DNA from: Rhodocyclus gracilis
GTDB lineage: Bacteria > Pseudomonadota > Gammaproteobacteria > Burkholderiales > Rhodocyclaceae
Assembly: GCF_009617575.1 (NCBI RefSeq)
Contig: NZ_WIXJ01000012.1
Location: 1 to 64,000 of the forward strand
Length of the DNA stretch: 64,000 nt
Direction of reading: 5' to 3'
The translations under genes and the position numbers were made by a program. Positions 1 through 64,000 of this stretch are shown here, in pieces. Position 1 is the stretch's first letter. Each line of letters begins with the position of its first letter. Below the pieces are notes generated by a model. That model saw only the letters and a program-made list of their open reading frames with translations, did not search any database and was not told the origin of the DNA.

Positions 1-138
1 AAAAAAGCCCGTTTATCAACCACCCAACCGGAGGCCGTTCTCCAGGAATAAGTGGTCCGAAGAATTCAGGCAGGTCACAGCCCCCAACACCAAGGCTGCA
101 TACCCCTCCAAAAAACGCCGACAACGGAAGTCGCGTAA

Positions 139-456
139 ATGGACGCGAATATGAAAAAGCAGCAAGGCAAGGTCGGTATCGGATTTTTCATCTTCATTGG
201 GTGCTTTCAATTTGTTATAGTTTTCTGCGCTAAATACGCAGTAAATGTTCCTGACGCTGTTTTAGGATATAGCGCGCTCATCGCATTCTTGTCCTTTTCT
301 ATCATAAACATTGTTGGAGACACTTCTGTTGTGGTTGGTACGCGTCAAGATAAAACGAACCAGTTGCTCGAACAGCTACTTGAAGAGAAAAAGCGGGAAA
401 ACGCCATGAAATCGCGCCGTCGTCGCCCGACGCAAAAGAACGAAGATGTGGCGTAG
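139..456 (+). CDS. Small two-helix membrane protein of unknown function
   Basis: I do not recognise this 105-residue protein. It has two hydrophobic stretches, about residues 13-34 and 40-60, then a charged tail with coiled-coil character (QLLEQLLEEKKRE) ending in a run of basic residues. The start ATG has a GGAAG-type ribosome site about nine bases upstream; a second in-frame ATG lies four codons on. It sits in the phage-like element and converges on the replication-like operon, with a strong terminator between them. Size and topology would fit a holin or other small phage membrane protein, but that is only a guess. Confidence 0.55.
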   Translation: MDANMKKQQGKVGIGFFIFIGCFQFVIVFCAKYAVNVPDAVLGYSALIAFLSFSIINIVGDTSVVVGTRQDKTNQLLEQLLEEKKRENAMKSRRRRPTQKNEDVA

Positions 457-490
457 AAACGGAAAAGACAGGATTGGCGATAGCAATAAA

Positions 491-523
491 AAAAACGCCG
501 CTGGGTCATCCAGCGGCGTTTTT
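491..523. terminator. Bidirectional intrinsic terminator
   Basis: A perfect 14-bp inverted repeat (491-504 and 510-523) with the five-base loop GTCAT. The stem core is CGCCGCTGG and it is flanked by A and T runs on the two sides, so it can stop transcription both ways. It lies exactly between the convergent genes at 139-456 and 529-1356. Confidence 0.85.
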
Positions 524-528
524 GCCCG

Positions 529-1356
529 CTACGTAGCCATCGGCCAATTGCCGGTTTTGGGGTGCGGACCGAGAACGGTTGCGCCGTCGCGTACGGCTGA
601 CGGGTCAAGCCGGGGGCGTTGACTTCGCGCGTCTATCAGACGCGACATTGATGCCTTTCTGCGCTTTTTTGCCGCCGCGTCGGTTAGCGCGGTGGCTAGC
701 TCCGACGGGTATCGGCAGGATTCCACGGCGCGAGCCGCCTCATCGTCAGCCAGATTCAGTTTTTCGGCGAGCGCGCGCGCTTCGGCGAGCGCTGCATTGT
801 CGCGATGTCGATCTGCATTTGCGGTTCCCGATGCAAGCTCAAGCACCCGCGACAACTCAGCGCCAAATAGAGTAGAGCAGCGGAATGCTGACGCAGCCGC
901 GTCGTCAGCTACTCTTTTATTTTCCTTTTCTTTTGTTTCTTTTTGTTTCTTTTGCTTTGTCTTGCAAGCATATGATTCGTCAACAAAAGCGGCGGCCTTT
1001 TTGACGAGACGAGTCAATCGCAGCGATCTTATCCTCGCGATTGACCTGCGCAACATGCTCTGCCGCATCGCCGAATCGAACTTGTGCCAGCGATACCAAT
1101 CGCATATAAACACTTCTCCAGTTTCGTCGTCAAATGCAATCAATTCGCGCTTCTCGAATTCTTTGATTGCGTCTGCAACTGCGATTGCGCTGAGGTTTGT
1201 TTCCGCTGCGACGGCGTCGAGCGGCAGCAGCCACGCCCCGCAATCCTCGGCGGCGGTCGCCCATAAATGATAGATCAGTAACTTGTAATCGGGCACAAGC
1301 GAGCGGATCCGGGGGCCGCTCATCAGATTCGAGGGGATGAGGCGTGCGCTAGCCAT
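529..1356 (-). CDS. Phage replication-like protein
   Basis: 275 residues. The N-terminal ~95 residues (from MASARLIPSN) look like the winged-helix domain of phage replication or replisome-organiser proteins: a WATAAEDCGAW-type segment, then a helix-turn-helix-like stretch and CDWYRWHKF. The middle is very lysine-rich (KTKQKKQKETKEKE) and the C-terminus is alanine-rich and basic, as in O-like initiators. The start was chosen at the ATG that overlaps the end of the upstream gene by eight bases, which implies translational coupling; the frame stays open further upstream but that part is antisense-like and arginine-rich. Replication initiation is an inference from the fold pattern and from its place in an early operon. 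Confidence 0.6.
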   Translation of the reverse strand: MASARLIPSNLMSGPRIRSLVPDYKLLIYHLWATAAEDCGAWLLPLDAVAAETNLSAIAVADAIKEFEKRELIAFDDETGEVFICDWYRWHKFDSAMRQSMLRRSIARIRSLRLTRLVKKAAAFVDESYACKTKQKKQKETKEKENKRVADDAAASAFRCSTLFGAELSRVLELASGTANADRHRDNAALAEARALAEKLNLADDEAARAVESCRYPSELATALTDAAAKKRRKASMSRLIDARSQRPRLDPSAVRDGATVLGPHPKTGNWPMAT

Positions 1357-1804
1357 TGGCGCGCCCCCCGAAAAGATCGCCCTGCCCCGCCGCTGGGGCG
1401 GACGCAAGACTCTTGACTCGCTGTTGCGCGCGCCGAACCCCGACGCCCAGCCGCACAGCAAGCTCGCGGACCAGCTCGGCGCGAGGCAGCGGAGTAGGCT
1501 CGTCTGGCATCTTGGCAGCGAGTGTCTCGTGCAGGCCTGCCTCGTCGTCGTCGAGGCTGATCGGTGCAGTCGGCGCGTGCTCGCGCCGGAGGACCGCACG
1601 GGCAGCGGCGACAGCCCATGCGGCTCGACTGGCTGCGCGGGCGCAAGCCGGTGCTTGCAGCTGTATCCATATCTCGGCGATTACATCGTCGGTGTCTGCG
1701 CCTGTATCGCGCCGGAGCGCAGTAATCGCGGGCATATCGACACCGGCAGCTACCACGTAACGTAATGCGGCGTTGCGTTGTTGTCTGCGTGCTATATCAT
1801 TCAC
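1349..1804 (-). CDS. Phage early-region protein, possibly helix-turn-helix
   Basis: 151 residues; function not recognised. The C-terminal half has a helix-turn-helix-like stretch (LVRELAVRLGVGVRRAQQRVK), preceded by an acidic ISLDDDE segment that loosely recalls sigma-factor linkers. The start is a GTG at 1804 because a GAGGTG ribosome site lies five bases upstream; an in-frame TTG four codons earlier has none. The gene ends inside the start of the replication-like gene, so the two are probably translated together. It is the second gene of the leftward operon. A regulatory role is possible but unproven. Confidence 0.55.
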   Translation of the reverse strand: MNDIARRQQRNAALRYVVAAGVDMPAITALRRDTGADTDDVIAEIWIQLQAPACARAASRAAWAVAAARAVLRREHAPTAPISLDDDEAGLHETLAAKMPDEPTPLPRAELVRELAVRLGVGVRRAQQRVKSLASAPAAGQGDLFGGRANG

Positions 1805-1894
1805 GGTGCACCTCAATTAGTTGGCCTTCGCGGGCTTTGTTGTCGTGCCGCACGCGAATCGGTTGCCGCCGATTCGCGTGCACCTTGTTCAGCG

Positions 1895-2128
1895 TCACGA
1901 GGGATCACCGTCGATTATTTTTGCCACGTCGACCGACCGGAAGTAGACGCGCCGACCTCTCCGAAATTTGCTATGGACGAGGTCGCCGCCGATGCCGTCG
2001 CACCGCGCGATCGACTGTCGTAGCGCCGCAGGTGACCGCTTAAATACCTGCGAGACGTCCGCAATCGTCATCAGCAGCCCATATGTTTTGACCAGCCTGT
2101 CAGCCGTAGTAATTGCTTCTGTTTCCAT
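1895..2128 (-). CDS. Small helix-turn-helix protein (Cro/excisionase-like position)
   Basis: 77 residues with a helix-turn-helix-like core: IADVSQVFKRSPAALRQSIA, about residues 22-41, followed by a basic wing (KFRRGRRVYF) and the segment SVDVAKII. This is the pattern of MerR/excisionase-type or plasmid-regulator DNA-binding proteins. A strong AAGGAGAT ribosome site precedes the ATG. It is the first gene of the leftward operon, directly facing the repressor across a divergent promoter region, which is where Cro or CII-type regulators sit in temperate phages. Its exact role is inferred from that position. Confidence 0.65.
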   Translation of the reverse strand: METEAITTADRLVKTYGLLMTIADVSQVFKRSPAALRQSIARCDGIGGDLVHSKFRRGRRVYFRSVDVAKIIDGDPS

Positions 2129-2232
2129 GAGACATCTCCTTTTTTTGGGGGGGATTGGGTGTGTAACCGTATCGCGCGAATCAACCGCCTAGCGTCACCT
2201 AACCTTCCTTGCGCTACGTGTTGACGGTGTGA

Positions 2233-2260
2233 ATTATCGCTCAATTGTGCGAATGTGCAA
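2233..2260 (-). promoter_or_regulatory. Probable early leftward promoter with operator region
   Basis: Reading the minus strand, TTGCAC (2255-2260) and GATAAT (2233-2238) are separated by 16 bases, close to sigma-70 consensus. It lies in the 179-bp AT-rich gap between the small HTH gene and the divergent repressor. The gap also carries imperfect inverted TTGTGC/GTGCAA half-sites overlapping the promoter, as expected for repressor binding. A rightward TTGACG at 2221 could serve the repressor, but its -10 is poor. Confidence 0.45.
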
Positions 2261-2307
2261 CAACTTTTGAGCGCATTAATTCGTTCTTTTGCTGAACTGA
2301 GCTGATC

Positions 2308-2823
2308 ATGGCTGTCCCCCGCGTAAAAACCAGGCTTTCGAAGAAACGGAGCGGTTCCGATTTGGACGCTCGCGCGGTTCCGATTTGCTCAACAGAGTCA
2401 GAACTATTCAAGGAGCGCCTCAGGGAACTCATCGGAGAGCGCAAGAACGTCTGGTTCGCCAGAGAGTGCGGCTTCTCAGATAGCTTGCTTGGCGCCTACC
2501 TGCGAGGGGAGAAGCTTCCTGGGTTCGAGAAGCTCGTTGCTATCGCTAACGTCGACGGGGTCACTATCGACTGGCTTACTACGGGACGCCCGCCGAAAAC
2601 GCGCGCCGAACTGAGCTTGCTAACCAGCCATCCAGCAAGCGCATACACTGATCTCGCCTATCGCGCGGCGGTCGAGGCCATCCAAGAATGGCAAATCGAG
2701 CAAGGGCGCCTGCTACCGCTCGACAAATTCGAGAGCGCCATCGATCTGCTCATCAAACTGGCCGACGGAGAGGCGGCTCAGATCAAGCCAAATGCGGCCA
2801 CCGTACTGGGTTTGACCACTTGA
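2308..2823 (+). CDS. CI-like phage repressor (XRE/CI helix-turn-helix)
   Basis: 171 residues. After a basic 28-residue leader, the DNA-binding region spans roughly residues 32-95: FKERLRELIG, then the recognition-helix pattern FSDSLLGAYLRGEKLPGFEKLVAIA, then VTIDWLTTGRPP. That last motif, ending in a 'WLxTGxxP' turn, is typical of phage CI helix-turn-helix domains. The C-terminal part is short and lacks an obvious S24 peptidase Ser/Lys pair, so it probably serves oligomerisation rather than RecA-stimulated self-cleavage. It is divergent from the early operon, so it likely represses the promoter at 2233-2260 and keeps the element silent. Confidence 0.75.
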   Translation: MAVPRVKTRLSKKRSGSDLDARAVPICSTESELFKERLRELIGERKNVWFARECGFSDSLLGAYLRGEKLPGFEKLVAIANVDGVTIDWLTTGRPPKTRAELSLLTSHPASAYTDLAYRAAVEAIQEWQIEQGRLLPLDKFESAIDLLIKLADGEAAQIKPNAATVLGLTT

Positions 2824-2908
2824 AATTCGCTTGCCGTCCGGTAACATTTCTCTTGTGAGCCTAGGAGCGACTGCCGTTGGTCGCACCGGTCTGATAGGGA
2901 GACGTCTA

Positions 2909-3049
2909 GTGACAGATAAAACCGCCCTGAGGGCGCAATTGAGATCGATTCTCGCCACCGCAACTCCATCAGCAGTCGCACCAAAAGGTGCCGTCGACGG
3001 TGACTTGCATATTCGGATCACCATCGAGCCATATTTTAAAAAAAAATGA
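2909..3049 (+). CDS. Possible small protein downstream of the repressor
   Basis: A 46-residue frame starting at GTG, with an AGGGAGA ribosome site seven bases before it. The product (VTDKTALRAQLRSILATATP... ending ITIEPYFKKK) has an amphipathic N-terminal helix and a short beta-like basic tail. It follows the repressor by 85 bases and is followed by a good terminator, so both could be on one transcript. I know of no family for it; the ribosome site and position are the only support. Confidence 0.35.
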   Translation: MTDKTALRAQLRSILATATPSAVAPKGAVDGDLHIRITIEPYFKKK

Positions 3050-3128
3050 TTTCTCCGCGTCCCACCGGGACAAGAAGGACGGAAAGAAGCGTCCTCTAAG
3101 GACGGGAAGCCAAATTTAGCCGCCGACA

Positions 3129-3158
3129 CGGGCCGGAACCGACCTCCGGCCCGTTTTT
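3129..3158 (+). terminator. Rho-independent terminator of the repressor transcript
   Basis: A perfect 9-bp stem (CGGGCCGGA, 3129-3137, pairing with 3145-3153), a seven-base loop and five T residues immediately after. It is placed to end the repressor/small-protein transcript. Confidence 0.8.
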
Positions 3159-3890
3159 GTTGGCGTAACCAGACGAACAAAACCCGTGCCCCCCCGTCGT
3201 TAAAGTGGCGTGGAAGTAGATAGCTGGTTAATGGATGTCCATCCGGCATCGCTCAACGTGATCGTGCGCTGCGAATTGATTGTGAGCGGAGTCATCACCT
3301 CTATACGCGGAAGTTGCCAAGGCGCGTGCGGACGTCTCTGGCTTTGCTCTAAGGCGCGTTCGTTACCGACTTAGTGCGCACTGTCGGCGGCGATGCGCAG
3401 AGGATGTTCGGCGCACGCTTGGCTGGGCGTCGTGCTGCCCAGGGAGGTCTCTAGGACCGCAACAAGTGGCGCTTTGCTAGCGTAGGGAGTTTGCAGCCGC
3501 TATTGAGGACGCCGAGTTCATGACCAGCGACAACGATGGCGAGCTCCTTGGCAAAGGCAATGCACTGACTACGAAGGAGCACGACGGCCAGCTCGTTTTT
3601 AACGACCTTTGGCACGAACAGATTGCGGTTTTTCGGACGCGCGGTAGAGGTCACCTGCACTCCCCACACGCTCTCGCGAGGGATTAACACCGACTGAAGC
3701 AATCGCCAAACGCCTTCACTCGAAGACCGAAAAACACCTCCCTTGGCATGTTTCGAGGTGCAGCAGAGGTACAGCCGCCAGCTTCGTCTGCCGTCGAAAA
3801 AGTGCGCTAACCTGCTGATCTAATTGTTCTTCTATGTTTTGCCAACTAGTATGGATTACTTTTGTATTTCAAGGCATTACGATTTGCGCG
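3159..3890. other. Gene-poor tail of the element
   Basis: About 730 bases without a gene I can support. The longest frame (3451-3702, minus strand, 83 residues) has no ribosome site, no recognisable motif and no coding-like composition compared with its neighbours. The stretch may hold the decayed remains of an integration or transposition gene, but I see no catalytic motif that would show it. Confidence 0.4.
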
Positions 3891-3940
3891 ACGGACTCTT
3901 AATCCGTAGGTCGAGTGTTCGAATCACTCACGCCCCACCA
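3891..3940 (+). tRNA. 3' half of tRNA-Lys(CTT): attachment-site remnant
   Basis: Visible parts are a five-pair anticodon stem (ACGGA/TCCGT) with loop CTCTTAA (anticodon CTT at 3898-3900), the variable region, a perfect T arm (GAGTG-TTCGAAT-CACTC), the acceptor strand ACGCCCC and an encoded ACCA end. The matching 5' acceptor strand (GGGGCGT) and D arm are absent upstream, so this is not a functional tRNA gene. It is best read as the partial tRNA duplicate at one end of an integrated element, with host DNA beginning after it. Confidence 0.8.
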
Positions 3941-3982
3941 AAAATGAAAACGGCTTCCAGCGATGGAAGCCGTTTTCATTTT
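3941..3982. terminator. Perfect hairpin terminator after the tRNA fragment
   Basis: A perfect 19-bp inverted repeat (3941-3959 with 3964-3982) and the tetraloop GCGA. The stem starts with AAAATGAAAA and ends in TTTTCATTTT, so it works both ways. It begins immediately after the encoded CCA end, as tRNA terminators do; it is presumably the original terminator of the host tRNA-Lys gene. Confidence 0.85.
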
Positions 3983-4104
3983 CAGGGCACCGCAGCCAAA
4001 CGTAGCTAAATCGTAGCCACTACGCCGGCATTGCGATGATTGCTAAGCCACCGAAGTCCAAGGTCTCCACGCATCCAGCAACGCCAGGCGACGATCGGGC
4101 TTCT

Positions 4105-4875
4105 TTAGCGCGCGCCTTGCGCCAGACGCATCACCGCAATGCCAAGCCATTCCTTGAGCGCCTGCTCACTGCGATGGAAGGCGTGTGCCGACGGCAGACG
4201 GGTGATGAAGGCTCCCGTCTCGTCACTCGCGGCGCCCGTTGGCGCGGCGATAACCGTGAGGCCGGCGCGTTCGAATTCGGCGCTGGCGCGGCGCATGTGA
4301 TAGCGCTCACTCACCAGCAACACCCTTGCGATACCCGATTCGGCGAGTAGCACGGCCGAGCGTTCAGCATTGCCGCGGGTATCTAACGACTGATCCTCGA
4401 TCCAGCGCGCCGACAGGCCGTAATCGTCGCGCAAGGTGCGCGCCATGACTTGCGCCTCGGCATCGCCGCCTTCCGGCGCGCCGCCGCTGACGAGAATCGG
4501 CAGGCCGGTCTGGCGATGCAGATAGGCGCCGTAGCGCAGGCGCACCAGCGTGCTCTCGCCGAGCACATCGGTGCCGCCAAACTCCTCCGCACGGCGCCGC
4601 ACGCCCCCGCCGAGAACGACGATTGCCTGCGCGCGTCGCGCTTCCTCACGCGTGGGCGACGGCGGCGACAGGCCACCACTGAGCCACACAGCGACTCCCG
4701 GCAGCGATAGTGCAAACAACGACAGGACGCCTGCCCACGCCAGTAACCAGCCGATCAGGCGCGGCCGGGGCCGGCGGCGGCCGATCAGCCAGAGCCCCAG
4801 CGCCAGCAGGAGAAGCGGCCCGACGGGCGGCAGGATGAGTGCGCTGATCAGTTTTTTCAGTACAAACCCGTCCAT
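4105..4875 (-). CDS. DUF218 family membrane protein (ElyC/YdcF/SanA-like)
   Basis: 256 residues. Two N-terminal membrane helices (about residues 7-30 and 40-64) are followed by a DUF218 domain. Its hallmark glycine-rich strand is VVLGGGV, then LVRLRYGAYLHRQ, ILVSGGAPEGG and the late LLVSERYHMRRA motif. In E. coli the family includes ElyC, needed for envelope and peptidoglycan integrity at low temperature, and the related SanA and YdcF; the enzymatic activity is not settled. A GGGAGGG ribosome site precedes the ATG. It is the first intact host gene after the element boundary and lies downstream of rdgC in the same direction, 35 bases away. ElyC function itself is inferred from architecture. 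Confidence 0.8.
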   Translation of the reverse strand: MDGFVLKKLISALILPPVGPLLLLALGLWLIGRRRPRPRLIGWLLAWAGVLSLFALSLPGVAVWLSGGLSPPSPTREEARRAQAIVVLGGGVRRRAEEFGGTDVLGESTLVRLRYGAYLHRQTGLPILVSGGAPEGGDAEAQVMARTLRDDYGLSARWIEDQSLDTRGNAERSAVLLAESGIARVLLVSERYHMRRASAEFERAGLTVIAAPTGAASDETGAFITRLPSAHAFHRSEQALKEWLGIAVMRLAQGAR

Positions 4876-4910
4876 CTGCTGCCCTCCCGTCCGGCGCTTT
4901 CAGCGCGTCC

Positions 4911-5855
4911 TTACGCCACTTTGCCGGCGCCCTCTTGCGTTGCTACCGCAGCGCTCATCGTCTCGCCCACCACCTCGCCACCGACCGCTTCGATCACGTC
5001 GTCCAGCAGACGCGCCAGTTCGCCGCTCATCAACGCGAAGTCGAGGTCGAAGCGCTCGTCATCGTTGGCGGCGTCGGTCTCGTTCTCGTCCTTCAGCACA
5101 TCAAGGAAGGCGAGGCGCTTGATGGCGCCGGATTCGCCAAACTGGAAGGAAATGCGGTCGTTCCAGGTCATGCCCAGACGCGTCACCGTCTTGCCGTTGG
5201 CGATGTGCGCGCGAATCTCGTCGCCATCGAGGCTGTGCCGCGCGTAGCGCACGGTGGCTTTCTCCGGCGAGCGCAATTCGAGATCCTGATCGATCGAAAA
5301 GCCCGCCGGCGCCTCGTTGCCTGCCACCCAGCCCGTCATCGCCGCCACCGGCGAACGCGCCAGACGCAGGGGTTTGACCGGCAGCGCTTCGAGCGTCTTG
5401 TGCAGCGCTTCGAGGAATTCCTCCGCCTTGGCCGGCGCCGAGGCATCGACGACCAGCCAGCCATTTTTCGGGTCGATCCAGGCAAAGGTCGTGCGGCGAC
5501 GCACGAAGGCGCGCGGCAGCAGTTCTTCGGTGATGCGCTCCTTCATCTCGCGCATTTCCTTGCGGCCGACCTTGCGGCCTTCGTTTTCGGCGATCTCGCG
5601 CGCCCGGTCCTTGGCGAACTGCGTCACCACGGAACCGGGCAGGAGCTTCTGTTCAACGCCAAGCGCCAGCAGCCACTGGCCGTTGACGACATGCACCAGA
5701 TCACCGCCGTCGCGCGGCGGGGTAAAGCCGAAGCTCTGCGCGTCGAGCGCCGAGCAGGCATTGAGCGGGCGTTGCGCCAGCTGCTCGGCAACCACGGCGG
5801 CGGAGAGCGGCGCATCGGTCGACAGGCGGAAAATCTGCAGATTCTTGAACCACAT
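4911..5855 (-). CDS. rdgC: Recombination-associated protein RdgC
   Basis: 314 residues, close to the usual ~300. The opening MWFKNLQIFRL is the diagnostic RdgC start, followed by the conserved FGFTPPRDGGDLVHVVNGQWLLALGVE-type core. RdgC forms a ring-shaped dimer around DNA and can inhibit RecA-mediated strand exchange; in Neisseria it affects pilin variation. The N-terminal third holds the aromatic DNA-contact residues, and the C-terminus is acidic then alanine-rich. An AGGAG site sits eight bases before the ATG. It is a chromosomal gene of many beta- and gammaproteobacteria, and appears monocistronic or co-transcribed with the DUF218 gene. Confidence 0.95.
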   Translation of the reverse strand: MWFKNLQIFRLSTDAPLSAAVVAEQLAQRPLNACSALDAQSFGFTPPRDGGDLVHVVNGQWLLALGVEQKLLPGSVVTQFAKDRAREIAENEGRKVGRKEMREMKERITEELLPRAFVRRRTTFAWIDPKNGWLVVDASAPAKAEEFLEALHKTLEALPVKPLRLARSPVAAMTGWVAGNEAPAGFSIDQDLELRSPEKATVRYARHSLDGDEIRAHIANGKTVTRLGMTWNDRISFQFGESGAIKRLAFLDVLKDENETDAANDDERFDLDFALMSGELARLLDDVIEAVGGEVVGETMSAAVATQEGAGKVA

Positions 5856-6097
5856 GGGGAAAAACTCCTGAGGAAGAAGGTGCAGACACAGCGGCCGGCA
5901 CCTTGGCGCGGGGGCAAACTGGCCGGCAGCGGCGCCGGGCCGGTCCGCGTCGGAGGCGGATTATAGCCCCGCCAGCAGAGCGGCTCAGGACACGCGCCCC
6001 AGCCCCCTAGCGTGGCCGACCCTTGCCCCCTCACGCCGGCTCATACGCTCTCGCCTGCCCGCGCCGGACGCACGCCCCCCCCCTAAAAACGGCAATG

Positions 6098-7018
6098 CTA
6101 GGCCGCGTCGCCAGAACGCCCCGGAAACAGCGCCAGCCGCTCGACAATGAAATCAATGAAAACCCGCACCTTCGGCGGCAAACCGCGACGGCTGGGATAG
6201 ACGGCGCCAAACTCGACCCGTGGCGCTTCCCAATCGGGCAAAACCGGCACCAGCCGGCCGCTGTCGATCTCGTGGCGCGTCAGCAACTCCGGCAACAGGC
6301 CGATGCCGAGCCCCGCCAGCGTCGCAAAACGCAGAACGCCCGGATCGTTGGCCACCAGACGGGGCGTCGGGTAGATGTCGCGCGCCTCGCTGCCGTTGCG
6401 CAGCGGCCAGAGAAAGCGCCCGTGCTGCTTGAAGCGCATGTGCGTCAGCGTCGGCAAGCGCGTCAACTCATCCGGCGTCGCCGGGCTGCCGTATTGACGC
6501 AGATACTCCGGCGTCGCGAAGAGGCGCATGCGGCTTTCGCCAAGACGACGCATGACGTTGGACGAATCGCTCACCGGCCCGATGAGAATCGCCAGATCGA
6601 AGCCCTCGGCAACGAGGTCGACAACGTCGTTACGCAACTCCAGCGACAACTGGATGTCAGGGTAACGGGCCATGAATTCGGGAACGATCGGCACCAGCGT
6701 GCTCATGCCGAAGGAAAACGAAGCCGACACGCGCAAGACGCCGCGCGGCTCCTCCTGGACGCGGCCGACGGCCTTGTCGGCGTCTTCCAGTTCCTGAACG
6801 ATGCGGCCGCAGTATTCGTAATAGATGGCACCGGCCTCGGTCAGCGAAACGCGTCGCGTCGTGCGTTGCAGCAGCCGCGTGCCGAGCCGTTCTTCGAGTT
6901 CCTGCACCTTGCGGCTGATGGTCGTCTTGGGCAACGCCAATGCCCGCGCGGCACCGATGAAACTCCCCTGCTCGACGACCTTGGCGAAGACGAGCAATTG
7001 ATTGAGATCACTGCTCAT
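6098..7018 (-). CDS. LysR-family transcriptional regulator
   Basis: 306 residues. The N-terminal winged helix-turn-helix (about residues 3-62) has the canonical FAKVVEQGSFIGAARAL and RTTRRVSLTEAG motifs; residues ~90-295 form the periplasmic-binding-like effector domain (LRVSASFSFG, DLAILIGP). It belongs to the large group similar to DhaR/AaeR/CrgA, which often control exporters of aromatic compounds. It is divergent from the efflux operon that begins 99 bases away, so it is the likely regulator of that operon. An inverted repeat overlaps its own start codon, which implies autoregulation. The effector is unknown. Confidence 0.9.
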   Translation of the reverse strand: MSSDLNQLLVFAKVVEQGSFIGAARALALPKTTISRKVQELEERLGTRLLQRTTRRVSLTEAGAIYYEYCGRIVQELEDADKAVGRVQEEPRGVLRVSASFSFGMSTLVPIVPEFMARYPDIQLSLELRNDVVDLVAEGFDLAILIGPVSDSSNVMRRLGESRMRLFATPEYLRQYGSPATPDELTRLPTLTHMRFKQHGRFLWPLRNGSEARDIYPTPRLVANDPGVLRFATLAGLGIGLLPELLTRHEIDSGRLVPVLPDWEAPRVEFGAVYPSRRGLPPKVRVFIDFIVERLALFPGRSGDAA

Positions 7019-7038
7019 TGTTCATTATTTGAAACAAT
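7017..7038. promoter_or_regulatory. Candidate LysR operator in the efflux control region
   Basis: The inverted repeat ATTGTT-N10-AACAAT overlaps the start codon of the LysR gene and lies in the AT-rich 99-bp gap before the efflux operon. It contains the T-N11-A arrangement of LysR boxes. Binding here could both autoregulate the regulator and control the efflux genes. Confidence 0.5.
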
Positions 7039-7117
7039 AAATCCCGAAACTACGAGCTTATCCCGCGTAAAGATACGGTGTAAAGTTCTCCCCCCATTTT
7101 CCGAGCGACGCACCCCG

Positions 7118-8632
7118 ATGCCCCGGATACCCGCACGCCCCCGATCACGCCCCCCCTCCCGCCTGCGCCGCGACGGACGGGCCCCGACGCTGCCCGCCCT
7201 GCTGGCGCTGTTGCCCGCCCTACTGCTCGCCGCCTGTGCCACACCCGGCGATAGCGCCTCGCACGCCACGCTCACCGACGCTCAACCGCTGGCCCGGCAA
7301 CTCAGCCAGGGCAAGGCGCCCTGGCCGCAGGACCGCTGGTGGGCGGCGCTCGGTGACGCGCAACTTGACCGCCTGATCGACATGGCGCTGGCCGACAGCC
7401 CCTCGCTACACGTCGCCGAAGCGCGCCTTGCCAAGGCGCGCGCGCTCGCCGACAGCGCGGATGCACGGCGCTTCGCCGACGTTTCGCTCAACGCGCAGGC
7501 TAGCCGGCAACGCTATACCGCCAATGGCATGATCCCGCCGCCGGTCGCCGGCACGGTGCGCGAAAGCGGCCAACTGACGCTCGACTTCGCCTACGACTTC
7601 GATTTCTGGGGGCGCAATCGCCAGTACATCGCCGCCGCCGTCTCGCAGACGCGCGCCGCCGAGGCCGAGCGCGAAAGCGCGCGCCAAGTGCTCATCGCCG
7701 CCGTCGTCGACGCCTGGTCGCAGCTCGATCGCAGCTACCGCCTGCTCGACATCGCCGATGCCCAGGTCAAGCAGCGCGAACGCCAGCAGGCCCTGATCCA
7801 GCAACTGCTGGCAGCGGGCCTCTCGCCGCGCGGCGAAGCCAACAGCGCGCGCAGTACCGCCGCCAGCGCCCGTCAGGAGCGGCTGGCGCTGCGCGAACAG
7901 CTCGCCCTGCAAAGACACCAGCTCGCCGCGCTGCTCGGGCGCGGCCCCGATTTCGCGGCGACGCTGCCGCGTCCGCAGCTGCAAGCACAGGCCGACGATG
8001 GCGTGCCAACCGTCCTGCCGGCCGACTTGCTGGGGCGGCGCCCCGATCTCGTCGCCGCCCGCTGGCGCGTCGAAGCGGCGCGCGGCAATGTCGGCGCCGC
8101 GCGCGCCGAGTTCTACCCGAACGTCAACCTGACGGCCTTCACCGGCTATTCGAGCATCGGCCTTGGGCAACTTCTGAAATCCGGCAGTGGCATTGCCGGC
8201 ATCGGCCCGGCGCTGAATCTGCCGCTCTTCGACGGCGGCCGGCGGCGCGCCAATCTGGGCGGAGCGAATGCCGATCTCGATCTGGCCATCGAGCAGTACA
8301 ACCAGTCCTTGCTTGACGCCGTGCGCGATGTCGCCGATCAGGTCGCCAGTCTGAACGCACTCGCCGCGCAGGCGCAGGAGGCGCGGCTGGCGCTGGTGCA
8401 AGCGGGCAGCGCGCGAACGCTGGCGCAGACGCGCTTTACCGCCGGACTCGCCAGCGAACTGACCACGCTCGCCAGCGACGACGTCTGGCTGGCACGGCAG
8501 CGCACGCTGACCGATATCGACACGCGCCGCCTGACGTCGCGCATCGCCTTGATCAAGGCACTGGGCGGCGGCTATGACGCCGCGCCGCAAACCCACACAC
8601 AGGAGGGCGCTCCCGTGAGCGCAGCACAATGA
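7118..8632 (+). CDS. NodT-family outer-membrane efflux lipoprotein
   Basis: 504 residues: a TolC-like outer-membrane channel of the RND/MFS efflux NodT family. A signal peptide with an arginine-rich start leads to the lipobox LLAAC (Cys40). Family hallmarks follow: WWAALGDAQLDRLI, DFAYDFDFWGRNR (the usual 'YELDLWGR' site), LLGRRPDLVAARWRVEAA and EFYPNVNLTAF. The start was placed at the ATG giving a proper lipoprotein signal; the frame remains open more than 1 kb upstream, but that part is antisense to the LysR gene. It overlaps the next gene as ATGA, so channel, adaptor and pump are translated together. Confidence 0.92.
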   Translation: MPRIPARPRSRPPSRLRRDGRAPTLPALLALLPALLLAACATPGDSASHATLTDAQPLARQLSQGKAPWPQDRWWAALGDAQLDRLIDMALADSPSLHVAEARLAKARALADSADARRFADVSLNAQASRQRYTANGMIPPPVAGTVRESGQLTLDFAYDFDFWGRNRQYIAAAVSQTRAAEAERESARQVLIAAVVDAWSQLDRSYRLLDIADAQVKQRERQQALIQQLLAAGLSPRGEANSARSTAASARQERLALREQLALQRHQLAALLGRGPDFAATLPRPQLQAQADDGVPTVLPADLLGRRPDLVAARWRVEAARGNVGAARAEFYPNVNLTAFTGYSSIGLGQLLKSGSGIAGIGPALNLPLFDGGRRRANLGGANADLDLAIEQYNQSLLDAVRDVADQVASLNALAAQAQEARLALVQAGSARTLAQTRFTAGLASELTTLASDDVWLARQRTLTDIDTRRLTSRIALIKALGGGYDAAPQTHTQEGAPVSAAQ

Positions 8633-9804
8633 GCGACGCCATCGACACGACGCAAGCCTCGGCCGGCAATCCCCGGCGACGACAACTCCTCAGCGCGGCC
8701 GCCGCCGTCATCGTCCTCGCGGCGGTGGCGTACGGGCTGTGGTGGGCGCTGGTCAGCCGCTTTCACGAACACACCGACAACGCCTACGTCGGCGGCAATC
8801 TGGTGCAGGTAACGCCGCAAATCTCCGGCACCGTGCTGGCGATCAAGGCCGACGACACCGACTACGTCGAAGCCGGCCAGCCGCTGGTCATGCTCGACCC
8901 CGCCGACGCCCGCCTCGCCCTCGCCGAAGCGGAAGCCGATCTGGCACATGAAGTGCGGCAGGTGCGCAACCTCTACGCCAGCCGCGACGCCGCCGCCGCG
9001 CAGGTGAGCCTGCGTGCCGCCGAACAGCAGCGCGCCAGCGACGACCTCAAGCGTCGCCAGTCCGTCGCCGACAGCGGCGCGCTCGCCACCGAAGACATCG
9101 ACCACGCCGTTGCCGCCGCGCACAGCGCCGACGCCGCGCTGGCCGCCGCCCGCGAACAACTCGCCGCCGCCGAAGCGCTGACCGAAGGAACGACGCCGGA
9201 ACAGCATCCGCGTGTCGAAAAGGCCGCCGCCCGCGTGCGCGAAGCGCATCTCGCCTACACCCGCGCCATGCTGCCGGCCCCGGTGACCGGCTACGTCGCC
9301 AAGCGCAGCGTGCAGGTCGGCCAGCGCATCCAGCCCGGCGCGCCACTGATGGCCATCGTGCCGCTCAACGGTCTGTGGGTCGACGCCAATTTCAAGGAAA
9401 GCCAGCTGTCGCGCATGCGCATCGGCCAGCCGGTGAAACTCTTCGCCGACATTTACGGGCACAGCGTCGAGTATCACGGCAAGGTGGTCGGCCTGGGCGC
9501 CGGCACGGGCGGCGTCTTCTCGCTGCTGCCGGCGCAGAACGCGACGGGCAACTGGATCAAGGTCGTGCAGCGTCTGCCGGTGCGCATCGCCCTCGACGCT
9601 ACGGAACTTGCCGAACACCCACTGCGCGTCGGTCTCTCGGTCGAGGCCGAAGTCGACGTCGATGACGCCTCCGGCCCGGTCCTCGGCACCGCGCCGCGCA
9701 CCGAAACCGCCTACGAAACGCGCGCCTTCGGCGGCGAAGACAAGGAAGCGGACGAACGCATCGCGCGCATCATCGGCGCCAATCTCGGCAAGGCAAAGCG
9801 GTGA
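8629..9804 (+). CDS. EmrA-type membrane fusion protein
   Basis: 391 residues, typical for EmrA. One N-terminal membrane helix (about residues 20-42) is followed by the family motif TDNAYVGGNLVQVTPQISGTV, a lipoyl half-motif, an alanine-rich coiled-coil hairpin (about 105-215), then the second lipoyl half (APVTGYVAKRSVQVGQ) and the beta-barrel with LWVDANFKESQL. It bridges the inner-membrane pump and outer-membrane channel across the periplasm. Overlaps by ATGA with the gene before and by GTGA with the pump gene after. Confidence 0.93.
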   Translation: MSDAIDTTQASAGNPRRRQLLSAAAAVIVLAAVAYGLWWALVSRFHEHTDNAYVGGNLVQVTPQISGTVLAIKADDTDYVEAGQPLVMLDPADARLALAEAEADLAHEVRQVRNLYASRDAAAAQVSLRAAEQQRASDDLKRRQSVADSGALATEDIDHAVAAAHSADAALAAAREQLAAAEALTEGTTPEQHPRVEKAAARVREAHLAYTRAMLPAPVTGYVAKRSVQVGQRIQPGAPLMAIVPLNGLWVDANFKESQLSRMRIGQPVKLFADIYGHSVEYHGKVVGLGAGTGGVFSLLPAQNATGNWIKVVQRLPVRIALDATELAEHPLRVGLSVEAEVDVDDASGPVLGTAPRTETAYETRAFGGEDKEADERIARIIGANLGKAKR

Positions 9805-11354
9805 CGCAGGCCAGCGCTGGCGCGCCACGCGCGCTGCAACCCTTGCAGGGCGGCTCGCTGGTTCTCGGCACGCTGGCCCTGTCGCTGGCGACCTTCATGA
9901 ACGTGCTCGACACGACGATTGCCAACGTCTCCCTGCCGGCCATCGCCGGCGATCTTGGCGTGGCGCCGTCGCAAGGCACCTGGGTGATCACCTCCTTCGC
10001 CGTCGCCAACGCCATCGCCGTGCCGCTGACCGGCTGGCTGACGCAGCGCTTTGGGCAAGTGCGCCTGTTCGTTACCTCGGTGCTGCTCTTCGTGCTGGCT
10101 TCCCTGTTGTGCGGCCTGGCGCCAAACCTCGAGATGCTGATCGCCTTCCGCATCGTGCAGGGCGCCGTCGCCGGGCCGATGATCCCGCTCTCGCAGGCGC
10201 TGCTGCTCTCGTCGTATCCGCCGACCAAAAGCGGCATCGCGCTGGCGCTATGGTCGATGACGACGATGGTGGCGCCGGTGGTCGGGCCGATCCTTGGCGG
10301 CTGGCTGTCGGACAACCTCTCCTGGCCGTGGATTTTCTACATCAACATCCCGGTCGGCCTGCTTGCCGCCTGGGCGACCTGGCGCATCTACCGGCCGCGC
10401 GAGACGGCAACGCGCATCGTGCCGATCGACCGCCTTGGCCTCGTCCTGCTCGTGCTCTGGGTCGGTGCCTTGCAGATCATGCTCGACAAGGGCAAGGAGC
10501 TCGACTGGTTCAACTCGTGGGAGATCATCGCGCTCGGCGTCACGGCGCTGATCGCCTTTGTCGTCTTCCTTGTCTGGGAGCTGACCGAGGAACATCCGGT
10601 GGTCGATCTCTCCTTGTTCCGGCGGCGTAACTTCGTTACCGGCACGATGACCTTGAGCCTCGCCTATGGCCTCTTCTTCGGCGGCATCGTCATCATTCCG
10701 ATGTGGCTGCAAACGCAGATGGGCTACACGGCGACGCTCGCCGGGCTGGTGACGGCGCCGGTCGGCATCCTCGCCCTGCTGCTCTCGCCGATCATCGGCA
10801 AGTCGCTGGCGAAAGTCGACCCGCGCGCCATTGCCAGCCTGTCTTTCGTCATCCTCGCCGGCGTCTCGTTCCTGCGCGCCGATTTCACCACCGGCGCCGA
10901 CACGTGGACGCTGGTGCTGCCGCAGCTGATTCTGGGCGCCGGCATGGCGACGCTCTTCCTGCCACTGACCTCGATCCTGCTCGCCGGATTGCCGCCACAG
11001 AGCATCCCGGCGGCGTCGGGGCTGTCGAATTTCTGCCGTATCACCGCCGGTGCCTTCGGCACCTCAATCGCCACGACCGCCTGGGAAAACCGGACGACCC
11101 TGCACCACACGCAGCTGGTCGAACACCTGACGCCCTACGATCCGCTGGCGACGCAAGCGCGCGACAGCCTCGCCAGCGCGGGGCTGAGCCCGGACCAAAC
11201 GCTCGGCAACCTCGACCGGCTGGTGAACAATCAGGCGTCGATGATCGCGGCGAACGAGTACTTCTGGGTGTCGGGCTTTCTCTTCCTGTCGCTCCTGGCG
11301 ATCATCTGGCTCGCCAAGCCACGCACCGCCACGCCGGGGCCGGCCAAGGCCTGA
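9801..11354 (+). CDS. EmrB/QacA-type MFS drug exporter (DHA2, 14 helices)
   Basis: 517 residues, the usual size of EmrB. Motif A region is GWLTQRFGQVRLF; motif C-like stretch APVVGPILGGWLSDNLSWPWIFYINIPVG is the DHA2 hallmark, and the opening FMNVLDTTIANVSLPAIAGDLG is diagnostic for the EmrB group. It is a proton-driven inner-membrane exporter working with the adaptor and channel encoded just upstream. GTG start, overlapping the preceding stop. Substrate cannot be read from sequence; the LysR partner suggests inducible export of a toxic, perhaps aromatic, compound. Confidence 0.93.
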   Translation: MTQASAGAPRALQPLQGGSLVLGTLALSLATFMNVLDTTIANVSLPAIAGDLGVAPSQGTWVITSFAVANAIAVPLTGWLTQRFGQVRLFVTSVLLFVLASLLCGLAPNLEMLIAFRIVQGAVAGPMIPLSQALLLSSYPPTKSGIALALWSMTTMVAPVVGPILGGWLSDNLSWPWIFYINIPVGLLAAWATWRIYRPRETATRIVPIDRLGLVLLVLWVGALQIMLDKGKELDWFNSWEIIALGVTALIAFVVFLVWELTEEHPVVDLSLFRRRNFVTGTMTLSLAYGLFFGGIVIIPMWLQTQMGYTATLAGLVTAPVGILALLLSPIIGKSLAKVDPRAIASLSFVILAGVSFLRADFTTGADTWTLVLPQLILGAGMATLFLPLTSILLAGLPPQSIPAASGLSNFCRITAGAFGTSIATTAWENRTTLHHTQLVEHLTPYDPLATQARDSLASAGLSPDQTLGNLDRLVNNQASMIAANEYFWVSGFLFLSLLAIIWLAKPRTATPGPAKA

Positions 11355-11425
11355 CAACGGCCTGAGGCTAGCCGCGGGATCGTGGCCGCGCCGCTAGGCC
11401 GCCCAGCGAGCGTTCGCCGCGGCGC

Positions 11426-11614
11426 TCAGGCGCCCGTCGTGCCGTGATCCGGCTGCCCCGCAGCGGCAGAGTCTTCCGCGCCCTCGGCGCCAGTCTCGAC
11501 GCCGCCTTCGCTGGCTGCTTTCTCAGCCAGCTTCTGGCGGCGTTTTTCTTCCTGCTTGCTCTTCTTTGCCAGCTCGCGCTGGCGCTTTTCGAACGAATAA
11601 TTGGGCTTGGCCAA
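11426..11614 (-). CDS. Conserved small charged protein
   Basis: 62 residues. The N-terminal half is a highly charged helix (NYSFEKRQRELAKKSKQEEKRRQKLAEKAA) of a kind widely conserved as 'hypothetical protein' in betaproteobacteria; the tail is acidic and glycine/alanine-rich. The start is a TTG with an AAGGA ribosome site eight bases upstream; there is no ATG in a sensible place. No function is known to me. It is last in a minus-strand run after maeB, the YaiI-family gene and the 72-residue gene. Confidence 0.7.
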   Translation of the reverse strand: MAKPNYSFEKRQRELAKKSKQEEKRRQKLAEKAASEGGVETGAEGAEDSAAAGQPDHGTTGA

Positions 11615-11687
11615 GATTTTTCCTTAAATCGCCGCAGGGACGGGGAGACATGCAAAGTGCATGCGGGCTACATGCCGGAAGCGGCGA

Positions 11688-11906
11688 TCAAGCCGCCGGC
11701 GGGTATTTCGTGAAGATGGTCTTGGCGTCGCGGTGCGCCTGATCGAGGGTGCGCAAGGCGGCATCGTCGTCGTGGGCGACGAAAAACTCGTCGTCCTGCG
11801 CGCGCATCACCATGGCGATGGCGACCTCGTCGCCAAGCTCGTACTTCTCGGTAATGAGCGTGGTGACTTCGTCGAGATAGTTTTCGTACGTCATTGTCGC
11901 TGACAC
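11688..11906 (-). CDS. Conserved small protein of unknown function
   Basis: 72 residues (GTG start; an ATG four codons in gives 68). The product MTYENYLDEVTTLITEKYELGDEVAIAMVMRAQ... DQAHRDAKTIFTKY is acidic and helical, without signal peptide or membrane segment. I recognise the composition as a conserved betaproteobacterial small protein but not a named family. It lies 12 bases downstream of the YaiI-family gene and is probably co-transcribed with it. Confidence 0.65.
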   Translation of the reverse strand: MSATMTYENYLDEVTTLITEKYELGDEVAIAMVMRAQDDEFFVAHDDDAALRTLDQAHRDAKTIFTKYPPAA

Positions 11907-11918
11907 GTTGGTGTTCTT

Positions 11919-12374
11919 TCAGGCTTTTCCGGCATGTCGCGCCAGAAATTTATCGAGTTGGCTGGCGAAAGTCTTGCGGTCGCCCTGACTCAAGGCCGCC
12001 GGCCCGCCGGTCTGGACGCCGCTGGCACGCAGTGTATCCATGAAATCGCGCATGTTCAGCGCGGCCTTGATGTTTTCGGCAGAAAATAGCTCGCCGCGCG
12101 GCGTCAGCGCGTGCGCGCCTTTGGCAATGACGTCGGCGGCCAGCGGGATGTCGGCGGTGATGACGAGATCGCCCGCCGCCACCCGCTTGACGATCTCGTT
12201 ATCGGCCACGTCGAAGCCGGAAGGCACCTGCACCATGCGGATGTTGCGCGAGGGCGGAATGCGCAAGGTCTGGTTCGCCACCAGCGTCGTCGCGATCCCC
12301 GTGCGTTCGGCAGCGCGAAAGAGAATCTCCTTGATCACCACCGGACACGCGTCGGCATCCACCCAGAGGTTCAT
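11919..12374 (-). CDS. YaiI/YqxD family (UPF0178) protein
   Basis: 151 residues, normal family length. Diagnostic start [18 protein letters not shown], then [18 protein letters not shown], the acidic [12 protein letters not shown] motif and TPRGELF. The conserved aspartates resemble a PIN/NYN-like nuclease fold, so an RNA- or DNA-processing role has been proposed for the family, but it has no established function. Six bases downstream of maeB, so likely in its transcript. Confidence 0.9.
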
Positions 12375-12380
12375 GCGCGC

Positions 12381-14657
12381 CTACTTCTTCTGCGCATCGA
12401 CGACGGCGATGGCGGTCATGTTGACCAGGCGGCGAACCGTCGCCGTCGAGGTGAGCACATGCACCGGCCGCGCCGTGCCGAGCAGGATCGGGCCGATGGT
12501 GATGCCTTCACCGCCCGTCATCTTCAGGAGGTTGTAGGAAATGTTGGCGGCGTCGACGTTCGGCATGACGAGAAGATTGGCTTCGCCACGCAGCGTCGAG
12601 GCGGGATTGGCAGTACGCCGGATATCCTCCGACAGGGCCGAATCGCCGTGCATTTCGCCGTCGACTTCGAGTTCGCCACCGGAAAGCACCGGCAACATTG
12701 CCGCCGCACGACTCATCTTCAGCGCCGACGGCGAGGTCGACGAGCCGAAGTTCGAGTGCGACAGCAGCGCCGCTTTCGGCACGATGCCAAAGCGCTGGAT
12801 CGCCTCGGCGGCGAGCAGCGTCATTTCGGCGATCTCCTCGGCGGACGGGTTTTCATTGACGTGCGTGTCGCACAGGAAGAGCGAACGACCGGTCAGCATC
12901 AGGTAGTTCATCGCCGCCAGCACGTTGACGCCGGGGCGCTTGCCGATGACGTCGGTGACCACCGCCAGATGCTGCTGATACTGGCCGCGCACGCCGCAGA
13001 TGAGCGCATCGGCGTAGCCCAGACGCACCAGCATGGCGCCGATCAGCGTGTTGTTGCGACGCAGCTCCATGCGTGCGATGTCGGGCGAGACGCCACGGCG
13101 CACCATCAGCGCGTGATAGTCCTGCCAGCATTCGGCGAAGGCGTCGTGGCTTTCCGGATTGATCAGATCAAAGTCGACGCCGGGACGGATCGACAGCCCC
13201 GTGCTCGCCAGCCGCGCCTCGATGACCGCCGGACGACCGACGAGAATCGGCCGCGCCAGGTGCTCTTCGACCACCACCTGCGCCGCGCGCAACACCCGTT
13301 CGTCCTCGCCTTCCGCGTAGACCACGCGCTTTTGCGCCCCCTGCCGGGCGGCGACGAAGATGGCGCGCATGCCGACGCCGGTGTGATAGACGAATTCCTT
13401 GAGCTTCTCGGCGTAGGCGTCGAAATCGGCAATCGGTCGCGTCGCCACGCCCGAGTCGATCGCCGCCTGTGCCACGGCCGGCGCGATCTTCATGATGAGA
13501 CGCGGATCGAAGGGCTTGGGAATCAGGTACTCCGGCCCGAAGGACAGGTCGTGCCCCTGATAGGCCATCGCCACCTCGTCGGCCAGCTCCGCGCGCGCCA
13601 GATCGGCAATGGCGCGCACGCAGGCGAGCTTCATTTCCTCGGTGATACGCGTCGCGCCAACGTCGAGCGCGCCCCGGAAAATAAAGGGAAAGCACAGGAC
13701 GTTATTGACCTGGTTGGGGAAGTCCGAGCGCCCCGTGGCGATGATTGCGTCGGGGCGCACCGCCTTCACTTCGTCGGGCATGATTTCCGGCGTCGGATTG
13801 GCGAGCGCGAAGACGATCGGCCGTTCGGCCATCGCCGCGACCATCTCCGGCTTCAGGACGCCGGCGGCCGAGAGGCCGAGAAAAACGTCGGCGCCGACGA
13901 TGGCATCGGCGAGCGTGCGCGCGTCGGTGTCACGCGCGTAGCGCGCCTTGGTATCGTCGAGCTTGTCGGCGCGGCCCTTATGGATGACGCCCTTCGAGTC
14001 GCAGACGATGATGTTGGCGCGCGAGACGCCAAGATCGCACCACAGATCGAGACAGGAGATCGCCGCTGCGCCAGCGCCAGAACAGACGACGCGCACCTCG
14101 TCGATGCGCTTGCCGACAACCGACAGCGCATTGAGCAAGGCCGCCGCCGAAATGATCGCGGTGCCGTGCTGGTCATCGTGAAAGACCGGAATCTTCATCC
14201 GTTCCTTCAGCTTGCGTTCGATATAGAAGCACTCGGGCGCCTTGATGTCTTCGAGGTTGACGCCGCCGAGCGTCGGCTCGAGCGCGGCGATCATGTCGAT
14301 CAGCTTGTCCGGGTCGTTTTCGGCGAGTTCGATGTCGAACACGTCGATGCCGGCGAATTTCTTGAACAGGCAGCCCTTGCCTTCCATCACCGGTTTGGCA
14401 GCGAGCGGGCCGATGTTGCCCAGACCCAGCACCGCCGTACCGTTGGTGACAACGCCGACGAGGTTGGCACGCGAGGTGTACAGGCTCGCCATCGCAGGGT
14501 CGTCGACGATGGCGTCACAGGCGGCGGCAACGCCAGGCGAATAGGCGAGCGCGAGGTCGCGCTGGTTGGTCAGGCCCTTGGTCGGGCGGACGGAAATCTT
14601 GCCGGGCGTCGGATACTGGTGATATTCGAGGGCGGCGGCGCGCAGGTCTTTTTCCAT
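12381..14657 (-). CDS. maeB: NADP-dependent malic enzyme (MaeB type)
   Basis: 758 residues, matching the ~759 of MaeB. It converts malate to pyruvate and CO2 with NADPH formation. The N-terminal ~430 residues are the malic domain plus NAD(P)-binding domain ([59 protein letters not shown]). The C-terminal ~320 residues are a phosphotransacetylase-like domain ([15 protein letters not shown]), typical of hybrid MaeB enzymes, where it is regulatory (acetyl-CoA inhibition in E. coli) rather than catalytic. The start is the ATG with GGAG seven bases upstream; 54 more codons are open before it but alanine-rich and unlike the family. Confidence 0.95.
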
Positions 14658-14815
14658 GTTTTCTCCGAAATCGGGCAGTGCTTTCGAGGCGGTGGCGCAC
14701 GTCATCGAGACGGCGCCCGGTGCCGCGGGGGCGGCAGTATCGCCGCGCGCGGTAGCGCTGGCAAACGGCGCCGCCGCAGGGTTCGCTGGCGAAGCAGCAG
14801 AAGGCAGCGTTTTCA

Positions 14816-15784
14816 TCAACGCCGCGCGCGCGCTGTCTCGAGTGCCTGACAGAGTCGTTCGGCCCCCTCGAGCAAACGCGGGGTATGCCGCTGGATCAAC
14901 TCCGGCGGCACATAAAAGAGATTATCGCGCGCCACGGCGGTAAGCGCCGGCCAGCGTCGCCAGTCGTCGAGCCATTCGGGGCGCGCCGCGTCCATGCCGC
15001 TGGCGACAATCGCCTCCGGGTTGGCGGCGAGAACGCCTTCGACCGTCACCGTCGGCGCCATCGCCGTCAGCGAGGCGAAGACATTTTCGCCGCCGCACAG
15101 GCGAATGACATCGCTGATGATCTGCTGGCCGCCGACGGTCATCAGCGGCTGCTTCCATATCTGATAGAAGGTACGCACGCGCGGACGCTGCCGGTAGCGG
15201 GCCGACAGGTTGGCCAGACGCTCACGAAAGCGCGCCGCCGCCGCCTCGCCGGCCGCTGCGTCGCCGCCGAGAACGCCAAAGCGTTGAAGCGCGCTGGCCA
15301 CGTCGTCGATATGGTTCGGCTGCGAGAGAAAGACCGGAATGCCGAGCGCGCGCAAACGTTCGATCTGCGCCGGCGCGTTGCCGCTCTGCCAGGCGATGAC
15401 GAGATCGGGCTTCAGTGCGGCGACGGCTTCGGCATCGATGCGCGAATAGCCGCCGACATGCGGCAACTGCCGGGCAGCCGCCGGGAAGTCGCTGTAATCG
15501 ACCGTGCCCACCAGGCGGTCGCCCACGCCCGCAGCGTAGAGCGTTTCGGTGATGTGCGGCGCCAGACTGACGATACGGCGCGCCGGCTGCGCGAGATGCA
15601 GCATCTGGCCGGCATCGTCGCGCACGACGATGGCCGCCGCCGGAGATGAGGCAGAAGAAGCGGACGAGGTCGGGGCGGTGGCTGACGCCGCCGTTGCCGC
15701 CGTAGCCAATAGGGGCGCCCCCAGCAGAGCCGCGCAGAGGGCAGCGGCCCGTAGGGCTTGCGGCAGGACTTTCTGCGTCAACAT
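14816..15784 (-). CDS. BtuF-like corrinoid-binding ABC transporter protein
   Basis: 322 residues. A signal peptide (about 1-30) and an Ala/Ser-rich linker precede a helical-backbone metal/corrinoid-binding domain: RIVSLAPHITETLYAAG, VGTVDYSDFPAAARQLPHVGGY and TFYQIWKQPLMTVGGQQIISDVI are hallmarks of BtuF. It would capture cobalamin or cobinamide in the periplasm for BtuCD. No btuC or btuD is adjacent; instead it follows cobD with a 7-base overlap, tying it to corrinoid salvage. Other cluster-2 helical binding proteins (haem or iron) are possible but the B12 context favours corrinoid. Confidence 0.85.
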   Translation of the reverse strand: MLTQKVLPQALRAAALCAALLGAPLLATAATAASATAPTSSASSASSPAAAIVVRDDAGQMLHLAQPARRIVSLAPHITETLYAAGVGDRLVGTVDYSDFPAAARQLPHVGGYSRIDAEAVAALKPDLVIAWQSGNAPAQIERLRALGIPVFLSQPNHIDDVASALQRFGVLGGDAAAGEAAAARFRERLANLSARYRQRPRVRTFYQIWKQPLMTVGGQQIISDVIRLCGGENVFASLTAMAPTVTVEGVLAANPEAIVASGMDAARPEWLDDWRRWPALTAVARDNLFYVPPELIQRHTPRLLEGAERLCQALETARARR

Positions 15785-16788
15785 GGATCCCTCACGTCAT
15801 CGAGTACGGACTGCAGGCGCGCCCACTCGGCGGGCGTGCCGGGCAAGCCGAAACGCACGCCGCTCGGCGCGTCGAAAAGGCGCGTCAACACGCCTCGCTG
15901 CGCCAGTGCGGCGTGCAGGGCGGCGGCATCGGCGAAAGGCAGCCAGCAAAACAGCGCCGAGCGCTCCACGCGTCCCCACGGCGCCAGCAGCGCGGCGAGG
16001 CGGGCGCTATCGTGCGCCAGACGATGGCGTGTCGCTTCCTGCCAGGCCCGATCAGCCAGCGCTGCCGCCGCCACGTGCCGCGCCGGCCCTGACACCGGCC
16101 ACGGACCGATGCGCTCGGCCAGCGCGCTGCGCACCTGCGGCGGCGCCAGGGCGAAGCCGACGCGCGCGCCGGCCAGACCGTAAAACTTGCCGAGCGAGCG
16201 CAGAACGACGATGTTGCCGCCCTCGCCTGCTTGGTCGACGTTGCGCGCCAGCGACAGTTCCGGCGTCGCATCGCCAAAGGCTTCGTCGACGACCAGCCAG
16301 CCACCGTGTCGCGCCAGTTCGACGGCGACCGCCAGCAGGCGGGACGGGGCAAAGGTCGTAGCGTCGGGATTGTTCGGATTGCACAGCACCAGCACGCGCG
16401 CATGCCTTGCCGCGTCTTCCAGCGTGGCGGCGGTAACGCGTTGCGGCCCGCCGCCGTGGTGCCGATACGCATACGCGTGCTCGCCGTAGCTGGGCGCCAG
16501 CACTGCGGCGGCGACGGCCTCGCCGGCACCGGCCAGCAGCACATCCGGCAAGGCCTGAATCGCCGCCTGCGAGCCGGGCAGGGGCAAGGGCTGCGAACAG
16601 CCGTACGCGGCGGCGGCTATCGCCACCAGATCGTCATCGTCTTCGGGCAGGCGCAGCCAGCATTCAGCCGGCAACTCCGGCACCGGAAAGCCCTGCGGGT
16701 TGATGCCGGTCGACAGATCCAGCCAGTCAGCGAGGGGAATGCCGTAATCGGCCGCCGCCCGACGTAAGCGTCCGCCGTGCTCAAGCAT
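15778..16788 (-). CDS. cobD: Threonine-phosphate decarboxylase (CobD; also called CobC)
   Basis: 336 residues from the ATG of MLEHGGRLRRAA; a GTG three codons earlier is also open. A PLP enzyme of fold type I that decarboxylates L-threonine-O-3-phosphate to (R)-1-amino-2-propanol phosphate, the linker of the cobalamin nucleotide loop. Motifs: DLSTGINPQG, LCNPNNPDA, VVDEAFGD and the Lys-bearing SLGKFYGLAGARVGF, all normal for the family. It lies between cbiB and the btuF-like gene on the same strand, the expected partners: CbiB joins its product to cobyric acid. Confidence 0.92.
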   Translation of the reverse strand: MLEHGGRLRRAAADYGIPLADWLDLSTGINPQGFPVPELPAECWLRLPEDDDDLVAIAAAAYGCSQPLPLPGSQAAIQALPDVLLAGAGEAVAAAVLAPSYGEHAYAYRHHGGGPQRVTAATLEDAARHARVLVLCNPNNPDATTFAPSRLLAVAVELARHGGWLVVDEAFGDATPELSLARNVDQAGEGGNIVVLRSLGKFYGLAGARVGFALAPPQVRSALAERIGPWPVSGPARHVAAAALADRAWQEATRHRLAHDSARLAALLAPWGRVERSALFCWLPFADAAALHAALAQRGVLTRLFDAPSGVRFGLPGTPAEWARLQSVLDDVRDPC

Positions 16789-16926
16789 CGGCGGCACGCA
16801 GGAAATGGGCGCTACCGCGCCCGGAAGGGAAGATCGAAGAAATCGCGAACGCTCCGGCCAGCCAGAAAATCACCGGCACACTGCGCGCCGGCACGTGCGC
16901 CATTCTAGACGATCGGCCCAACGCGT

Positions 16927-17955
16927 TCAGAAGAGGACGGCGCACAGTGCTGCCAGCGCCAGCCAGACGAGCAACCACAGCGCCAGAGCACGACGCACGA
17001 GATGCAGGGCGCGGACGATGTCCGCACCGGCCGGCGCCTGCCCCGCACCGAGTACCGGCCGCGTCTCGACATGGCCGTGATACACCGCCGCGCCGCCCAG
17101 CCGGAGTCCCAGCGCGCCGGCCCCGGCCGCCATCACCGGACCGGCATTCGGACTATCCCAGTGCGGCGCCTGCTGCCGCCAGCAACGAAGGGCGGTGGCC
17201 GTGCGCCCGCACAGCGCGTAGGCAAAGGCAACGAGACGCGCCGGCACGTAGTTGAGAGCGTCGTCCAGCCGGGCGGCGGCAAACCCGAAGGCGCCCAGTC
17301 GCGGCGTGCGATAGCCCCACATCGCATCGAGCGTATTCGCCAGACGGTAAAAGACGGCCCCGGCCCCGCCGGCCATGGCGAACCAGAAAAGCGCACCGAA
17401 GATCGCATCGGCGCCGTTTTCCAGCGTCGACTCGACACAGGCACGGGCCACGCCTTCCTCGTCCAGCTCCGCCGTCTGGCGGGAAACCAGAAAAGAGACG
17501 TGCCGACGCGCGGCCGGCAGATCGCCGGCGAGCAGATCGGCCCCCACCCGCGCCGCGTGCTCGGTGAGACTGCGCCCGCCCAGCGCCAGCGTCAGCAGCA
17601 GCACATCGCCAACGAGGCCAAGCTGCGCCGGCGCGCAGAGCCAGGCCGCCAGCGCCGCCCAGGGCAGCACGGCCAGCAGCCAGGCCACAGCGCCGGCCAG
17701 ACGCGCCGCCGGATCGGTCGCCGCCCGCCCGCCGTGCCCGTCGGCGGTAGCGCCTGCGGCCGGGTTCAGGCGCCGCTCCAGCGCATCGGCAATCGCCCCG
17801 AAGCCCACCAGCGGATGAAAGCGCGGCGGCTCGCCAAAGACGCGGTCGAGCAGCACCGCCGCGAGGCCCGCCAGCGGCAAGAGCATCGCCACCGGCAGCC
17901 AGACGACATCGATACCGGACAAAGAAGAAGGAAAGGCCGTGCTGAAAAAGGTCAT
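16927..17955 (-). CDS. cbiB: Adenosylcobinamide-phosphate synthase CbiB/CobD
   Basis: 342 residues from the ATG of MTFFSTAF (361 if an upstream ATG at 18012 is used); neither has a clear ribosome site, so the start is uncertain. A membrane protein with about five helices that attaches aminopropanol (phosphate) to cobyric acid. Family motifs: [61 protein letters not shown] and the late [13 protein letters not shown]. It starts the leftward cbiB-cobD-btuF run and is divergent from cobQ. Confidence 0.93.
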
Positions 17956-18112
17956 CGGCGAACGCAGGAAAAAGGAATGGCGTGGGAACGTGCGAAAATC
18001 AGCCGACAACACACTGCAAGAATTCGGCCGTCGCCAACCGCGCCGACAGCTATCGCCGCCGCCCGGCTCGCTGGCTCAGGCCCTCACGCTTTCCGCCATT
18101 CTACCGTCTTCG

Positions 18113-19834
<1,722 letters not shown>

Positions 19835-19897
19835 AGCGATCCGTGAAAAAACGCAACGAAACCCGGGATAAAGCGCGGCGAGCGCGCTACCTCAGGG

Positions 19898-20443
19898 CTA
19901 CTTGAGTGAAAGCGGCAAGCCAGCTGCCACCAGTGTGACGTGTTCGCAGACGGTGGCGACGCGCTGGTTCAGGCGCCCCTGCTCATCGGCGAAAACGCGC
20001 GAGACGGCGGCCATCGGCACGATGCCCCAGCCGACTTCGTTGGAGACGATGACAATGCGACCGGGCAAGGTCGGCAGCGTCTCGATCAGCGCGTCAATGG
20101 CGCCGAAGAAACGCGGGCAATCGACCGCTTCGCCCGCCTCGGCCTGCCGCGCGGCATCGCTGGCAAAAAGCTCGTTGGCGAGCCACAGGGTCAGGCAGTC
20201 GACCAGCAGGCATTTGCCCGGCGCAGCCTCGCGGCGCAGCGTACCCGCCAGATCGAGTGGCGCCTCGACCAGCCCCCAGGTCGCCGGGCGGCGCTCCTGA
20301 TGGATGGCGATGCGGCGCGCCATTTCGTCGTCGCTCGCCCGCGCCGTGGCGATGTACGTCACTGGCAGGTCGCATTCCAGCGCCCGCCGCTCGGCGAGGC
20401 GGCTTTTGCCCGAACGGGCGCCGCCGATGATCAGCTCTTTCAT
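19898..20443 (-). CDS. cobU: Adenosylcobinamide kinase / guanylyltransferase CobU
   Basis: 181 residues, the usual size. A bifunctional enzyme that phosphorylates adenosylcobinamide and adds GMP to give adenosylcobinamide-GDP. P-loop GGARSGKS at residues 7-14; His48 in IHQERRP matches the guanylylated histidine of the family; VSNEVGWGIVP (about 133-143) is the second signature. Convergent with cobQ (63 bases apart) and divergent from cobT. Its product is the substrate of CobS encoded nearby. Confidence 0.95.
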   Translation of the reverse strand: MKELIIGGARSGKSRLAERRALECDLPVTYIATARASDDEMARRIAIHQERRPATWGLVEAPLDLAGTLRREAAPGKCLLVDCLTLWLANELFASDAARQAEAGEAVDCPRFFGAIDALIETLPTLPGRIVIVSNEVGWGIVPMAAVSRVFADEQGRLNQRVATVCEHVTLVAAGLPLSLK

Positions 20444-20473
20444 GGCGCAAAGCTTAGCACGCCGTCCGCCGCG

Positions 20474-20479
20474 TATAAT
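20474..20479 (+). promoter_or_regulatory. Possible -10 element upstream of cobT
   Basis: A perfect TATAAT in GC-rich DNA, 156 bases before cobT, in the cobU-cobT divergent gap. No good -35 is seen at 16-18 bases (TTAGCA lies only 14 bases upstream). The leader after it ends in a pyrimidine-rich stretch with repeated CTCTGAC-like units. I found no B12-box, so no cobalamin riboswitch is claimed. Confidence 0.35.
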
Positions 20480-20634
20480 CGCCGCTCCCTGACGCCCACC
20501 GGCTATTTCCGGCGCGTCCGGCCGCGCGGGAAAGCGCGAGCGCCCCGCCGCGATGGCGGCCCGTCAGCCCGCTCACTGAACCTCTCTGACCTTCTCTGAC
20601 CCTCTGACTTTTTTTCGTCCTTCCAAGGTTTGCC

Positions 20635-21687
20635 ATGCCCTTCACCGTTTCCAGCATTGACGACTCGCTCGTCGCCGCCCTGCAACACAAGATCGACCGC
20701 AAGACGAAGCCGCTCGGCGCCCTTGGCCTGCTGGAAAAGCTGGCACTGCAGGTCGGCCGCATCCAGAAGACCCTGTCGCCCGAACTCGGCGAAGCGCAAA
20801 TGCTCGTTTTCGCCGCCGACCACGGCGCGGCGAAGGCCGGCGTTTCGCCCTTCCCGCAAGACGTCACCTGGCAGATGGTCGAGAATTACCTCGCTGGCGG
20901 CGCCGCCATCAACGTCTTTGCCCGGCAGAACAAGATCCGCCTGCACGTCATCGATGCTGGCGTCGCGCACGATTTCGGCGAACGCGACACCCTGATCAAC
21001 GCCAAGATCAGCCCGACGGGAACGCGCAATTACCTCGACGAACCGGCCATGAGCGCCGCCGAGCGCGACGCTGCGCTGCAAAAAGGGCGCGAGATCGCCC
21101 ACCGCGTTGCCGACAGCGGCGCACGCGTCTTTGCTTTCGGCGAAATGGGCATCGGCAACACCGCCGCCGCCGCGCTGATCACCAGCCAGCTGACAGGCAC
21201 GCCGCTGATCGACTGCATCGGCCGTGGCGCCGGTCTCGACGACCGCGGTCTGGAACACAAGCGGGCGCTGCTGCAACGGGCAGCAACGCGCGCCGCACTG
21301 CCCGCCGACGCGGCGGCCCTCGACGTCCTCGCCGAATTCGGCGGCTTCGAGATCGCCATGATCGCCGGCGCCATGATCGGTGCCGCGCAACGCGGTGGCC
21401 TGCTGCTCATCGACGGCTTCATCGTCACCGCCGCCCTGCTCGTCGCCGAGCGCATCGCACCGGCCGTGCGCGACTACTGCGTGTTCTGCCACCACTCGGC
21501 AGAACCGGGCGCGCGGGCGCAGCTGAAGGCGCTCGCCGCCGAACCGCTGATCGACCTCGGTCTGCGCCTCGGCGAAGGCACCGGTGCCGCGCTGGCGTGG
21601 CCGCTGGTGCAATCGGCGGCCGCCTTCCTCAACGAGATGGCGAGCTTCGAATCGGCCGGCATCAGCGAAAAAGAAGCGCGCGGGTGA
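20635..21687 (+). CDS. cobT: Nicotinate-nucleotide-dimethylbenzimidazole phosphoribosyltransferase CobT
   Basis: 350 residues, standard length. Transfers phosphoribose from nicotinate mononucleotide to dimethylbenzimidazole, giving alpha-ribazole phosphate. Motifs: [43 protein letters not shown] and [12 protein letters not shown]; Glu314 in the last matches the catalytic glutamate (Glu317 in Salmonella). First gene of the cobT-cobS-cobC operon; its stop overlaps the GTG of cobS. Confidence 0.96.
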
Positions 21688-22511
21688 GCGAGCAGCCGGG
21701 CCGGCACGACACCGGCGAAGAACACGCCAGCGCGCCACAAACGCCGCCAGCCCGGCACTGGCTGCGGCGCGAGGGCGTCTATTTCTGTGCCGCGCTGTAC
21801 TTCTTCACGCGCTTGCCGGCGCCAGCCTGGGTCGGCCAGAACGCGCCAGCCCTGTCGCATTCGGCACGCTATTTTTCGGCCGCCGGCCTGATCGTCGGCG
21901 CCATCGGCGCAGCGGTCTTTGCGGCGGCGCATTTCGTCTGGCCGCTGACGCTCGCCGTGCTGCTGTCGATGGCCGCCACCGTCTACTTCACCGGCGCCAT
22001 CCACGAGGACGGCTGGAGCGACACCGTTGACGGCTTCGGCGGCGGCTGGAGCAAGGACAAGATCCTCGCCATCATGCGCGATTCGCGCATCGGCAGCTTC
22101 GGCGCGACGGCACTGTGCCTGATCCTGCTCTTCAAGTTCTGCGCGCTGCTCGAACTCGGCGCCGCGCTGATCCCGGCCGCGCTGATCGCCGGCCATGCCT
22201 TGTCGCGCTTTTGCACGACGCTGCTCATGGCGGTGCAGGAATACGCGCGCGAAGAAGGCAAGGCGAAAGCCGTGGTCAGCAAACTGACGCCCGGCGAACT
22301 CGTCGTCGGCGCGCTCTTCGTCCTGCCGGCGCTGGCCTTTCTGCCGCCGCTGTCGGTGCTGACGGGCCTCGTTTTCGCCCTCATCGCGACACTCTGGCTG
22401 GCGCGCCTCTACCAGCGCCAGATCGGCGGCTATACCGGCGACTGCCTGGGCGCCGTGCAACAGTTGTCGGAAGTCGCGTTTTACGGCGGATTGCTGTGCA
22501 AGTTTTCCTGA
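21684..22511 (+). CDS. cobS: Cobalamin (5'-phosphate) synthase CobS
   Basis: 275 residues from a GTG that overlaps the cobT stop (GTGA). A polytopic inner-membrane enzyme that joins adenosylcobinamide-GDP and alpha-ribazole (phosphate). The signature [17 protein letters not shown] (about residues 105-121) with the metal-binding Asp/Glu cluster is intact, followed by [14 protein letters not shown]; five or so further hydrophobic helices follow. An N-terminal ~28-residue polar extension precedes the usual family start. Overlaps cobC by 16 bases. Confidence 0.94.
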
Positions 22512-23185
22512 TCCGCCACGCGCGACCGCTGATCGCGCCGGGGGTCTGCTACGGCCGGCTGGACGTGGCAGCCGATGCAGCCGAGAGCGTCGCCGCCGCA
22601 GAGCGACTCGCGCCCAGGCTGATGGCGGAGGCGACCCAAACGAACTCGGCCGGCGGTATCAGCCTCATCTGCAGCCCGGCGCAACGCTGCCAGCTTCTCG
22701 CCGGAACACTCGCCCGCCAACTCGGAACAACGGCGCACGCCGACGAACGCCTGCTGGAAAAGAGCTTCGGCGCCTGGGAAGGGCAAGCCTGGAACGCGAT
22801 CGAGCTGTCCCAGATCGACGCCTGGGCCGCCGATATGGAACACTTCGTCCCGCCCGCCCGCGCCAACGTCGCCCCCGCCGACGCGAACGACGCGGCGCTC
22901 CTGCGCCTCTCGGCCGAGGGATCGAACAGCACCTTCACTGGCGAATCGGTCGCCATGCTGCGCCAGCGCGCTATCGCCTGTGTCAGCGAATGGCAGGCGC
23001 GCACGGCAGCGCAAGGACGGAGCGCTCTGGCCGTCGTCACGCACGCCGGCGTCATCCGCGTGCTGCTCGGGCACTGGCTGGGTCTGCCCGTCGCCGACTG
23101 GAGCACGCTCACGCTCGACTTCGGCCGCGCAACGCGCGTCGATTTCGCCGGCAAAGACGCCGTACTGCACACGCTGAACGGCTAA
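22496..23185 (+). CDS. cobC: Alpha-ribazole phosphatase (histidine phosphatase family)
   Basis: 229 residues from a GTG that overlaps the end of cobS. Branch-1 histidine phosphatase: the catalytic IRHARP motif is at residues 6-11 (His8), with a family glutamate-containing ERLLEKSFGAWEG segment and the second histidine in VVTHAGVIRVLLG. It removes the 5' phosphate from alpha-ribazole phosphate (or cobalamin phosphate). Slightly longer than the ~200-residue family members owing to loops around residues 50-60 and 120-140. The assignment rests on operon context; other histidine phosphatases look alike. Confidence 0.85.
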   Translation: MQVFLIRHARPLIAPGVCYGRLDVAADAAESVAAAERLAPRLMAEATQTNSAGGISLICSPAQRCQLLAGTLARQLGTTAHADERLLEKSFGAWEGQAWNAIELSQIDAWAADMEHFVPPARANVAPADANDAALLRLSAEGSNSTFTGESVAMLRQRAIACVSEWQARTAAQGRSALAVVTHAGVIRVLLGHWLGLPVADWSTLTLDFGRATRVDFAGKDAVLHTLNG

Positions 23186-23195
23186 AATCGCAGCC

Positions 23196-24338
23196 ATGGT
23201 CAAAGATCCCGTTCCGCTTGGCGACGTCCGCCGCGCCCTGATTATCAAACTGCGTCATCACGGCGACGTGCTGCTCGCCGCGCCGGTGTTTTCGGTACTC
23301 AAAGCGCACGCGCCGCACATCGCCATCGACGCTCTGGTCTACGCCGACACCGCCGCCATGCTGACCCTGCATCCGGCCATCGACCGCGTACACACCATCG
23401 ATCGTCAGTGGAAAAAACTCGGCCCGCTGGCGCAGGCGCAGGCGGAATGGCAGCTGCTGCAAACGCTGCGCGGACAGCACTACGACCTTGTCATCCACCT
23501 CACCGAACATCCCCGCGGCGCATGGCTCGCCCGCCTGACCGGCGCCCGCTGGGCCGTCGCCCCCGAGGTGCGTGGACGCGGGCGCTTCTGGCGTTCGGCC
23601 TTCACGCACTTCGTCGGCGCACCTCGGAACGCGCTGCGCCACACCGTCGAGCGCAATCTCGACGCGCTGCGCCGTATCGGCGTCTACCCGTCGCCCGCCG
23701 AACGCCGCGTCAGCCTCGTCCCCGGCGTCGACGCCGAGGCACGCGTCGCCGCCCTGCTCGCCGCGCACGGCATCGCTGCGACGACGGCGACCGACTCCGA
23801 CCATGGGTTTGTCCTCGTGCACCCGGCGTCGCGCTGGCACTTCAAGTGCTGGCCGGCCGCAAAAATGGCGGCGTTGATCAACGCGCTGCACGCCGCCGGG
23901 CAACGCGTCGTCCTCTCCGCCGCCCCCGATGCCGCCGAGCGCGCGATGATCGAGGCCATTCAGGCGCAGCTGCCATCGCCGGCGATCAGCCTCGCCGGAC
24001 AACTGTCGCTCAAGGAACTCGCCGCACTGGCCGCCCGCGCCAAACTTTTCATCGGCGTCGATTCGGCGCCGATGCACATCGCCGCCGCCATGGGAACGCC
24101 CTGCGTCGCCCTCTTCGGCCCCTCCGGCGACCGCGAATGGGGACCGTGGCAGGCGCCGGCGGACGATGCGCCCGATAGCAGCGCCACGCCGCGCCGACAC
24201 CGCATCGTCAGCAGCGACACACACCCCTGCCGGCCCTGCGGGATTGATGGGTGCGGAGGAAGCAAGGAAAGCGACTGCCTCGCCGCCCTGCCGGTCGCGC
24301 GCGTACGCGCTGCCGTTACCGAGCTTCTCGGCGTATGA
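23196..24338 (+). CDS. rfaQ: Lipopolysaccharide heptosyltransferase III-like protein (GT9)
   Basis: 380 residues. GT-B fold, GT9 family: opening LIIKLRHHGDVLLAAPVFSVLK, LVHPASRWHFKCWP in the middle and the acceptor/nucleotide loop FIGVDSAPMHIAAAMGTPCVALFGPSG. The C-terminal cysteine motif CRPCGIDGCGGSKESDCL is typical of the RfaQ subgroup, which adds a side heptose to the LPS inner core. It opens the LPS cluster ten bases after cobC and overlaps the next gene as ATGA. Confidence 0.88.
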   Translation: MVKDPVPLGDVRRALIIKLRHHGDVLLAAPVFSVLKAHAPHIAIDALVYADTAAMLTLHPAIDRVHTIDRQWKKLGPLAQAQAEWQLLQTLRGQHYDLVIHLTEHPRGAWLARLTGARWAVAPEVRGRGRFWRSAFTHFVGAPRNALRHTVERNLDALRRIGVYPSPAERRVSLVPGVDAEARVAALLAAHGIAATTATDSDHGFVLVHPASRWHFKCWPAAKMAALINALHAAGQRVVLSAAPDAAERAMIEAIQAQLPSPAISLAGQLSLKELAALAARAKLFIGVDSAPMHIAAAMGTPCVALFGPSGDREWGPWQAPADDAPDSSATPRRHRIVSSDTHPCRPCGIDGCGGSKESDCLAALPVARVRAAVTELLGV

Positions 24339-25465
24339 AGATCGCCGTCATCCGCCAACGCTACAACCCCTTTGGCGGCGCCGAACGCTTCGTCGAGCGG
24401 GCGCTCGGCGCACTGGCGCAGGAAGGCGCCGAGGTGTCGCTGATCACCCGTAGCTGGCAGGGGGCCGAGTTACGCGAGGGCTTCCACACCCTGATCTGCG
24501 ACCCGCCGGCCAAAGGCCGCGTCGCCCGCGACCGCAGCTTTGCCCAATGCGCGCAGACGGCGATGGCCGAAGGGGGCTTCGATATCACGCAGGCGCACGA
24601 GCGCATTCCGGGCTGCATGATCTTTCGCGCCGGCGACGGCGTCCACGCTGCCTGGCTCGACCGGCTGCGTCGCGTTCGCGGCCCGCTCGGACGGTTGGGG
24701 CTGTCGCTCAACCCCTACCACCGCTACGTTCTGGCGGCTGAACGGGCGATGTTCGCACACCCGAATCTGCGGGCCGTGATCTGCAACTCACGCATGGTGC
24801 GCGACGAGATCATCCACTACTACAGCGTCGCCGAAGAGAAACTGCACGTCATCTACAACGGCGTCGACCTCGACACCTTTCACCCCGACCTCGCTACCCG
24901 GCACCGGCACACCGTACGCGCCGCGCACGGAATCGATGATGACGCCCATGTCTTTCTCTTTGTCGGCAGCGGCTTTGAGCGAAAGGGCGTGCCGCAGCTA
25001 CTGGCCGCCTTTGCTCGCCTGGGCGCAGCAAACGCCCGTCTCATCATCGTGGGCGCCGACCGCAAACTCGACGCCATGCGGCGGCTGGCGAGCCAACTGG
25101 GAATCGCCGACCGTACCCTGTTCACCGGGCCGCTACAAGATGTGAAACCCTGGTACGGCGCCGCCGACACCTTTGTTTTGCCAACCCTCTACGACCCCTG
25201 CCCAAACGCCGCGCTGGAGGCTCTCGCCTGTGGACTGCCGATCATCACGTCGACGGCGTGCGGGGCGGCGGAGTTTGTGGGTGAAGCCGCCACGGGATCG
25301 GTCGTTGTCGCCGAAGATATCTCAGGACTTAGCTGCGCCTTGCAGCATCATTGCACGACAGTCGAACCTTTCAGGCGTGAAGCGGCGCGATCCGCTGTCT
25401 CACAACTTTCTTTGGCTGCGATGGCGCAACAGTTGTTGGAGCTCTATCACGAACTCAACGGCTAA
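24335..25465 (+). CDS. GT4 glycosyltransferase, WaaG/RfaG-like
   Basis: 376 residues, start overlapping the previous stop (ATGA). The opening RQRYNPFGGAERFVERAL and the LITRSWQG segment resemble WaaG (LPS core glucosyltransferase I). Later GT4 motifs are YNGVDLDTFHP, FVGSGFERKGV and the E-x7-E stretch in the nucleotide site (CPNAALEALACGLPII). It probably adds the first hexose onto the heptose core on the cytoplasmic face of the inner membrane. The donor sugar is not readable. GC content begins to fall near its 3' end. Confidence 0.8.
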   Translation: MKIAVIRQRYNPFGGAERFVERALGALAQEGAEVSLITRSWQGAELREGFHTLICDPPAKGRVARDRSFAQCAQTAMAEGGFDITQAHERIPGCMIFRAGDGVHAAWLDRLRRVRGPLGRLGLSLNPYHRYVLAAERAMFAHPNLRAVICNSRMVRDEIIHYYSVAEEKLHVIYNGVDLDTFHPDLATRHRHTVRAAHGIDDDAHVFLFVGSGFERKGVPQLLAAFARLGAANARLIIVGADRKLDAMRRLASQLGIADRTLFTGPLQDVKPWYGAADTFVLPTLYDPCPNAALEALACGLPIITSTACGAAEFVGEAATGSVVVAEDISGLSCALQHHCTTVEPFRREAARSAVSQLSLAAMAQQLLELYHELNG

Positions 25466-25543
25466 ATCACCTGTACCCAGCCGCACCATTCTGGCGTCTT
25501 GAGCGTCGACATCGCCGCACGCCGATCACCTCCTCCCGAACCG

Positions 25544-27316
25544 ATGACCACCATTTCGCCCACTCAGCTTTCCAGCAAGCAACTCTATCTGCGCTTGCTG
25601 ACTTATGTCCGTCCATACTGGTTGGCTTTCGTCGTCGCCATTGGTTGCATGGGACTGTCTTCGGTCGTCGAACCGATTTTCCCTGCCATGATGAAGGGGC
25701 TTCTCGATAACGGATTCGCGCAGCATGCGGCAAGTAATGACTGGCTTCTCTATCCATTGGCAATAGTCGGCATTTTTGTCGCCCGCGCAATTCTTAGCTT
25801 CATTGGCGATTACGCCATGAGCTGGGTATCCAACCATGTCGTTGCCAATCTCCGGCAAGCCATGTTCGAGCGTATCGTCCAGTTGCCCACCGGTTACTTC
25901 ACGGCCAATACATCCGGACGTCTGATGTCACGAGTTGCCTATGACGTGGGAGGGGTTGCCGGAGCAGCCACGGGCGCGATCACGACACTCGTCAAGGACA
26001 GTCTTTCTGTCATCGGCTTGTTGGCGTGGCTGTTTTACCTGAACTGGAAATTGACCTTGGTCGCTGTCGCCATGGTTCCCTTTATCGCACTGGCAGTACG
26101 AGTTTTCAGCAGACGTCTGCGCCAGATTTCCAGGGGAATTCAGCAGTCACAAGGCGCAATCACCGAAGTACTGCAAGAAGCCATTGAGGGCCACAAAGTA
26201 GTCAAGGTTTTTGGTGGCCAAGATTTTGAAGTACGTCGCTTCGCAGACGTTGTTCAGAAGCAGCGAAGACTCAATATGCGCGGCACTATTGCTGCGGCCG
26301 CACAAGGGCCAATTGTGCAGTTCTTCGCCGCCATTGCACTCGCGACGATCATGGGCGTCGCACTGAAGCAAGCAAGCAGCGAACAGACGACCGTTGGCGA
26401 TTTCGTCTCTTTCATTACGGCAATGCTGATGCTTCTTGCGCCTCTGAAGCGGCTGACGGACGTCAACACCCCCATCCAGCGGGGCTTGGCCGCCGCCGAA
26501 AGTGTCTTTGAAGTGATCGACCAATCTCGCGAACCCGACAGCGGCACTCGCCTGCTGGAGCGTGCCGATGGATTAATCGAATTCGACTCGGTAACTTTTA
26601 GCTACCCAACAGCAGAACATCCCGCTCTCGAAAACGTCTCTTTTTCCGTGAGCCCAGGAGAATGTATTGCGCTAGTTGGACAATCTGGCGGCGGCAAGAC
26701 GACAATTGCCAACCTGCTCCCTCGATTTTATCTTGCGAATTCAGGCGCAATACGCATTGACAACATTCCCATTCAGGATATACGACTGAGCGATTTACGC
26801 AAAAATATCGCCTTCGTCAGCCAAGACGTTGTCCTGTTCAATGATACGGTCGCTGCAAATATCGCATACGGATTGATGCGCGATGCATCCCGCGAAGAAA
26901 TCATCGCGGCAGCGACGGCCGCGCATGCGCTGGAATTCATTGAGGCAATGCCCGACGGCTTCTCGACGATGATTGGCGAAAAGGGAGTCAAGCTGTCGGG
27001 TGGGCAGCGTCAGCGCTTGGCTATTGCCCGCGCATTGCTTAAAGACGCCCCCATACTGGTGCTCGATGAGGCGACATCGGCCCTGGATACCGAATCGGAG
27101 CGCATGGTGCAGCATGCACTGGACAACCTCATGCAAAGCCGCACGACGCTTGTGATCGCGCATCGCCTGTCGACAATTGAAAACGCCGATCGGATCATCG
27201 TGCTAAACAAAGGGAAAGTCGTCGAATCGGGCACCCACGCAGAACTGCTGGCACGTGACGGAGCTTATGCAACCCTTTACAGGATTCAGTACACCCTGGG
27301 CAACGGCGATTCCTGA
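25544..27316 (+). CDS. msbA: Lipid A ABC flippase MsbA
   Basis: 590 residues from the ATG of MTTISPTQL; a TTG 15 codons upstream is also open and neither has a clear ribosome site. Half-transporter with six membrane helices in the first ~320 residues, then the nucleotide domain: Walker A GQSGGGKTT (residues 379-387), signature LSGGQ (484-488), Walker B with D508/E509 (VLDEATSALD). It flips lipid A-core across the inner membrane. Its position among LPS glycosyltransferases supports MsbA over other exporters. Base composition is clearly lower in GC than the genes before 25 kb. Confidence 0.9.
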   Translation: MTTISPTQLSSKQLYLRLLTYVRPYWLAFVVAIGCMGLSSVVEPIFPAMMKGLLDNGFAQHAASNDWLLYPLAIVGIFVARAILSFIGDYAMSWVSNHVVANLRQAMFERIVQLPTGYFTANTSGRLMSRVAYDVGGVAGAATGAITTLVKDSLSVIGLLAWLFYLNWKLTLVAVAMVPFIALAVRVFSRRLRQISRGIQQSQGAITEVLQEAIEGHKVVKVFGGQDFEVRRFADVVQKQRRLNMRGTIAAAAQGPIVQFFAAIALATIMGVALKQASSEQTTVGDFVSFITAMLMLLAPLKRLTDVNTPIQRGLAAAESVFEVIDQSREPDSGTRLLERADGLIEFDSVTFSYPTAEHPALENVSFSVSPGECIALVGQSGGGKTTIANLLPRFYLANSGAIRIDNIPIQDIRLSDLRKNIAFVSQDVVLFNDTVAANIAYGLMRDASREEIIAAATAAHALEFIEAMPDGFSTMIGEKGVKLSGGQRQRLAIARALLKDAPILVLDEATSALDTESERMVQHALDNLMQSRTTLVIAHRLSTIENADRIIVLNKGKVVESGTHAELLARDGAYATLYRIQYTLGNGDS

Positions 27317-27334
27317 TTGGGAATTTTAATAAAA

Positions 27335-28363
27335 ATGCGCGGAACAATTGAGTCAATCCTCGTCATTATCGTTGCACGCATTGGCGACACTTTATTGACG
27401 ACACCGGTATTTAAAGCAATTAAAAGTCGCTATCCAAATGCGCAGCTGACGGTTCTCGCCCACCCCAAGCGAATGGAGGTACTCAGCAACCTTGCCTACA
27501 TCGATCGTCTTGATTCAATCACAAAGCGATCAGCGCCATGGCGAGGCTGGTTTTCACGCAAAAAATTTGATTTGGCGATCGTTTTCGGGGCAGAGCCGGA
27601 GCTTATTTCTTATGCGCAAAGAACATCAACGAAAGTTGCAGCTTTCAGGCGTGAGGGAATGACTGAAAATCCTCGCTTGTTAAAAGTGGCACTTCCCCAT
27701 GGAGCCATCCACGCCGTCCGAGAACGATTGCTTCTAACGACGGCACTCGATATTCAAGCCAATGATCTGAAACTCGACTATATCGTTTCGCCAGAAGAAA
27801 AAGCAGTTGCGCGCAAATGGTTAGATGAACAAGGAATCGCTACAGCGCATCCATTAATTGGGCTACAGACTCTTAGTTTTCCGACAAAGTCACACAGAAA
27901 CTGGCCACTCAGCCATTTCTCGGAACTTATTCAGCTGACTATTGATAAATACCCGACCGCCCGTTTTGTCATACTAGGCGATGAAGCGTCGCGAATCCAC
28001 GCCAAGGGCCTCGCCGAGCACTTCCCTGTAGCTGTCTCAATTGCCGCTGGAACAATGTCGCTGCGACACAGTGCCGCACTGATGTCCTGCCTTGATATGT
28101 ATGTTGGTGTCGACACGGGTCCGACCCATATCGCAGGTGCACTCGGCATTCCAATGGTCAGTATGTATCACTGCGCTTATCCCGGACGATATTTAGCGCC
28201 GCTCGATAACCCGTTATGCGCAGTGATCGAGCACCCACTCACTGGCACAACTGTCGATATCGCGGCGTCGATGGCCGATATATCCGTGGCCTCCGTATGG
28301 AACGCACTCGACACTCTTCTTTGCTCCACGGCAGATATCGATGACCCGCGCACTCACACCTAA
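27335..28363 (+). CDS. GT9 glycosyltransferase (heptosyltransferase-like)
   Basis: 342 residues from ATG (a TTG immediately after the msbA stop would give 348). The GT9 start is IIVARIGDTLLTTPVFKAIKSRYP; the nucleotide-binding region is MYVGVDTGPTHIAGALGIPMVSMY. It lacks the RfaQ cysteine motif, so it is a different subgroup from the gene at 23.2 kb and may add heptose or another sugar in the core. No membrane segment. AT-richer than the flanking housekeeping DNA. Exact linkage unknown. Confidence 0.82.
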   Translation: MRGTIESILVIIVARIGDTLLTTPVFKAIKSRYPNAQLTVLAHPKRMEVLSNLAYIDRLDSITKRSAPWRGWFSRKKFDLAIVFGAEPELISYAQRTSTKVAAFRREGMTENPRLLKVALPHGAIHAVRERLLLTTALDIQANDLKLDYIVSPEEKAVARKWLDEQGIATAHPLIGLQTLSFPTKSHRNWPLSHFSELIQLTIDKYPTARFVILGDEASRIHAKGLAEHFPVAVSIAAGTMSLRHSAALMSCLDMYVGVDTGPTHIAGALGIPMVSMYHCAYPGRYLAPLDNPLCAVIEHPLTGTTVDIAASMADISVASVWNALDTLLCSTADIDDPRTHT

Positions 28364-28384
28364 AAAATCGAGGGAACGGTTTCG

Positions 28385-29491
28385 ATGAATCGTAAATATG
28401 GCACGGCCGTGCTGCATACCGAATGGTCGAATGGGTGGGGAGGGCAGGAGCGCCGCATACTGGCCGAGATGGTTGGGATGAATGCGCGAGGATTTCGTCA
28501 AATTCTCGCCTGCCGCCCCGAATGTCGTTTGGGCCTTGAAGCAGAGGCTGCCGGCATTGTGGTCCATCACGTACCTTTCCGGGGAAAGTTCGATTTCGGC
28601 TCGATCAACCGTATTGTTCAGCTCATTCGTGCGGACAATGTGTCTTTGGTCAACACACATAGCGGAATCGATAGCTGGGTAGGAGGTATGGCGGCACGCT
28701 GGGCGGGGGTACGCCTCATTCGTACTCGCCACCTAAATCTGCCTCTCAAGAGGACACCTCTTAACTTTGTTCATTACCTGCCGCATAGCGTCGTTACATG
28801 CGGTGAGGCGATGCGATTGCAGCTTATTGCAGCGGGATTCCCCGCTAACGAAGTGCGCAGCATTCCGACGGGAATCGATTTCGAGCATTTTCGGCCCACG
28901 CTCTCACGCAGAGACGCTCGCCACCACCTTGGCCTAAGCGACGATGATTTCGCCATCGTCATGGTGGGTATCATTCGCGGTGTCAAGCGACATGAATTGG
29001 CAATTCGTGCGTTTCAGCAGTTTCGTCAGGAGCACCCTGAAGGGCACCTCATCCTTGCCGGTGATGGCCCAATGCTCGATGCCATGAAGGAACTTGCCCA
29101 CGAACTGGGACAAGGCGAACACGTCCTGTTTCTGGGTCACCGCCAAGACGTTCCCGACGTTCTCGCCGCCGCCGACTGCTTCCTGCTGACATCCCGTTCG
29201 GAAGGAGTGCCGCAGGCCGTCACGCAAGCACTTGGGGCCTCGATCCCCGTCGTCGCTACCCGTGTGGGCGGAGTTCCCGAGTTGGTTCACGACGGCGAGA
29301 CGGGACTGCTCGTGGAACCCGAATCTACCGCACAAGTCTCCGAAGCTCTGGCGCGCATTGCTGAGGACAGGAGCCTCGGTCAAAAACTCGGAATCAACGG
29401 TCGCAACCATGTTCTTGCGCATTACAGCCTGGACGCCATGCTTGACGCCACAGAAAAACTCTACGGTGAGTTAGCCGGAGGTGCAGCTTGA
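28385..29491 (+). CDS. GT4 family glycosyltransferase
   Basis: 368 residues. N-terminal acceptor domain begins VLHTEWSNGWGGQERRILAE; the C-terminal domain has the hinge motif IPTGIDFEHFRP, the donor loop GDGPMLDAMKELA and the E-x7-E-like SEGVPQAVTQALGASIPVVATRVGGVPEL. This N-terminal pattern is seen in glycosyltransferases of LPS core or exopolysaccharide clusters next to polysaccharide deacetylases. Its stop overlaps the TTG start of the following deacetylase gene. Confidence 0.85.
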   Translation: MNRKYGTAVLHTEWSNGWGGQERRILAEMVGMNARGFRQILACRPECRLGLEAEAAGIVVHHVPFRGKFDFGSINRIVQLIRADNVSLVNTHSGIDSWVGGMAARWAGVRLIRTRHLNLPLKRTPLNFVHYLPHSVVTCGEAMRLQLIAAGFPANEVRSIPTGIDFEHFRPTLSRRDARHHLGLSDDDFAIVMVGIIRGVKRHELAIRAFQQFRQEHPEGHLILAGDGPMLDAMKELAHELGQGEHVLFLGHRQDVPDVLAAADCFLLTSRSEGVPQAVTQALGASIPVVATRVGGVPELVHDGETGLLVEPESTAQVSEALARIAEDRSLGQKLGINGRNHVLAHYSLDAMLDATEKLYGELAGGAA

Positions 29492-30282
29492 GAGCATTGC
29501 CTATTCTAATGTATCACCACGTGTCACCATCGCCAGGTCTTGTCACCGTTTCTCCGCAGCGCTTTCGGGAACAGATGGCCTGGCTCGCGCGCAGAGGATG
29601 GACCGCCTTGGGAGCGGACGATATCGCACGGTTTTACGCAGGAGAAGCTGTACCGAAGAGGAGCCTTGTCATTACCTTTGATGATGGCTATCTCGATAAT
29701 TTCATCCATGCACACCCTGTATTGACTGAGTTCGGCCTTAAGGCGATGCTGTTCGTTGTGACGGGGTGGCTCGGAGAAGGCCCTGTCCGCAGGGGAGCAA
29801 TCGAACTCCCTAACCACCGGGAGTGCAAAAGACGACTGGCGGAGGGCACGGGCGATAGCGTGGTGTTGCGCTGGTCGGAGGTCGAATTAATGCATAGCAC
29901 AGGGAGTTTTGAATTTCATTCACACACCCACACTCACACACGCTGGGATTTACAACTCCCCACCGGCCCTGACAGGATTGCGGCCATTTCACAGGAACTA
30001 GCCCTATCGCGCGCTGCGCTGGAAAGACGACTGGGCTATTCGTCTGACCACTTATGCTGGCCGCAAGGCTACTACGAAGCCGACTACGTTGACGCCGCTG
30101 TAAAACAAGGCTTCAACTACCTGTACACGACCGAAAACAAACCAAATCTGCGCACAGGCGACCCACTCCACATTGGACGTGTCGTTACCAAGGAGCGCTC
30201 CGCCGCATGGCTAGGGCAACGCTTGGCAATTTATGGCTCTCCGCTGCTGAGTCATTTGTACACCAAACTGCGTAAGAGCTAA
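29488..30282 (+). CDS. Polysaccharide deacetylase family protein (CE4)
   Basis: 264 residues, TTG start overlapping the previous stop (TTGA). The NodB-type fold opens with ILMYHHVS, followed by motif 1 TFDDGY (residues 63-68, Asp65/Asp66) and motif 2 histidines in FHSHTHTHTRWD, which bind the metal in this family. LCWPQGYY corresponds to motif 3. The family removes acetyl groups from N-acetylated sugars or modifies glycans. No signal peptide is evident, so it likely acts in the cytoplasm on a lipid-linked intermediate. Substrate inferred only from the LPS context. Confidence 0.85.
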   Translation: MRALPILMYHHVSPSPGLVTVSPQRFREQMAWLARRGWTALGADDIARFYAGEAVPKRSLVITFDDGYLDNFIHAHPVLTEFGLKAMLFVVTGWLGEGPVRRGAIELPNHRECKRRLAEGTGDSVVLRWSEVELMHSTGSFEFHSHTHTHTRWDLQLPTGPDRIAAISQELALSRAALERRLGYSSDHLCWPQGYYEADYVDAAVKQGFNYLYTTENKPNLRTGDPLHIGRVVTKERSAAWLGQRLAIYGSPLLSHLYTKLRKS

Positions 30283-30286
30283 GACC

Positions 30287-31405
30287 GTGAATATTGCTTT
30301 CCTCGACGTAACCAGTACTGTTTCATACGGCGGCATTCAAACCGCGATTTGGGAGTTGGCGCGGGCGTTGTCTGATCAGGGGCATCGCATAACGATCTAC
30401 GGGGGGCGAGGAAATATCTGCCCAGAGGTAGGAGGGCGCGATATTGCGGTTCATCAGTTTTCTTTCACTCCACGAGATCGATTCCCCAATCTGGGCACAC
30501 GCTTCCGTAAACTAGCCGAGCGCTGGAGTTTTTCGCGGCAAGCGCGGAATGCCGTCATAGACGGTAATCACGACTGGGTGGTTCTCACCAAGCCTTTCGA
30601 TTTTTTCTGGCCGAAGCTACTTCCATCCACGAGCAAAACCCGCTTCGCTTTCATGAGCGGCGGTACGGATTATATGCCCGGAGATCGCCGTCTCGCCGGT
30701 GGTATCGACGCTTGGTTGGCTTGTAGTCATTTTAATGCGTGGCAAATTTCCAGCCACTACAAACGCTACCCTGACGTAATGTTTAATGGCGTCGACGTCG
30801 AATTGTTTCATCCGCGACAGCGTAGTGACACGCTGCGCACCTCACTTGGGGTCCGTGAACATGAGGTGCTTTTTGCGTTTGCCGGGCGCTTGGCGGGCTG
30901 GAAAGGACTCTCTGTAGCGCTAAATGCCTTGGCTCACCCGGAAATGCGCGCCTACCCGGCAAAGCTTCTACTGGTTGGCAAGGGGGACGCACTCGCAGAT
31001 CTGCAGGCGCGTGCAGCCCAACTCGGGGTGGAAGATCGCGTCATCTTTCATGCGGCGGTTCCTCATCACGACTTACCTCAGTTTTACGCAAGTGCTGACG
31101 CGGGGATTTTCCCAAGTCTCGCGGATGAGGCGTTCGGTATCACCATTGCCGAAGCAATGGCCTGCGGCATACCCGCGTTGGCCAGCTATAACGGCGGGAT
31201 TCCAGAGGTTGTGGGTAACGAGGGCTCATCAGGACTTCTTTTCCCCATTGGAGATATTGGCGCCTGCGCCGCAGCCATGGCAAAGCTCTGTGCCGATGCT
31301 GCGTTGCGCAAGCAACTAGGAGCCAATGCGAGGGCGCGCATCGTCGCGACTTATACGTGGCAGATGGCAGCGACCCGACTGATCGATACTCTTCGCTCCG
31401 CCTAG
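30287..31405 (+). CDS. GT4 family glycosyltransferase
   Basis: 372 residues with a GTG start four bases after the deacetylase stop. Opening IAFLDVTSTVSYGGIQTAIWELARAL is the glycine-rich acceptor-domain loop; the donor domain has MFNGVDVELFHP, FAGRLAGWKGL, LLVGKGD and the E-x7-E site EAFGITIAEAMACGIPALA. A GT-B enzyme using a nucleotide sugar, probably on an LPS core or O-unit. Donor and acceptor cannot be assigned. Confidence 0.85.
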   Translation: MNIAFLDVTSTVSYGGIQTAIWELARALSDQGHRITIYGGRGNICPEVGGRDIAVHQFSFTPRDRFPNLGTRFRKLAERWSFSRQARNAVIDGNHDWVVLTKPFDFFWPKLLPSTSKTRFAFMSGGTDYMPGDRRLAGGIDAWLACSHFNAWQISSHYKRYPDVMFNGVDVELFHPRQRSDTLRTSLGVREHEVLFAFAGRLAGWKGLSVALNALAHPEMRAYPAKLLLVGKGDALADLQARAAQLGVEDRVIFHAAVPHHDLPQFYASADAGIFPSLADEAFGITIAEAMACGIPALASYNGGIPEVVGNEGSSGLLFPIGDIGACAAAMAKLCADAALRKQLGANARARIVATYTWQMAATRLIDTLRSA

Positions 31406-31413
31406 GGGACACC

Positions 31414-32604
31414 GTGCGTATTGCCTACATAAACCCGCAGGCGGTTCCGGACACATTGCCTTCCTGCCTTCAGATTCTGCAATTCGCCGAGGCCCTTGCG
31501 GCAGTAGAAGGAAGCCAAGTCGATCTGCTTACGCCAACACCGTCCAAAGGCGCGACTCCCGAAATGGTTCTGGGGCGCACACCCCACGAACGGCTTCGCT
31601 TCCAGCCTCAATCCGACCACCGAGGCCGCTGGTACTTCCCATTTTCCAGCAATCGCGCTTTCCACCGGCAGGCGCTTGTTTGGCTGCGCCGAAATGCTGT
31701 CGACGCCATTTATGTCCGCAACCTTAAACTCGCCGAAGCGCTTATTCGCGAGCAACTCGGAATTCCCATTTTTTTCGAAACCCACGAGCTATTTGCACAA
31801 AGCTTTTGCGAACATCACGGCAAACTCGGATGGCGCGCCTCGCGCAAGCTGGCGACACTACGCCGACGCGAATCCTTCGTTTACACGCACGTTGCCGGAC
31901 TCATCGCGATCACGCACGCCCTAGCTGCCGATATCCGCTCAGAATACGGCGTCGAGACGCCCATCCTCGTCGCGGCAGATGCAGTGGACCTGGAACTCGC
32001 ACATGGCTCACGCCAAAGTGAATCAGCTCGCCCCGGCGCGACAGAGACAATCGTGTTGTACCTCGGAAGCCTTCACCGCTGGAAAGGGGTCGAGACCCTG
32101 CTCGATGCAGCACCTTTACTACCTGAGGGCGTCATTCATATCGCCGGCGGGGGAGCCACCCGACGAGCCGAGTTAGAGCAGCATGTCGCATCCTCCCCGG
32201 GCAAAAACCGGATCCGATTTCTGGGCGAAGTGCCCCCGTGCTCACGCTTTAAGGTCATTGCTGACGCGGACATCTGCGTGTTGCCACTGAGTAACACGAG
32301 CATAGGCAGCCGCTACACGTCGCCGCTGAAACTCTTCGAATACATGGCGATGGGAAAGGCGATCGTAGCATCCGACCACCCATCAATTCGGGAGGTACTC
32401 GTCGACGGCAAAAATGCGCTGCTGGTGCCCGCTGAAAACCCAGTCGCACTTGCAGACGCACTCAATGTCTTGATAGCAAACCCTGAAATACGAAAACAGC
32501 TGGGAAACGCGGCTGAGATTCTCTCGCGGGAATTTAGCTGGAGCGCACGCGCAAAAAACGTCACGCGTTGGGCTGAACACATCATGCGTGGTAGCCATGC
32601 CTAA
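31414..32604 (+). CDS. GT4 family glycosyltransferase
   Basis: 396 residues. The start is a GTG preceded by an AGGGGA ribosome site; the frame is open 19 codons further but that part lies over the previous gene. N-terminal VRIAYINPQAVPDTLPSC, middle IPIFFETHELFAQSF, donor domain VLYLGSLHRWKGVETLLDAAP, then SPLKLFEYMAMGKAIVASDHPSIREVL. This is the WbuB/GTA-like exosugar transferase pattern. Tightly packed (8-base gap before, 17-base overlap with the next gene), so part of one operon. Confidence 0.83.
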   Translation: MRIAYINPQAVPDTLPSCLQILQFAEALAAVEGSQVDLLTPTPSKGATPEMVLGRTPHERLRFQPQSDHRGRWYFPFSSNRAFHRQALVWLRRNAVDAIYVRNLKLAEALIREQLGIPIFFETHELFAQSFCEHHGKLGWRASRKLATLRRRESFVYTHVAGLIAITHALAADIRSEYGVETPILVAADAVDLELAHGSRQSESARPGATETIVLYLGSLHRWKGVETLLDAAPLLPEGVIHIAGGGATRRAELEQHVASSPGKNRIRFLGEVPPCSRFKVIADADICVLPLSNTSIGSRYTSPLKLFEYMAMGKAIVASDHPSIREVLVDGKNALLVPAENPVALADALNVLIANPEIRKQLGNAAEILSREFSWSARAKNVTRWAEHIMRGSHA

Positions 32605-33772
32605 AGCAGCCATTTTTGTTCCACATGGTCGAGTGCCTGACCGCCGAGGATTTGCGCCAGCTATTGTTGCCGAACAACTCGGCCGTCGTTACGGCCACTT
32701 CTCTCCCCTTTTCATCAGTGCCGCCGAGGCGGCGGCGGCGCCGAGCGCGGCAGGTGATAACTTTGAATATATCGACGTATCCAAGACATATGTTCGCCTA
32801 TTTCAAAAATTGACGCGACTCGATCCCTGGCCGCTGCACGCACGTCTCGCTGCGATGTTGCGTCGCACACGCCCCGATCTTTTGCACGTGCACCAACTCG
32901 AATTTCCAGTCGCTGAGTTCATGCAGCGCTACGGTCGAAAAATCCCCGTCGTCCTTCACGCCCACGTTACGACGCAACGACCCCGTCGCATCGGCGCTGA
33001 TGCGTACCTTGCCGTATCTGATTTCGTCAAAAACCGCTTAATAGAGAAAGGCTTCCCCGAAGACGCGATCCATGTCGTGCGTAACGGAGTAGATAGCAAC
33101 GTCTTTTCCCCTGTCTCTCAGTCTGCGCGGAGTTTCTTGCGAAAAAAACTGAATATCCCCGAGTCTGCGCGGGTGCTCATTTTTTTTGGAAGGAAGCAAG
33201 AAGTCAAAGGCTACGATTTCTTTCTCGGGGTAGCTGAACGACTGACGGCGGCTTTGCCAGAGTTACGCGTCTTCGCCATTGGTCCCGAGCCTGATGACAG
33301 CAGCCGGGAGCCAAGTTATTGCCAGCGCATGTCACTTCGCGAAAGATTGCTGCAAAGTCGGCGTTTTTTTGATCTTGCCCCACTTCCGCACGAGCAACTT
33401 GCCGATTATCTGCGCTGTGCCGACGCGGCATTACTGCCTTCACGCTCCGAACCCCAAGGCATGGCAATGCTGGAAGCAATGGCGTGCGGATGCCCGACTG
33501 TCAGTACCAAGGTCGGAGGAATACCGGAGTCCATAACGCATGGAGTCAGCGGCATATTGCTGGAAGCACCTTCCGGAACAACCACCGGAATTGAACAGGC
33601 CACACAAGAACTCGCGCATTTACTGCGGGCAAGCGACAAAGCCGTCGAAATGGGAACAACGGCCGCAGAAACGGTAAGAAAGAACTTTGACTGGGCGAAA
33701 TCAGCAGCGAGAACTGAAGAGATATACTCTGAATTGTTACTAAAAAACAGCCAGTCTGGACTGCTCGAATGA
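32588..33772 (+). CDS. GT4 family glycosyltransferase
   Basis: 394 residues from GTG (an ATG three codons later is equally possible). Motifs: FVPHGRVPDRRGFAPAIV at the N-terminus, LLHVHQLEFP, RNGVDSNVFSP, IFFGRKQEVKGYD and the donor site SEPQGMAMLEAMACGCPTVSTKVGGIPE. Its start overlaps the preceding gene and its end overlaps the next as ATGA. Composition shifts to AT-rich toward the 3' end, where the strongest low-GC stretch of the window begins. Confidence 0.83.
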   Translation: MVAMPKAAIFVPHGRVPDRRGFAPAIVAEQLGRRYGHFSPLFISAAEAAAAPSAAGDNFEYIDVSKTYVRLFQKLTRLDPWPLHARLAAMLRRTRPDLLHVHQLEFPVAEFMQRYGRKIPVVLHAHVTTQRPRRIGADAYLAVSDFVKNRLIEKGFPEDAIHVVRNGVDSNVFSPVSQSARSFLRKKLNIPESARVLIFFGRKQEVKGYDFFLGVAERLTAALPELRVFAIGPEPDDSSREPSYCQRMSLRERLLQSRRFFDLAPLPHEQLADYLRCADAALLPSRSEPQGMAMLEAMACGCPTVSTKVGGIPESITHGVSGILLEAPSGTTTGIEQATQELAHLLRASDKAVEMGTTAAETVRKNFDWAKSAARTEEIYSELLLKNSQSGLLE

Positions 33773-34833
33773 AAGTACTACAAATCCATTGGTGGGGCGA
33801 CGCAGCGAATGTAACAGGAAGCGTTGAAAAAGTTATCGACTCTTTTTCACTCATGGAGGAAGAGGACATTGATCTGTCTTTCGCCAGCCTGTCCGAATCC
33901 CCGACGTACCGCCGAAACGGCAAGCTCTTCCACTCGTTTTGCGAAAGCCAATGGCGCAACCGATTATTCAACAAAATATTGTCGCTCAACGCCTTCACAT
34001 TTCCTTCACTGGTAAAGTTAGTGGAGGAATTACACCCCGACATTCTTCACATTCACAATCGCCAATCTCTCGTTGACCCGCTCATGCAACGATTGTCATG
34101 GCGGCCTAAAGTCTTATGCCACTATCACCGAAGATTCGGAAGGTTTGTTGTTCCAAAATCTGCTGACATGCTACTGACCGTTAGCGAAGCAATACGCAAA
34201 GAGCTTCAAAAAGAAACTCAAACAGACACACCAATCAGGGTAATTTACAATCCAGTCCCATGCGTTTTATCCCCATTTAAAATCAACCCGCGCAGCGCAA
34301 ATAAAATTAAAATTCTCTACGCAGGCGGAAGGCAAAAACACAAAGGCTTTGAAGAATTCACCCACGCGATCTCGGAATTTTCAGAGCGAACCGACTTAGA
34401 ATTTACGATTTGCGGTCCGAAACTATCGGAATATAATTCCCCCTCTGCAAACGCACGCGTGCTTGGACTTTTGGAGCATCAGGCATTTCAGGCAGAGCTA
34501 AAAGCATGTGATATCGTATTAATGCCGTCACACTTCGAAGGATTCAGCATCCTAGCCCTAGAAGCGATGTCACAGGGAAAGCTTCTGGTAGCAACGCAAG
34601 GGGGAGGGCTTGCCGAAATTGTTTCTTCCGACTGCGCAATCGTCATTGAAGTTGGCAGCACGCAATCATTAGCGAATGGGCTGACCAGAGCTTTCAACCT
34701 AGTGAAGCAGAATCATGAGGGGGAACTCTCGGCTGTTTTGTCGAATGCTCAGAACAGATGCCGCCAGTATTCACCAAAAAAAATAAACTCGGCCCTGGCT
34801 GATATTTACCGATCGATTCCTGCCAGCAGATGA
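33769..34833 (+). CDS. GT4 family glycosyltransferase in a low-GC block
   Basis: 354 residues, ATGA overlap with the preceding gene. MKVLQIHWWGDAANVTGSVEKVI is a less common N-terminal form; donor-domain motifs are IYNPVPC, YAGGRQKHKGFEEF, and HFEGFSILALEAMSQGKLLVATQGGG. The gene is much richer in A+T and in AAA/ATT-type codons than the cobalamin or housekeeping genes, indicating recent acquisition. It sits just before the O-antigen ligase, so it may build the distal core or O-unit. Confidence 0.83.
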   Translation: MKVLQIHWWGDAANVTGSVEKVIDSFSLMEEEDIDLSFASLSESPTYRRNGKLFHSFCESQWRNRLFNKILSLNAFTFPSLVKLVEELHPDILHIHNRQSLVDPLMQRLSWRPKVLCHYHRRFGRFVVPKSADMLLTVSEAIRKELQKETQTDTPIRVIYNPVPCVLSPFKINPRSANKIKILYAGGRQKHKGFEEFTHAISEFSERTDLEFTICGPKLSEYNSPSANARVLGLLEHQAFQAELKACDIVLMPSHFEGFSILALEAMSQGKLLVATQGGGLAEIVSSDCAIVIEVGSTQSLANGLTRAFNLVKQNHEGELSAVLSNAQNRCRQYSPKKINSALADIYRSIPASR

Positions 34834-34873
34834 AGAGTTTAATGCTGAGACAGCAAAGCCACCGGAGGTTAAA

Positions 34874-36040
34874 TTGGAGTTAAAAAAGAATAAAATGCTT
34901 TTAGCCGCAGCATGGGGAGCGGTTATATCACTTAGCATGATGCGCATATCTCCCGGATTATTTTACACCCCAATTTACGTTGTCGCACTTTTCGCAATAC
35001 TTAACAACGAAAATCGCCGAGAAATTTCCAACCTTGGAAAAAAACTTCCCGCATTCCTGTTATATTTTTCTTTCGCAGTAGCATCTCTCGCATGGGCGAG
35101 TTCCGTTAAACTCGTTGGAGAGGCTCTACGCGAAGACATCCTTACGCCACTACTTGCAATGACGGCGTCTTTTTATGCCGCCCAAAAATTGACAGCCCAA
35201 AGCACGTCTCGGACTCTCTTATTAGGAGCCTGGGTAACCTTCCTTCTGGGAACCGTCTTTTCTTATTTCAAAAATGGCGCCACCGACACTCTGTTTGAAA
35301 CAGTTGGGTATTACTCATCTTATGTTTTTTTTCTAGCCGGCGCCTCCGTACCTTTTCTCTCGAGTCGCACGCGCGTTTTATTTTACCCCATAGTAGCCGG
35401 CCTTTTATTCCTAACCCATCAACGAGCCGCTTGGATCGTTTTCCCTCTTTTCGGCTGCGTTGACCTCTGGCTTAACAGAGAGAACTTCCCTAACAAAAAA
35501 CTACTAGTCACAACAGTCGTGCTCATCATCGCACTCTCTGTCACCCTCCTGAAAGTCGTTGCAGAGCAAAAACCCGTAGACTCATCAAATCCAGAAGTGC
35601 AAGCACACAACCTAGCAGAACGCCTTGCAAAGAATGAACGAATCAAACCTTGGGAAGACTGGATCCATCGAGGCATGGAATCACCCCTTGTAGGGCAGGG
35701 TTTTGGCCGAAAAAATGTGGAAAATCATTTTTCAACAGGGGACGACTGGGCGGAAAAAAACCTGCACCATGCCCACAACATTATCCTGAACAACTTCTTG
35801 CAGCTGGGCTTACTGGGAGCCCTGCTTTATTTAGCCGCCCAAATTCAGCTTATCCGCTTTCTTCTCCAACACAAATCCCCTCTTGCCATCGGTGCGGCTA
35901 CCGTTGTAGCAGCATTCTTTATGCGAAATATGTTTGATGATTTCTCTTTTCAGCGAATTTTGATTGTTTACGCCTTGATTTTGGGCTGGTGCATAGGCGG
36001 AATCAGAGGAAAAACCCTCGATCACACCAAAGAAAATTAG
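34874..36040 (+). CDS. O-antigen ligase family protein (WaaL-like)
   Basis: 388 residues with about ten hydrophobic helices. A TTG start with a GGAGG ribosome site six bases upstream. The long periplasmic loop near residues 225-310 carries GMESPLVGQGFGRKN and HHAHNIILNNFLQLGLLG; the 'H-x-x-x-L...G' pattern with conserved histidine and an upstream arginine is the Wzy_C/WaaL signature. WaaL joins undecaprenyl-linked O-antigen to lipid A-core in the periplasm. Wzy polymerases share the fold, but position at the end of a core cluster favours a ligase. Strongly AT-rich compared with the flanks. Confidence 0.8.
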   Translation: MELKKNKMLLAAAWGAVISLSMMRISPGLFYTPIYVVALFAILNNENRREISNLGKKLPAFLLYFSFAVASLAWASSVKLVGEALREDILTPLLAMTASFYAAQKLTAQSTSRTLLLGAWVTFLLGTVFSYFKNGATDTLFETVGYYSSYVFFLAGASVPFLSSRTRVLFYPIVAGLLFLTHQRAAWIVFPLFGCVDLWLNRENFPNKKLLVTTVVLIIALSVTLLKVVAEQKPVDSSNPEVQAHNLAERLAKNERIKPWEDWIHRGMESPLVGQGFGRKNVENHFSTGDDWAEKNLHHAHNIILNNFLQLGLLGALLYLAAQIQLIRFLLQHKSPLAIGAATVVAAFFMRNMFDDFSFQRILIVYALILGWCIGGIRGKTLDHTKEN

Positions 36041-36109
36041 CAACATTAGTAACTAATGACTCGCCAGTAACAAACGGCGGCGCCGCGTCAGCTCGCAAAC
36101 AATCAGAAA

Positions 36110-37207
36110 ATGAACTTAGAAACCGACAACTTCACTCAGCATATAGCGGTAGAGTCGCTCCAGAAAATACTCGTCATTCGCCGGGACAATATCGGAGATC
36201 TGATCTGCACGACGCCGCTGATTCGCGGACTTCGAGAGAAATTTCCCAGTGCGCGCATTGATGCACTTGTAAACAGCTATAACCGCCCGGTGCTTGAGGA
36301 AAATCCAGACATCAACGAGGTATATTCCTATACCAAGGCTAAGCACCGCGAAAGAGGAGAGTCGGTGATCGGTGTTCATTTGCGCCGGATCAAAATGCTG
36401 CTCCAGCTTCGCCGCCGGCGCTACGACTTGGTCATCCTCGCTAACGGTGGCTATCTTCCCCGCCCGCTTGGCCTCGCCCGCTGGGTAGCACCAAAACACG
36501 TCGCCGGTTTTGTCCCGCCGCCGCCGGAAGCGCATAGCGACATCATCGATCTATCTACCCCGATAGACGAGACGGTTCCCCGGCACGAAGTGGAGAATAT
36601 CTATCGGCTGCTGGCTCCACTGGGTATTGATGGACCACCTCCGGGGCTGAGACTGCAGCCATCGGATTCGGCGCGTCTTGCAGCTATCCGGAAGATGGCC
36701 GATGCGGGATGGGATATCAACGCACATCAGCCGACGGTAGCGGTGCACATTAGTGCCCGGAAGATCCCGCAACGCTGGCCTGCTGAGCGCTTCAGTGAGC
36801 TGATGCGCAATCTGCACCGGCAAATCGGCTGCCGATTCCTGCTCTTCTGGTCACCGGGGGACGAGAACAACCCGCTTCATCCAGGAGACGACCAAAAGGC
36901 CGCGACGATTGTTGACGCAACCCGCGACCTTCCAGTCATCCCTTATCCGACACATAGACTCGACGATCTGGTGGGAGGGCTATCGGTCTGCACCGCGATG
37001 ATCTGCAGTGACGGTGGCGCCATGCATGTCGGCGCGGGCTTGGGGCTGCCGATGGTTTGTTTTTTTGGCAACTCAGATGCAGCGAAGTGGCATCCGTGGG
37101 GGGTCCCCCACCGCGTGCTTCAAAAGCCTAGCCGTGACGTCTCGGATATCACGGTTGAAGAAGCTGCTACCGCCTTCAGCGCGCTTATGGGAGAAGGAGC
37201 GGCTTGA
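36110..37207 (+). CDS. GT9 glycosyltransferase (heptosyltransferase-like)
   Basis: 365 residues. GT9 opening ILVIRRDNIGDLICTTPLIRGLREKFP, middle VAVHISARKIPQRWPAERFSELM and nucleotide loop ICSDGGAMHVGAGLGLPMVCFFGNSD. It is the third GT9 enzyme of the cluster. GC content returns toward the chromosomal level here, so it marks the right boundary of the low-GC block. Convergent with polA, whose end is four bases away. Confidence 0.85.
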   Translation: MNLETDNFTQHIAVESLQKILVIRRDNIGDLICTTPLIRGLREKFPSARIDALVNSYNRPVLEENPDINEVYSYTKAKHRERGESVIGVHLRRIKMLLQLRRRRYDLVILANGGYLPRPLGLARWVAPKHVAGFVPPPPEAHSDIIDLSTPIDETVPRHEVENIYRLLAPLGIDGPPPGLRLQPSDSARLAAIRKMADAGWDINAHQPTVAVHISARKIPQRWPAERFSELMRNLHRQIGCRFLLFWSPGDENNPLHPGDDQKAATIVDATRDLPVIPYPTHRLDDLVGGLSVCTAMICSDGGAMHVGAGLGLPMVCFFGNSDAAKWHPWGVPHRVLQKPSRDVSDITVEEAATAFSALMGEGAA

Positions 37208-37211
37208 GCGC

Positions 37212-40001
37212 CTAGTGCGCCTCCCCCCAACTCCCCCCCATCCCGACCTCCACCACCAGCGGCACCTTCAGCGCCGCTACGCGCGTCATCAAACCCGGCA
37301 GTTGCTCCTGAACGAGTGCCAGTTCATCTCCCGGAACCTCAAGCACCAGTTCATCATGCACCTGCAGGACAATCCGGCTACGTAGCGCAACAGAGTCGAT
37401 CCAGCCCTGCACCGCGATCATCGCCAGCTTGATCAGGTCGGCGGCGGTGCCCTGCATCGGCGCGTTGATCGCCGCGCGTTCGGCGCCCTGGCGGCGGCCC
37501 GGCTGGCTGGCGCGGATTTCCGGCAGCCACAGGCGGCGGCCGAATACCGTCTCGACGTAGCCGCGCTCGCGCGCCGCCATGCGCGTCTCCTCCATGTAGC
37601 GGGCGACACCCGGATAGCGCGCGAAGTAGCGGTCGATGTACGACTGCGCGGCGCCGCGGTCGAGGTCGAGCTGACGCGCCAGACCAAAGGCGCTCATGCC
37701 GTAGATCAGGCCGAAGTTGATCACCTTGGCGACGCGCCGTTCGTCGCTGCCGACTTCGAGCGGCGTCACGCCGAAGATTTCGGCGGCGGTGGCGCGGTGC
37801 ACGTCCTCGCCGTGGGCGAAGGCGTCGAGCAGACGTTCGTCGCCGGAGAGGTGCGCCATGATGCGCAATTCGATCTGCGAATAGTCGGCCGAGACGATCA
37901 CGCGGCCCGGCGGCGCGACGAAGGCGGCGCGGATGCGCCGACCCTCGGCGCTGCGCACCGGAATGTTCTGCAGGTTCGGATCGCTCGATGCCAGCCGCCC
38001 GGTGACCGCCGCCGACTGCGAGAAGCTGGTATGCACCCGCCCGCTGGCAGCGTTGATCATGCGCGGCAGCTTGTCGGTATAAGTGCCCTTGAGCTTGGCC
38101 AGCTGCCGCGTCTCCAGCAGCAGCTTCGGCAGCGGATAGTCGAGCGCCAGTTCGGAGAGCACTTCCTCGTCGGTCGAGGGCGTGCCGCCCGGCGTCTTCT
38201 TCTTCACCGGCAGGCCGAGCTTCACGAACAGGATTTCGGCCAGCTGCTTCGGCGACGCCAGGTTGAACGGCTGGCCGGCGAGCACGTAGGCTTCCTGCTC
38301 CAGTGCCAGCAGGCGCGTGCCGAGTTCGTGGCTCTGCTGCGCTAGCTGGCCGGCGTCGATCAGCACGCCAGTGCGCTCCATGCGGAAGAGGATCTCGCGC
38401 ACCGGCATCTCGATCTCGCCGTAGATGCGCGCAAGGCCCACGTCGGCGGCGATCTGCGGGTAGAGCACCGCGTGCAGGCGCAGGCACAGGTCGGCGTCCT
38501 CGGCGGCGTACGGCGCCGCCTGTTCGATGGCGACCTGGTCGAAGCCGATCTGCTTGGCGCCCTTTCCGCACAGCGCCTCGTAGGCGATCGTCTCCAGCCC
38601 GAGATGGCGCCGCGCCAGCTGGCCGAGGTCATGCCCGCGCACGCCGTCCTTGCCCGATTCGAGCACGTAGGACTGCAGCAGCGTGTCGTGCGCGATGCCG
38701 GCGAGCGCGATGCCGTGGTTGGCAAAAACGTGCTGGTCGTACTTGAGGTGCTGGCCGATCTTGGCGTGCTGCGCCGACTCCAGCCACGGTTTCAGGCGCG
38801 CCAGCACCGCGTCGAGCGGCAGCTGCGCCGGCGCTTCGGTGCCGCTGTGCATCAGCGGCAGGTAGGCCGCCTCGCCAACCGCGACGGCGAATGAGATGCC
38901 GACCAGCCGCGCGGCGAAGGGATCGAGGCTGGTCGTCTCGGTGTCGAGCGCAACGAGTTCGCAGGCCTCGATCTTCGCCAGCCAACGCTCGAAAGCGGGC
39001 CAGTCGAGGAGCGTTTCGTAGCCGACGCGATGCGCGCCGTCGTTGGCGAGCGGCAGATCGCCGGCAGGACTCAACGCCGCGATCGGTTCCGCTGACGACG
39101 CCGGGCCGCTCGCCGCCGCGGCCGTGGCGTCGGCCACCGCGCCACCGGCTTCGTCCACTTCGCGCAGCCAGCTGCGCAGCCCGTAGCGCGCGTAGAGCGC
39201 CGCCAGCGCCTCGCGGTCGGGCGCGGTCGGCGTGAGTTGGTGCACCGCCTGCGGCAGCTCGAGATCGCAGCGCACGGTGACGAGCTTGCGCCCGAGCGGC
39301 AGGAAATCCAGCGCGGCACGCAGATTGTCGCCGACAACCCCCTTGATCTCGCCGGCGGCGGCGATCACGCCATCGAGCGAACCATACTGCGTCAGCCACT
39401 TCACCGCCGTCTTCGGTCCGCACTTGGCGACGCCCGGCACGTTGTCGACGGCGTCGCCAACGAGCGCGAGGTAGTCGACGATGCGCTCCGGCGGTACGCC
39501 GAACTTGGCGAGTACGCCCGCCTCGTCGAGCGTCTCGCCGCTCATGGTGTTCACCAGACGCACGCGCGGGCCGACGATCTGCGCCAGATCCTTGTCGCCG
39601 GTCGACACCACGACGTCGATGCCGGCGGCCGCCGCCTGCCGCGCCAGCGTACCGATGACATCGTCGGCCTCGACGCCCACCTCCATCAGCAGCGGCCAGC
39701 CGGAGGCCCTGATCGCCGCGTGCAGCGGTGCAATCTGCGCCACCAGATCCTCAGGCATCGGCGGCCGCTGCGCCTTGTACTCGGGATACCACTCGTCGCG
39801 GAAAGTCGGGCCCTTGGCGTCGAAAATGCAGGCCTTGTAGACGACGTCCGCCGCCTTGTGGTCGGCTTCCAGCCGTCGTAGCATGCCGAGCACACCGTAG
39901 AGGGCACCGGTCGGCTCGCCGTCGCGATTGCGCAGGTCGGGCAGGGCGTGGAAGGCACGGTAGAGGTACGACGAACCGTCGACCAGCAGCAAGGTAGGCA
40001 T
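37212..40001 (-). CDS. polA: DNA polymerase I
   Basis: 929 residues, as in E. coli (928). The N-terminal 5'-3' nuclease (about 1-290) has TLLLVDGSSYLYRAFHAL, VGVEADDVIGTLA and SGDKDLAQIV-type metal sites. The 3'-5' exonuclease domain (about 310-500) keeps LVALDTETTSLDP, so proofreading looks intact. The polymerase domain has motif A SADYSQIELRIMAHLSGD, motif B (RRVAKVINFGLIYGMS) and motif C VHDELVLEV. The start is the ATG of MPTLLLVDG; the frame is open ~290 codons further but runs antisense through the LOG gene. Its start is only 33 bases from the divergent LOG gene. Confidence 0.97.
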   Translation of the reverse strand: MPTLLLVDGSSYLYRAFHALPDLRNRDGEPTGALYGVLGMLRRLEADHKAADVVYKACIFDAKGPTFRDEWYPEYKAQRPPMPEDLVAQIAPLHAAIRASGWPLLMEVGVEADDVIGTLARQAAAAGIDVVVSTGDKDLAQIVGPRVRLVNTMSGETLDEAGVLAKFGVPPERIVDYLALVGDAVDNVPGVAKCGPKTAVKWLTQYGSLDGVIAAAGEIKGVVGDNLRAALDFLPLGRKLVTVRCDLELPQAVHQLTPTAPDREALAALYARYGLRSWLREVDEAGGAVADATAAAASGPASSAEPIAALSPAGDLPLANDGAHRVGYETLLDWPAFERWLAKIEACELVALDTETTSLDPFAARLVGISFAVAVGEAAYLPLMHSGTEAPAQLPLDAVLARLKPWLESAQHAKIGQHLKYDQHVFANHGIALAGIAHDTLLQSYVLESGKDGVRGHDLGQLARRHLGLETIAYEALCGKGAKQIGFDQVAIEQAAPYAAEDADLCLRLHAVLYPQIAADVGLARIYGEIEMPVREILFRMERTGVLIDAGQLAQQSHELGTRLLALEQEAYVLAGQPFNLASPKQLAEILFVKLGLPVKKKTPGGTPSTDEEVLSELALDYPLPKLLLETRQLAKLKGTYTDKLPRMINAASGRVHTSFSQSAAVTGRLASSDPNLQNIPVRSAEGRRIRAAFVAPPGRVIVSADYSQIELRIMAHLSGDERLLDAFAHGEDVHRATAAEIFGVTPLEVGSDERRVAKVINFGLIYGMSAFGLARQLDLDRGAAQSYIDRYFARYPGVARYMEETRMAARERGYVETVFGRRLWLPEIRASQPGRRQGAERAAINAPMQGTAADLIKLAMIAVQGWIDSVALRSRIVLQVHDELVLEVPGDELALVQEQLPGLMTRVAALKVPLVVEVGMGGSWGEAH

Positions 40002-40034
40002 CGGAATGGAAATGAAAACAGGGAGCGGACAACA

Positions 40035-40763
40035 ATGAGCGAAAAGGGAAAAATCCCTCGCCTCGCCGACGCCGATCAGGCAGCGCAAGCGCTGTCGGCA
40101 CGGGAATCCTGGCGGATTTTCGGCATTATGGCAGAGTTCGTCGAAGGCACTGAGCGGCTGTCGGCGATCCGCCCGGCGGTATCGATCTTCGGCAGCGCGC
40201 GCACGCCGCCGGATTCGCCGTACTACGCGCTGACGGAAAACATCGCGCGCAAGCTCTCCGACGCCGGCTTCTCGGTCATCTCCGGCGGCGGCCCCGGCAT
40301 CATGGAAGCGGCCAACAAGGGCGCCTTCTTCGGCAAATCGCCGAGCGTCGGACTCAACATCCAGCTGCCGCGCGAGCAGCACACCAACCCCTATCAGGAC
40401 ATCTCGCAGAGCTTCCGCCACTTCTTCGCGCGCAAGTTCATGTTCGTCAAGTTCGCCAGCGCCTACGTCGTCATGCCCGGCGGCTTCGGCACGCTCGACG
40501 AACTGCTCGAAGCACTGACGCTGATCCAGACCGGCAAGAGCCGCAAGATTCCGATCATTCTCGTACACGGCCCCTTCTGGGGTGGCCTCATCGACTGGCT
40601 GCGCGACCGGCTGGTCGGCGAAGGCATGATCGACGCCAAGGACCTCGATCTCATTCAGGTGATCGACGAACCCGACGCCGTCGTCGACGCCATCTTCCGT
40701 CACTACGAGGCGCGCGGCTTCGCGCCGTTGCCGGACGAACGCGAGATGCTGCTCAATCTGTAA
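40035..40763 (+). CDS. LOG family protein (TIGR00730)
   Basis: 242 residues. LOG/lysine-decarboxylase-like Rossmann fold with SIFGSARTPPDS, the SGGGPGIMEAANKGA motif and the PGGFGTLDELLEALTLIQTGK catalytic motif (Arg/Glu). Family members cleave nucleoside monophosphates to base and ribose phosphate (cytokinin-activating activity in plants). In bacteria the biological role is uncertain, probably nucleotide salvage or detoxification. Divergent from polA with 33 bases between start codons, so their promoters must overlap the coding ends. Confidence 0.9.
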   Translation: MSEKGKIPRLADADQAAQALSARESWRIFGIMAEFVEGTERLSAIRPAVSIFGSARTPPDSPYYALTENIARKLSDAGFSVISGGGPGIMEAANKGAFFGKSPSVGLNIQLPREQHTNPYQDISQSFRHFFARKFMFVKFASAYVVMPGGFGTLDELLEALTLIQTGKSRKIPIILVHGPFWGGLIDWLRDRLVGEGMIDAKDLDLIQVIDEPDAVVDAIFRHYEARGFAPLPDEREMLLNL

Positions 40764-40808
40764 TAGAATCGGCCGCAAGGCTGCGCCTGCCCGCCAGCCG
40801 CTCCATCC

Positions 40809-41162
40809 ATGAGGAAGCCCGCCATGCGCCGTACGTTCACCCTGCTTTTGCTGCTGCTCTGCGCCGGCCACGCTCTCGCCCAGAAGAGCGACGAGCGCCA
40901 GCCGCTGCCCGCTGTGCCGCCGCCCCCGCCGGAAATGATCCCCTTCGACGCTGCCATCGAGCCGCAGGTGACGATCAAAAAGCGCGAGAACGACACCATC
41001 GAGGAGTACCGCGTCGACGGCAAGCTATACATGCTCAAGGTAACGCCCGCCAACGGCGTGCCGTACTACCTGATCGACAACCAGGGCAACGGCAACTTCA
41101 TGCGGATGGACGCGCTCGATGGCGGTGTACGCGTGCCGCAGTGGATCATCGGCACCTTCTGA
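40809..41162 (+). CDS. DUF2782 domain protein, secreted
   Basis: 117 residues. A signal peptide (about 1-24, ending ALAQ) is followed by a proline-rich linker and the DUF2782 domain: VTIKKRENDTIEEYRVDGKLYMLKVTPANGVPYYLID. The family is small, periplasmic and of unknown function; it is commonly encoded next to polA and thrB in betaproteobacteria, as here. A second ATG at codon 6 could be the real start. Confidence 0.9.
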   Translation: MRKPAMRRTFTLLLLLLCAGHALAQKSDERQPLPAVPPPPPEMIPFDAAIEPQVTIKKRENDTIEEYRVDGKLYMLKVTPANGVPYYLIDNQGNGNFMRMDALDGGVRVPQWIIGTF

Positions 41163-41207
41163 GCGATTCGCCGTCCATGGCCGGCGATCACTCCTCCTCC
41201 CCACGGC

Positions 41208-42173
41208 ATGTCGGTATTTACCCCGCTCACCCGCGCACACGTCAGCGACTGGCTCGGCCAGTACGATCTGGGCGCGCTGCACGCGCTCGACGGTATTGAA
41301 GACGGCGTCCAGAACTCGAACTTCTTTCTCGATACCGCGCACGGCCGCTACGTCCTGACCGTCTTCGAGCAACTGCAGCGCGACGAGCTCCCGTTTTTCA
41401 TCGAACTGATGGCGCACCTGTCGCGCCACGGCGTTCCATGCCCGGCGCCCGTCGCCACGCATGAGGGCAGCTATCTGGGCGAGATTGCCGGCAAACCGGC
41501 GGTCATCGTCAGCCGCCTCAGCGGTCGTTCGCCACAGACGCCGACCGTAGCGCAATGCGCCGCCATCGGCCGGCTGCTCGCCACGCTGCACCTCGCCGGC
41601 CAGTCATGCCCGCTGCGCCAGGAACATCCGCGCGGCCCGCTCTGGCGGCAGACTACCGCCGAGCAACTGCTGCCGCGCCTGCCGGCGGGCGACGCAGCCC
41701 TGCTCGCCAGCGAACTGCGCGCGCAAGCGACATCGCCATCGCAGGCGCTGCCGCGCGGCATCATTCACGCCGACCTCTTTCGCGACAACGTCCTGTTCGC
41801 GGGCGACGAACTCAGCGGCGTGCTCGATTTCTATTTTGCCGGCGTCGACGACCTGCTCTTCGACCTCGCCGTCGCCAGCAACGACTGGTGCCGCGACGCA
41901 ACGCGCGATAGCGCGCTCGATCCGGCGCGCACCGGCGCCCTGCTGGCGGCCTACCATGCCGTTCGCCCGCTCGACAGCAAGGAGCGCGACGCCTGGCCGA
42001 TGATGCTGCGCGCGGCGGCGCTGCGCTTCTGGCTGTCGCGTCTGGCCGACGCCTACTCTCCGCGCGATGGCGAGCTTGTCGCCACGCGCGATCCCGCCGA
42101 ATACCGCGCCCTGCTCTGCCAGCACATCGCCGCGGATCAGCACCAACCCTGGCTCGACGCGGTCATCGCCTGA
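41208..42173 (+). CDS. thrB: Homoserine kinase (ThrB, choline-kinase-like type)
   Basis: 321 residues. This is the Pseudomonas/Neisseria-type ThrB with an aminoglycoside-phosphotransferase fold, not the GHMP type of E. coli. It phosphorylates homoserine in threonine biosynthesis. Motifs: LHALDGIEDGVQNSNFFLDT, YVLTVFEQ (ATP-binding lysine position replaced as in the family), the catalytic loop GIIHADLFRDNVLF and the metal site GVLDFYFAGVDDLLFDLA. Length matches the ~316 usual. Confidence 0.95.
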   Translation: MSVFTPLTRAHVSDWLGQYDLGALHALDGIEDGVQNSNFFLDTAHGRYVLTVFEQLQRDELPFFIELMAHLSRHGVPCPAPVATHEGSYLGEIAGKPAVIVSRLSGRSPQTPTVAQCAAIGRLLATLHLAGQSCPLRQEHPRGPLWRQTTAEQLLPRLPAGDAALLASELRAQATSPSQALPRGIIHADLFRDNVLFAGDELSGVLDFYFAGVDDLLFDLAVASNDWCRDATRDSALDPARTGALLAAYHAVRPLDSKERDAWPMMLRAAALRFWLSRLADAYSPRDGELVATRDPAEYRALLCQHIAADQHQPWLDAVIA

Positions 42174-42201
42174 TGCCCCTCCTTCGCCCGCAGGGCCAGC
42201 G

Positions 42202-42951
42202 ATGAGTACGCAGCCCGACGCCTTCCCGCTGGCCGCGCCGCCCTTTGCCGGCGCCAGCCGCCGCGCGCCCATCGACGCCGCGTTTGCCTGGCTGCGTCTT
42301 GGCTGGCTGCTCTTCACCGGCAATCCGGGGGTGTGGATCGGGATCGCCGTGCTCTTCATCGTCGCCATGCTCGGGCTGTCGATCGTCCCGCTGGTGGGGC
42401 AACTGGCCGCCAATTTGCTGCTGCCGGTATTCATAGCCGGTCTGCTCACCGCCTGCCGCCGCACCGCCGACGGCGAGATGCCGGCCATTGCCGATCTGTT
42501 CGCCGGCTTTCGCCAGAACACCGGGCCGCTGATCCTGCTTGGCGTTCTCTTCATGCTGGGCATGTTCCTCATTGGCGCGATTGTCTTCGTGCTGGCGGGC
42601 GGCAGTCTGGCCAGCGCGCTGGCCGTCGGCCGACCGGCCGGATTCGGGCTCGCCTTTGGCGGGCTGATGGTCGCTGCGCTGCTCTGGCTGGTGCTCTCGG
42701 CGCCCTTGCTGATGGCGATCTGCTTCGCGCCGGCGCTGGTCAGCTTTCACGCCATGGCGCCGCTGCCGGCCTTGAAGGCAAGCTTCAGCGCCTGCCTGAA
42801 AAACGCCCCGGTCTTTCTCGTCTTTGGCCTGCTGACGCTGGTTCTCGCCTTCTTTGCCGCGCTGCCCGCCGGCCTTGGTTTTCTCGTCCTCGGCCCGGTG
42901 CTGGCCGGTGCCACCTACGCCGCCTACCGCGACATTTTTATCGGCGCCTAG
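42202..42951 (+). CDS. BPSS1780-family membrane protein (first of a tandem pair)
   Basis: 249 residues with about six hydrophobic helices. The start is the ATG preceded by CAGGG, 28 bases after thrB; upstream continuation is antisense-like. Segments AFAWLRLGWLLFTGNPGVWIG and LFAGFRQNTGPLILLGVLF match the corresponding parts of the next gene, so the two are paralogues. The family (named for Burkholderia BPSS1780) is uncharacterised; it ends in the conserved GATYAAYRDIF. Likely an inner-membrane protein. Role unknown. Confidence 0.8.
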   Translation: MSTQPDAFPLAAPPFAGASRRAPIDAAFAWLRLGWLLFTGNPGVWIGIAVLFIVAMLGLSIVPLVGQLAANLLLPVFIAGLLTACRRTADGEMPAIADLFAGFRQNTGPLILLGVLFMLGMFLIGAIVFVLAGGSLASALAVGRPAGFGLAFGGLMVAALLWLVLSAPLLMAICFAPALVSFHAMAPLPALKASFSACLKNAPVFLVFGLLTLVLAFFAALPAGLGFLVLGPVLAGATYAAYRDIFIGA

Positions 42952-43148
42952 CCAGCGCGGGCATCCGCCGACGTCGCCAGACTGATTTTGCACTGACGGC
43001 TTGGCGCTCTTGCCCCGCATGCGCCGGCCAGCCGCCCCCATGCAGTGCGCGCCGGCTTGCCTTAACATGTCGCGCTTTCGTCGCTGACTTCATTTGCCCA
43101 CCGCCGCCCCATGATCCTTGCCCTGATTTCTCCGAGTAAGACGTCGCC

Positions 43149-43952
43149 ATGCAAGCACTGACTCTCTCCGCCCGCCAAGGCTGGCGCTGGTTCGGCGAGG
43201 GCTTTCGCGTGTTCCGGCGCAACCCGCTGTTGCTCGTCTTCCTCGTTTTCACCTACTGGGCCGTGCTGGCGCTGATCAACAGCGTGCCGATGGCCGGCGG
43301 TGCGCTGGCGACGCTGCTCATGCCGCTCTTCTCCGTTACCCTGATGAACGCCTGCCGTGCCCTCGATCAGCAGCAGCCGCTGACACCGGCGCGCCTGTTC
43401 GCCGGCATGCAGGAATCGGCGCGTACCTTGCTGCTTCTCGGGCTGCTCTACCTGCTGATCAGCGCGGCGATCCTCGCGCTCTCGTCGCTCGCCGACGGCG
43501 GTCTGCTGCTGCGCTGGATGCTGCTCGGCGAAGCCCCCGCCGAAGAAGCGCTCGCCAGCAGCGATCTGCTCATCGCGGCGCAGATGACGCTGCTCTTCAT
43601 GTCGCCCCTGTTCATGGCGTACTGGTACGCGCCGGTGCTGGTAGCCTGGCACGAACTGCCAGCGGGCAAGTCGCTGTTTTTCAGCCTCTTTGCCTGCCTG
43701 CGCAACTGGCGGGCATTCCTCGGCTACGGCGCGGCGACGGTGGTCTTCGCCGTCCTCGTGCCGGGCGTGCTGCTCGGACTTGGCACGGCCTTCCTCGACG
43801 AGAGTAGCGGCGCGATCGCAAAAGTCATGACGCTGCCCATGCTCATGCTGCTCGCGCCGACGCTGTTCGCCAGCTTTTACGCGAGCTATCGTGATGTCTT
43901 CGTCGTCCGCGTTGCCAGCGATTCCGACAATGCCACCGATATCCACGTCTGA
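43149..43952 (+). CDS. BPSS1780-family membrane protein (second of a tandem pair)
   Basis: 267 residues, six or so membrane helices. It shares the layout of its neighbour: GWRWFGEGFRVFRRNPLLLVFLV, LMNACRALDQQQPLTPARLFAGM, a polar middle and the C-terminal ASFYASYRDVF. The two genes are separated by about 200 bases without a gene, suggesting separate expression or decay of a linker. It overlaps the start of nadD by 23 bases if the ATG at 43930 is used. Confidence 0.8.
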   Translation: MQALTLSARQGWRWFGEGFRVFRRNPLLLVFLVFTYWAVLALINSVPMAGGALATLLMPLFSVTLMNACRALDQQQPLTPARLFAGMQESARTLLLLGLLYLLISAAILALSSLADGGLLLRWMLLGEAPAEEALASSDLLIAAQMTLLFMSPLFMAYWYAPVLVAWHELPAGKSLFFSLFACLRNWRAFLGYGAATVVFAVLVPGVLLGLGTAFLDESSGAIAKVMTLPMLMLLAPTLFASFYASYRDVFVVRVASDSDNATDIHV

Positions 43953-44625
43953 TTCCCCGGCGACTGCCGGCGGTGTGACGGGTCTCTTCGGCGGCACCTT
44001 CGATCCGGTGCATCTGGGGCATCTGCGGCTGGCCGAAGAAGCCGCCGACCGGCTCGGCTTGAGCGAAGTTCGCTGGATTCCCGCCGGCCAGCCGACGCAC
44101 CGGGAAACCCCCTCGGTCAACGCGCAAAATCGGCTGGCGATGGTGCAACTGGCCATCGCCCGGAACCCGCGCTTCACGCTCGACGCCACCGAAGTCGCCA
44201 GCGCGCAGCCCAGCTACACCGTGCCGACGCTGCGCCGCCTGCGTCAGGAAGCCAGCGGTACCGGCGAACGACCGCTGGTGCTGCTGCTCGGCGCGGACGC
44301 CTTTGCCGGGCTGCCCGATTGGCGCGACTGGACAGACCTCTTCGCGCTGGCGCACATCGCCATCGCCCACCGCCCCGGCTTCCCGATCGAACCGGGCAAC
44401 CTGCCGCCCGCCCTCGCCGAGGTTTTCCGCGCCCGCTACCGCGCCTCGCCGGAAGTTCTGCGCGAAGCACCCGCCGGGCACATCGTCTCGTTCGCCATGA
44501 CGCAGCTCGATATCTCGGCGACACAGATCCGCACCCTGCTGCGCAACGCGCGCAGCGCCCGTTACCTCCTGCCCGACGCCGTAATCGACTATATTCGGCG
44601 CGAACACCTCTACTGCAAGGAATGA
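43930..44625 (+). CDS. nadD: Nicotinate-nucleotide adenylyltransferase
   Basis: 231 residues from the ATG overlapping the previous gene; a GTG 15 codons later gives 216, closer to the family. Transfers AMP to nicotinate mononucleotide in NAD synthesis. Motifs: GLFGGTFDPVHLGHLRLAE (HxGH), WIPAGQPTHR, LLLGADAFAGLPDWRDW and the C-terminal ISATQIRTLL. First of the nadD-rsfS-rlmH-maf group. Confidence 0.95.
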   Translation: MPPISTSDSPATAGGVTGLFGGTFDPVHLGHLRLAEEAADRLGLSEVRWIPAGQPTHRETPSVNAQNRLAMVQLAIARNPRFTLDATEVASAQPSYTVPTLRRLRQEASGTGERPLVLLLGADAFAGLPDWRDWTDLFALAHIAIAHRPGFPIEPGNLPPALAEVFRARYRASPEVLREAPAGHIVSFAMTQLDISATQIRTLLRNARSARYLLPDAVIDYIRREHLYCKE

Positions 44626-44633
44626 AGCCGCCT

Positions 44634-45035
44634 ATGGATATCAGCACGCTGGAAAAAATCGTCGTCGACGCCCTCGAAGACATCAAGGGCCACGACATCA
44701 CCGTGCTCAACACACACCGCCTGACCGCGCTCTTCGAGCGACTGATCGTCGCCAGCGGCGACTCCAGTCGGCAAGTGAAATCGCTGGCGCACAACGTGCA
44801 GGAAAAAGTGCGCGAAGCCGGCGGTCAGGTACTGGCGAGCGAAGGCGAAGACAACGGCGAATGGGTGCTCGTCGATCTGGGCGAAATCGTCGTTCACGTC
44901 ATGCAGCCCGCCGTGCGCGCCTACTACAGCCTCGAAGAACTCTGGGGCGGCGAGACGCCGACCCGGCTGCGTCGTAGCGCCGCACCGCTGCCGCCGGCCG
45001 ATGACAGCGAGGCCGCCCAGACGCCCGCCGCATGA
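44634..45035 (+). CDS. rsfS: Ribosome silencing factor RsfS
   Basis: 133 residues. Binds ribosomal protein uL14 and blocks subunit joining in starvation. The DUF143 domain spans about residues 5-110: IVVDALEDIKGHDITVL, FERLIVASGDSSRQVKSLA, WVLVDLGEIVVHVM and AYYSLEELWG. The C-terminal tail is Pro/Ala-rich. ATG at 44634 chosen; an in-frame ATG at 44622 overlaps the nadD stop (ATGA) but its AAGG is too close to be a good ribosome site. Overlaps rlmH by ATGA. Confidence 0.95.
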   Translation: MDISTLEKIVVDALEDIKGHDITVLNTHRLTALFERLIVASGDSSRQVKSLAHNVQEKVREAGGQVLASEGEDNGEWVLVDLGEIVVHVMQPAVRAYYSLEELWGGETPTRLRRSAAPLPPADDSEAAQTPAA

Positions 45036-45502
45036 AGCTTGGCATCCTCGCCGTCGGCCACAAGATGCCCGACTGGGTCGCTGACGGCTGTAACGAATAC
45101 CTGCGCCGGATGCCGCGCGAGCTGCCGGTGAGCGTCAGCGAAATCAAGCCCGAACCGCGCCACGGCAAAACCCGCGAACAACTGCTGGCCGCCGAGGCGA
45201 CGCGCCTGAACGCCGCCCTCACCGCCTATCCGCGCCTCATCGTCCTCGACGAGCGCGGCGACGACCTCACCACGCTGGCGCTCGCGCAACACCTGCGCGA
45301 ATGGATGCAGGACGGCCGCGATACGGCCTTCGTCATCGGCGGTGCCGACGGCATCGATGGCGAGATCAAGCGCGCCGCCGAGCGGCGGATCCGTCTCTCC
45401 AGCCTGACCCTGCCGCACGCCATGGCGCGGCTCGTCCTCTGCGAGCAGCTCTATCGCGCGATCAGCGTCGTGCGCAACCATCCCTATCACCGCGAGGGCT
45501 GA
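45032..45502 (+). CDS. rlmH: 23S rRNA (pseudouridine1915-N3)-methyltransferase RlmH
   Basis: 156 residues, the family's standard size. SPOUT-class knot methyltransferase acting on helix 69 of the 70S ribosome. Motifs: LGILAVGHKMPDWV, the LDERGDDL stretch, AFVIGGADGI (SAM-binding knot) and the C-terminal LCEQLYRAISVVRNHPYHRE. Translationally coupled to rsfS and followed directly by maf. Confidence 0.97.
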   Translation: MKLGILAVGHKMPDWVADGCNEYLRRMPRELPVSVSEIKPEPRHGKTREQLLAAEATRLNAALTAYPRLIVLDERGDDLTTLALAQHLREWMQDGRDTAFVIGGADGIDGEIKRAAERRIRLSSLTLPHAMARLVLCEQLYRAISVVRNHPYHREG

Positions 45503-46153
45503 ATGCGCGACGCATCCTTGCCGACCCCCGCGGCAACGCGCATCCATCTCGCCTCGCGCAGCCCGCGCCGACGCGAACTGCTGACGCAGATCGGCATCGA
45601 TTTTGACCTTATCGCCTTTCGCGGCCCGCCGCGCGAAGACCCGGAGATCGACGAGACGCCCTTCCCGGGAGAGGAGGCGACAGCCTATGTCGTGCGCGTC
45701 TCGCGCGCCAAGGCAGCCCACGGGCAGCGTCTGGTCGTCTGGCGCGGCCTGCCGGCACAGCCGGTGCTCGCGGCGGACACCACCCTCGAGTTTGAAGGTG
45801 ACATCATCGGCAAACCGGCCGACGCCGCCGACGCCTGTGCCATCCTGCGTCGCCTCTCCGGTTCGACGCACCGCGTACTGACGGCGGTGACCGTCGCCAC
45901 CGCCACACAGATCGAGCACGTGCTGTCGATCAGCGAAGTAACGTTTGGCGAGCTTGGCGATGACGACATCGCCCGCTACGTCGCCAGCGGCGAAGCCTTC
46001 GACAAAGCTGGCGCCTACGGCATTCAGGGACGCGCCGGCGCCTTCGTCCGCCATCTCGTCGGCAGCTACACCGGCGTCATGGGCTTGCCGCTCTACGAGA
46101 CGACGCAACTGCTGCGTCAGTTGACCGCGCCACCGCCCCCGGCAAACCTTTAA
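45503..46153 (+). CDS. maf: Maf-family nucleoside triphosphate pyrophosphatase (YhdE-like)
   Basis: 216 residues, start codon touching the rlmH stop (TGAATG). House-cleaning pyrophosphatase. LASRSPRRRELL is the N-terminal phosphate-binding motif; VLAADTTLEFEGDIIGKP carries the catalytic aspartate; AGAYGIQGRAGAFV is the dTTP/UTP-type signature. It hydrolyses non-canonical or pyrimidine nucleoside triphosphates. In many betaproteobacteria rng is the next gene; here the chemosensory cluster intervenes. Confidence 0.93.
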   Translation: MRDASLPTPAATRIHLASRSPRRRELLTQIGIDFDLIAFRGPPREDPEIDETPFPGEEATAYVVRVSRAKAAHGQRLVVWRGLPAQPVLAADTTLEFEGDIIGKPADAADACAILRRLSGSTHRVLTAVTVATATQIEHVLSISEVTFGELGDDDIARYVASGEAFDKAGAYGIQGRAGAFVRHLVGSYTGVMGLPLYETTQLLRQLTAPPPPANL

Positions 46154-46533
46154 GCCGCAGTACGCCCGTCAAGGACCACCGCCCTCCCGGGCGGCCTCAT
46201 CCGGCACGCCAGACGGCCGCGCGCCATGCCTGCCGCCGCCCGCCACATCGCGAAGCCCCCTCCTGAACGCGAGGCTGGCGCGCCGTCGCCTGCGACTCCG
46301 CTCATTTCAACGGCATCAAGGAACTGTTGCCCCCGAGCAGGGTCACTTGGCATACCCAGATGCGCATATGCCAGAAAAATCATCCAGGGCGAACTATCTG
46401 AAATAAAAAGCCAAACCCCCTCCCGTGCACCGCCATTACCAGGCAGCGAGGCCCCCACTTCGGGCAGGCACAGCGTTTCCTGTTAACCGTCAGGAATATC
46501 GACGTTCTTTCACATCCCTCCCGGAGATTCGTC
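46154..46533. other. Intergenic region before the chemosensory operon
   Basis: 380 bases with no gene I can support. It is AT-richer in its 3' half and should hold the promoter of the operon. A 6-bp inverted repeat (TTCCTG-N8-CAGGAA, 46477-46496) lies about 40 bases before the first start codon and could be an operator. No convincing sigma-70, sigma-28 or sigma-54 site was found. A GGAG ribosome site precedes the receptor gene. Confidence 0.4.
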
Positions 46534-48450
46534 ATGGCCCTCGTCAAGAAAGCAGGCACTCCCGCCCCCACTGGCAGCAGCGAAGGGCGCAATGCCCACG
46601 CAGCGGCACGCGATGCGGAGGCACAACGCAAGCGCGCACGCACCCTCGCCAAGCAGCAGCAGGCCGCCGAACGGATTGCCGCCGCCACCGCGCAACTGGC
46701 TTCCGGGATCAACGAGGCGGCTTCCGCCGCCGAGGAACTCAAGCGTGCCGCCGACCAGATCGCCACCGGTGCTGAAGAAGCGTCGGGCGCCGCTCAGGAA
46801 TCGCTGGCGGCCTTCAAGCAGGTCACAACCGCCATCGGCCGGCAGCTGCAAAGCGCCGAAGTCGGCAAGACCAAGGCCGAGACGACACAGGCACTCATTG
46901 TCAGCATCGGCAGCGATGTCGGTACGCTGGTCGGCAACGTCGGCGTCGCCGCACAACGCCAGAAGAATTCCGTCGAGATGGTCGGCGAACTGGAAAAGCA
47001 GGCGGCCAACATCGGCGATATCGTCAAAGCGGTGGCGCGCATCGCCGACCAGACCAATCTGCTGGCGCTGAATGCCGCCATCGAAGCGGCCCGCGCCGGC
47101 AAGCACGGCAAGGGCTTTGCCGTCGTTGCCGACGAAGTGCGAACGCTGGCCGAAACCTCCGAAAAAAGCGCGAAGCAGATTCAGGATCTGGTCGGACAAA
47201 TCCAGCAGGAAGTGAAAGTCATCGCCGACGGCATCGGCGCCTCCGCCACCGCCGTGCAAAGCGAAGTGGAAAATGGCAAGACCATCAACGTCCAGCTCGA
47301 ACAGATTCGTCTCGACACCAGCGAAATCGTCAAAAGCACCATCGAAATCGCCGCCGGCGCGCAGCAATCGGTCGTCGCCGCGCAGCAGGCACTGAAAGGC
47401 TCGGAAGACATCGCCGCCGCCGCCGAGGAACAATCCGCCGCCGCCGAAGAATCGGCGAAAACGGTCGAGGAGCAAAGCCAGGCGCTCGGCCAATGTGAGC
47501 AGGCCGCACAAAGCCTGTCGGAGCTGGCCGAGGATCTGAAAAACTCGACCGACGTCGCCAAGAGCGCCGAGGAAGTCGCCTCCGCCGCCGAAGAGCTGTC
47601 GTCGGCGGTTCAGGAGATCAACCGCTCCGGCGCGCAGATCATGGCCGCCATCGAGCAGATCCGGAAAGGCGCCGAAGTGCAGGCGGCGGGATCGGAGGAA
47701 TCGGCGGCTGCCATCGTACAAATCCAGCGTGGCGTCGATCTGGCCCGCCAGCGGGCGCAAGACAGCGCCACACGGATCGAGGCCATTCGTGGCTTGCTGG
47801 GCAACAACAAGACTGCCGTCGACAATCTGGTCGCCGGCATTCTCGCCTCGGTCGACGCCTCGCGCGACAGCCTGCGGCAGATCAAGGCGCTCGAACTGGT
47901 ATCACGGCGCATCGACAAGATCGTCGATGCGATCACCACGGTATCGATCCAGACCAACATGCTCGCTGTGAACGGCTCGATTGAAGCGGCCCGCGCCGGC
48001 GAGTTCGGCAAAGGCTTTGTCGTTGTCGCCACCGACATTCGCAACCTCGCCCACGACTCGGCCGAAAACGCCGACCGCATCAAGGATCTGGTCAAGGCGG
48101 TACAGGACCAGATCGGTACCGTCGGCCGCGATCTCGACGAAATCATGAATGCCGCCAGCCGTGAAGTCGAAACGGCGAAGACCGTTACCGCAGGGCTTGT
48201 CACCATCGAAAACGACATTGCCGTCGTCGACTCCGGCGCCCGCGAGATCCTCACCGCCTCTGAGGAAATCGCCGCTGCCGTTACGCAGGTGAAGACCGGT
48301 ATCGAGCAGATCTCCGCCGCCGCCCAGGAAGCCGACAAAGCGGCCACCGAAGCCTCGGCCGCCGCCAAGCAGCAATCGCAGGGCGCCGAGGAACTGGCCG
48401 CCGCCATCGAAGAAATCGCATCGCTGGCCGACGAACTGCAAAGCGCCTGA
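46534..48450 (+). CDS. Soluble chemoreceptor with two signalling tips (DosM-like)
   Basis: 638 residues, almost entirely alanine/glutamate-rich helix, with no membrane segment or recognisable sensor domain. It contains two separate receptor hairpin tips, residues 170-189 ([20 protein letters not shown]) and 470-489 ([20 protein letters not shown]), each followed by the GKGF-VVA segment. The tips are exactly 300 residues apart, so each hairpin has arms of about 150 residues. Tip 2 is more divergent ([16 protein letters not shown]) than tip 1. Such a layout is that of DosM, the double-signalling-domain receptor of Vibrio cholerae that bridges the two CheA/CheW layers of a cytoplasmic array. First gene of the operon; methylation sites are plausible in repeated EE/QQ segments. 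Confidence 0.88.
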
Positions 48451-48464
48451 GGCGGGAGACGATC

Positions 48465-50051
48465 ATGAGCCACGATGCGAACGACACCGGCCATGAAGCC
48501 GGTGGAAATTCCCAGTCCTCCCCGGCGGAAGACGCAAGCGAAGTCAGTAGCGACCTGCGCCAATACGTGACCTTCATCGCCGGCGACGAGGTCTTTGCCG
48601 TCGACATGGCGCCAGTGCAGGAGATCATCCGCGTGCCGGATACCGTGCGGGTGCCGCTGGCACCCGCGAGCCTGAACGGACTCGCCAACCTGCGCGGCAA
48701 GGTGCTGCCCATCATCAGCCTACGCCGCCTCTTCGGCATCGAAGAAAAGGCCGACGACGACGCGACGCGCGCGCTGGTCATCGATCTCGGTCAGCCGCTC
48801 GGCTTCGTCGTCGACCGCGTCTCCAGCGTCGTCGGCGTCGATCCGGCGCGTATCGAGGAAATCGGCTCGCTGCGCTCCGCCGTCAACACCGACCTGCTGG
48901 CGGGAATGATCAAGGATGCCGGCGGCCACGCGATGATCATGGTGCTCGACTTCGCACGCCTGATCGAAGCCGAGTTCGCCACCATCGCCGAACTGGCCCG
49001 CCAGGGCGGCGCGACAGCGCTGGGCAGCGGGACGCGCGATAACGACGACGAGGCCGACGCCGACGAATTGCAGCTGGTGAGCTTTGAGGTCGCCGGACAG
49101 GAGTACGCCATCGCCATCGAGGATGTGCACGAGATCGTCCAGGCACCCGAAGAAATCGCGCATGTGCCGCGCGCCGCCGCGCACATGCTCGGCGTGATGA
49201 CGCTGCGCAACCGCCTGCTGCCCTTGGCCAGCCTGCGCAGCCTGTTCGGACTGCCCACGCGCGACACCGACGAGCGCAGCCGTATCGTCGTCGTCGCGCT
49301 CGGTGACGCCAACGTCGGGCTGGTCATGGACAGCGTGAACGAGGTCTTGCGCGTCGCCCGGCATGACGTCGACGCCATGCCGGCGCTGATGCAGCGCACC
49401 GGTAATCTCGCCGACATCACCAGCATCTGCCGGCTCGACGGCGGCAAGCGTCTGGTGTCGATCATTTCGGCGCAGGCACTCTTCAATCACTCGGCCATTC
49501 GGGAGGCGCTCGACACCGTGGACACTCTGCAGCAGGAAAACACCGCCGCCGTCACGGACGACGACGAACTCGACGACGAGGAGCAGCTCGTCGTGTTTCG
49601 CCTCGACAAGGAAGAGTTCGGGGCGCCCATCGACAGCGTGCAGGAGATCGTGCGCGTCCCGGAGGAGCTGACGCATGTGCCAAAAGCGCCGCCCTTCGTC
49701 GAGGGCGTGATCAATCTGCGCGGCATCGTGCTGCCGGTCATCGACTTGCGCCGACGGCTCGGCCTGCCGGCGGTGGAGCGCTCCGACCGGCAGCGCGTGA
49801 TCGTCTTCCTGATCGCCGGTGTACGTACCGGCTTCATCGTCGACTCGGTCGCCGAAGTGCTGAAGATCCACAAATCGGCCATCGAACCGGCGCCCTGCCT
49901 GTCCGGCGAACAGGCCAAGCTGCTGGCACGCATGGCCAATCTGGAGAAGCAAAAGCGCATGGTGCAACTGATCGATCCGGCCCGCCTGATCGAAAACGAG
50001 GATCTCGACACTCTCAACGAATTCAAGGAGCTCGCCGCTCTGGCCGCCTGA
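48465..50051 (+). CDS. Triple-domain CheW coupling protein
   Basis: 528 residues holding three tandem CheW domains, about 32-170, 203-345 and 372-515. Each starts with a strand such as QYVTFIAGDEVFAVDM, QLVSFEVAGQEYAIAI or QLVVFRLDKEEFGAPI followed by an EI(I/V) helix. The core loop is NLRGKVLP in domain 1, TLRNRLLP in domain 2 and NLRGIVLP in domain 3, so the middle domain deviates at the conserved glycine. CheW couples receptors to CheA; a three-domain form could span several positions in the array baseplate. GGGAGA ribosome site; 14 bases after the receptor gene. Confidence 0.9.
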   Translation: MSHDANDTGHEAGGNSQSSPAEDASEVSSDLRQYVTFIAGDEVFAVDMAPVQEIIRVPDTVRVPLAPASLNGLANLRGKVLPIISLRRLFGIEEKADDDATRALVIDLGQPLGFVVDRVSSVVGVDPARIEEIGSLRSAVNTDLLAGMIKDAGGHAMIMVLDFARLIEAEFATIAELARQGGATALGSGTRDNDDEADADELQLVSFEVAGQEYAIAIEDVHEIVQAPEEIAHVPRAAAHMLGVMTLRNRLLPLASLRSLFGLPTRDTDERSRIVVVALGDANVGLVMDSVNEVLRVARHDVDAMPALMQRTGNLADITSICRLDGGKRLVSIISAQALFNHSAIREALDTVDTLQQENTAAVTDDDELDDEEQLVVFRLDKEEFGAPIDSVQEIVRVPEELTHVPKAPPFVEGVINLRGIVLPVIDLRRRLGLPAVERSDRQRVIVFLIAGVRTGFIVDSVAEVLKIHKSAIEPAPCLSGEQAKLLARMANLEKQKRMVQLIDPARLIENEDLDTLNEFKELAALAA

Positions 50052-50165
50052 TCATCCAGCATCAACCGACCGAACGGGGGCGCTCGCACCTGCCAGATGG
50101 GCCGGAGCGCCGCACCTCCGCCGCACCAGAACCGTCCCACTCCACGGCTTCACCGAGACCCCGGC

Positions 50166-51248
50166 ATGATCAAGCTGCTCATCGTTGACGATTCCGCGCT
50201 GATGCGCCGCCAGTTGAACACCCTGTTCAGCGCCGAAGGCGATTTCGAGATTCGCCTTGCCCGCAACGGGCGCGAAGCGCTCGACGAGAACCTCAATTTC
50301 CAGCCGGATGTCATCACCCTCGACATCAACATGCCCGAGATGGATGGCCTCACCGCGCTATCGCTGCTCATGGCGCAGCGAGCGGCGCCGGTTGTCATGG
50401 TCTCCTCGCTGACCGACAAGGGCGCGCTCGCCACCTTTGAGGCGCTCAACCTCGGCGCTGTCGACTACGTTGCCAAACCCGGCGGCACCATCTCGCTGTC
50501 GATCAAGGAGATCAGCGACCTGCTGATCGGCAAGGTGCGCGCCGCCGCGCGGGCACGCCTCAAAAATGCGCGCCCGGCGAGCCTCGCCCACCGCTTGCGC
50601 GAGGAACGCACACGCGCCACCGCCCGCCCCCTGCCGCGTAGCTTTGCCGGCGGTGACGGTCTGGTGCTGATCGGCGTGTCGACCGGCGGGCCACGCACGC
50701 TGGAAGACATCCTGCCGCTGCTGCCGGCCGAATTCCCGTGGCCGATCATCGTCGCCCAACACATGCCGGCGAGTTTCACCCGCCCCTTCGCCGAGCGGCT
50801 CGACGGGATGTGCGCGTTGCGCGTCGTCGAGGCCGCCAAGCCGATGCCGGTCGAGCCCGGCGTCGTCTACATCGGCAAGGGCGGCGCCGACGTCGCCCTC
50901 AGCCGCCGCGCCGGCCGCCTGACGCTGCTGGCCAAGCCGGAAGATGGCCGCTTCCTCTGGCACCCCTCGGTCGAACTGCTCGGCCGCACGGCGCTGGAGC
51001 ACGTCGAACCAGCCCAACTGATCGGCGTCATGCTGACCGGCATGGGCAACGATGGCGCCGAGGCCTTTACCGACATCCGCCGCCGCGGCGGACGCACGAT
51101 TGCCGAATCGGAAGAGTCGTCCGTGGTCTTCGGCATGCCGGCAGAACTCATCGCCCGCAAGGGCGCGAGCATGGTTCTGCCTTCCGACAAAATTGCTGTC
51201 CAGCTCTCCGCGTGGGCAGGAAGGGAACGGAGCGAACCATGCCTCTGA
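50166..51248 (+). CDS. cheB: Chemotaxis methylesterase/deamidase CheB
   Basis: 360 residues, typical CheB. Receiver domain with phospho-acceptor Asp53 (TLDINMPEMDG) and C-terminal esterase with the triad Ser172 (GVSTGGP), His199 (AQHMPASF) and Asp296 (GMGNDGA), aligning with Salmonella S164/H190/D286. It removes methyl groups from receptor glutamates after phosphorylation by CheA. A 114-base gap separates it from the CheW gene; its end overlaps the HEAT-like gene by 10 bases. Confidence 0.97.
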   Translation: MIKLLIVDDSALMRRQLNTLFSAEGDFEIRLARNGREALDENLNFQPDVITLDINMPEMDGLTALSLLMAQRAAPVVMVSSLTDKGALATFEALNLGAVDYVAKPGGTISLSIKEISDLLIGKVRAAARARLKNARPASLAHRLREERTRATARPLPRSFAGGDGLVLIGVSTGGPRTLEDILPLLPAEFPWPIIVAQHMPASFTRPFAERLDGMCALRVVEAAKPMPVEPGVVYIGKGGADVALSRRAGRLTLLAKPEDGRFLWHPSVELLGRTALEHVEPAQLIGVMLTGMGNDGAEAFTDIRRRGGRTIAESEESSVVFGMPAELIARKGASMVLPSDKIAVQLSAWAGRERSEPCL

Positions 51249-51877
51249 TCAAGCCGGGGCAAACGCCCCCCTCCGATGAGGAAAAGCGGCGCTGGCCACG
51301 CGATGCCGACGGTCTGCTACGCGCACTCGACGACAGCACCCCCAGCGCCCGCCGTTGCAGCGCCCGCGACATGGCGAACGCCGAGAACGATGCTCAGCGC
51401 GCCTTGTTCGCTGCCGCACTGCTGGCAAGACTGAGAAGCGAGCACGAAGTCTCGGTGCGCGAAGTGATGCTGACCACGCTGGTGCGCTTGGGCGACATTG
51501 CCGCGCTCTCCGGCCTCGCCGACTGTCTGCGCACCGACGACACGACACTGCGCAACGAGGTGATCGAAGCGATGCGCGAAGCGCCGGCGGAAACGGCGCC
51601 GATCATCCTCGAACTCCTCGGCGATGCAGAGCCGAGCCTGCGCGTCTTCGCCGTCAATATTCTTGAATCCTTTCGCCACCCGGACGTCGAACACTGGCTG
51701 ATCGACCTTATCTCGCACGAGGCGAACGTCAACGTGTGTGCCAGCGCGGTCGACGTCCTCTGTCTCACCGGCAGCACGGCCTCGCGTCCGGCCCTTCTGG
51801 CGCTGCGGCAACGCTTTCCGGAAGAACCCTTCCTCCAGTTTGCCATCGACCTGGCCCTCAAACGCACAGCGGACTGA
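51239..51877 (+). CDS. HEAT-repeat-like protein in chemosensory operon
   Basis: 212 residues, entirely helical. About five HEAT-like units are visible from residue ~30 to 205, with repeats of the type REVMLTTLVRLGDIAALSGLADCL, RNEVIEAMREAPAETAPIILELLGD, LRVFAVNILESFRHPDVEHWLIDLI. HEAT proteins are scaffolds that bind other proteins. Position between cheB and cheR suggests it recruits or organises the methylation enzymes or array. It has no catalytic motif. I recall a comparably placed protein in V. cholerae chemotaxis cluster I, which should be checked. Confidence 0.75.
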   Translation: MPLIKPGQTPPSDEEKRRWPRDADGLLRALDDSTPSARRCSARDMANAENDAQRALFAAALLARLRSEHEVSVREVMLTTLVRLGDIAALSGLADCLRTDDTTLRNEVIEAMREAPAETAPIILELLGDAEPSLRVFAVNILESFRHPDVEHWLIDLISHEANVNVCASAVDVLCLTGSTASRPALLALRQRFPEEPFLQFAIDLALKRTAD

Positions 51878-51887
51878 GCACAAGGCC

Positions 51888-52730
51888 ATGGCCGATATCA
51901 GCATCAGCGAACAGGACTTCGAGAAGTTTCGGGAGTTCTTCTATCGCAAAAGCGGTATCCAGTTTGATGACTCGAAGCGCTATTTCGTCGACAAGCGGCT
52001 GATCGAACGCATCGAAGCGACCCAGTCAGGGTCTTTTCGCAACTACTTCATGCTCTTGCGCGTCCAGGCATCGAATGCGGAGTTGCAGACGCTGACCAAT
52101 CTGATGACGGTCAACGAAACGTATTTCTTCCGTGAGGAATACCAGTTCGACAGCCTCGTCAATTCGATCCTGCCCGAGATCGTCCGCCTCAAGCAGGACC
52201 AGAAACCGATCCGCATCTGGGTCATCCCCTCCTCCTCCGGAGAAGAAGCCTATTCGATCGCCATCAAGCTGCTCGAGTGCTGGCCTGCGATCAACGAAGT
52301 CGATGTCGAAATCATCTCCTCGGACATCGATACGCACATCCTCGGACAGGCAAGGCAAGGGCTGTACTCGGCGCGCTCGGTCGCGCAGATGCCGACCCGC
52401 TATCTGCAGCAGTATTTCCGCCGCGTCGGACAGAACTGGCAGATTTGCGACGCCTTGCGCGACGCCGTGGAGTTCACGCGCGTCAATCTGTCCGACCCGT
52501 CCGACACACGAGCCTATCGCGGCTTCGACGTGGTGTTCTGCCGCAACCTGCTCATCTACTTCGACGACATCTCGCGCAAAGCCGCCGCCGAAACCTTCTA
52601 CGACGCGCTCAACCCCGGCGGCTTCATCTGCCTGGGCCATTCCGAGTCGATGAGTCGCATGTCCTCACTGTTTCGCGTGCGCAAGTTTCCCGACGCGATC
52701 GTCTACCAAAAACCGCTGGAGGCCCGATGA
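51888..52730 (+). CDS. cheR: Chemotaxis protein methyltransferase CheR
   Basis: 280 residues. The N-terminal helical domain (SISEQDFEKFREFFYRKSGIQF) precedes the SAM-dependent methyltransferase domain with TNLMTVNETYFFRE, PSSSGEEAYSIAI (SAM site, usual 'CSTGEEPYS' written as PSSSGEEAYS) and DVVFCRNLLIYFD. Methylates receptor glutamates. Lacks the C-terminal NWETF-binding extension clues, so tether use is unknown. Followed by an ATGA-coupled receiver. Confidence 0.95.
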   Translation: MADISISEQDFEKFREFFYRKSGIQFDDSKRYFVDKRLIERIEATQSGSFRNYFMLLRVQASNAELQTLTNLMTVNETYFFREEYQFDSLVNSILPEIVRLKQDQKPIRIWVIPSSSGEEAYSIAIKLLECWPAINEVDVEIISSDIDTHILGQARQGLYSARSVAQMPTRYLQQYFRRVGQNWQICDALRDAVEFTRVNLSDPSDTRAYRGFDVVFCRNLLIYFDDISRKAAAETFYDALNPGGFICLGHSESMSRMSSLFRVRKFPDAIVYQKPLEAR

Positions 52731-53098
52731 AACGCATCCTGATTATCGACGACGCGGCGACGGTACGCCTGTATCACCGTCAGATACTCGAAAAAGCGGG
52801 CTATCTCGTGGAAGAAGCGTTCAACGGCCTTGAAGCCCTCGAAAAAGCACTGCAAGCGCCCTTCGACCTCTATCTCGTCGACATCAACACGCCCAAGCTC
52901 GACGGCTTCGGCTTCCTGCGCGAGTTGCGCAGCCAGCCGATTACGCAGACACCGGCGATCATGATTTCGACCATGGCCGAAGAGCGCGACCGCCAGCAGG
53001 CCGCCGCCGCTGGCGCCAACGACTATCTGGTGAAGCCGGTGCGACCGGAGCAACTGCTCGCGCATGTGCGCCCCCTGCTCGGCGAGGTCAGCACATGA
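52727..53098 (+). CDS. CheY-like response regulator (first of two)
   Basis: 123-residue stand-alone receiver. Acidic pair DD8-9, phospho-acceptor Asp52 (LVDINTPKLDG), Ser/Thr in MISTMAEE and Lys in YLVKPV. Unlike canonical CheY it has Thr-Pro after the Asp (INTPKLDG). It lies between cheR and cheA with ATGA overlaps on both sides, so it should be stoichiometric with CheA. It may be a phosphate sink or the output regulator; the second CheY at 56.1 kb competes for either role. Confidence 0.92.
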   Translation: MKRILIIDDAATVRLYHRQILEKAGYLVEEAFNGLEALEKALQAPFDLYLVDINTPKLDGFGFLRELRSQPITQTPAIMISTMAEERDRQQAAAAGANDYLVKPVRPEQLLAHVRPLLGEVST

Positions 53099-55791
53099 AC
53101 CCGCTCCTCACGCAGTTTCTCAGCGAGGCGCGCGATTTCCTGCAAAGCATCGCCGAGAAGCTGATGCAACTGGAAAGCGCGCCAAACGACAACGAGGCGA
53201 TGAACGAGCTGTTCCGGGCGGTACACACGCTCAAAGGCAACAGCGGCCTCTTCGACTTCCCCGAGATGACGCGAGTGCTGCACGCCGGCGAAGACCTGCT
53301 CGACGCGGTACGCGAAGAACGCCTCGCCTATTCGCGCGCGCTGGCCGACCAGCTCCTCGACGCCATGGATTTTGTCGGCATGCTCTGCGACGAGATCGAG
53401 AGCCGGGGCGCCATCGGCGCGCAACACGCGAGCGTCGGTGCCGAACTCGCCGCCGCGCTGCGCGAGTTCATGACGAGCGACAGCGACTCAGCGCCCGACG
53501 CCGCCCCAGCGGCGCCAGCCGACCTTGCCCGAGCAGTAGCCAGCAACACGCCGGACAGCATCTTCCTCGCCCCGCCGGCAGAAGAACTGCTGGCCATCCC
53601 GGAAGACATCCGCCGCGCGGCCTGGCAGCGCGCGCACGACGGCGCCAGCCTCTACTGGCTCTGCTACACGCCGGACGAACAATGCTTCTTTCAGGGCGAA
53701 GACCCGTTTTTCCTCGCCCAGCAAACGCCGGGGCTGCTCTGGGGCCGTATCACCGCCCGCGAGGCGTGGCCGCCGCTCGCCGAACTCGACGCCTACCGCT
53801 GCCTGCTGCGCTTCGACCTGCTGCTCGCCATCACGCGCGCCGAGATCGACCAGCATTTCCGCTACGTCCCCGAACAACTGACGCTGACCCCGCTGCCGGC
53901 GCTGGCGCTGGTCTTGCCCGTCGGTGACGGCAAGGACAGCGCCGAGGGCGAGGACTTCGCCAGCGCGGCATTGCACCAACTCGAGACAGGAAGTCTCGAC
54001 GCACTGCGCCACGCGACGACGGTCATGCTCGAACTCGCCAGCCCGCAACGCTGGCTCGCTTCCGCGCTGCGCTGGCTCCTGTTGCTGCTCGACACGCACG
54101 CCGCACGTGGCGCAGTTCGCCTGCTGCTCGAATCCATACGCGACGGCGCCACGCCCGACTGGCGTCAGTCGGGCACAGCCGATGCCGCTGCCCAGGCAAC
54201 GCCGGCGCCCCCTCACGGCGATCCTGACACGCCTGCTGCCCTCCTCCCGCGCGCGAACGAGGTCGCCTGGGAGATTCTGGCCTGGCAAGGCGAAGTGCTG
54301 GCGCAGGCCAGCCGTGTTGCGGCACTGCCCGGACACTTGCACGCGGCGGCCACCACCCTCCGCAACTGCCTGCGCGCGCTCGGCCGGCCAGACGACACGC
54401 GTCGTGTCGACGAGGCACTGAACGAAGCGCTCGCCACATCAAGCGCCGCCCCGCTGGCCGCCTGCTTGCAACGCTTCCTCGCCGAGGCCGGGGCGACGGC
54501 CGCCGCGCCAGTCGCGGCTACTGCCGCTGCGCCAGCCTCATCACCCGTGGCGACCACCGCCAGCGACGGCGAGGGAGAGCCGCGCTTTGGCCGGCGCGCC
54601 GACGATCTGCTGCCGGGCAGCCGCACCCTCAAGGTCGACCAGGCGAAGATCGACCGCCTGATGAACCTGATCGGCGAAATGGTCGTCGCCAAGAACGCCC
54701 TGCCCTACCTCGCCGCCCGCGCCGAAAGCGGCAGCAGCGCCCGCGAGATGGCGCGCGAGATCAAGGCGCAACACGCGGTGATCAACCGCATCGCCGAAGA
54801 GATGCACGACGCGATCATGCAGGTGCGCATGCTGCCGGTGTCGTTCGTCTTCCAGCGCTTTCCCCGGCTGGTGCGCGACATTTCGCGCAAGCTCGGCAAG
54901 GAAGTCAGTCTCGTCGTCGAGGGCGAGGACACCGAAGCGGACAAGAACGTGATCGAGGCGCTGGCCGATCCCTTGGTGCACATCGTGCGCAACAGCCTCG
55001 ACCACGGTCTGGAAAACCCGCAGGAGCGTATCGCCGCCGGCAAGGCCGCAGCCGGCCGCATCGCCCTGACGGCGCGGCAGGAAGCCGACCGCGTGCTCAT
55101 CGAAGTGCGCGACGACGGGCGCGGCATCGACCCGGCCCACATCCGTCGCAAAGCCGTCGAAAAGGGCATCATCGACGCCGACACCGCGCACCGGATCTCC
55201 GATCAGGAGGCGATCAATCTTGTCTTCGCTGCCGGCTTTTCGACCGCCGAGCAGGTCTCCGACCTCTCCGGGCGCGGCGTCGGCATGGACGTCGTGCGCG
55301 ATGCACTGGAGAAGGTGAGCGGGACGGTCACGCTGGAGAGCGAAGTCGGCGTCGGTACCTGCCTGCGCCTGTCGCTACCGCTTTCCATGGCGGTCAATCA
55401 GGTGATGGTGATCGAAAGCGACGGGCAGGCCTTCGGTGTCGCCATGGATTGCGTCGTCGAAACGGTCCGGCTGCCGCGCAGTTCGGTGCACACGATCAAG
55501 GACAGTCTGGCCGCCGTGCTGCGCGGTCGCATCGTTCCCCTGCGGCCGCTCAACACCCTGCTCGGCATCGAGGCGCCGCCGCTCTGCAACGAGGCCGACG
55601 AGCTGGCGGTGCTGATCGTCCGCCACGGCAGCGACAACGTCGGCGTGATCGTCGACGACTTTCGCCAGACCTGCGACGTCATCCTCAAGCCGCTCGACGG
55701 CATTCTCGACGCACTCCCCGGGTATTCCGGATCGGCCCTGATGGGCGACGGCTCGGTGCTGCTGGTGCTCAACCTGAAGGAGCTGATCTGA
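53095..55791 (+). CDS. cheA: Chemosensory histidine kinase CheA with enlarged middle region
   Basis: 898 residues versus about 650 for E. coli CheA. HPt domain with His44 (AVHTLKGN); dimerisation helix after DQAKIDRLMNLIGEMVVAKN near 520-560; ATPase with N-box Asn633/His637 (HIVRNSLDHG), G1 DDGRGID (673-679) and G2 GRGVGMD; C-terminal CheW-like domain from about residue 760 (VMVIESDGQAFGVAM). The extra length is residues ~130-510: an Ala/Pro linker, a compact region with LYWLCYTPDEQCFFQGEDPFF that resembles the P2-like middle domain of alternative CheA groups, and a helical block. No C-terminal receiver. Overlaps the neighbours; STAS gene follows by 1 base. Confidence 0.95.
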   Translation: MNPLLTQFLSEARDFLQSIAEKLMQLESAPNDNEAMNELFRAVHTLKGNSGLFDFPEMTRVLHAGEDLLDAVREERLAYSRALADQLLDAMDFVGMLCDEIESRGAIGAQHASVGAELAAALREFMTSDSDSAPDAAPAAPADLARAVASNTPDSIFLAPPAEELLAIPEDIRRAAWQRAHDGASLYWLCYTPDEQCFFQGEDPFFLAQQTPGLLWGRITAREAWPPLAELDAYRCLLRFDLLLAITRAEIDQHFRYVPEQLTLTPLPALALVLPVGDGKDSAEGEDFASAALHQLETGSLDALRHATTVMLELASPQRWLASALRWLLLLLDTHAARGAVRLLLESIRDGATPDWRQSGTADAAAQATPAPPHGDPDTPAALLPRANEVAWEILAWQGEVLAQASRVAALPGHLHAAATTLRNCLRALGRPDDTRRVDEALNEALATSSAAPLAACLQRFLAEAGATAAAPVAATAAAPASSPVATTASDGEGEPRFGRRADDLLPGSRTLKVDQAKIDRLMNLIGEMVVAKNALPYLAARAESGSSAREMAREIKAQHAVINRIAEEMHDAIMQVRMLPVSFVFQRFPRLVRDISRKLGKEVSLVVEGEDTEADKNVIEALADPLVHIVRNSLDHGLENPQERIAAGKAAAGRIALTARQEADRVLIEVRDDGRGIDPAHIRRKAVEKGIIDADTAHRISDQEAINLVFAAGFSTAEQVSDLSGRGVGMDVVRDALEKVSGTVTLESEVGVGTCLRLSLPLSMAVNQVMVIESDGQAFGVAMDCVVETVRLPRSSVHTIKDSLAAVLRGRIVPLRPLNTLLGIEAPPLCNEADELAVLIVRHGSDNVGVIVDDFRQTCDVILKPLDGILDALPGYSGSALMGDGSVLLVLNLKELI

Positions 55792-55792
55792 C

Positions 55793-56080
55793 ATGGCACT
55801 CCAGTTCGTGGATTCCTGCGCGCACTTCGTCGACACGGTAGGGGTCGAAGAAGCGGAAGTGCTGCTCGATTGGTTGCAAAAAACTCCGGATGCCGTCATC
55901 GATTTCGGCCCGTGCACGCACGTGCACCCGGCCAACCTGCAGGTACTGATGGCGGCGAACGCCAGCGTCCGTGCCTGGCCCGCCGAGACGCGCCTCGCTG
56001 ACTGGCTGCGCCCCCTCTTCCCGACACCGGAACCAACAGTAGCACCGGCGCCGAAGCGCAAACGGCGCAAAGCCGCCTGA
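55793..56080 (+). CDS. STAS-like small protein in chemosensory operon
   Basis: 95 residues. The core VIDFGPCTHVHPANLQVLMAA looks like the conserved loop of STAS (anti-sigma-antagonist-like) domains, where a Ser/Thr is often phosphorylated; here it is Cys/Thr (CTHVHPA). The C-terminus is Pro/Arg/Lys-rich. It lies immediately after cheA and before a CheY gene, in the place where CheX, CheD or CheZ-like genes occur in other clusters. STAS assignment is by pattern only; a function in tuning CheA or binding CheY is inferred. Confidence 0.6.
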   Translation: MALQFVDSCAHFVDTVGVEEAEVLLDWLQKTPDAVIDFGPCTHVHPANLQVLMAANASVRAWPAETRLADWLRPLFPTPEPTVAPAPKRKRRKAA

Positions 56081-56105
56081 CCCTATCACTCAAGGAACCC
56101 TGAAC

Positions 56106-56480
56106 ATGGCCAAGACCATCCTTGTCGTTGACGATTCCGCTACCATGCTGATGAGCGTCAAAACCACCCTGGAAATGAACGGCTTCAAGGCGGAAACCGC
56201 CGCCGACGGCCTGCAGGCACTGACGCGGCTGAAGGGCGGACTGAAAGCGGACCTGATCATTACCGACGTAAACATGCCGAACATGAACGGAATGGATCTG
56301 ATCAAGAACGTACGCACGCTGCCCGGCTACCGCTTCACGCCGATCCTCACCCTGACGACCGAAAGTCAGGCGACGAAGCGCGACGAAGCCAAGAAGCTCG
56401 GCGCGACCGGCTGGCTCGTGAAGCCGGTCTCCGGCGCCGATCTGATCAAGGTCATCAAACAGGTGCTGCCCGGCGCCTGA
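56106..56480 (+). CDS. cheY: CheY-like response regulator (second)
   Basis: 124 residues. Canonical single receiver: DD9-10, phospho-acceptor Asp54 (IITDVNMPNMNG), Thr in LTLTTES and Lys in GWLVKPV. The MPNMNGMDL stretch and the C-terminal LIKVIKQVL match the CheY class closely associated with CheA in alternative clusters. An AAGGA ribosome site lies about ten bases upstream. It is followed by the membrane receptor gene. Confidence 0.94.
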   Translation: MAKTILVVDDSATMLMSVKTTLEMNGFKAETAADGLQALTRLKGGLKADLIITDVNMPNMNGMDLIKNVRTLPGYRFTPILTLTTESQATKRDEAKKLGATGWLVKPVSGADLIKVIKQVLPGA

Positions 56481-56493
56481 GACGGGAACACCG

Positions 56494-57771
56494 ATGCGTG
56501 CCGACGAAGAGCGGATTGCCCCCTCGTACAGCGTGCGCCGACTGGCAACGGCGGTCGTCCTCGCCGCGCTGTCAGCCGTCGCACTGGCGTGGTTCCTCAC
56601 CCCTTGGGGGCAGGACGCCGGCCTTGGCAACCGTGGCGCCAGCGCCTTGAGCGCGCTGCTCGCCACCCTCGTCGGCATCCTCCTCTGCGTTCTCATCGCC
56701 CGCAGGCGTTTGGGCGACAACTCACAGGCGCCGGACACGACGCGGGCCCCGCACGCCCAGCCCACCACCTCATCCAACCGGGCACGCCGCGAAGCCGTCG
56801 AGAACGAGCTCAATTCGGTATCGCCCTACCTCGCGGTGATCTGCCAGCAACTCGGCGGCAGCGTCAGCGAGACCGAGCACAGCGTCGCCGAAGTCGTCGA
56901 CAACATCGGCGCCGTGCACCGCCTGAGCAACGCGCTGGTGACGCGCAGCGTAAATGTGTCTCAGGCCGCGCGCGACGCCATCGACGCGGCCGCCAGCACG
57001 CAGGCCGATTTCAGCCGCGAAGTGCTCGGCTCGCTCAACGATCAGGTAGCCAGCCGACAGGAACAGCTGGCGAGCAATCTCGAACGCGTCCGCCGGCTGG
57101 CGAACGAAGTCAGCTCACTGGTACCGCTGGTCGACAGCGTCTCCGCCATCGCCAAGCAGACCAGCCTGCTCGCCCTCAACGCCAGCATCGAGGCAGCGCG
57201 CGCCGGCGAAGCGGGGCGCGGCTTCGCTGTCGTGGCCGACGAGGTGCGCAATCTCTCGGCCCAGACGAGCCAGGTCGCCGCCAACATCAACGACAAGATC
57301 AGCGCCGCAGTGCAAAGTGCCGAAGAAGAACTGGCTCGCGCGCGTGACAACATCGAGCACGACCACCTCACGCAGGGGCTGTCGAAGATGATCACCGAAA
57401 ACAGCACGATGGAAAGCCGCTTCGCCGACATCGGCGACAATTTTTCCGGCTTCCTCGGCGAAGTCGAGAGCAGCAGCCGCGAGATTGTCGAGCGCCTGTC
57501 GGGCGTGCTGGGCAGCGTCCAGTTCCAGGACGTCGTCCGGCAGCGCATCGAACAGGTGCAGCACTCCCTGCAGGAACTCGACGCCCACCTGCACGAACTC
57601 GCCGACAAGCTCGGCGATGCCAGCTGGAACGGCACGCTGGCGACGCCCCTCGCCCGACGCATGGAGCAGCATCTCGATCGCTACGTGATGGCCAGTCAGC
57701 GCGACGCGCATGCCACCGTGACCGGCGGCGTGGCGACGAGCGACGACGGGCCAAAGATCCAGCTGTTCTGA
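56494..57771 (+). CDS. Membrane-anchored methyl-accepting chemotaxis protein
   Basis: 425 residues. Two closely spaced N-terminal membrane helices (about 15-34 and 50-70) with almost no periplasmic loop, then a cytoplasmic helical region and one receptor tip, [20 protein letters not shown] at residues 219-238. No HAMP or periplasmic sensor is visible. The C-terminal segment VLGSVQFQDVVRQRIEQV is a conserved tail of a small MCP subgroup. Being membrane-bound it may anchor or dock the otherwise cytoplasmic array, or sense redox or membrane state. Followed by ParA with a one-base overlap (TGATG). Confidence 0.9.
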   Translation: MRADEERIAPSYSVRRLATAVVLAALSAVALAWFLTPWGQDAGLGNRGASALSALLATLVGILLCVLIARRRLGDNSQAPDTTRAPHAQPTTSSNRARREAVENELNSVSPYLAVICQQLGGSVSETEHSVAEVVDNIGAVHRLSNALVTRSVNVSQAARDAIDAAASTQADFSREVLGSLNDQVASRQEQLASNLERVRRLANEVSSLVPLVDSVSAIAKQTSLLALNASIEAARAGEAGRGFAVVADEVRNLSAQTSQVAANINDKISAAVQSAEEELARARDNIEHDHLTQGLSKMITENSTMESRFADIGDNFSGFLGEVESSSREIVERLSGVLGSVQFQDVVRQRIEQVQHSLQELDAHLHELADKLGDASWNGTLATPLARRMEQHLDRYVMASQRDAHATVTGGVATSDDGPKIQLF

Positions 57772-58523
57772 TGGCACGCATTCTCGCCATCAGTAACCGC
57801 AAGGGCGGTGCCGGAAAAACGACGACCGCGGTGAACGTTGCCGCCGAAATTGCCGCACGCGGCGAACGCGTCGTGCTGATCGATCTGGATTCCCAGGGGC
57901 ACTGCGCGCTGGGCTTCGGCATCAAGGTCGAGCGCGACGCTCCCTCGGCGCATGGCCTCTTCACCGGTGCCAACACACTGCGTCAGGCACTGCGACCGAC
58001 GCGGTGGCCACAGCTGTCGCTGATCCCCGCCGACAGCCGCTTCGAGCATGGCGGCGCCGACACCGGGCTATTGCAGCGCGCACTCGCCGCCGAGGGCTTT
58101 CTCGACGAAGCGCTGACGCTGATCCTCGACACGCCGCCCTCGCTCGACGCACTGCTGCTCAATGCGCTGACGGCAGCGGATCGCGTGCTGACGCCCTTCG
58201 TACCCCACCCGCTCGCCGGAGAGGGCGTACGCGCGCTGGCGCGCATTCTCTTTCGCGTCGCGGCGGATCGCAGTAATGCGGGACTGCGCGTACTCGGTTT
58301 CCTGCCGGTGATGGTGGACACGCGGATCGGCCAGCACCGCAGCGTCAGCGACAGCATCGCCCAGCAGTTCGGAGCCTCGCGCATGCTTCCCGGCATCCGC
58401 AGCGACATCAAGCTGGCCGAGGCCTTCGCGGCGGGGCAGCCGATACGTGACTACGCCCCGCATAGCCGCGGCGCCGACGACTATCGCGCGGCGACCGACG
58501 CTATCCTCGAGCGCTGGAACTGA
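57771..58523 (+). CDS. ParA-family ATPase, array-positioning type
   Basis: 250 residues. Deviant Walker A KGGAGKTTTA at residues 11-20, Walker A' in VVLIDLDSQGHCALGFG, Walker B LILDTPPSLD. No N-terminal helix-turn-helix and no parB beside it, so not a chromosome or plasmid partition pair. Similar orphan ParA proteins (PpfA in Rhodobacter sphaeroides, ParC in Vibrio) segregate or place chemosensory arrays. Last gene of the operon, consistent with positioning of the array by interaction with one of its receptors. Confidence 0.88.
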   Translation: MARILAISNRKGGAGKTTTAVNVAAEIAARGERVVLIDLDSQGHCALGFGIKVERDAPSAHGLFTGANTLRQALRPTRWPQLSLIPADSRFEHGGADTGLLQRALAAEGFLDEALTLILDTPPSLDALLLNALTAADRVLTPFVPHPLAGEGVRALARILFRVAADRSNAGLRVLGFLPVMVDTRIGQHRSVSDSIAQQFGASRMLPGIRSDIKLAEAFAAGQPIRDYAPHSRGADDYRAATDAILERWN

Positions 58524-58542
58524 ACGGTCAGCCGAACGAACC

Positions 58543-59838
58543 TTAGTCCCCGACGCGCTCAAAGCGCGCCAGCAAGGCCCCCGCACAATCGGCCGGCAAA
58601 TCGACCCAGACACGGTGCCCGTCGCCGGGGGCGACCGTCTGCGTGGCACCGTTGGCGTCCTCCATGCGGGCGAGGGTCGCCGTGCGGTTGCCGGACGGCT
58701 GGACGATTTCCAGACGGTCCCCGACGGCGAAGCGATTCTTCACCGCCACTTCCGCCAAACCACGCGCCGCATCGAACGCCAGCACATCGCCGACGTAGCG
58801 CCGCGTGCCATTGGCCGAAGCGCCGCTGGCGTAGTTCTGCGTCGTGGCGGCATGGTGGCGCTGGTAAAAACCATCGGTGTAGCCACGGTTAGCCAGACCG
58901 TCGAGCACGTCGAGCAGATCCGGGTCGAACGGCCGCCCGGCAAGAGCGTCGTCGATGGCGCGCCGGTAGCTTTGCACCGTCCGCGCCGCGTAGTAGGCCG
59001 ACTTGGTTCGCCCTTCGATCTTCAGCGAGTCGACACCGACTGCGAGCAGCTTCGCCACGTGCTCGATGGCGCGCAGATCCTTCGAATTCAAGAGGTAGGT
59101 GCCATGTTCGTCTTCTTCGATCGGCATCAGTTCGCCGGGGCGTTGGCGCTCTTCGATCAGCCACTCGCGCACCGGAGCCACCACGGGCTGCACGTCGCCG
59201 GCCGGATCGCTGGCGCCAGGATGCAGCGTGTATTCCCAACGGCAGGCGTTGGTACAAGTCCCCTGATTGGCGTCACGCCGATTGAAGTAGCCGGAAAGCA
59301 GACAGCGACCGGAGTGCGCGATACACAGCGCGCCGTGCACAAAAACCTCCAGCTCGACATCCGGGCACTGCTGGCGGATTTCGGCGATCTCGTCGAGCGA
59401 GATTTCGCGCGAGAGGATGACGCGCGTCAGGCCGAGCGAGCGCCAGAAACGCACACTCGCCCAGTTCATCGTATTGGCCTGCACCGACAGATGAACCGGC
59501 ATCTGCGGCCAGGCTTCGCGGGTCAGATGGATGAGGCCGGGGTCGGCCATGATCAGGGCATCCGGCGCCAGCGCGACGAGCGGCGCGAGATCGGCGTGAA
59601 AACTCTTCAGCTTGGCGTTGTGCGGCAGCGCATTGACGACGAGGTAAAAGCGCCGCCCAAGGGCGTGCGCCGCCGCGATCGCCTCCGCCAGCGCGGCGCT
59701 GTCGCCGAATTCGTTGTTGCGCGCCCGCAGGCTGTAGCGCGGCGGGCCGCCGTAAATGGCGTCGGCACCGTAGGCAAGTGCCGCACGCGCCATCGCCAGG
59801 GAGCCGGCGGGCGCAAGAAGTTCGGGAAGCTTAGGCAT
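58543..59838 (-). CDS. U32-family tRNA hydroxylation protein (TrhP/YegQ-like)
   Basis: 431 residues. U32 'peptidase' family: LPELLAPAGSLAMARAALAYGADAIYGG is the signature start, and the four-cysteine Fe-S site lies in HGALCIAHSGRCLLSGYF and the nearby QGTCTNACRW. TrhP proteins make 5-hydroxyuridine at the wobble base of several tRNAs. The start is the ATG of MPKLPELLAP; 47 more codons are open but antisense-like. Convergent with the chemosensory operon and divergent from rng. Confidence 0.88.
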   Translation of the reverse strand: MPKLPELLAPAGSLAMARAALAYGADAIYGGPPRYSLRARNNEFGDSAALAEAIAAAHALGRRFYLVVNALPHNAKLKSFHADLAPLVALAPDALIMADPGLIHLTREAWPQMPVHLSVQANTMNWASVRFWRSLGLTRVILSREISLDEIAEIRQQCPDVELEVFVHGALCIAHSGRCLLSGYFNRRDANQGTCTNACRWEYTLHPGASDPAGDVQPVVAPVREWLIEERQRPGELMPIEEDEHGTYLLNSKDLRAIEHVAKLLAVGVDSLKIEGRTKSAYYAARTVQSYRRAIDDALAGRPFDPDLLDVLDGLANRGYTDGFYQRHHAATTQNYASGASANGTRRYVGDVLAFDAARGLAEVAVKNRFAVGDRLEIVQPSGNRTATLARMEDANGATQTVAPGDGHRVWVDLPADCAGALLARFERVGD

Positions 59839-60104
59839 GGGCGCTGAGAGAGTAAAATGGGCCAAAGACGGCGGGTAGACCCGAGATTCGCGAAGGAACT
59901 CCCGCCACCAGAGCGGCGTCGTACGGCTCGCCGCCACGCGCGGTTCCGGGATTTGCAGACGCCGCAACAATTTGCGCAACCCGCCGCAGGGGGAGACGAC
60001 TCACGAGTGAGGCACACGCGGCACTCGACGTGCCGCCGGCGCATTCTACCTGCCGCCCCCAGGACGTGCCCCACCGCTCCCACCCTTGCCAACGACGAGA
60101 CATC

Positions 60105-61559
60105 ATGCCCGAAGAAATCCTGATCAACTTTACGCCGCAGGAAACCCGCGTCGCGGTCGTCTATCAAGGTGCGGTGCAGGAATTGCACATCGAACGCAAT
60201 GCCAACCGGGGCCTCGTCGGTAACGTCTATATCGGCCGTATCTGCCGCATCCTGCCGGGCATGCAGTCGGCGTTCATCGATATCGGTCTGGAGCGAACAG
60301 CCTTCCTGCACGTCGCCGACATCTGGGAAACGCGCCAGAACGGCGAGGCACCGCGCCCGATCGAGCGCATTCTCGCCGAGGGACAGAGCATTCTCGTGCA
60401 AGTGATCAAAGACCCGATCGGCAGCAAGGGCGCGCGCCTGTCGACGCAGATTTCGATTGCCGGGCGCATGCTCGTGCATCTGCCGCAAGACAACCACATC
60501 GGTATTTCACAGCGCATCGGCAGCGGCGCCGAACGTGACGCGCTGCGCGAGAAACTGACCCGCCTGGTGCCGGCGGAGCAACCGGGCGGCTTCATCGTCC
60601 GCACCATGGCCGAAGGCGCATCAGAAGACGAACTGGCGAGCGATATCAGCTATCTGCGCATGATCTGGCGGCGCATTGAGGCGCAATCGAAGACGGAGGC
60701 GCCGCCATCGCTGCTCTATCAGGAGCTGTCGCTGTCGCAGCGCGTACTGCGCGATTTCGTCAACCCCGAGACCTCGCGCATCGCCATCGACTCGCGCGAG
60801 AACTTCCAGAAGCTCTCGGCGTTTGCCGCCGAGTACACGCCGACGGTCGCGCCGTTACTCGATCACTATCTTGGCGAGCGCCCGCTCTTTGAACTGTATG
60901 GCGTCGAAGAAGAAATCCAGAAGGCGCTGGCCCGCCGTGTCGATCTGAAATCCGGCGGCTACCTGATCTTCGACCAGACCGAGGCGATGACGACCATCGA
61001 CGTCAATACCGGCGGTTTCGTTGGCGTGCGCAACTTTGCCGATACCATCTTCAAGACCAATCTCGAAGCGGCAGTCACCATCGCCCGTCAACTGCGCCTG
61101 CGCAACCTCGGCGGCATCATCATCATCGACTTCATCGACATGGACAGCAGCGAGCATCGCGATGCCGTGCTCAGCGAGTTCAACAAGGCGCTGGCGCGCG
61201 ACCACACCCGATTGACGGTCAACGGCTTCACCGCGCTCGGCCTCGTCGAAATGACGCGCAAACGCACGCGCGAATCGCTGGCCCACGTCATGTGCGAAGA
61301 ATGCCCGACCTGCCAGGGGCGCGGCGAAGTCCGCACAGCGCGCACGGTCGGCTACGAAATCCTGCGCGAATTGCTGCGCGAAGCCCGCCAGTTCAACGCC
61401 CGCGAACTGCGCGTACTGGCCGGCCCCTCGGTGATCGATCTCTTTCAGGACGAGGAATCGCAGTCGCTGGCGATGCTCTCCGACTTCATCGGCAAGCCGA
61501 TCTCGCTGCAAGCCGAGCCGAGCTACGCGCAGGAGCAGTACGACATCGTCCTGCTCTGA
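60105..61559 (+). CDS. rng: Ribonuclease G
   Basis: 484 residues, as in E. coli RNase G (489). S1 RNA-binding domain near residues 35-125, the 5' sensor/DNase-like parts, catalytic site IDVNTGGFVGVRN with LGGIIIIDFIDM (two metal-binding aspartates), and the zinc-link ECPTCQGRGEV. It matures the 5' end of 16S rRNA and degrades mRNAs. GAGA ribosome site. Often follows maf directly in related bacteria; here 14 kb away. Confidence 0.97.
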   Translation: MPEEILINFTPQETRVAVVYQGAVQELHIERNANRGLVGNVYIGRICRILPGMQSAFIDIGLERTAFLHVADIWETRQNGEAPRPIERILAEGQSILVQVIKDPIGSKGARLSTQISIAGRMLVHLPQDNHIGISQRIGSGAERDALREKLTRLVPAEQPGGFIVRTMAEGASEDELASDISYLRMIWRRIEAQSKTEAPPSLLYQELSLSQRVLRDFVNPETSRIAIDSRENFQKLSAFAAEYTPTVAPLLDHYLGERPLFELYGVEEEIQKALARRVDLKSGGYLIFDQTEAMTTIDVNTGGFVGVRNFADTIFKTNLEAAVTIARQLRLRNLGGIIIIDFIDMDSSEHRDAVLSEFNKALARDHTRLTVNGFTALGLVEMTRKRTRESLAHVMCEECPTCQGRGEVRTARTVGYEILRELLREARQFNARELRVLAGPSVIDLFQDEESQSLAMLSDFIGKPISLQAEPSYAQEQYDIVLL

Positions 61560-61577
61560 ACCCTGGCTCGCGAGCCG

Positions 61578-62012
61578 CTACGGCGCAGCCGCGCTGACGC
61601 AGAGCATCGTCGCCTCACCCTCGATGACGACCTTGCCCTTGACGGTGCACACCGTGTCGAGCACACAGCGGCGCTTGCCGACCAGTACCTCCTTGACCGT
61701 CACCGTCGCCGTCACGGTATCGCCCGGCCGTACCGGCGCCTTGAAGCGCAGCGACTGCGCGAGATAGACGCTGCCCGGCCCGGGCAAGCGGTTGGCGAGC
61801 ACGGCGGAGATGAACGCGGCAGACAACATGCCCTGCGCGATGCGGCCACCGAAGGGCGTCGTAGCGGCGTAGTCCTCGTTCAGGTGCAGCGGATTGATGT
61901 CGGTCGACACGCCGGCGAACAAGACGATATCGGCCTCGGTGACTGTCTTCGCCAAGGACGCGCTCATGCCGACTTCAAGTGACTCGACCGGATAACCTGT
62001 TTGCGGATTCAC
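61578..62012 (-). CDS. MaoC-family hydratase (R-specific enoyl-CoA hydratase-like)
   Basis: 144 residues, hot-dog fold. Signature hydratase motif STDINPLHLNEDYAATTPFGGRIAQGM with Asp/His catalytic residues. Such small MaoC proteins hydrate enoyl-CoA to (R)-3-hydroxyacyl-CoA for polyhydroxyalkanoate or act in fatty-acid metabolism. The start is a GTG with a perfect AGGAGG five bases upstream; longer frames upstream are not supported. Convergent with rng, divergent from the NlpC/P60 gene. Confidence 0.9.
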   Translation of the reverse strand: MNPQTGYPVESLEVGMSASLAKTVTEADIVLFAGVSTDINPLHLNEDYAATTPFGGRIAQGMLSAAFISAVLANRLPGPGSVYLAQSLRFKAPVRPGDTVTATVTVKEVLVGKRRCVLDTVCTVKGKVVIEGEATMLCVSAAAP

Positions 62013-62125
62013 GCACACCTCCTGACGGGAAACGCAGTGGGAAAGGGCAGCGGACATGCCGCAGCGGCGTGAGCGCAGGCCACACCGGACGGGCGAGTCA
62101 CGCGTCCGGAGTTTATACTGCGCGC

Positions 62126-62752
62126 ATGTTTGCGCAACGCTTGTGGCTCCTTCGGCTACCTTCCTTTTCGTCCGCCGGGCAGCTGCGTGCGCCGGCTCCT
62201 TTCCCTCAAGGAACGACACGCTGGATCGCGGCGCTTGCCGCACGACGCCGCCTCGTTTCGTTTGCCTCGGTGGCCGTCACGCTGCTGACGCTGACGCTCG
62301 CCGGTTGCGGCAGCGCACCGCCAATCCCCACAGAAGCCCCACAGGCCACGCCGACGCGGAGCCTTCCCAGCAGTGCGCAGGAAGTCGTCCTCTTTTCGCT
62401 GTCGCTGATCGATACCGGCTACCGCTTCGGCGGCAAAAATCCCTCGGCGGGGCTCGATTGCAGCGGCATGGTTTCCTATATCTACGCACACGCCGTCGAT
62501 TACCGCCTCACCGGCAGCGCCGCCGACATGGCGCGGCACGGCCACGCGGTTGCGCGCGAGGCGCTGCAACCGGGCGATCTGCTGTTCTTCAATACCGGCA
62601 GCGGCCCCTACTCGCATGTCGCGATTTTCATCGGCGAGGACCGCTTCATTCACGCCCCATCATCGAGCGGAAACGGGCGCGTTCGCATCGATCGCCTCTC
62701 CAACCGCTACTTCGCCGAGCGCTTTGTCAGCGCGCGACGTTATCTCGATTGA
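62126..62752 (+). CDS. NlpC/P60 family lipoprotein
   Basis: 208 residues. A long basic leader leads to a hydrophobic stretch and the lipobox LAGC near residue 61, so the real start may be later than the ATG used. The C40 peptidase domain (about 85-208) has the catalytic Cys in GLDCSGMVSYIY, His in YSHVAIFIG and third polar residue in RFIHAPSSSGNG. The family hydrolyses peptidoglycan peptide cross-bridges (D-Glu-mDAP bonds) and would act from the outer membrane. TATACT about 12 bases before the ATG is a possible -10 but would give almost no leader. Confidence 0.88.
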   Translation: MFAQRLWLLRLPSFSSAGQLRAPAPFPQGTTRWIAALAARRRLVSFASVAVTLLTLTLAGCGSAPPIPTEAPQATPTRSLPSSAQEVVLFSLSLIDTGYRFGGKNPSAGLDCSGMVSYIYAHAVDYRLTGSAADMARHGHAVAREALQPGDLLFFNTGSGPYSHVAIFIGEDRFIHAPSSSGNGRVRIDRLSNRYFAERFVSARRYLD

Positions 62753-62875
62753 CGCCGCGTCCGCGAGCCCCCATGCTCTGAGACCCGGAACGGCCTCGCC
62801 TATGCCTTTGGTCATATTGGCCGACCTCCCCAGAAATGCTAACGTTTCGCAAAATAAGATAGTTTCCCGGACGCC

Positions 62876-63733
62876 ATGACGACGCTTGTTGATGCAGGAC
62901 TTTCCCCGCTGTTACGTGGTTTTGAGATTCCTCCCTGCCCCGCCGTCCTGAACGATCTGCGCCGCGAACTCGATAGTGACGACTGCGATCCACGCCGTGT
63001 TGCTCAGCTGATCAGTCGTGATGTCGGCCTTTCTGCCGCCGTCATCCGCGTCGCCAACTCCCCGGCGCTCGCCTTGCAACGCAAGGCAAAGACGATTGGC
63101 GAAGCCCTCTCGCTGCTCGGCAGCCGACAGATTCTCAATCTAGTCGTCGGCGAACTGCTCAAACGTCTCGTCAGCCAGGAGAACTCGCCGAGTCTCGAGC
63201 GTTTCTGGGATCGTGCGGCGCTCAGCGCGGCGGTGTGCGCGCGCCTGTCGGGTCGCCTGCGTGGCAGCCAGCGCGACACCGCGTATTGCTTTGGCTTGTT
63301 CCGCGATTGCGGCATCCCGTTGATGATGCAGCGCTTTTCCGACTACAAAACGACGTTGCAACTGGCCAACCGTGCCAGCACCTCGTTTACTGACGTCGAA
63401 GACAGCCGGCACGGCGTCGACCACGCAGTCATCGGCTACCTGCTCGCCCGCAGCTGGAACCTCTCCGCCAACCTGTGCGCGGCGATGCGCTCGCACCACG
63501 AGTTTTCGGCGCTCTATCAGGAATCCGACAGCGGTCTAAGCGTCGAGTCGTGCACGCTGATCGGTATCGGCGTCGTCGCCGAGCGCGTCATCAGCCTCTC
63601 GCAAAATGCCAGCGAAGAAAACGAGTGGCGACTCGGGCGTGATGCAGTCAGCCACTTCTTCAGCCTCGGCGAAGGCGAACTCGACGATATCGTCGACGAC
63701 GAACTCGAGCATCTTCGCGCCTGCAACGACTAG
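62876..63733 (+). CDS. HDOD domain protein
   Basis: 285 residues. HDOD domain over about residues 15-215: LRGFEIPPCPAVLNDL, SRDVGLSAAVIRVANSPAL, EALSLLGSRQILNLVVGELLK and HGVDHAVIGYLLARSWNLS. HDOD proteins resemble HD phosphodiesterases without full metal-binding residues and act as signalling adaptors, often near chemotaxis or c-di-GMP genes. No other domain. A candidate -35/-10 pair (TTGGCC, 17 bases, TAACGT) lies just upstream but is weak. Confidence 0.9.
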   Translation: MTTLVDAGLSPLLRGFEIPPCPAVLNDLRRELDSDDCDPRRVAQLISRDVGLSAAVIRVANSPALALQRKAKTIGEALSLLGSRQILNLVVGELLKRLVSQENSPSLERFWDRAALSAAVCARLSGRLRGSQRDTAYCFGLFRDCGIPLMMQRFSDYKTTLQLANRASTSFTDVEDSRHGVDHAVIGYLLARSWNLSANLCAAMRSHHEFSALYQESDSGLSVESCTLIGIGVVAERVISLSQNASEENEWRLGRDAVSHFFSLGEGELDDIVDDELEHLRACND

Positions 63734-64000
63734 GTCTGCCGCGAGTCTGCCGTCTGCATCTGCTGCGGCCGGCTCACGCTCAGCGCCTGAGGGCGCGAGC
63801 ACTCCCACTGAGCTCGAACGAAACGCTTTAGCGCTTGCCGCCAATGCTTGGCAATCTACCCGCGCGCTCGGGGATATCCGTGCTGTCAGGGCGCTACGCC
63901 CCCGCTCTGCTTTTTCCCCCTCCGTCCTTCGGTCACCGTCTGCTTAAGCGCCCCAAAAGGGGGACTCAAGAGATTCGCGCCTATTTTCCGCTCCCGTTGC
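63734..64000. other. No gene recognised at the right edge
   Basis: 267 bases after the HDOD gene. Frames here are short or have the proline/serine/arginine-rich composition of non-coding reading frames, and no start with a ribosome site is seen. A next gene may begin beyond the window. Confidence 0.4.

Follow-up and report, generated by a model that had tools for sequence, protein, structure and literature searches.

The open reading frame at 46534-48450 of the window, by which we mean the whole 64,000-nucleotide stretch of Rhodocyclus gracilis DNA analysed here, very probably encodes the DosM of a complete F9 array system, a reading to which we assign a probability of about 0.8. The gene adds one more DosM to the F9 class, a type of system that is already known and occurs sporadically. 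The class is marked by a DosM with double signalling domains and by CheW3 (PMC9321776; this and the other papers are cited here from excerpts). Among 2781 species surveyed, 64 carried a full F9 cluster and eight a partial one; numerous horizontal transfers were noted, and 98% of the DosM homologs examined had two signalling domains only and no sensory domains (PMC9321776). The excerpt of PMC7184735 describes the function of the F9 system as unknown. What is new here is the fixed spacing of 300 residues between the two receptor tips of the protein (120 of 120 aligned rows), together with a difference between these tips that is kept in 114 of 114 proteins and with a hint as to how they pair. The features on which the analysis rests are listed in Table 1.

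Table 1. The dosM gene, landmarks within it and the genes of the F9 cluster, with positions in the window.
Feature	Position	Strand	Basis
DosM homolog, 638 aa, tandem receptor hairpins, soluble, sensor-free	46534..48450	+	ORF list, Pfam, membrane prediction
Tip 1, residues 161-213, canonical receptor tip	47014..47172	+	alignment, tip comparison
Central N-S-T-D, residues 337-340, between hairpins	47542..47553	+	loop-former scan, AF2
Tip 2, residues 461-513, divergent but family-conserved, MLAVNG replacing LLALNA	47914..48072	+	alignment, tip comparison
CheW3, triple concatenated CheW, 528 aa	48465..50051	+	three PF01584 stretches
CheB, response regulator and methylesterase	50166..51248	+	Pfam; start by inspection
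HEAT-repeat protein, 212 aa	51239..51877	+	homology; start by inspection
CheR methyltransferase	51888..52730	+	homology; start by inspection
CheY-like response regulator 1, 123 aa	52727..53098	+	Pfam; start by inspection
CheA, 898 aa (Hpt, H-kinase_dim, HATPase_c, CheW)	53095..55791	+	Pfam
Small protein, 95 aa, weakly STAS_2-like (E=0.013, below cut-off)	55793..56080	+	profile search
CheY-like response regulator 2, 124 aa	56106..56480	+	homology
McpZ (name given here), short membrane MCP, CheZ-like FQDxxRQ motif, I-(E/Q)-L-F tail	56494..57771	+	
ParA-like ATPase, final cluster gene	57771..58523	+	Pfam, homology

The first-pass annotation had described the protein as a double-ended cytoplasmic receptor and had proposed a domain search, for which a single signalling domain was the outcome that would speak against this description. 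The search with PF00015 (MCPsignal) matched the protein in two stretches, with a whole-protein E value of 5.5e-66, and a separate scan of the genome placed the two domains at C3:46960-47415 (119.1 bits) and C3:47866-48318 (107.0 bits), both above the curated cut-off of 34.6 bits. The absence of a membrane or sensor part was borne out as well: no membrane segment was predicted on the Kyte-Doolittle scale, where the top 19-residue mean was 1.5 versus a threshold of 1.6, and no sensor domain was present among the Pfam matches. The arms, claimed to be of equal length, agree to within a few residues, the N-terminal helix being conserved from about residue 28, the midpoint between the tips lying at about residue 335 and the C terminus at residue 638. 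Together with the adjoining three-domain CheW and the full F9 set of genes, the two signalling domains and the lack of a sensor or membrane part strongly support the label 'DosM-like'. A misread ORF or a chance pattern is ruled out by the ORF itself, by the two MCPsignal domains and by the spacing of 300 residues in all 120 rows.

The glutamates at the two tips, residues 184 and 484, were both invariant in a first alignment of 11 sequences. In the alignment of 120 rows (the window included; 115 distinct sequences) the tip-to-tip spacing was exactly 300 residues in every row, as had been claimed for the window protein, 17 of the loci having been put through a filter that required the second tip to lie 300 +/- 1 residues beyond the first, which 17 of 17 passed. 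The spacing holds among homologs down to 35% identity to the window DosM. Seven of the 120 rows have gaps or insertions in the region from residue 32 to residue 636. Five of these come from ORFs that are truncated or begin at a later start, and the other two are the most diverged of all; in one of this pair, gaps and insertions cancel out. Of the 80 named loci, 73 contributed rows, partial or broken ORFs being left out (L062, L085, L087, L089, L114, L116, L127; 11 ORFs), as were L042, a second cut of the L040 genome, and the repeats L137, L140, L158 and G_L034; five row pairs are identical. Six gappy, truncated or most diverged rows were removed for the larger coevolution analysis, the tree of positions 299 and 375 and the tip tests (114 rows left), seven for the sister-pair test and four for the loop-former scan (116 left). 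The centre of the chain stands out in this last scan, in which N337 S338 T339 D340 formed the strongest five-residue loop-former window of the family (116 sequences). The helix is interrupted by AF2 at residues 338-340, and the rod midpoint adjoins the conserved N-S-T-D. Since the helices of the model span residues 18 to 637, both chain ends also reach the centre.

The composition by which an F9 cluster is recognised was found downstream of this gene, with the triple CheW beside dosM and with CheA, CheB, CheR and CheY encoded in the same cluster. Annotated F9 clusters have small hypothetical genes at the place of the 95-residue protein, after cheA. The present cluster encodes a single CheA and a single CheW3, and further CheA/CheW sets lie elsewhere in the genome. 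By published description, the protein is like the DosM of another organism, Vibrio cholerae (VC1403, cluster I / F9), which has tandem signalling domains, no sensor and an adjoining triple CheW; cluster I likewise holds CheA, CheB, CheR and two CheYs (PMC7534058, PMC9321776, PMC11940527). The F9 cluster of Methylotuvimicrobium buryatense 5G (L052; DosM of 639 aa) is also alike, with the listed order dosM-cheW3-cheB-HEAT-cheR-RR-cheA-cheY-McpZ; it differs in having no ParA match within the stretch examined, and otherwise no difference was noticed.

Within the window's family, DosM homologs were detected in 3 of 61 genomes; the figures were 9 of 369 for its class and 9 of 398 for its phylum. Searches around other genomes gave 4 of 394 (order of G685), 3 of 318 (class of G449), 18 of 151 (family of G309) and 5 of 147 (family of G408). 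The E-value limits vary among these counts, the centre genome is included each time and some genomes recur between searches. The DosM of G309 is 76% identical to that of the window. The best 80 of 551 confirmed relatives come mainly from Pseudomonadota; a few bear other labels: acidobacteria (L055, L083, L099), actinomycete (L122), Desulfovibrio (L054) and spirochaete (L127). No Vibrio is found among these 80. On plasmids, 21 records carry a DosM match at E<=1e-60, and seven of these regions were examined. In the named loci drawn from the best 80 of 551 relatives, and long enough to show each gene, relatives follow on the same strand and in this order for CheW3 in 72 of 74, CheB in 69 of 70, the HEAT protein in 63 of 65, CheR and the response regulator in 61 of 62 each, and CheA in 62 of 62; one of the two misses of CheW3 (L120) is an early-opening ORF. 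Further on, a CheY is present in 54 of 62 loci and a short MCP in 45 of 61. All 70 neighbouring CheW ORFs of at least 440 aa, shorter ones being left out, contain three CheW domains. The plasmid of Agrobacterium vitis is an exception, in that both the HEAT gene and the regulator before cheA are absent from the annotation.

Besides these genes, the short MCP near the end of the cluster, McpZ (56494-57771), has two predicted membrane segments, a receptor tip and the sequence FQDVVRQ about 115 residues beyond the tip. D346 and Q350 are invariant in all 40 aligned members (the window and 39 of 53 ORFs; another McpZ alignment had 20 rows), and the 53 ORFs show the motif QxxDxxxQ in 50 cases and the ending ELF in 46. 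In CheZ the phosphatase motif is DXXXQ, with a conserved AXXFQ beside it (PMC7750401), and FQDLTGQ was read in 13 CheZ ORFs of relatives, 13 of 16 CheZ loci having entered the comparison. Common descent of McpZ and CheZ gained no significant support: profile alignment puts FQDxxxQ in register but is non-significant (P 0.025; two DosM controls gave about 0.1), the Pfam CheZ model reaches 21.4 bits on McpZ, below its curated cut-off of 30.7, and it matches 3 of 40 members of the McpZ family at E<=0.01. Judged from its motif, McpZ may be a putative receptor-like CheY phosphatase. To our knowledge no such activity has been reported for it, and no MCP with a CheZ motif was found in the literature consulted. 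Two Azospirillum plasmids carry an annotated regulator and CheC just upstream of dosM, and the Agrobacterium vitis plasmid has a regulator and CheX after the cluster, with no short MCP annotated within the stretch. It looks as if different CheY phosphatases fill the same role across F9 clusters, and, if McpZ is one of them, it would supply a signal-termination step for the F9 system.

The two tips of DosM are not equivalent. A comparison over 53 residues with the tips of 27 further MCP loci in the genome, one of which (L018) was out of register, gave mean identities of 66% for tip 1 and 48% for tip 2. The statement that tip 2 is the more diverged thus stands relative to other receptors, but tip 2 is well kept within the family, where mean pairwise identity was 92% for tip 1 and still 85% for tip 2 (114 sequences). 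The two tips of one protein were 51% identical to each other (114 sequences), and the tip-1 type came first and the tip-2 type second in 114 of 114 DosM proteins. Of the 114 tip-2 sequences, all retain E484 and R487, and 107 retain N480. These we take to correspond to E385, R388 and N381 of Tsr, its trimer-contact residues in Tsr numbering. Since they are retained, tip 2 looks able to join trimers, and since it is itself conserved across the family, it looks specialised rather than decaying. It is therefore highly improbable that the protein arose by an ordinary tandem duplication in which hairpin 2 is a passenger with no array function; the departure of tip 2 from canonical tips would fit such an origin, but its conservation within the family, the near-complete retention of the three contact residues and the constant spacing in 120 rows all argue against it.

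The persistence of two tip types in 114 of 114 proteins, with many differing positions that are each conserved, would also fit a parallel extended homodimer of DosM. Canonical MCPs are parallel homodimers. That MCPs are homodimers is stated in PMC11940527 as well. In such a dimer like tips would pair and the ends of the rod would be unlike, each perhaps with its own CheA/CheW partners, and the other CheA/CheW sets elsewhere in the genome could supply these. Against this, the cluster itself holds one CheA and one CheW3. With the evidence from folding and coevolution given below, we consider a parallel homodimer unlikely.

With a helix rise of 0.15 nm per residue, 300 residues correspond to about 45 nm. 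This straight-rod estimate for DosM is larger than the distance of 35 nm between the base plates of V. cholerae (PMC7534058, PMC3964821) and is not easily reconciled with it. For Aer2-like (36H) receptors the boundary between signalling domain and HAMP lies 17.5 nm above the base plate (PMC7184735), and two hairpins of the present length set end to end would therefore exceed 35 nm. In V. cholerae cluster I, the receptor Mlp14 is assigned to class 44H (PMC11940527), and from the gene order we infer that Mlp14 is DosM. The V. cholerae protein is described as an extended rod that joins two CheA/CheW layers and is found in every other trimer, the base plates consisting of CheA and concatenated triple CheW (PMC7534058). 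Base plates around soluble receptors are likewise described for the cytoplasmic cluster of Rhodobacter sphaeroides and for E. coli Tar fragments in vitro (PMC3964821); there, however, each receptor is taken to have one hairpin and the sheets meet mid-way, whereas DosM has both hairpins in one chain.

Two AF2 monomer models of DosM were built, from 11 and from 60 sequences (mean pLDDT 91.1 and 92.4; pTM 0.66 in both). Both appear to be folded back, as judged from the first and last residues of VIA alignments. In the second model, the solved Tsr chains 8c5v and 3zx6 align within residues 20..590 (297 aligned, rmsd 3.3) and 18..591 (303 aligned, rmsd 3.8), respectively, ranges most simply explained if hairpin 1 has its N-terminal helix next to the C-terminal one of hairpin 2. 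For the first model, a match to a compact bundle covers 297 residues within 113..568. Single hairpins also match solved receptors, 2ch7 being aligned at residues 336..638 of the first and 311..613 of the second model. The top VIA rows, TTYH channels and ClyA-like pore formers, were taken as signs of compact four-helix packing only and not of kinship.

Taken at face value, these models would make DosM a single-chain pseudo-dimer, folded at residues 337-340 into one four-helix bundle of about 22 nm with both tips at the same end; opposing layers would then meet tail to tail, and DosM would not bridge them covalently. The position of the strongest loop-former window at the centre (116 sequences) agrees with such a fold, and opposed Tar fragments, with a single hairpin each, do make two-layer arrays, with base plates about 31 nm apart (PMC3964821). 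On the other hand, monomer prediction tends to place the contacts of a dimer inside one chain, and the DosM seen by tomography in V. cholerae is described as an extended rod whose two ends each bear a signalling domain (PMC7534058). Moreover, the same helices meet between chains in an antiparallel dimer of rods, so that a monomer model cannot separate the two arrangements. The first-pass annotation had named tips on the same side of a predicted structure as the result that would count against bridging. Both monomer models do look as if the tips lay on the same side, but bridging is not thereby refuted, since antiparallel rods fit them too. A folded-back single chain is in our judgement an improbable arrangement, in the same range as the parallel homodimer, with which both AF2 models disagree.

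Coevolution between the hairpins was examined with a nine-class residue alphabet, the helices being named N1, C1, N2 and C2. From Tsr numbering, the registers expected within hairpins 1 and 2 were i+j=378 and 978, and packing of hairpin 1 on hairpin 2 should bring C1-N2 and N1-C2 contacts to about i+j=678 and N1-N2 and C1-C2 contacts to about j-i=300; the registers were at first set to 372, 972 and 672, and were shifted by 6, with a narrower search window, before the run with 114 sequences. The run with 94 sequences left most blocks unclear: near the expected register, the hairpin-1 control gave p=0.022 and C1-N2 p=0.026 at the widest cut-off, and the hairpin-2 control did no better than 0.23. 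In the mean-score profile, z was 1.6 to 2.7 at the expected registers versus 0.6 to 1.4 at four control registers. With 114 sequences and three cut-offs, p was 0.004, 0.001 and 0.001 for the N1-C1 control and 0.761, 0.142 and 0.010 for the N2-C2 control. Between the hairpins, the corresponding values were 0.124, 0.012 and 0.106 for C1-N2, 0.026, 0.052 and 0.028 for N1-C2, 0.400, 0.048 and 0.132 for N1-N2, and 0.377, 0.360 and 0.218 for C1-C2. The stricter p_max, which allows for the best register anywhere, was 0.498, 0.051 and 0.311 for C1-N2 and 0.116, 0.045 and 0.110 for N1-C2, values to be read beside a p_max that reaches down to 0.042 at control registers with no expected contact. A sister-pair test (56 path-disjoint pairs, near-identical ones then removed) showed peaks near the expected registers, with p from 0.023 to 0.445 between hairpins and from 0.015 to 0.310 for the hairpin controls.

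The top pair of the first coevolution run was formed by residues 299 and 375, whose sum of 674 lies close to the inter-hairpin register. Their states among the 120 rows are EQ in 96, QE in 10, EE in six, QQ in four and others in four, which amounts to a recurrent swap of E and Q. On a tree built without both columns, 12 independent differences at position 299 were accompanied by an opposite difference at 375 in 7.4 cases, by a difference in the same direction in 0.0 and by no change in 4.6 (means), with a median p of 0.016 (range 0.008-0.070) for a pair that had been chosen after the fact. Control position 599, which changes 13 times and thus as often, differed in the opposite direction in 2.3 of 11 cases; position 75, with two changes only, is a weak control. 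The coupling of 299 and 375 could also reflect the charge balance of possible methylation sites, with no contact between them. As a whole, the coevolution results are suggestive of hairpin 1 packing on hairpin 2, at odds of about two to one. They fit a folded-back chain equally well, but a parallel homodimer predicts no coupling between the hairpins at i+j of about 678, and the top pair sums to 674.

Both the AF2 models and the coevolution analysis thus fit a folded-back chain and antiparallel rods, and published tomography of V. cholerae favours extended rods, for which reason we chose the latter. Tentatively, and at somewhat less than even odds, we propose that hairpin 1 lies against hairpin 2 of another chain and not against itself, the extended rods forming an antiparallel dimer whose two ends each bear a tip 1 and a tip 2. 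Both base plates would then meet the same mixture of tips, and the two faces of the array would be chemically identical. The earlier suggestion that the two ends prefer different CheA/CheW partners is weakened, because AF2 and a weak coevolution signal put tip 1 beside tip 2; each end would therefore carry one of each, which makes different partners less likely, though the genome does hold further CheA/CheW sets. No statement on the orientation of the DosM dimer was found in the excerpts of the literature consulted, and the original DosM paper may give one.

DosM, the triple CheW and the CheA of the cluster would most likely build a purely cytoplasmic array, with two CheA/CheW base plates and the receptors between them. 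Such a two-layer array is predicted for R. gracilis from its genes, and for DosM we infer a scaffold or bridging role from that of V. cholerae. Since DosM has no sensor, the signal must enter via another receptor, which would be a partner in mixed trimers. A candidate is a PAS-PAS-MCP encoded on contig C23 (L013), the only one of the 27 other MCP loci examined that is without a predicted membrane segment. In V. cholerae, the soluble proteins VC1406 and VCA0864, with two PAS domains each, have been named as possible partners of DosM (PMC7534058).

The comparative value of the gene lies in 120 rows, mostly from Pseudomonadota and with a few from other phyla, in which the length between the tips does not change and the tips stay different. 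Specialists might make use of the conserved spacing, of the difference kept between the tips and of the suggestion that tip 1 pairs with tip 2, and the constant spacing together with the distinct tips makes the seating of DosM in a two-layer array testable by cross-linking. If the rods are indeed antiparallel, the conserved difference between the tips would reflect two roles within a receptor pair and not two kinds of base plate.

The short membrane chemoreceptor McpZ, which is encoded within the F9 cluster, the gene group that contains dosM, carries a CheZ-like FQDxxRQ motif. In the alignment, the aspartate and the glutamine of this motif were invariant in all 40 of the 40 homologs, and the C-terminal tail was also conserved, with ELF forming the end of 46 of the 53 ORFs. 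Judged from its sequence, McpZ is possibly a receptor-like CheY phosphatase. In two Azospirillum plasmids (L164 and L165), the F9 clusters have an annotated CheC upstream of dosM, and that of an Agrobacterium vitis plasmid (L166) has an annotated CheX downstream of cheA. The short MCP was absent from the annotated stretch of the L166 cluster, the only one for which its absence was seen. Since CheC or CheX is annotated in these three clusters, it is suggested that other CheY phosphatases fill there the role proposed for McpZ.

Features of the F9 cluster and candidate partner receptor
Feature	Position	Strand	Location
HEAT-repeat protein	51239-51877	+	between cheB and cheR
95-aa protein, weakly STAS_2-like	55793-56080	+	between cheA and second cheY
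McpZ, short membrane MCP	56494-57771	+	within F9 cluster
ParA-like ATPase	57771-58523	+	cluster end
Soluble PAS-PAS-MCP protein	ORF 475-2001 of contig C23		locus L013, same genome

Of the 65 F9 loci that extend far enough for the gene to be visible, 63 have a relative of the HEAT-repeat protein. The STAS_2 likeness of the 95-aa protein is weak (E=0.013), and annotated plasmid F9 clusters have small hypothetical genes at the matching position. Several F9 loci also encode relatives of the ParA-like ATPase, which possibly serves in array positioning. Among 27 other MCP loci examined in the genome, only the L013 protein has no predicted membrane segment, and it is a candidate partner receptor for DosM, the soluble double-tipped receptor.
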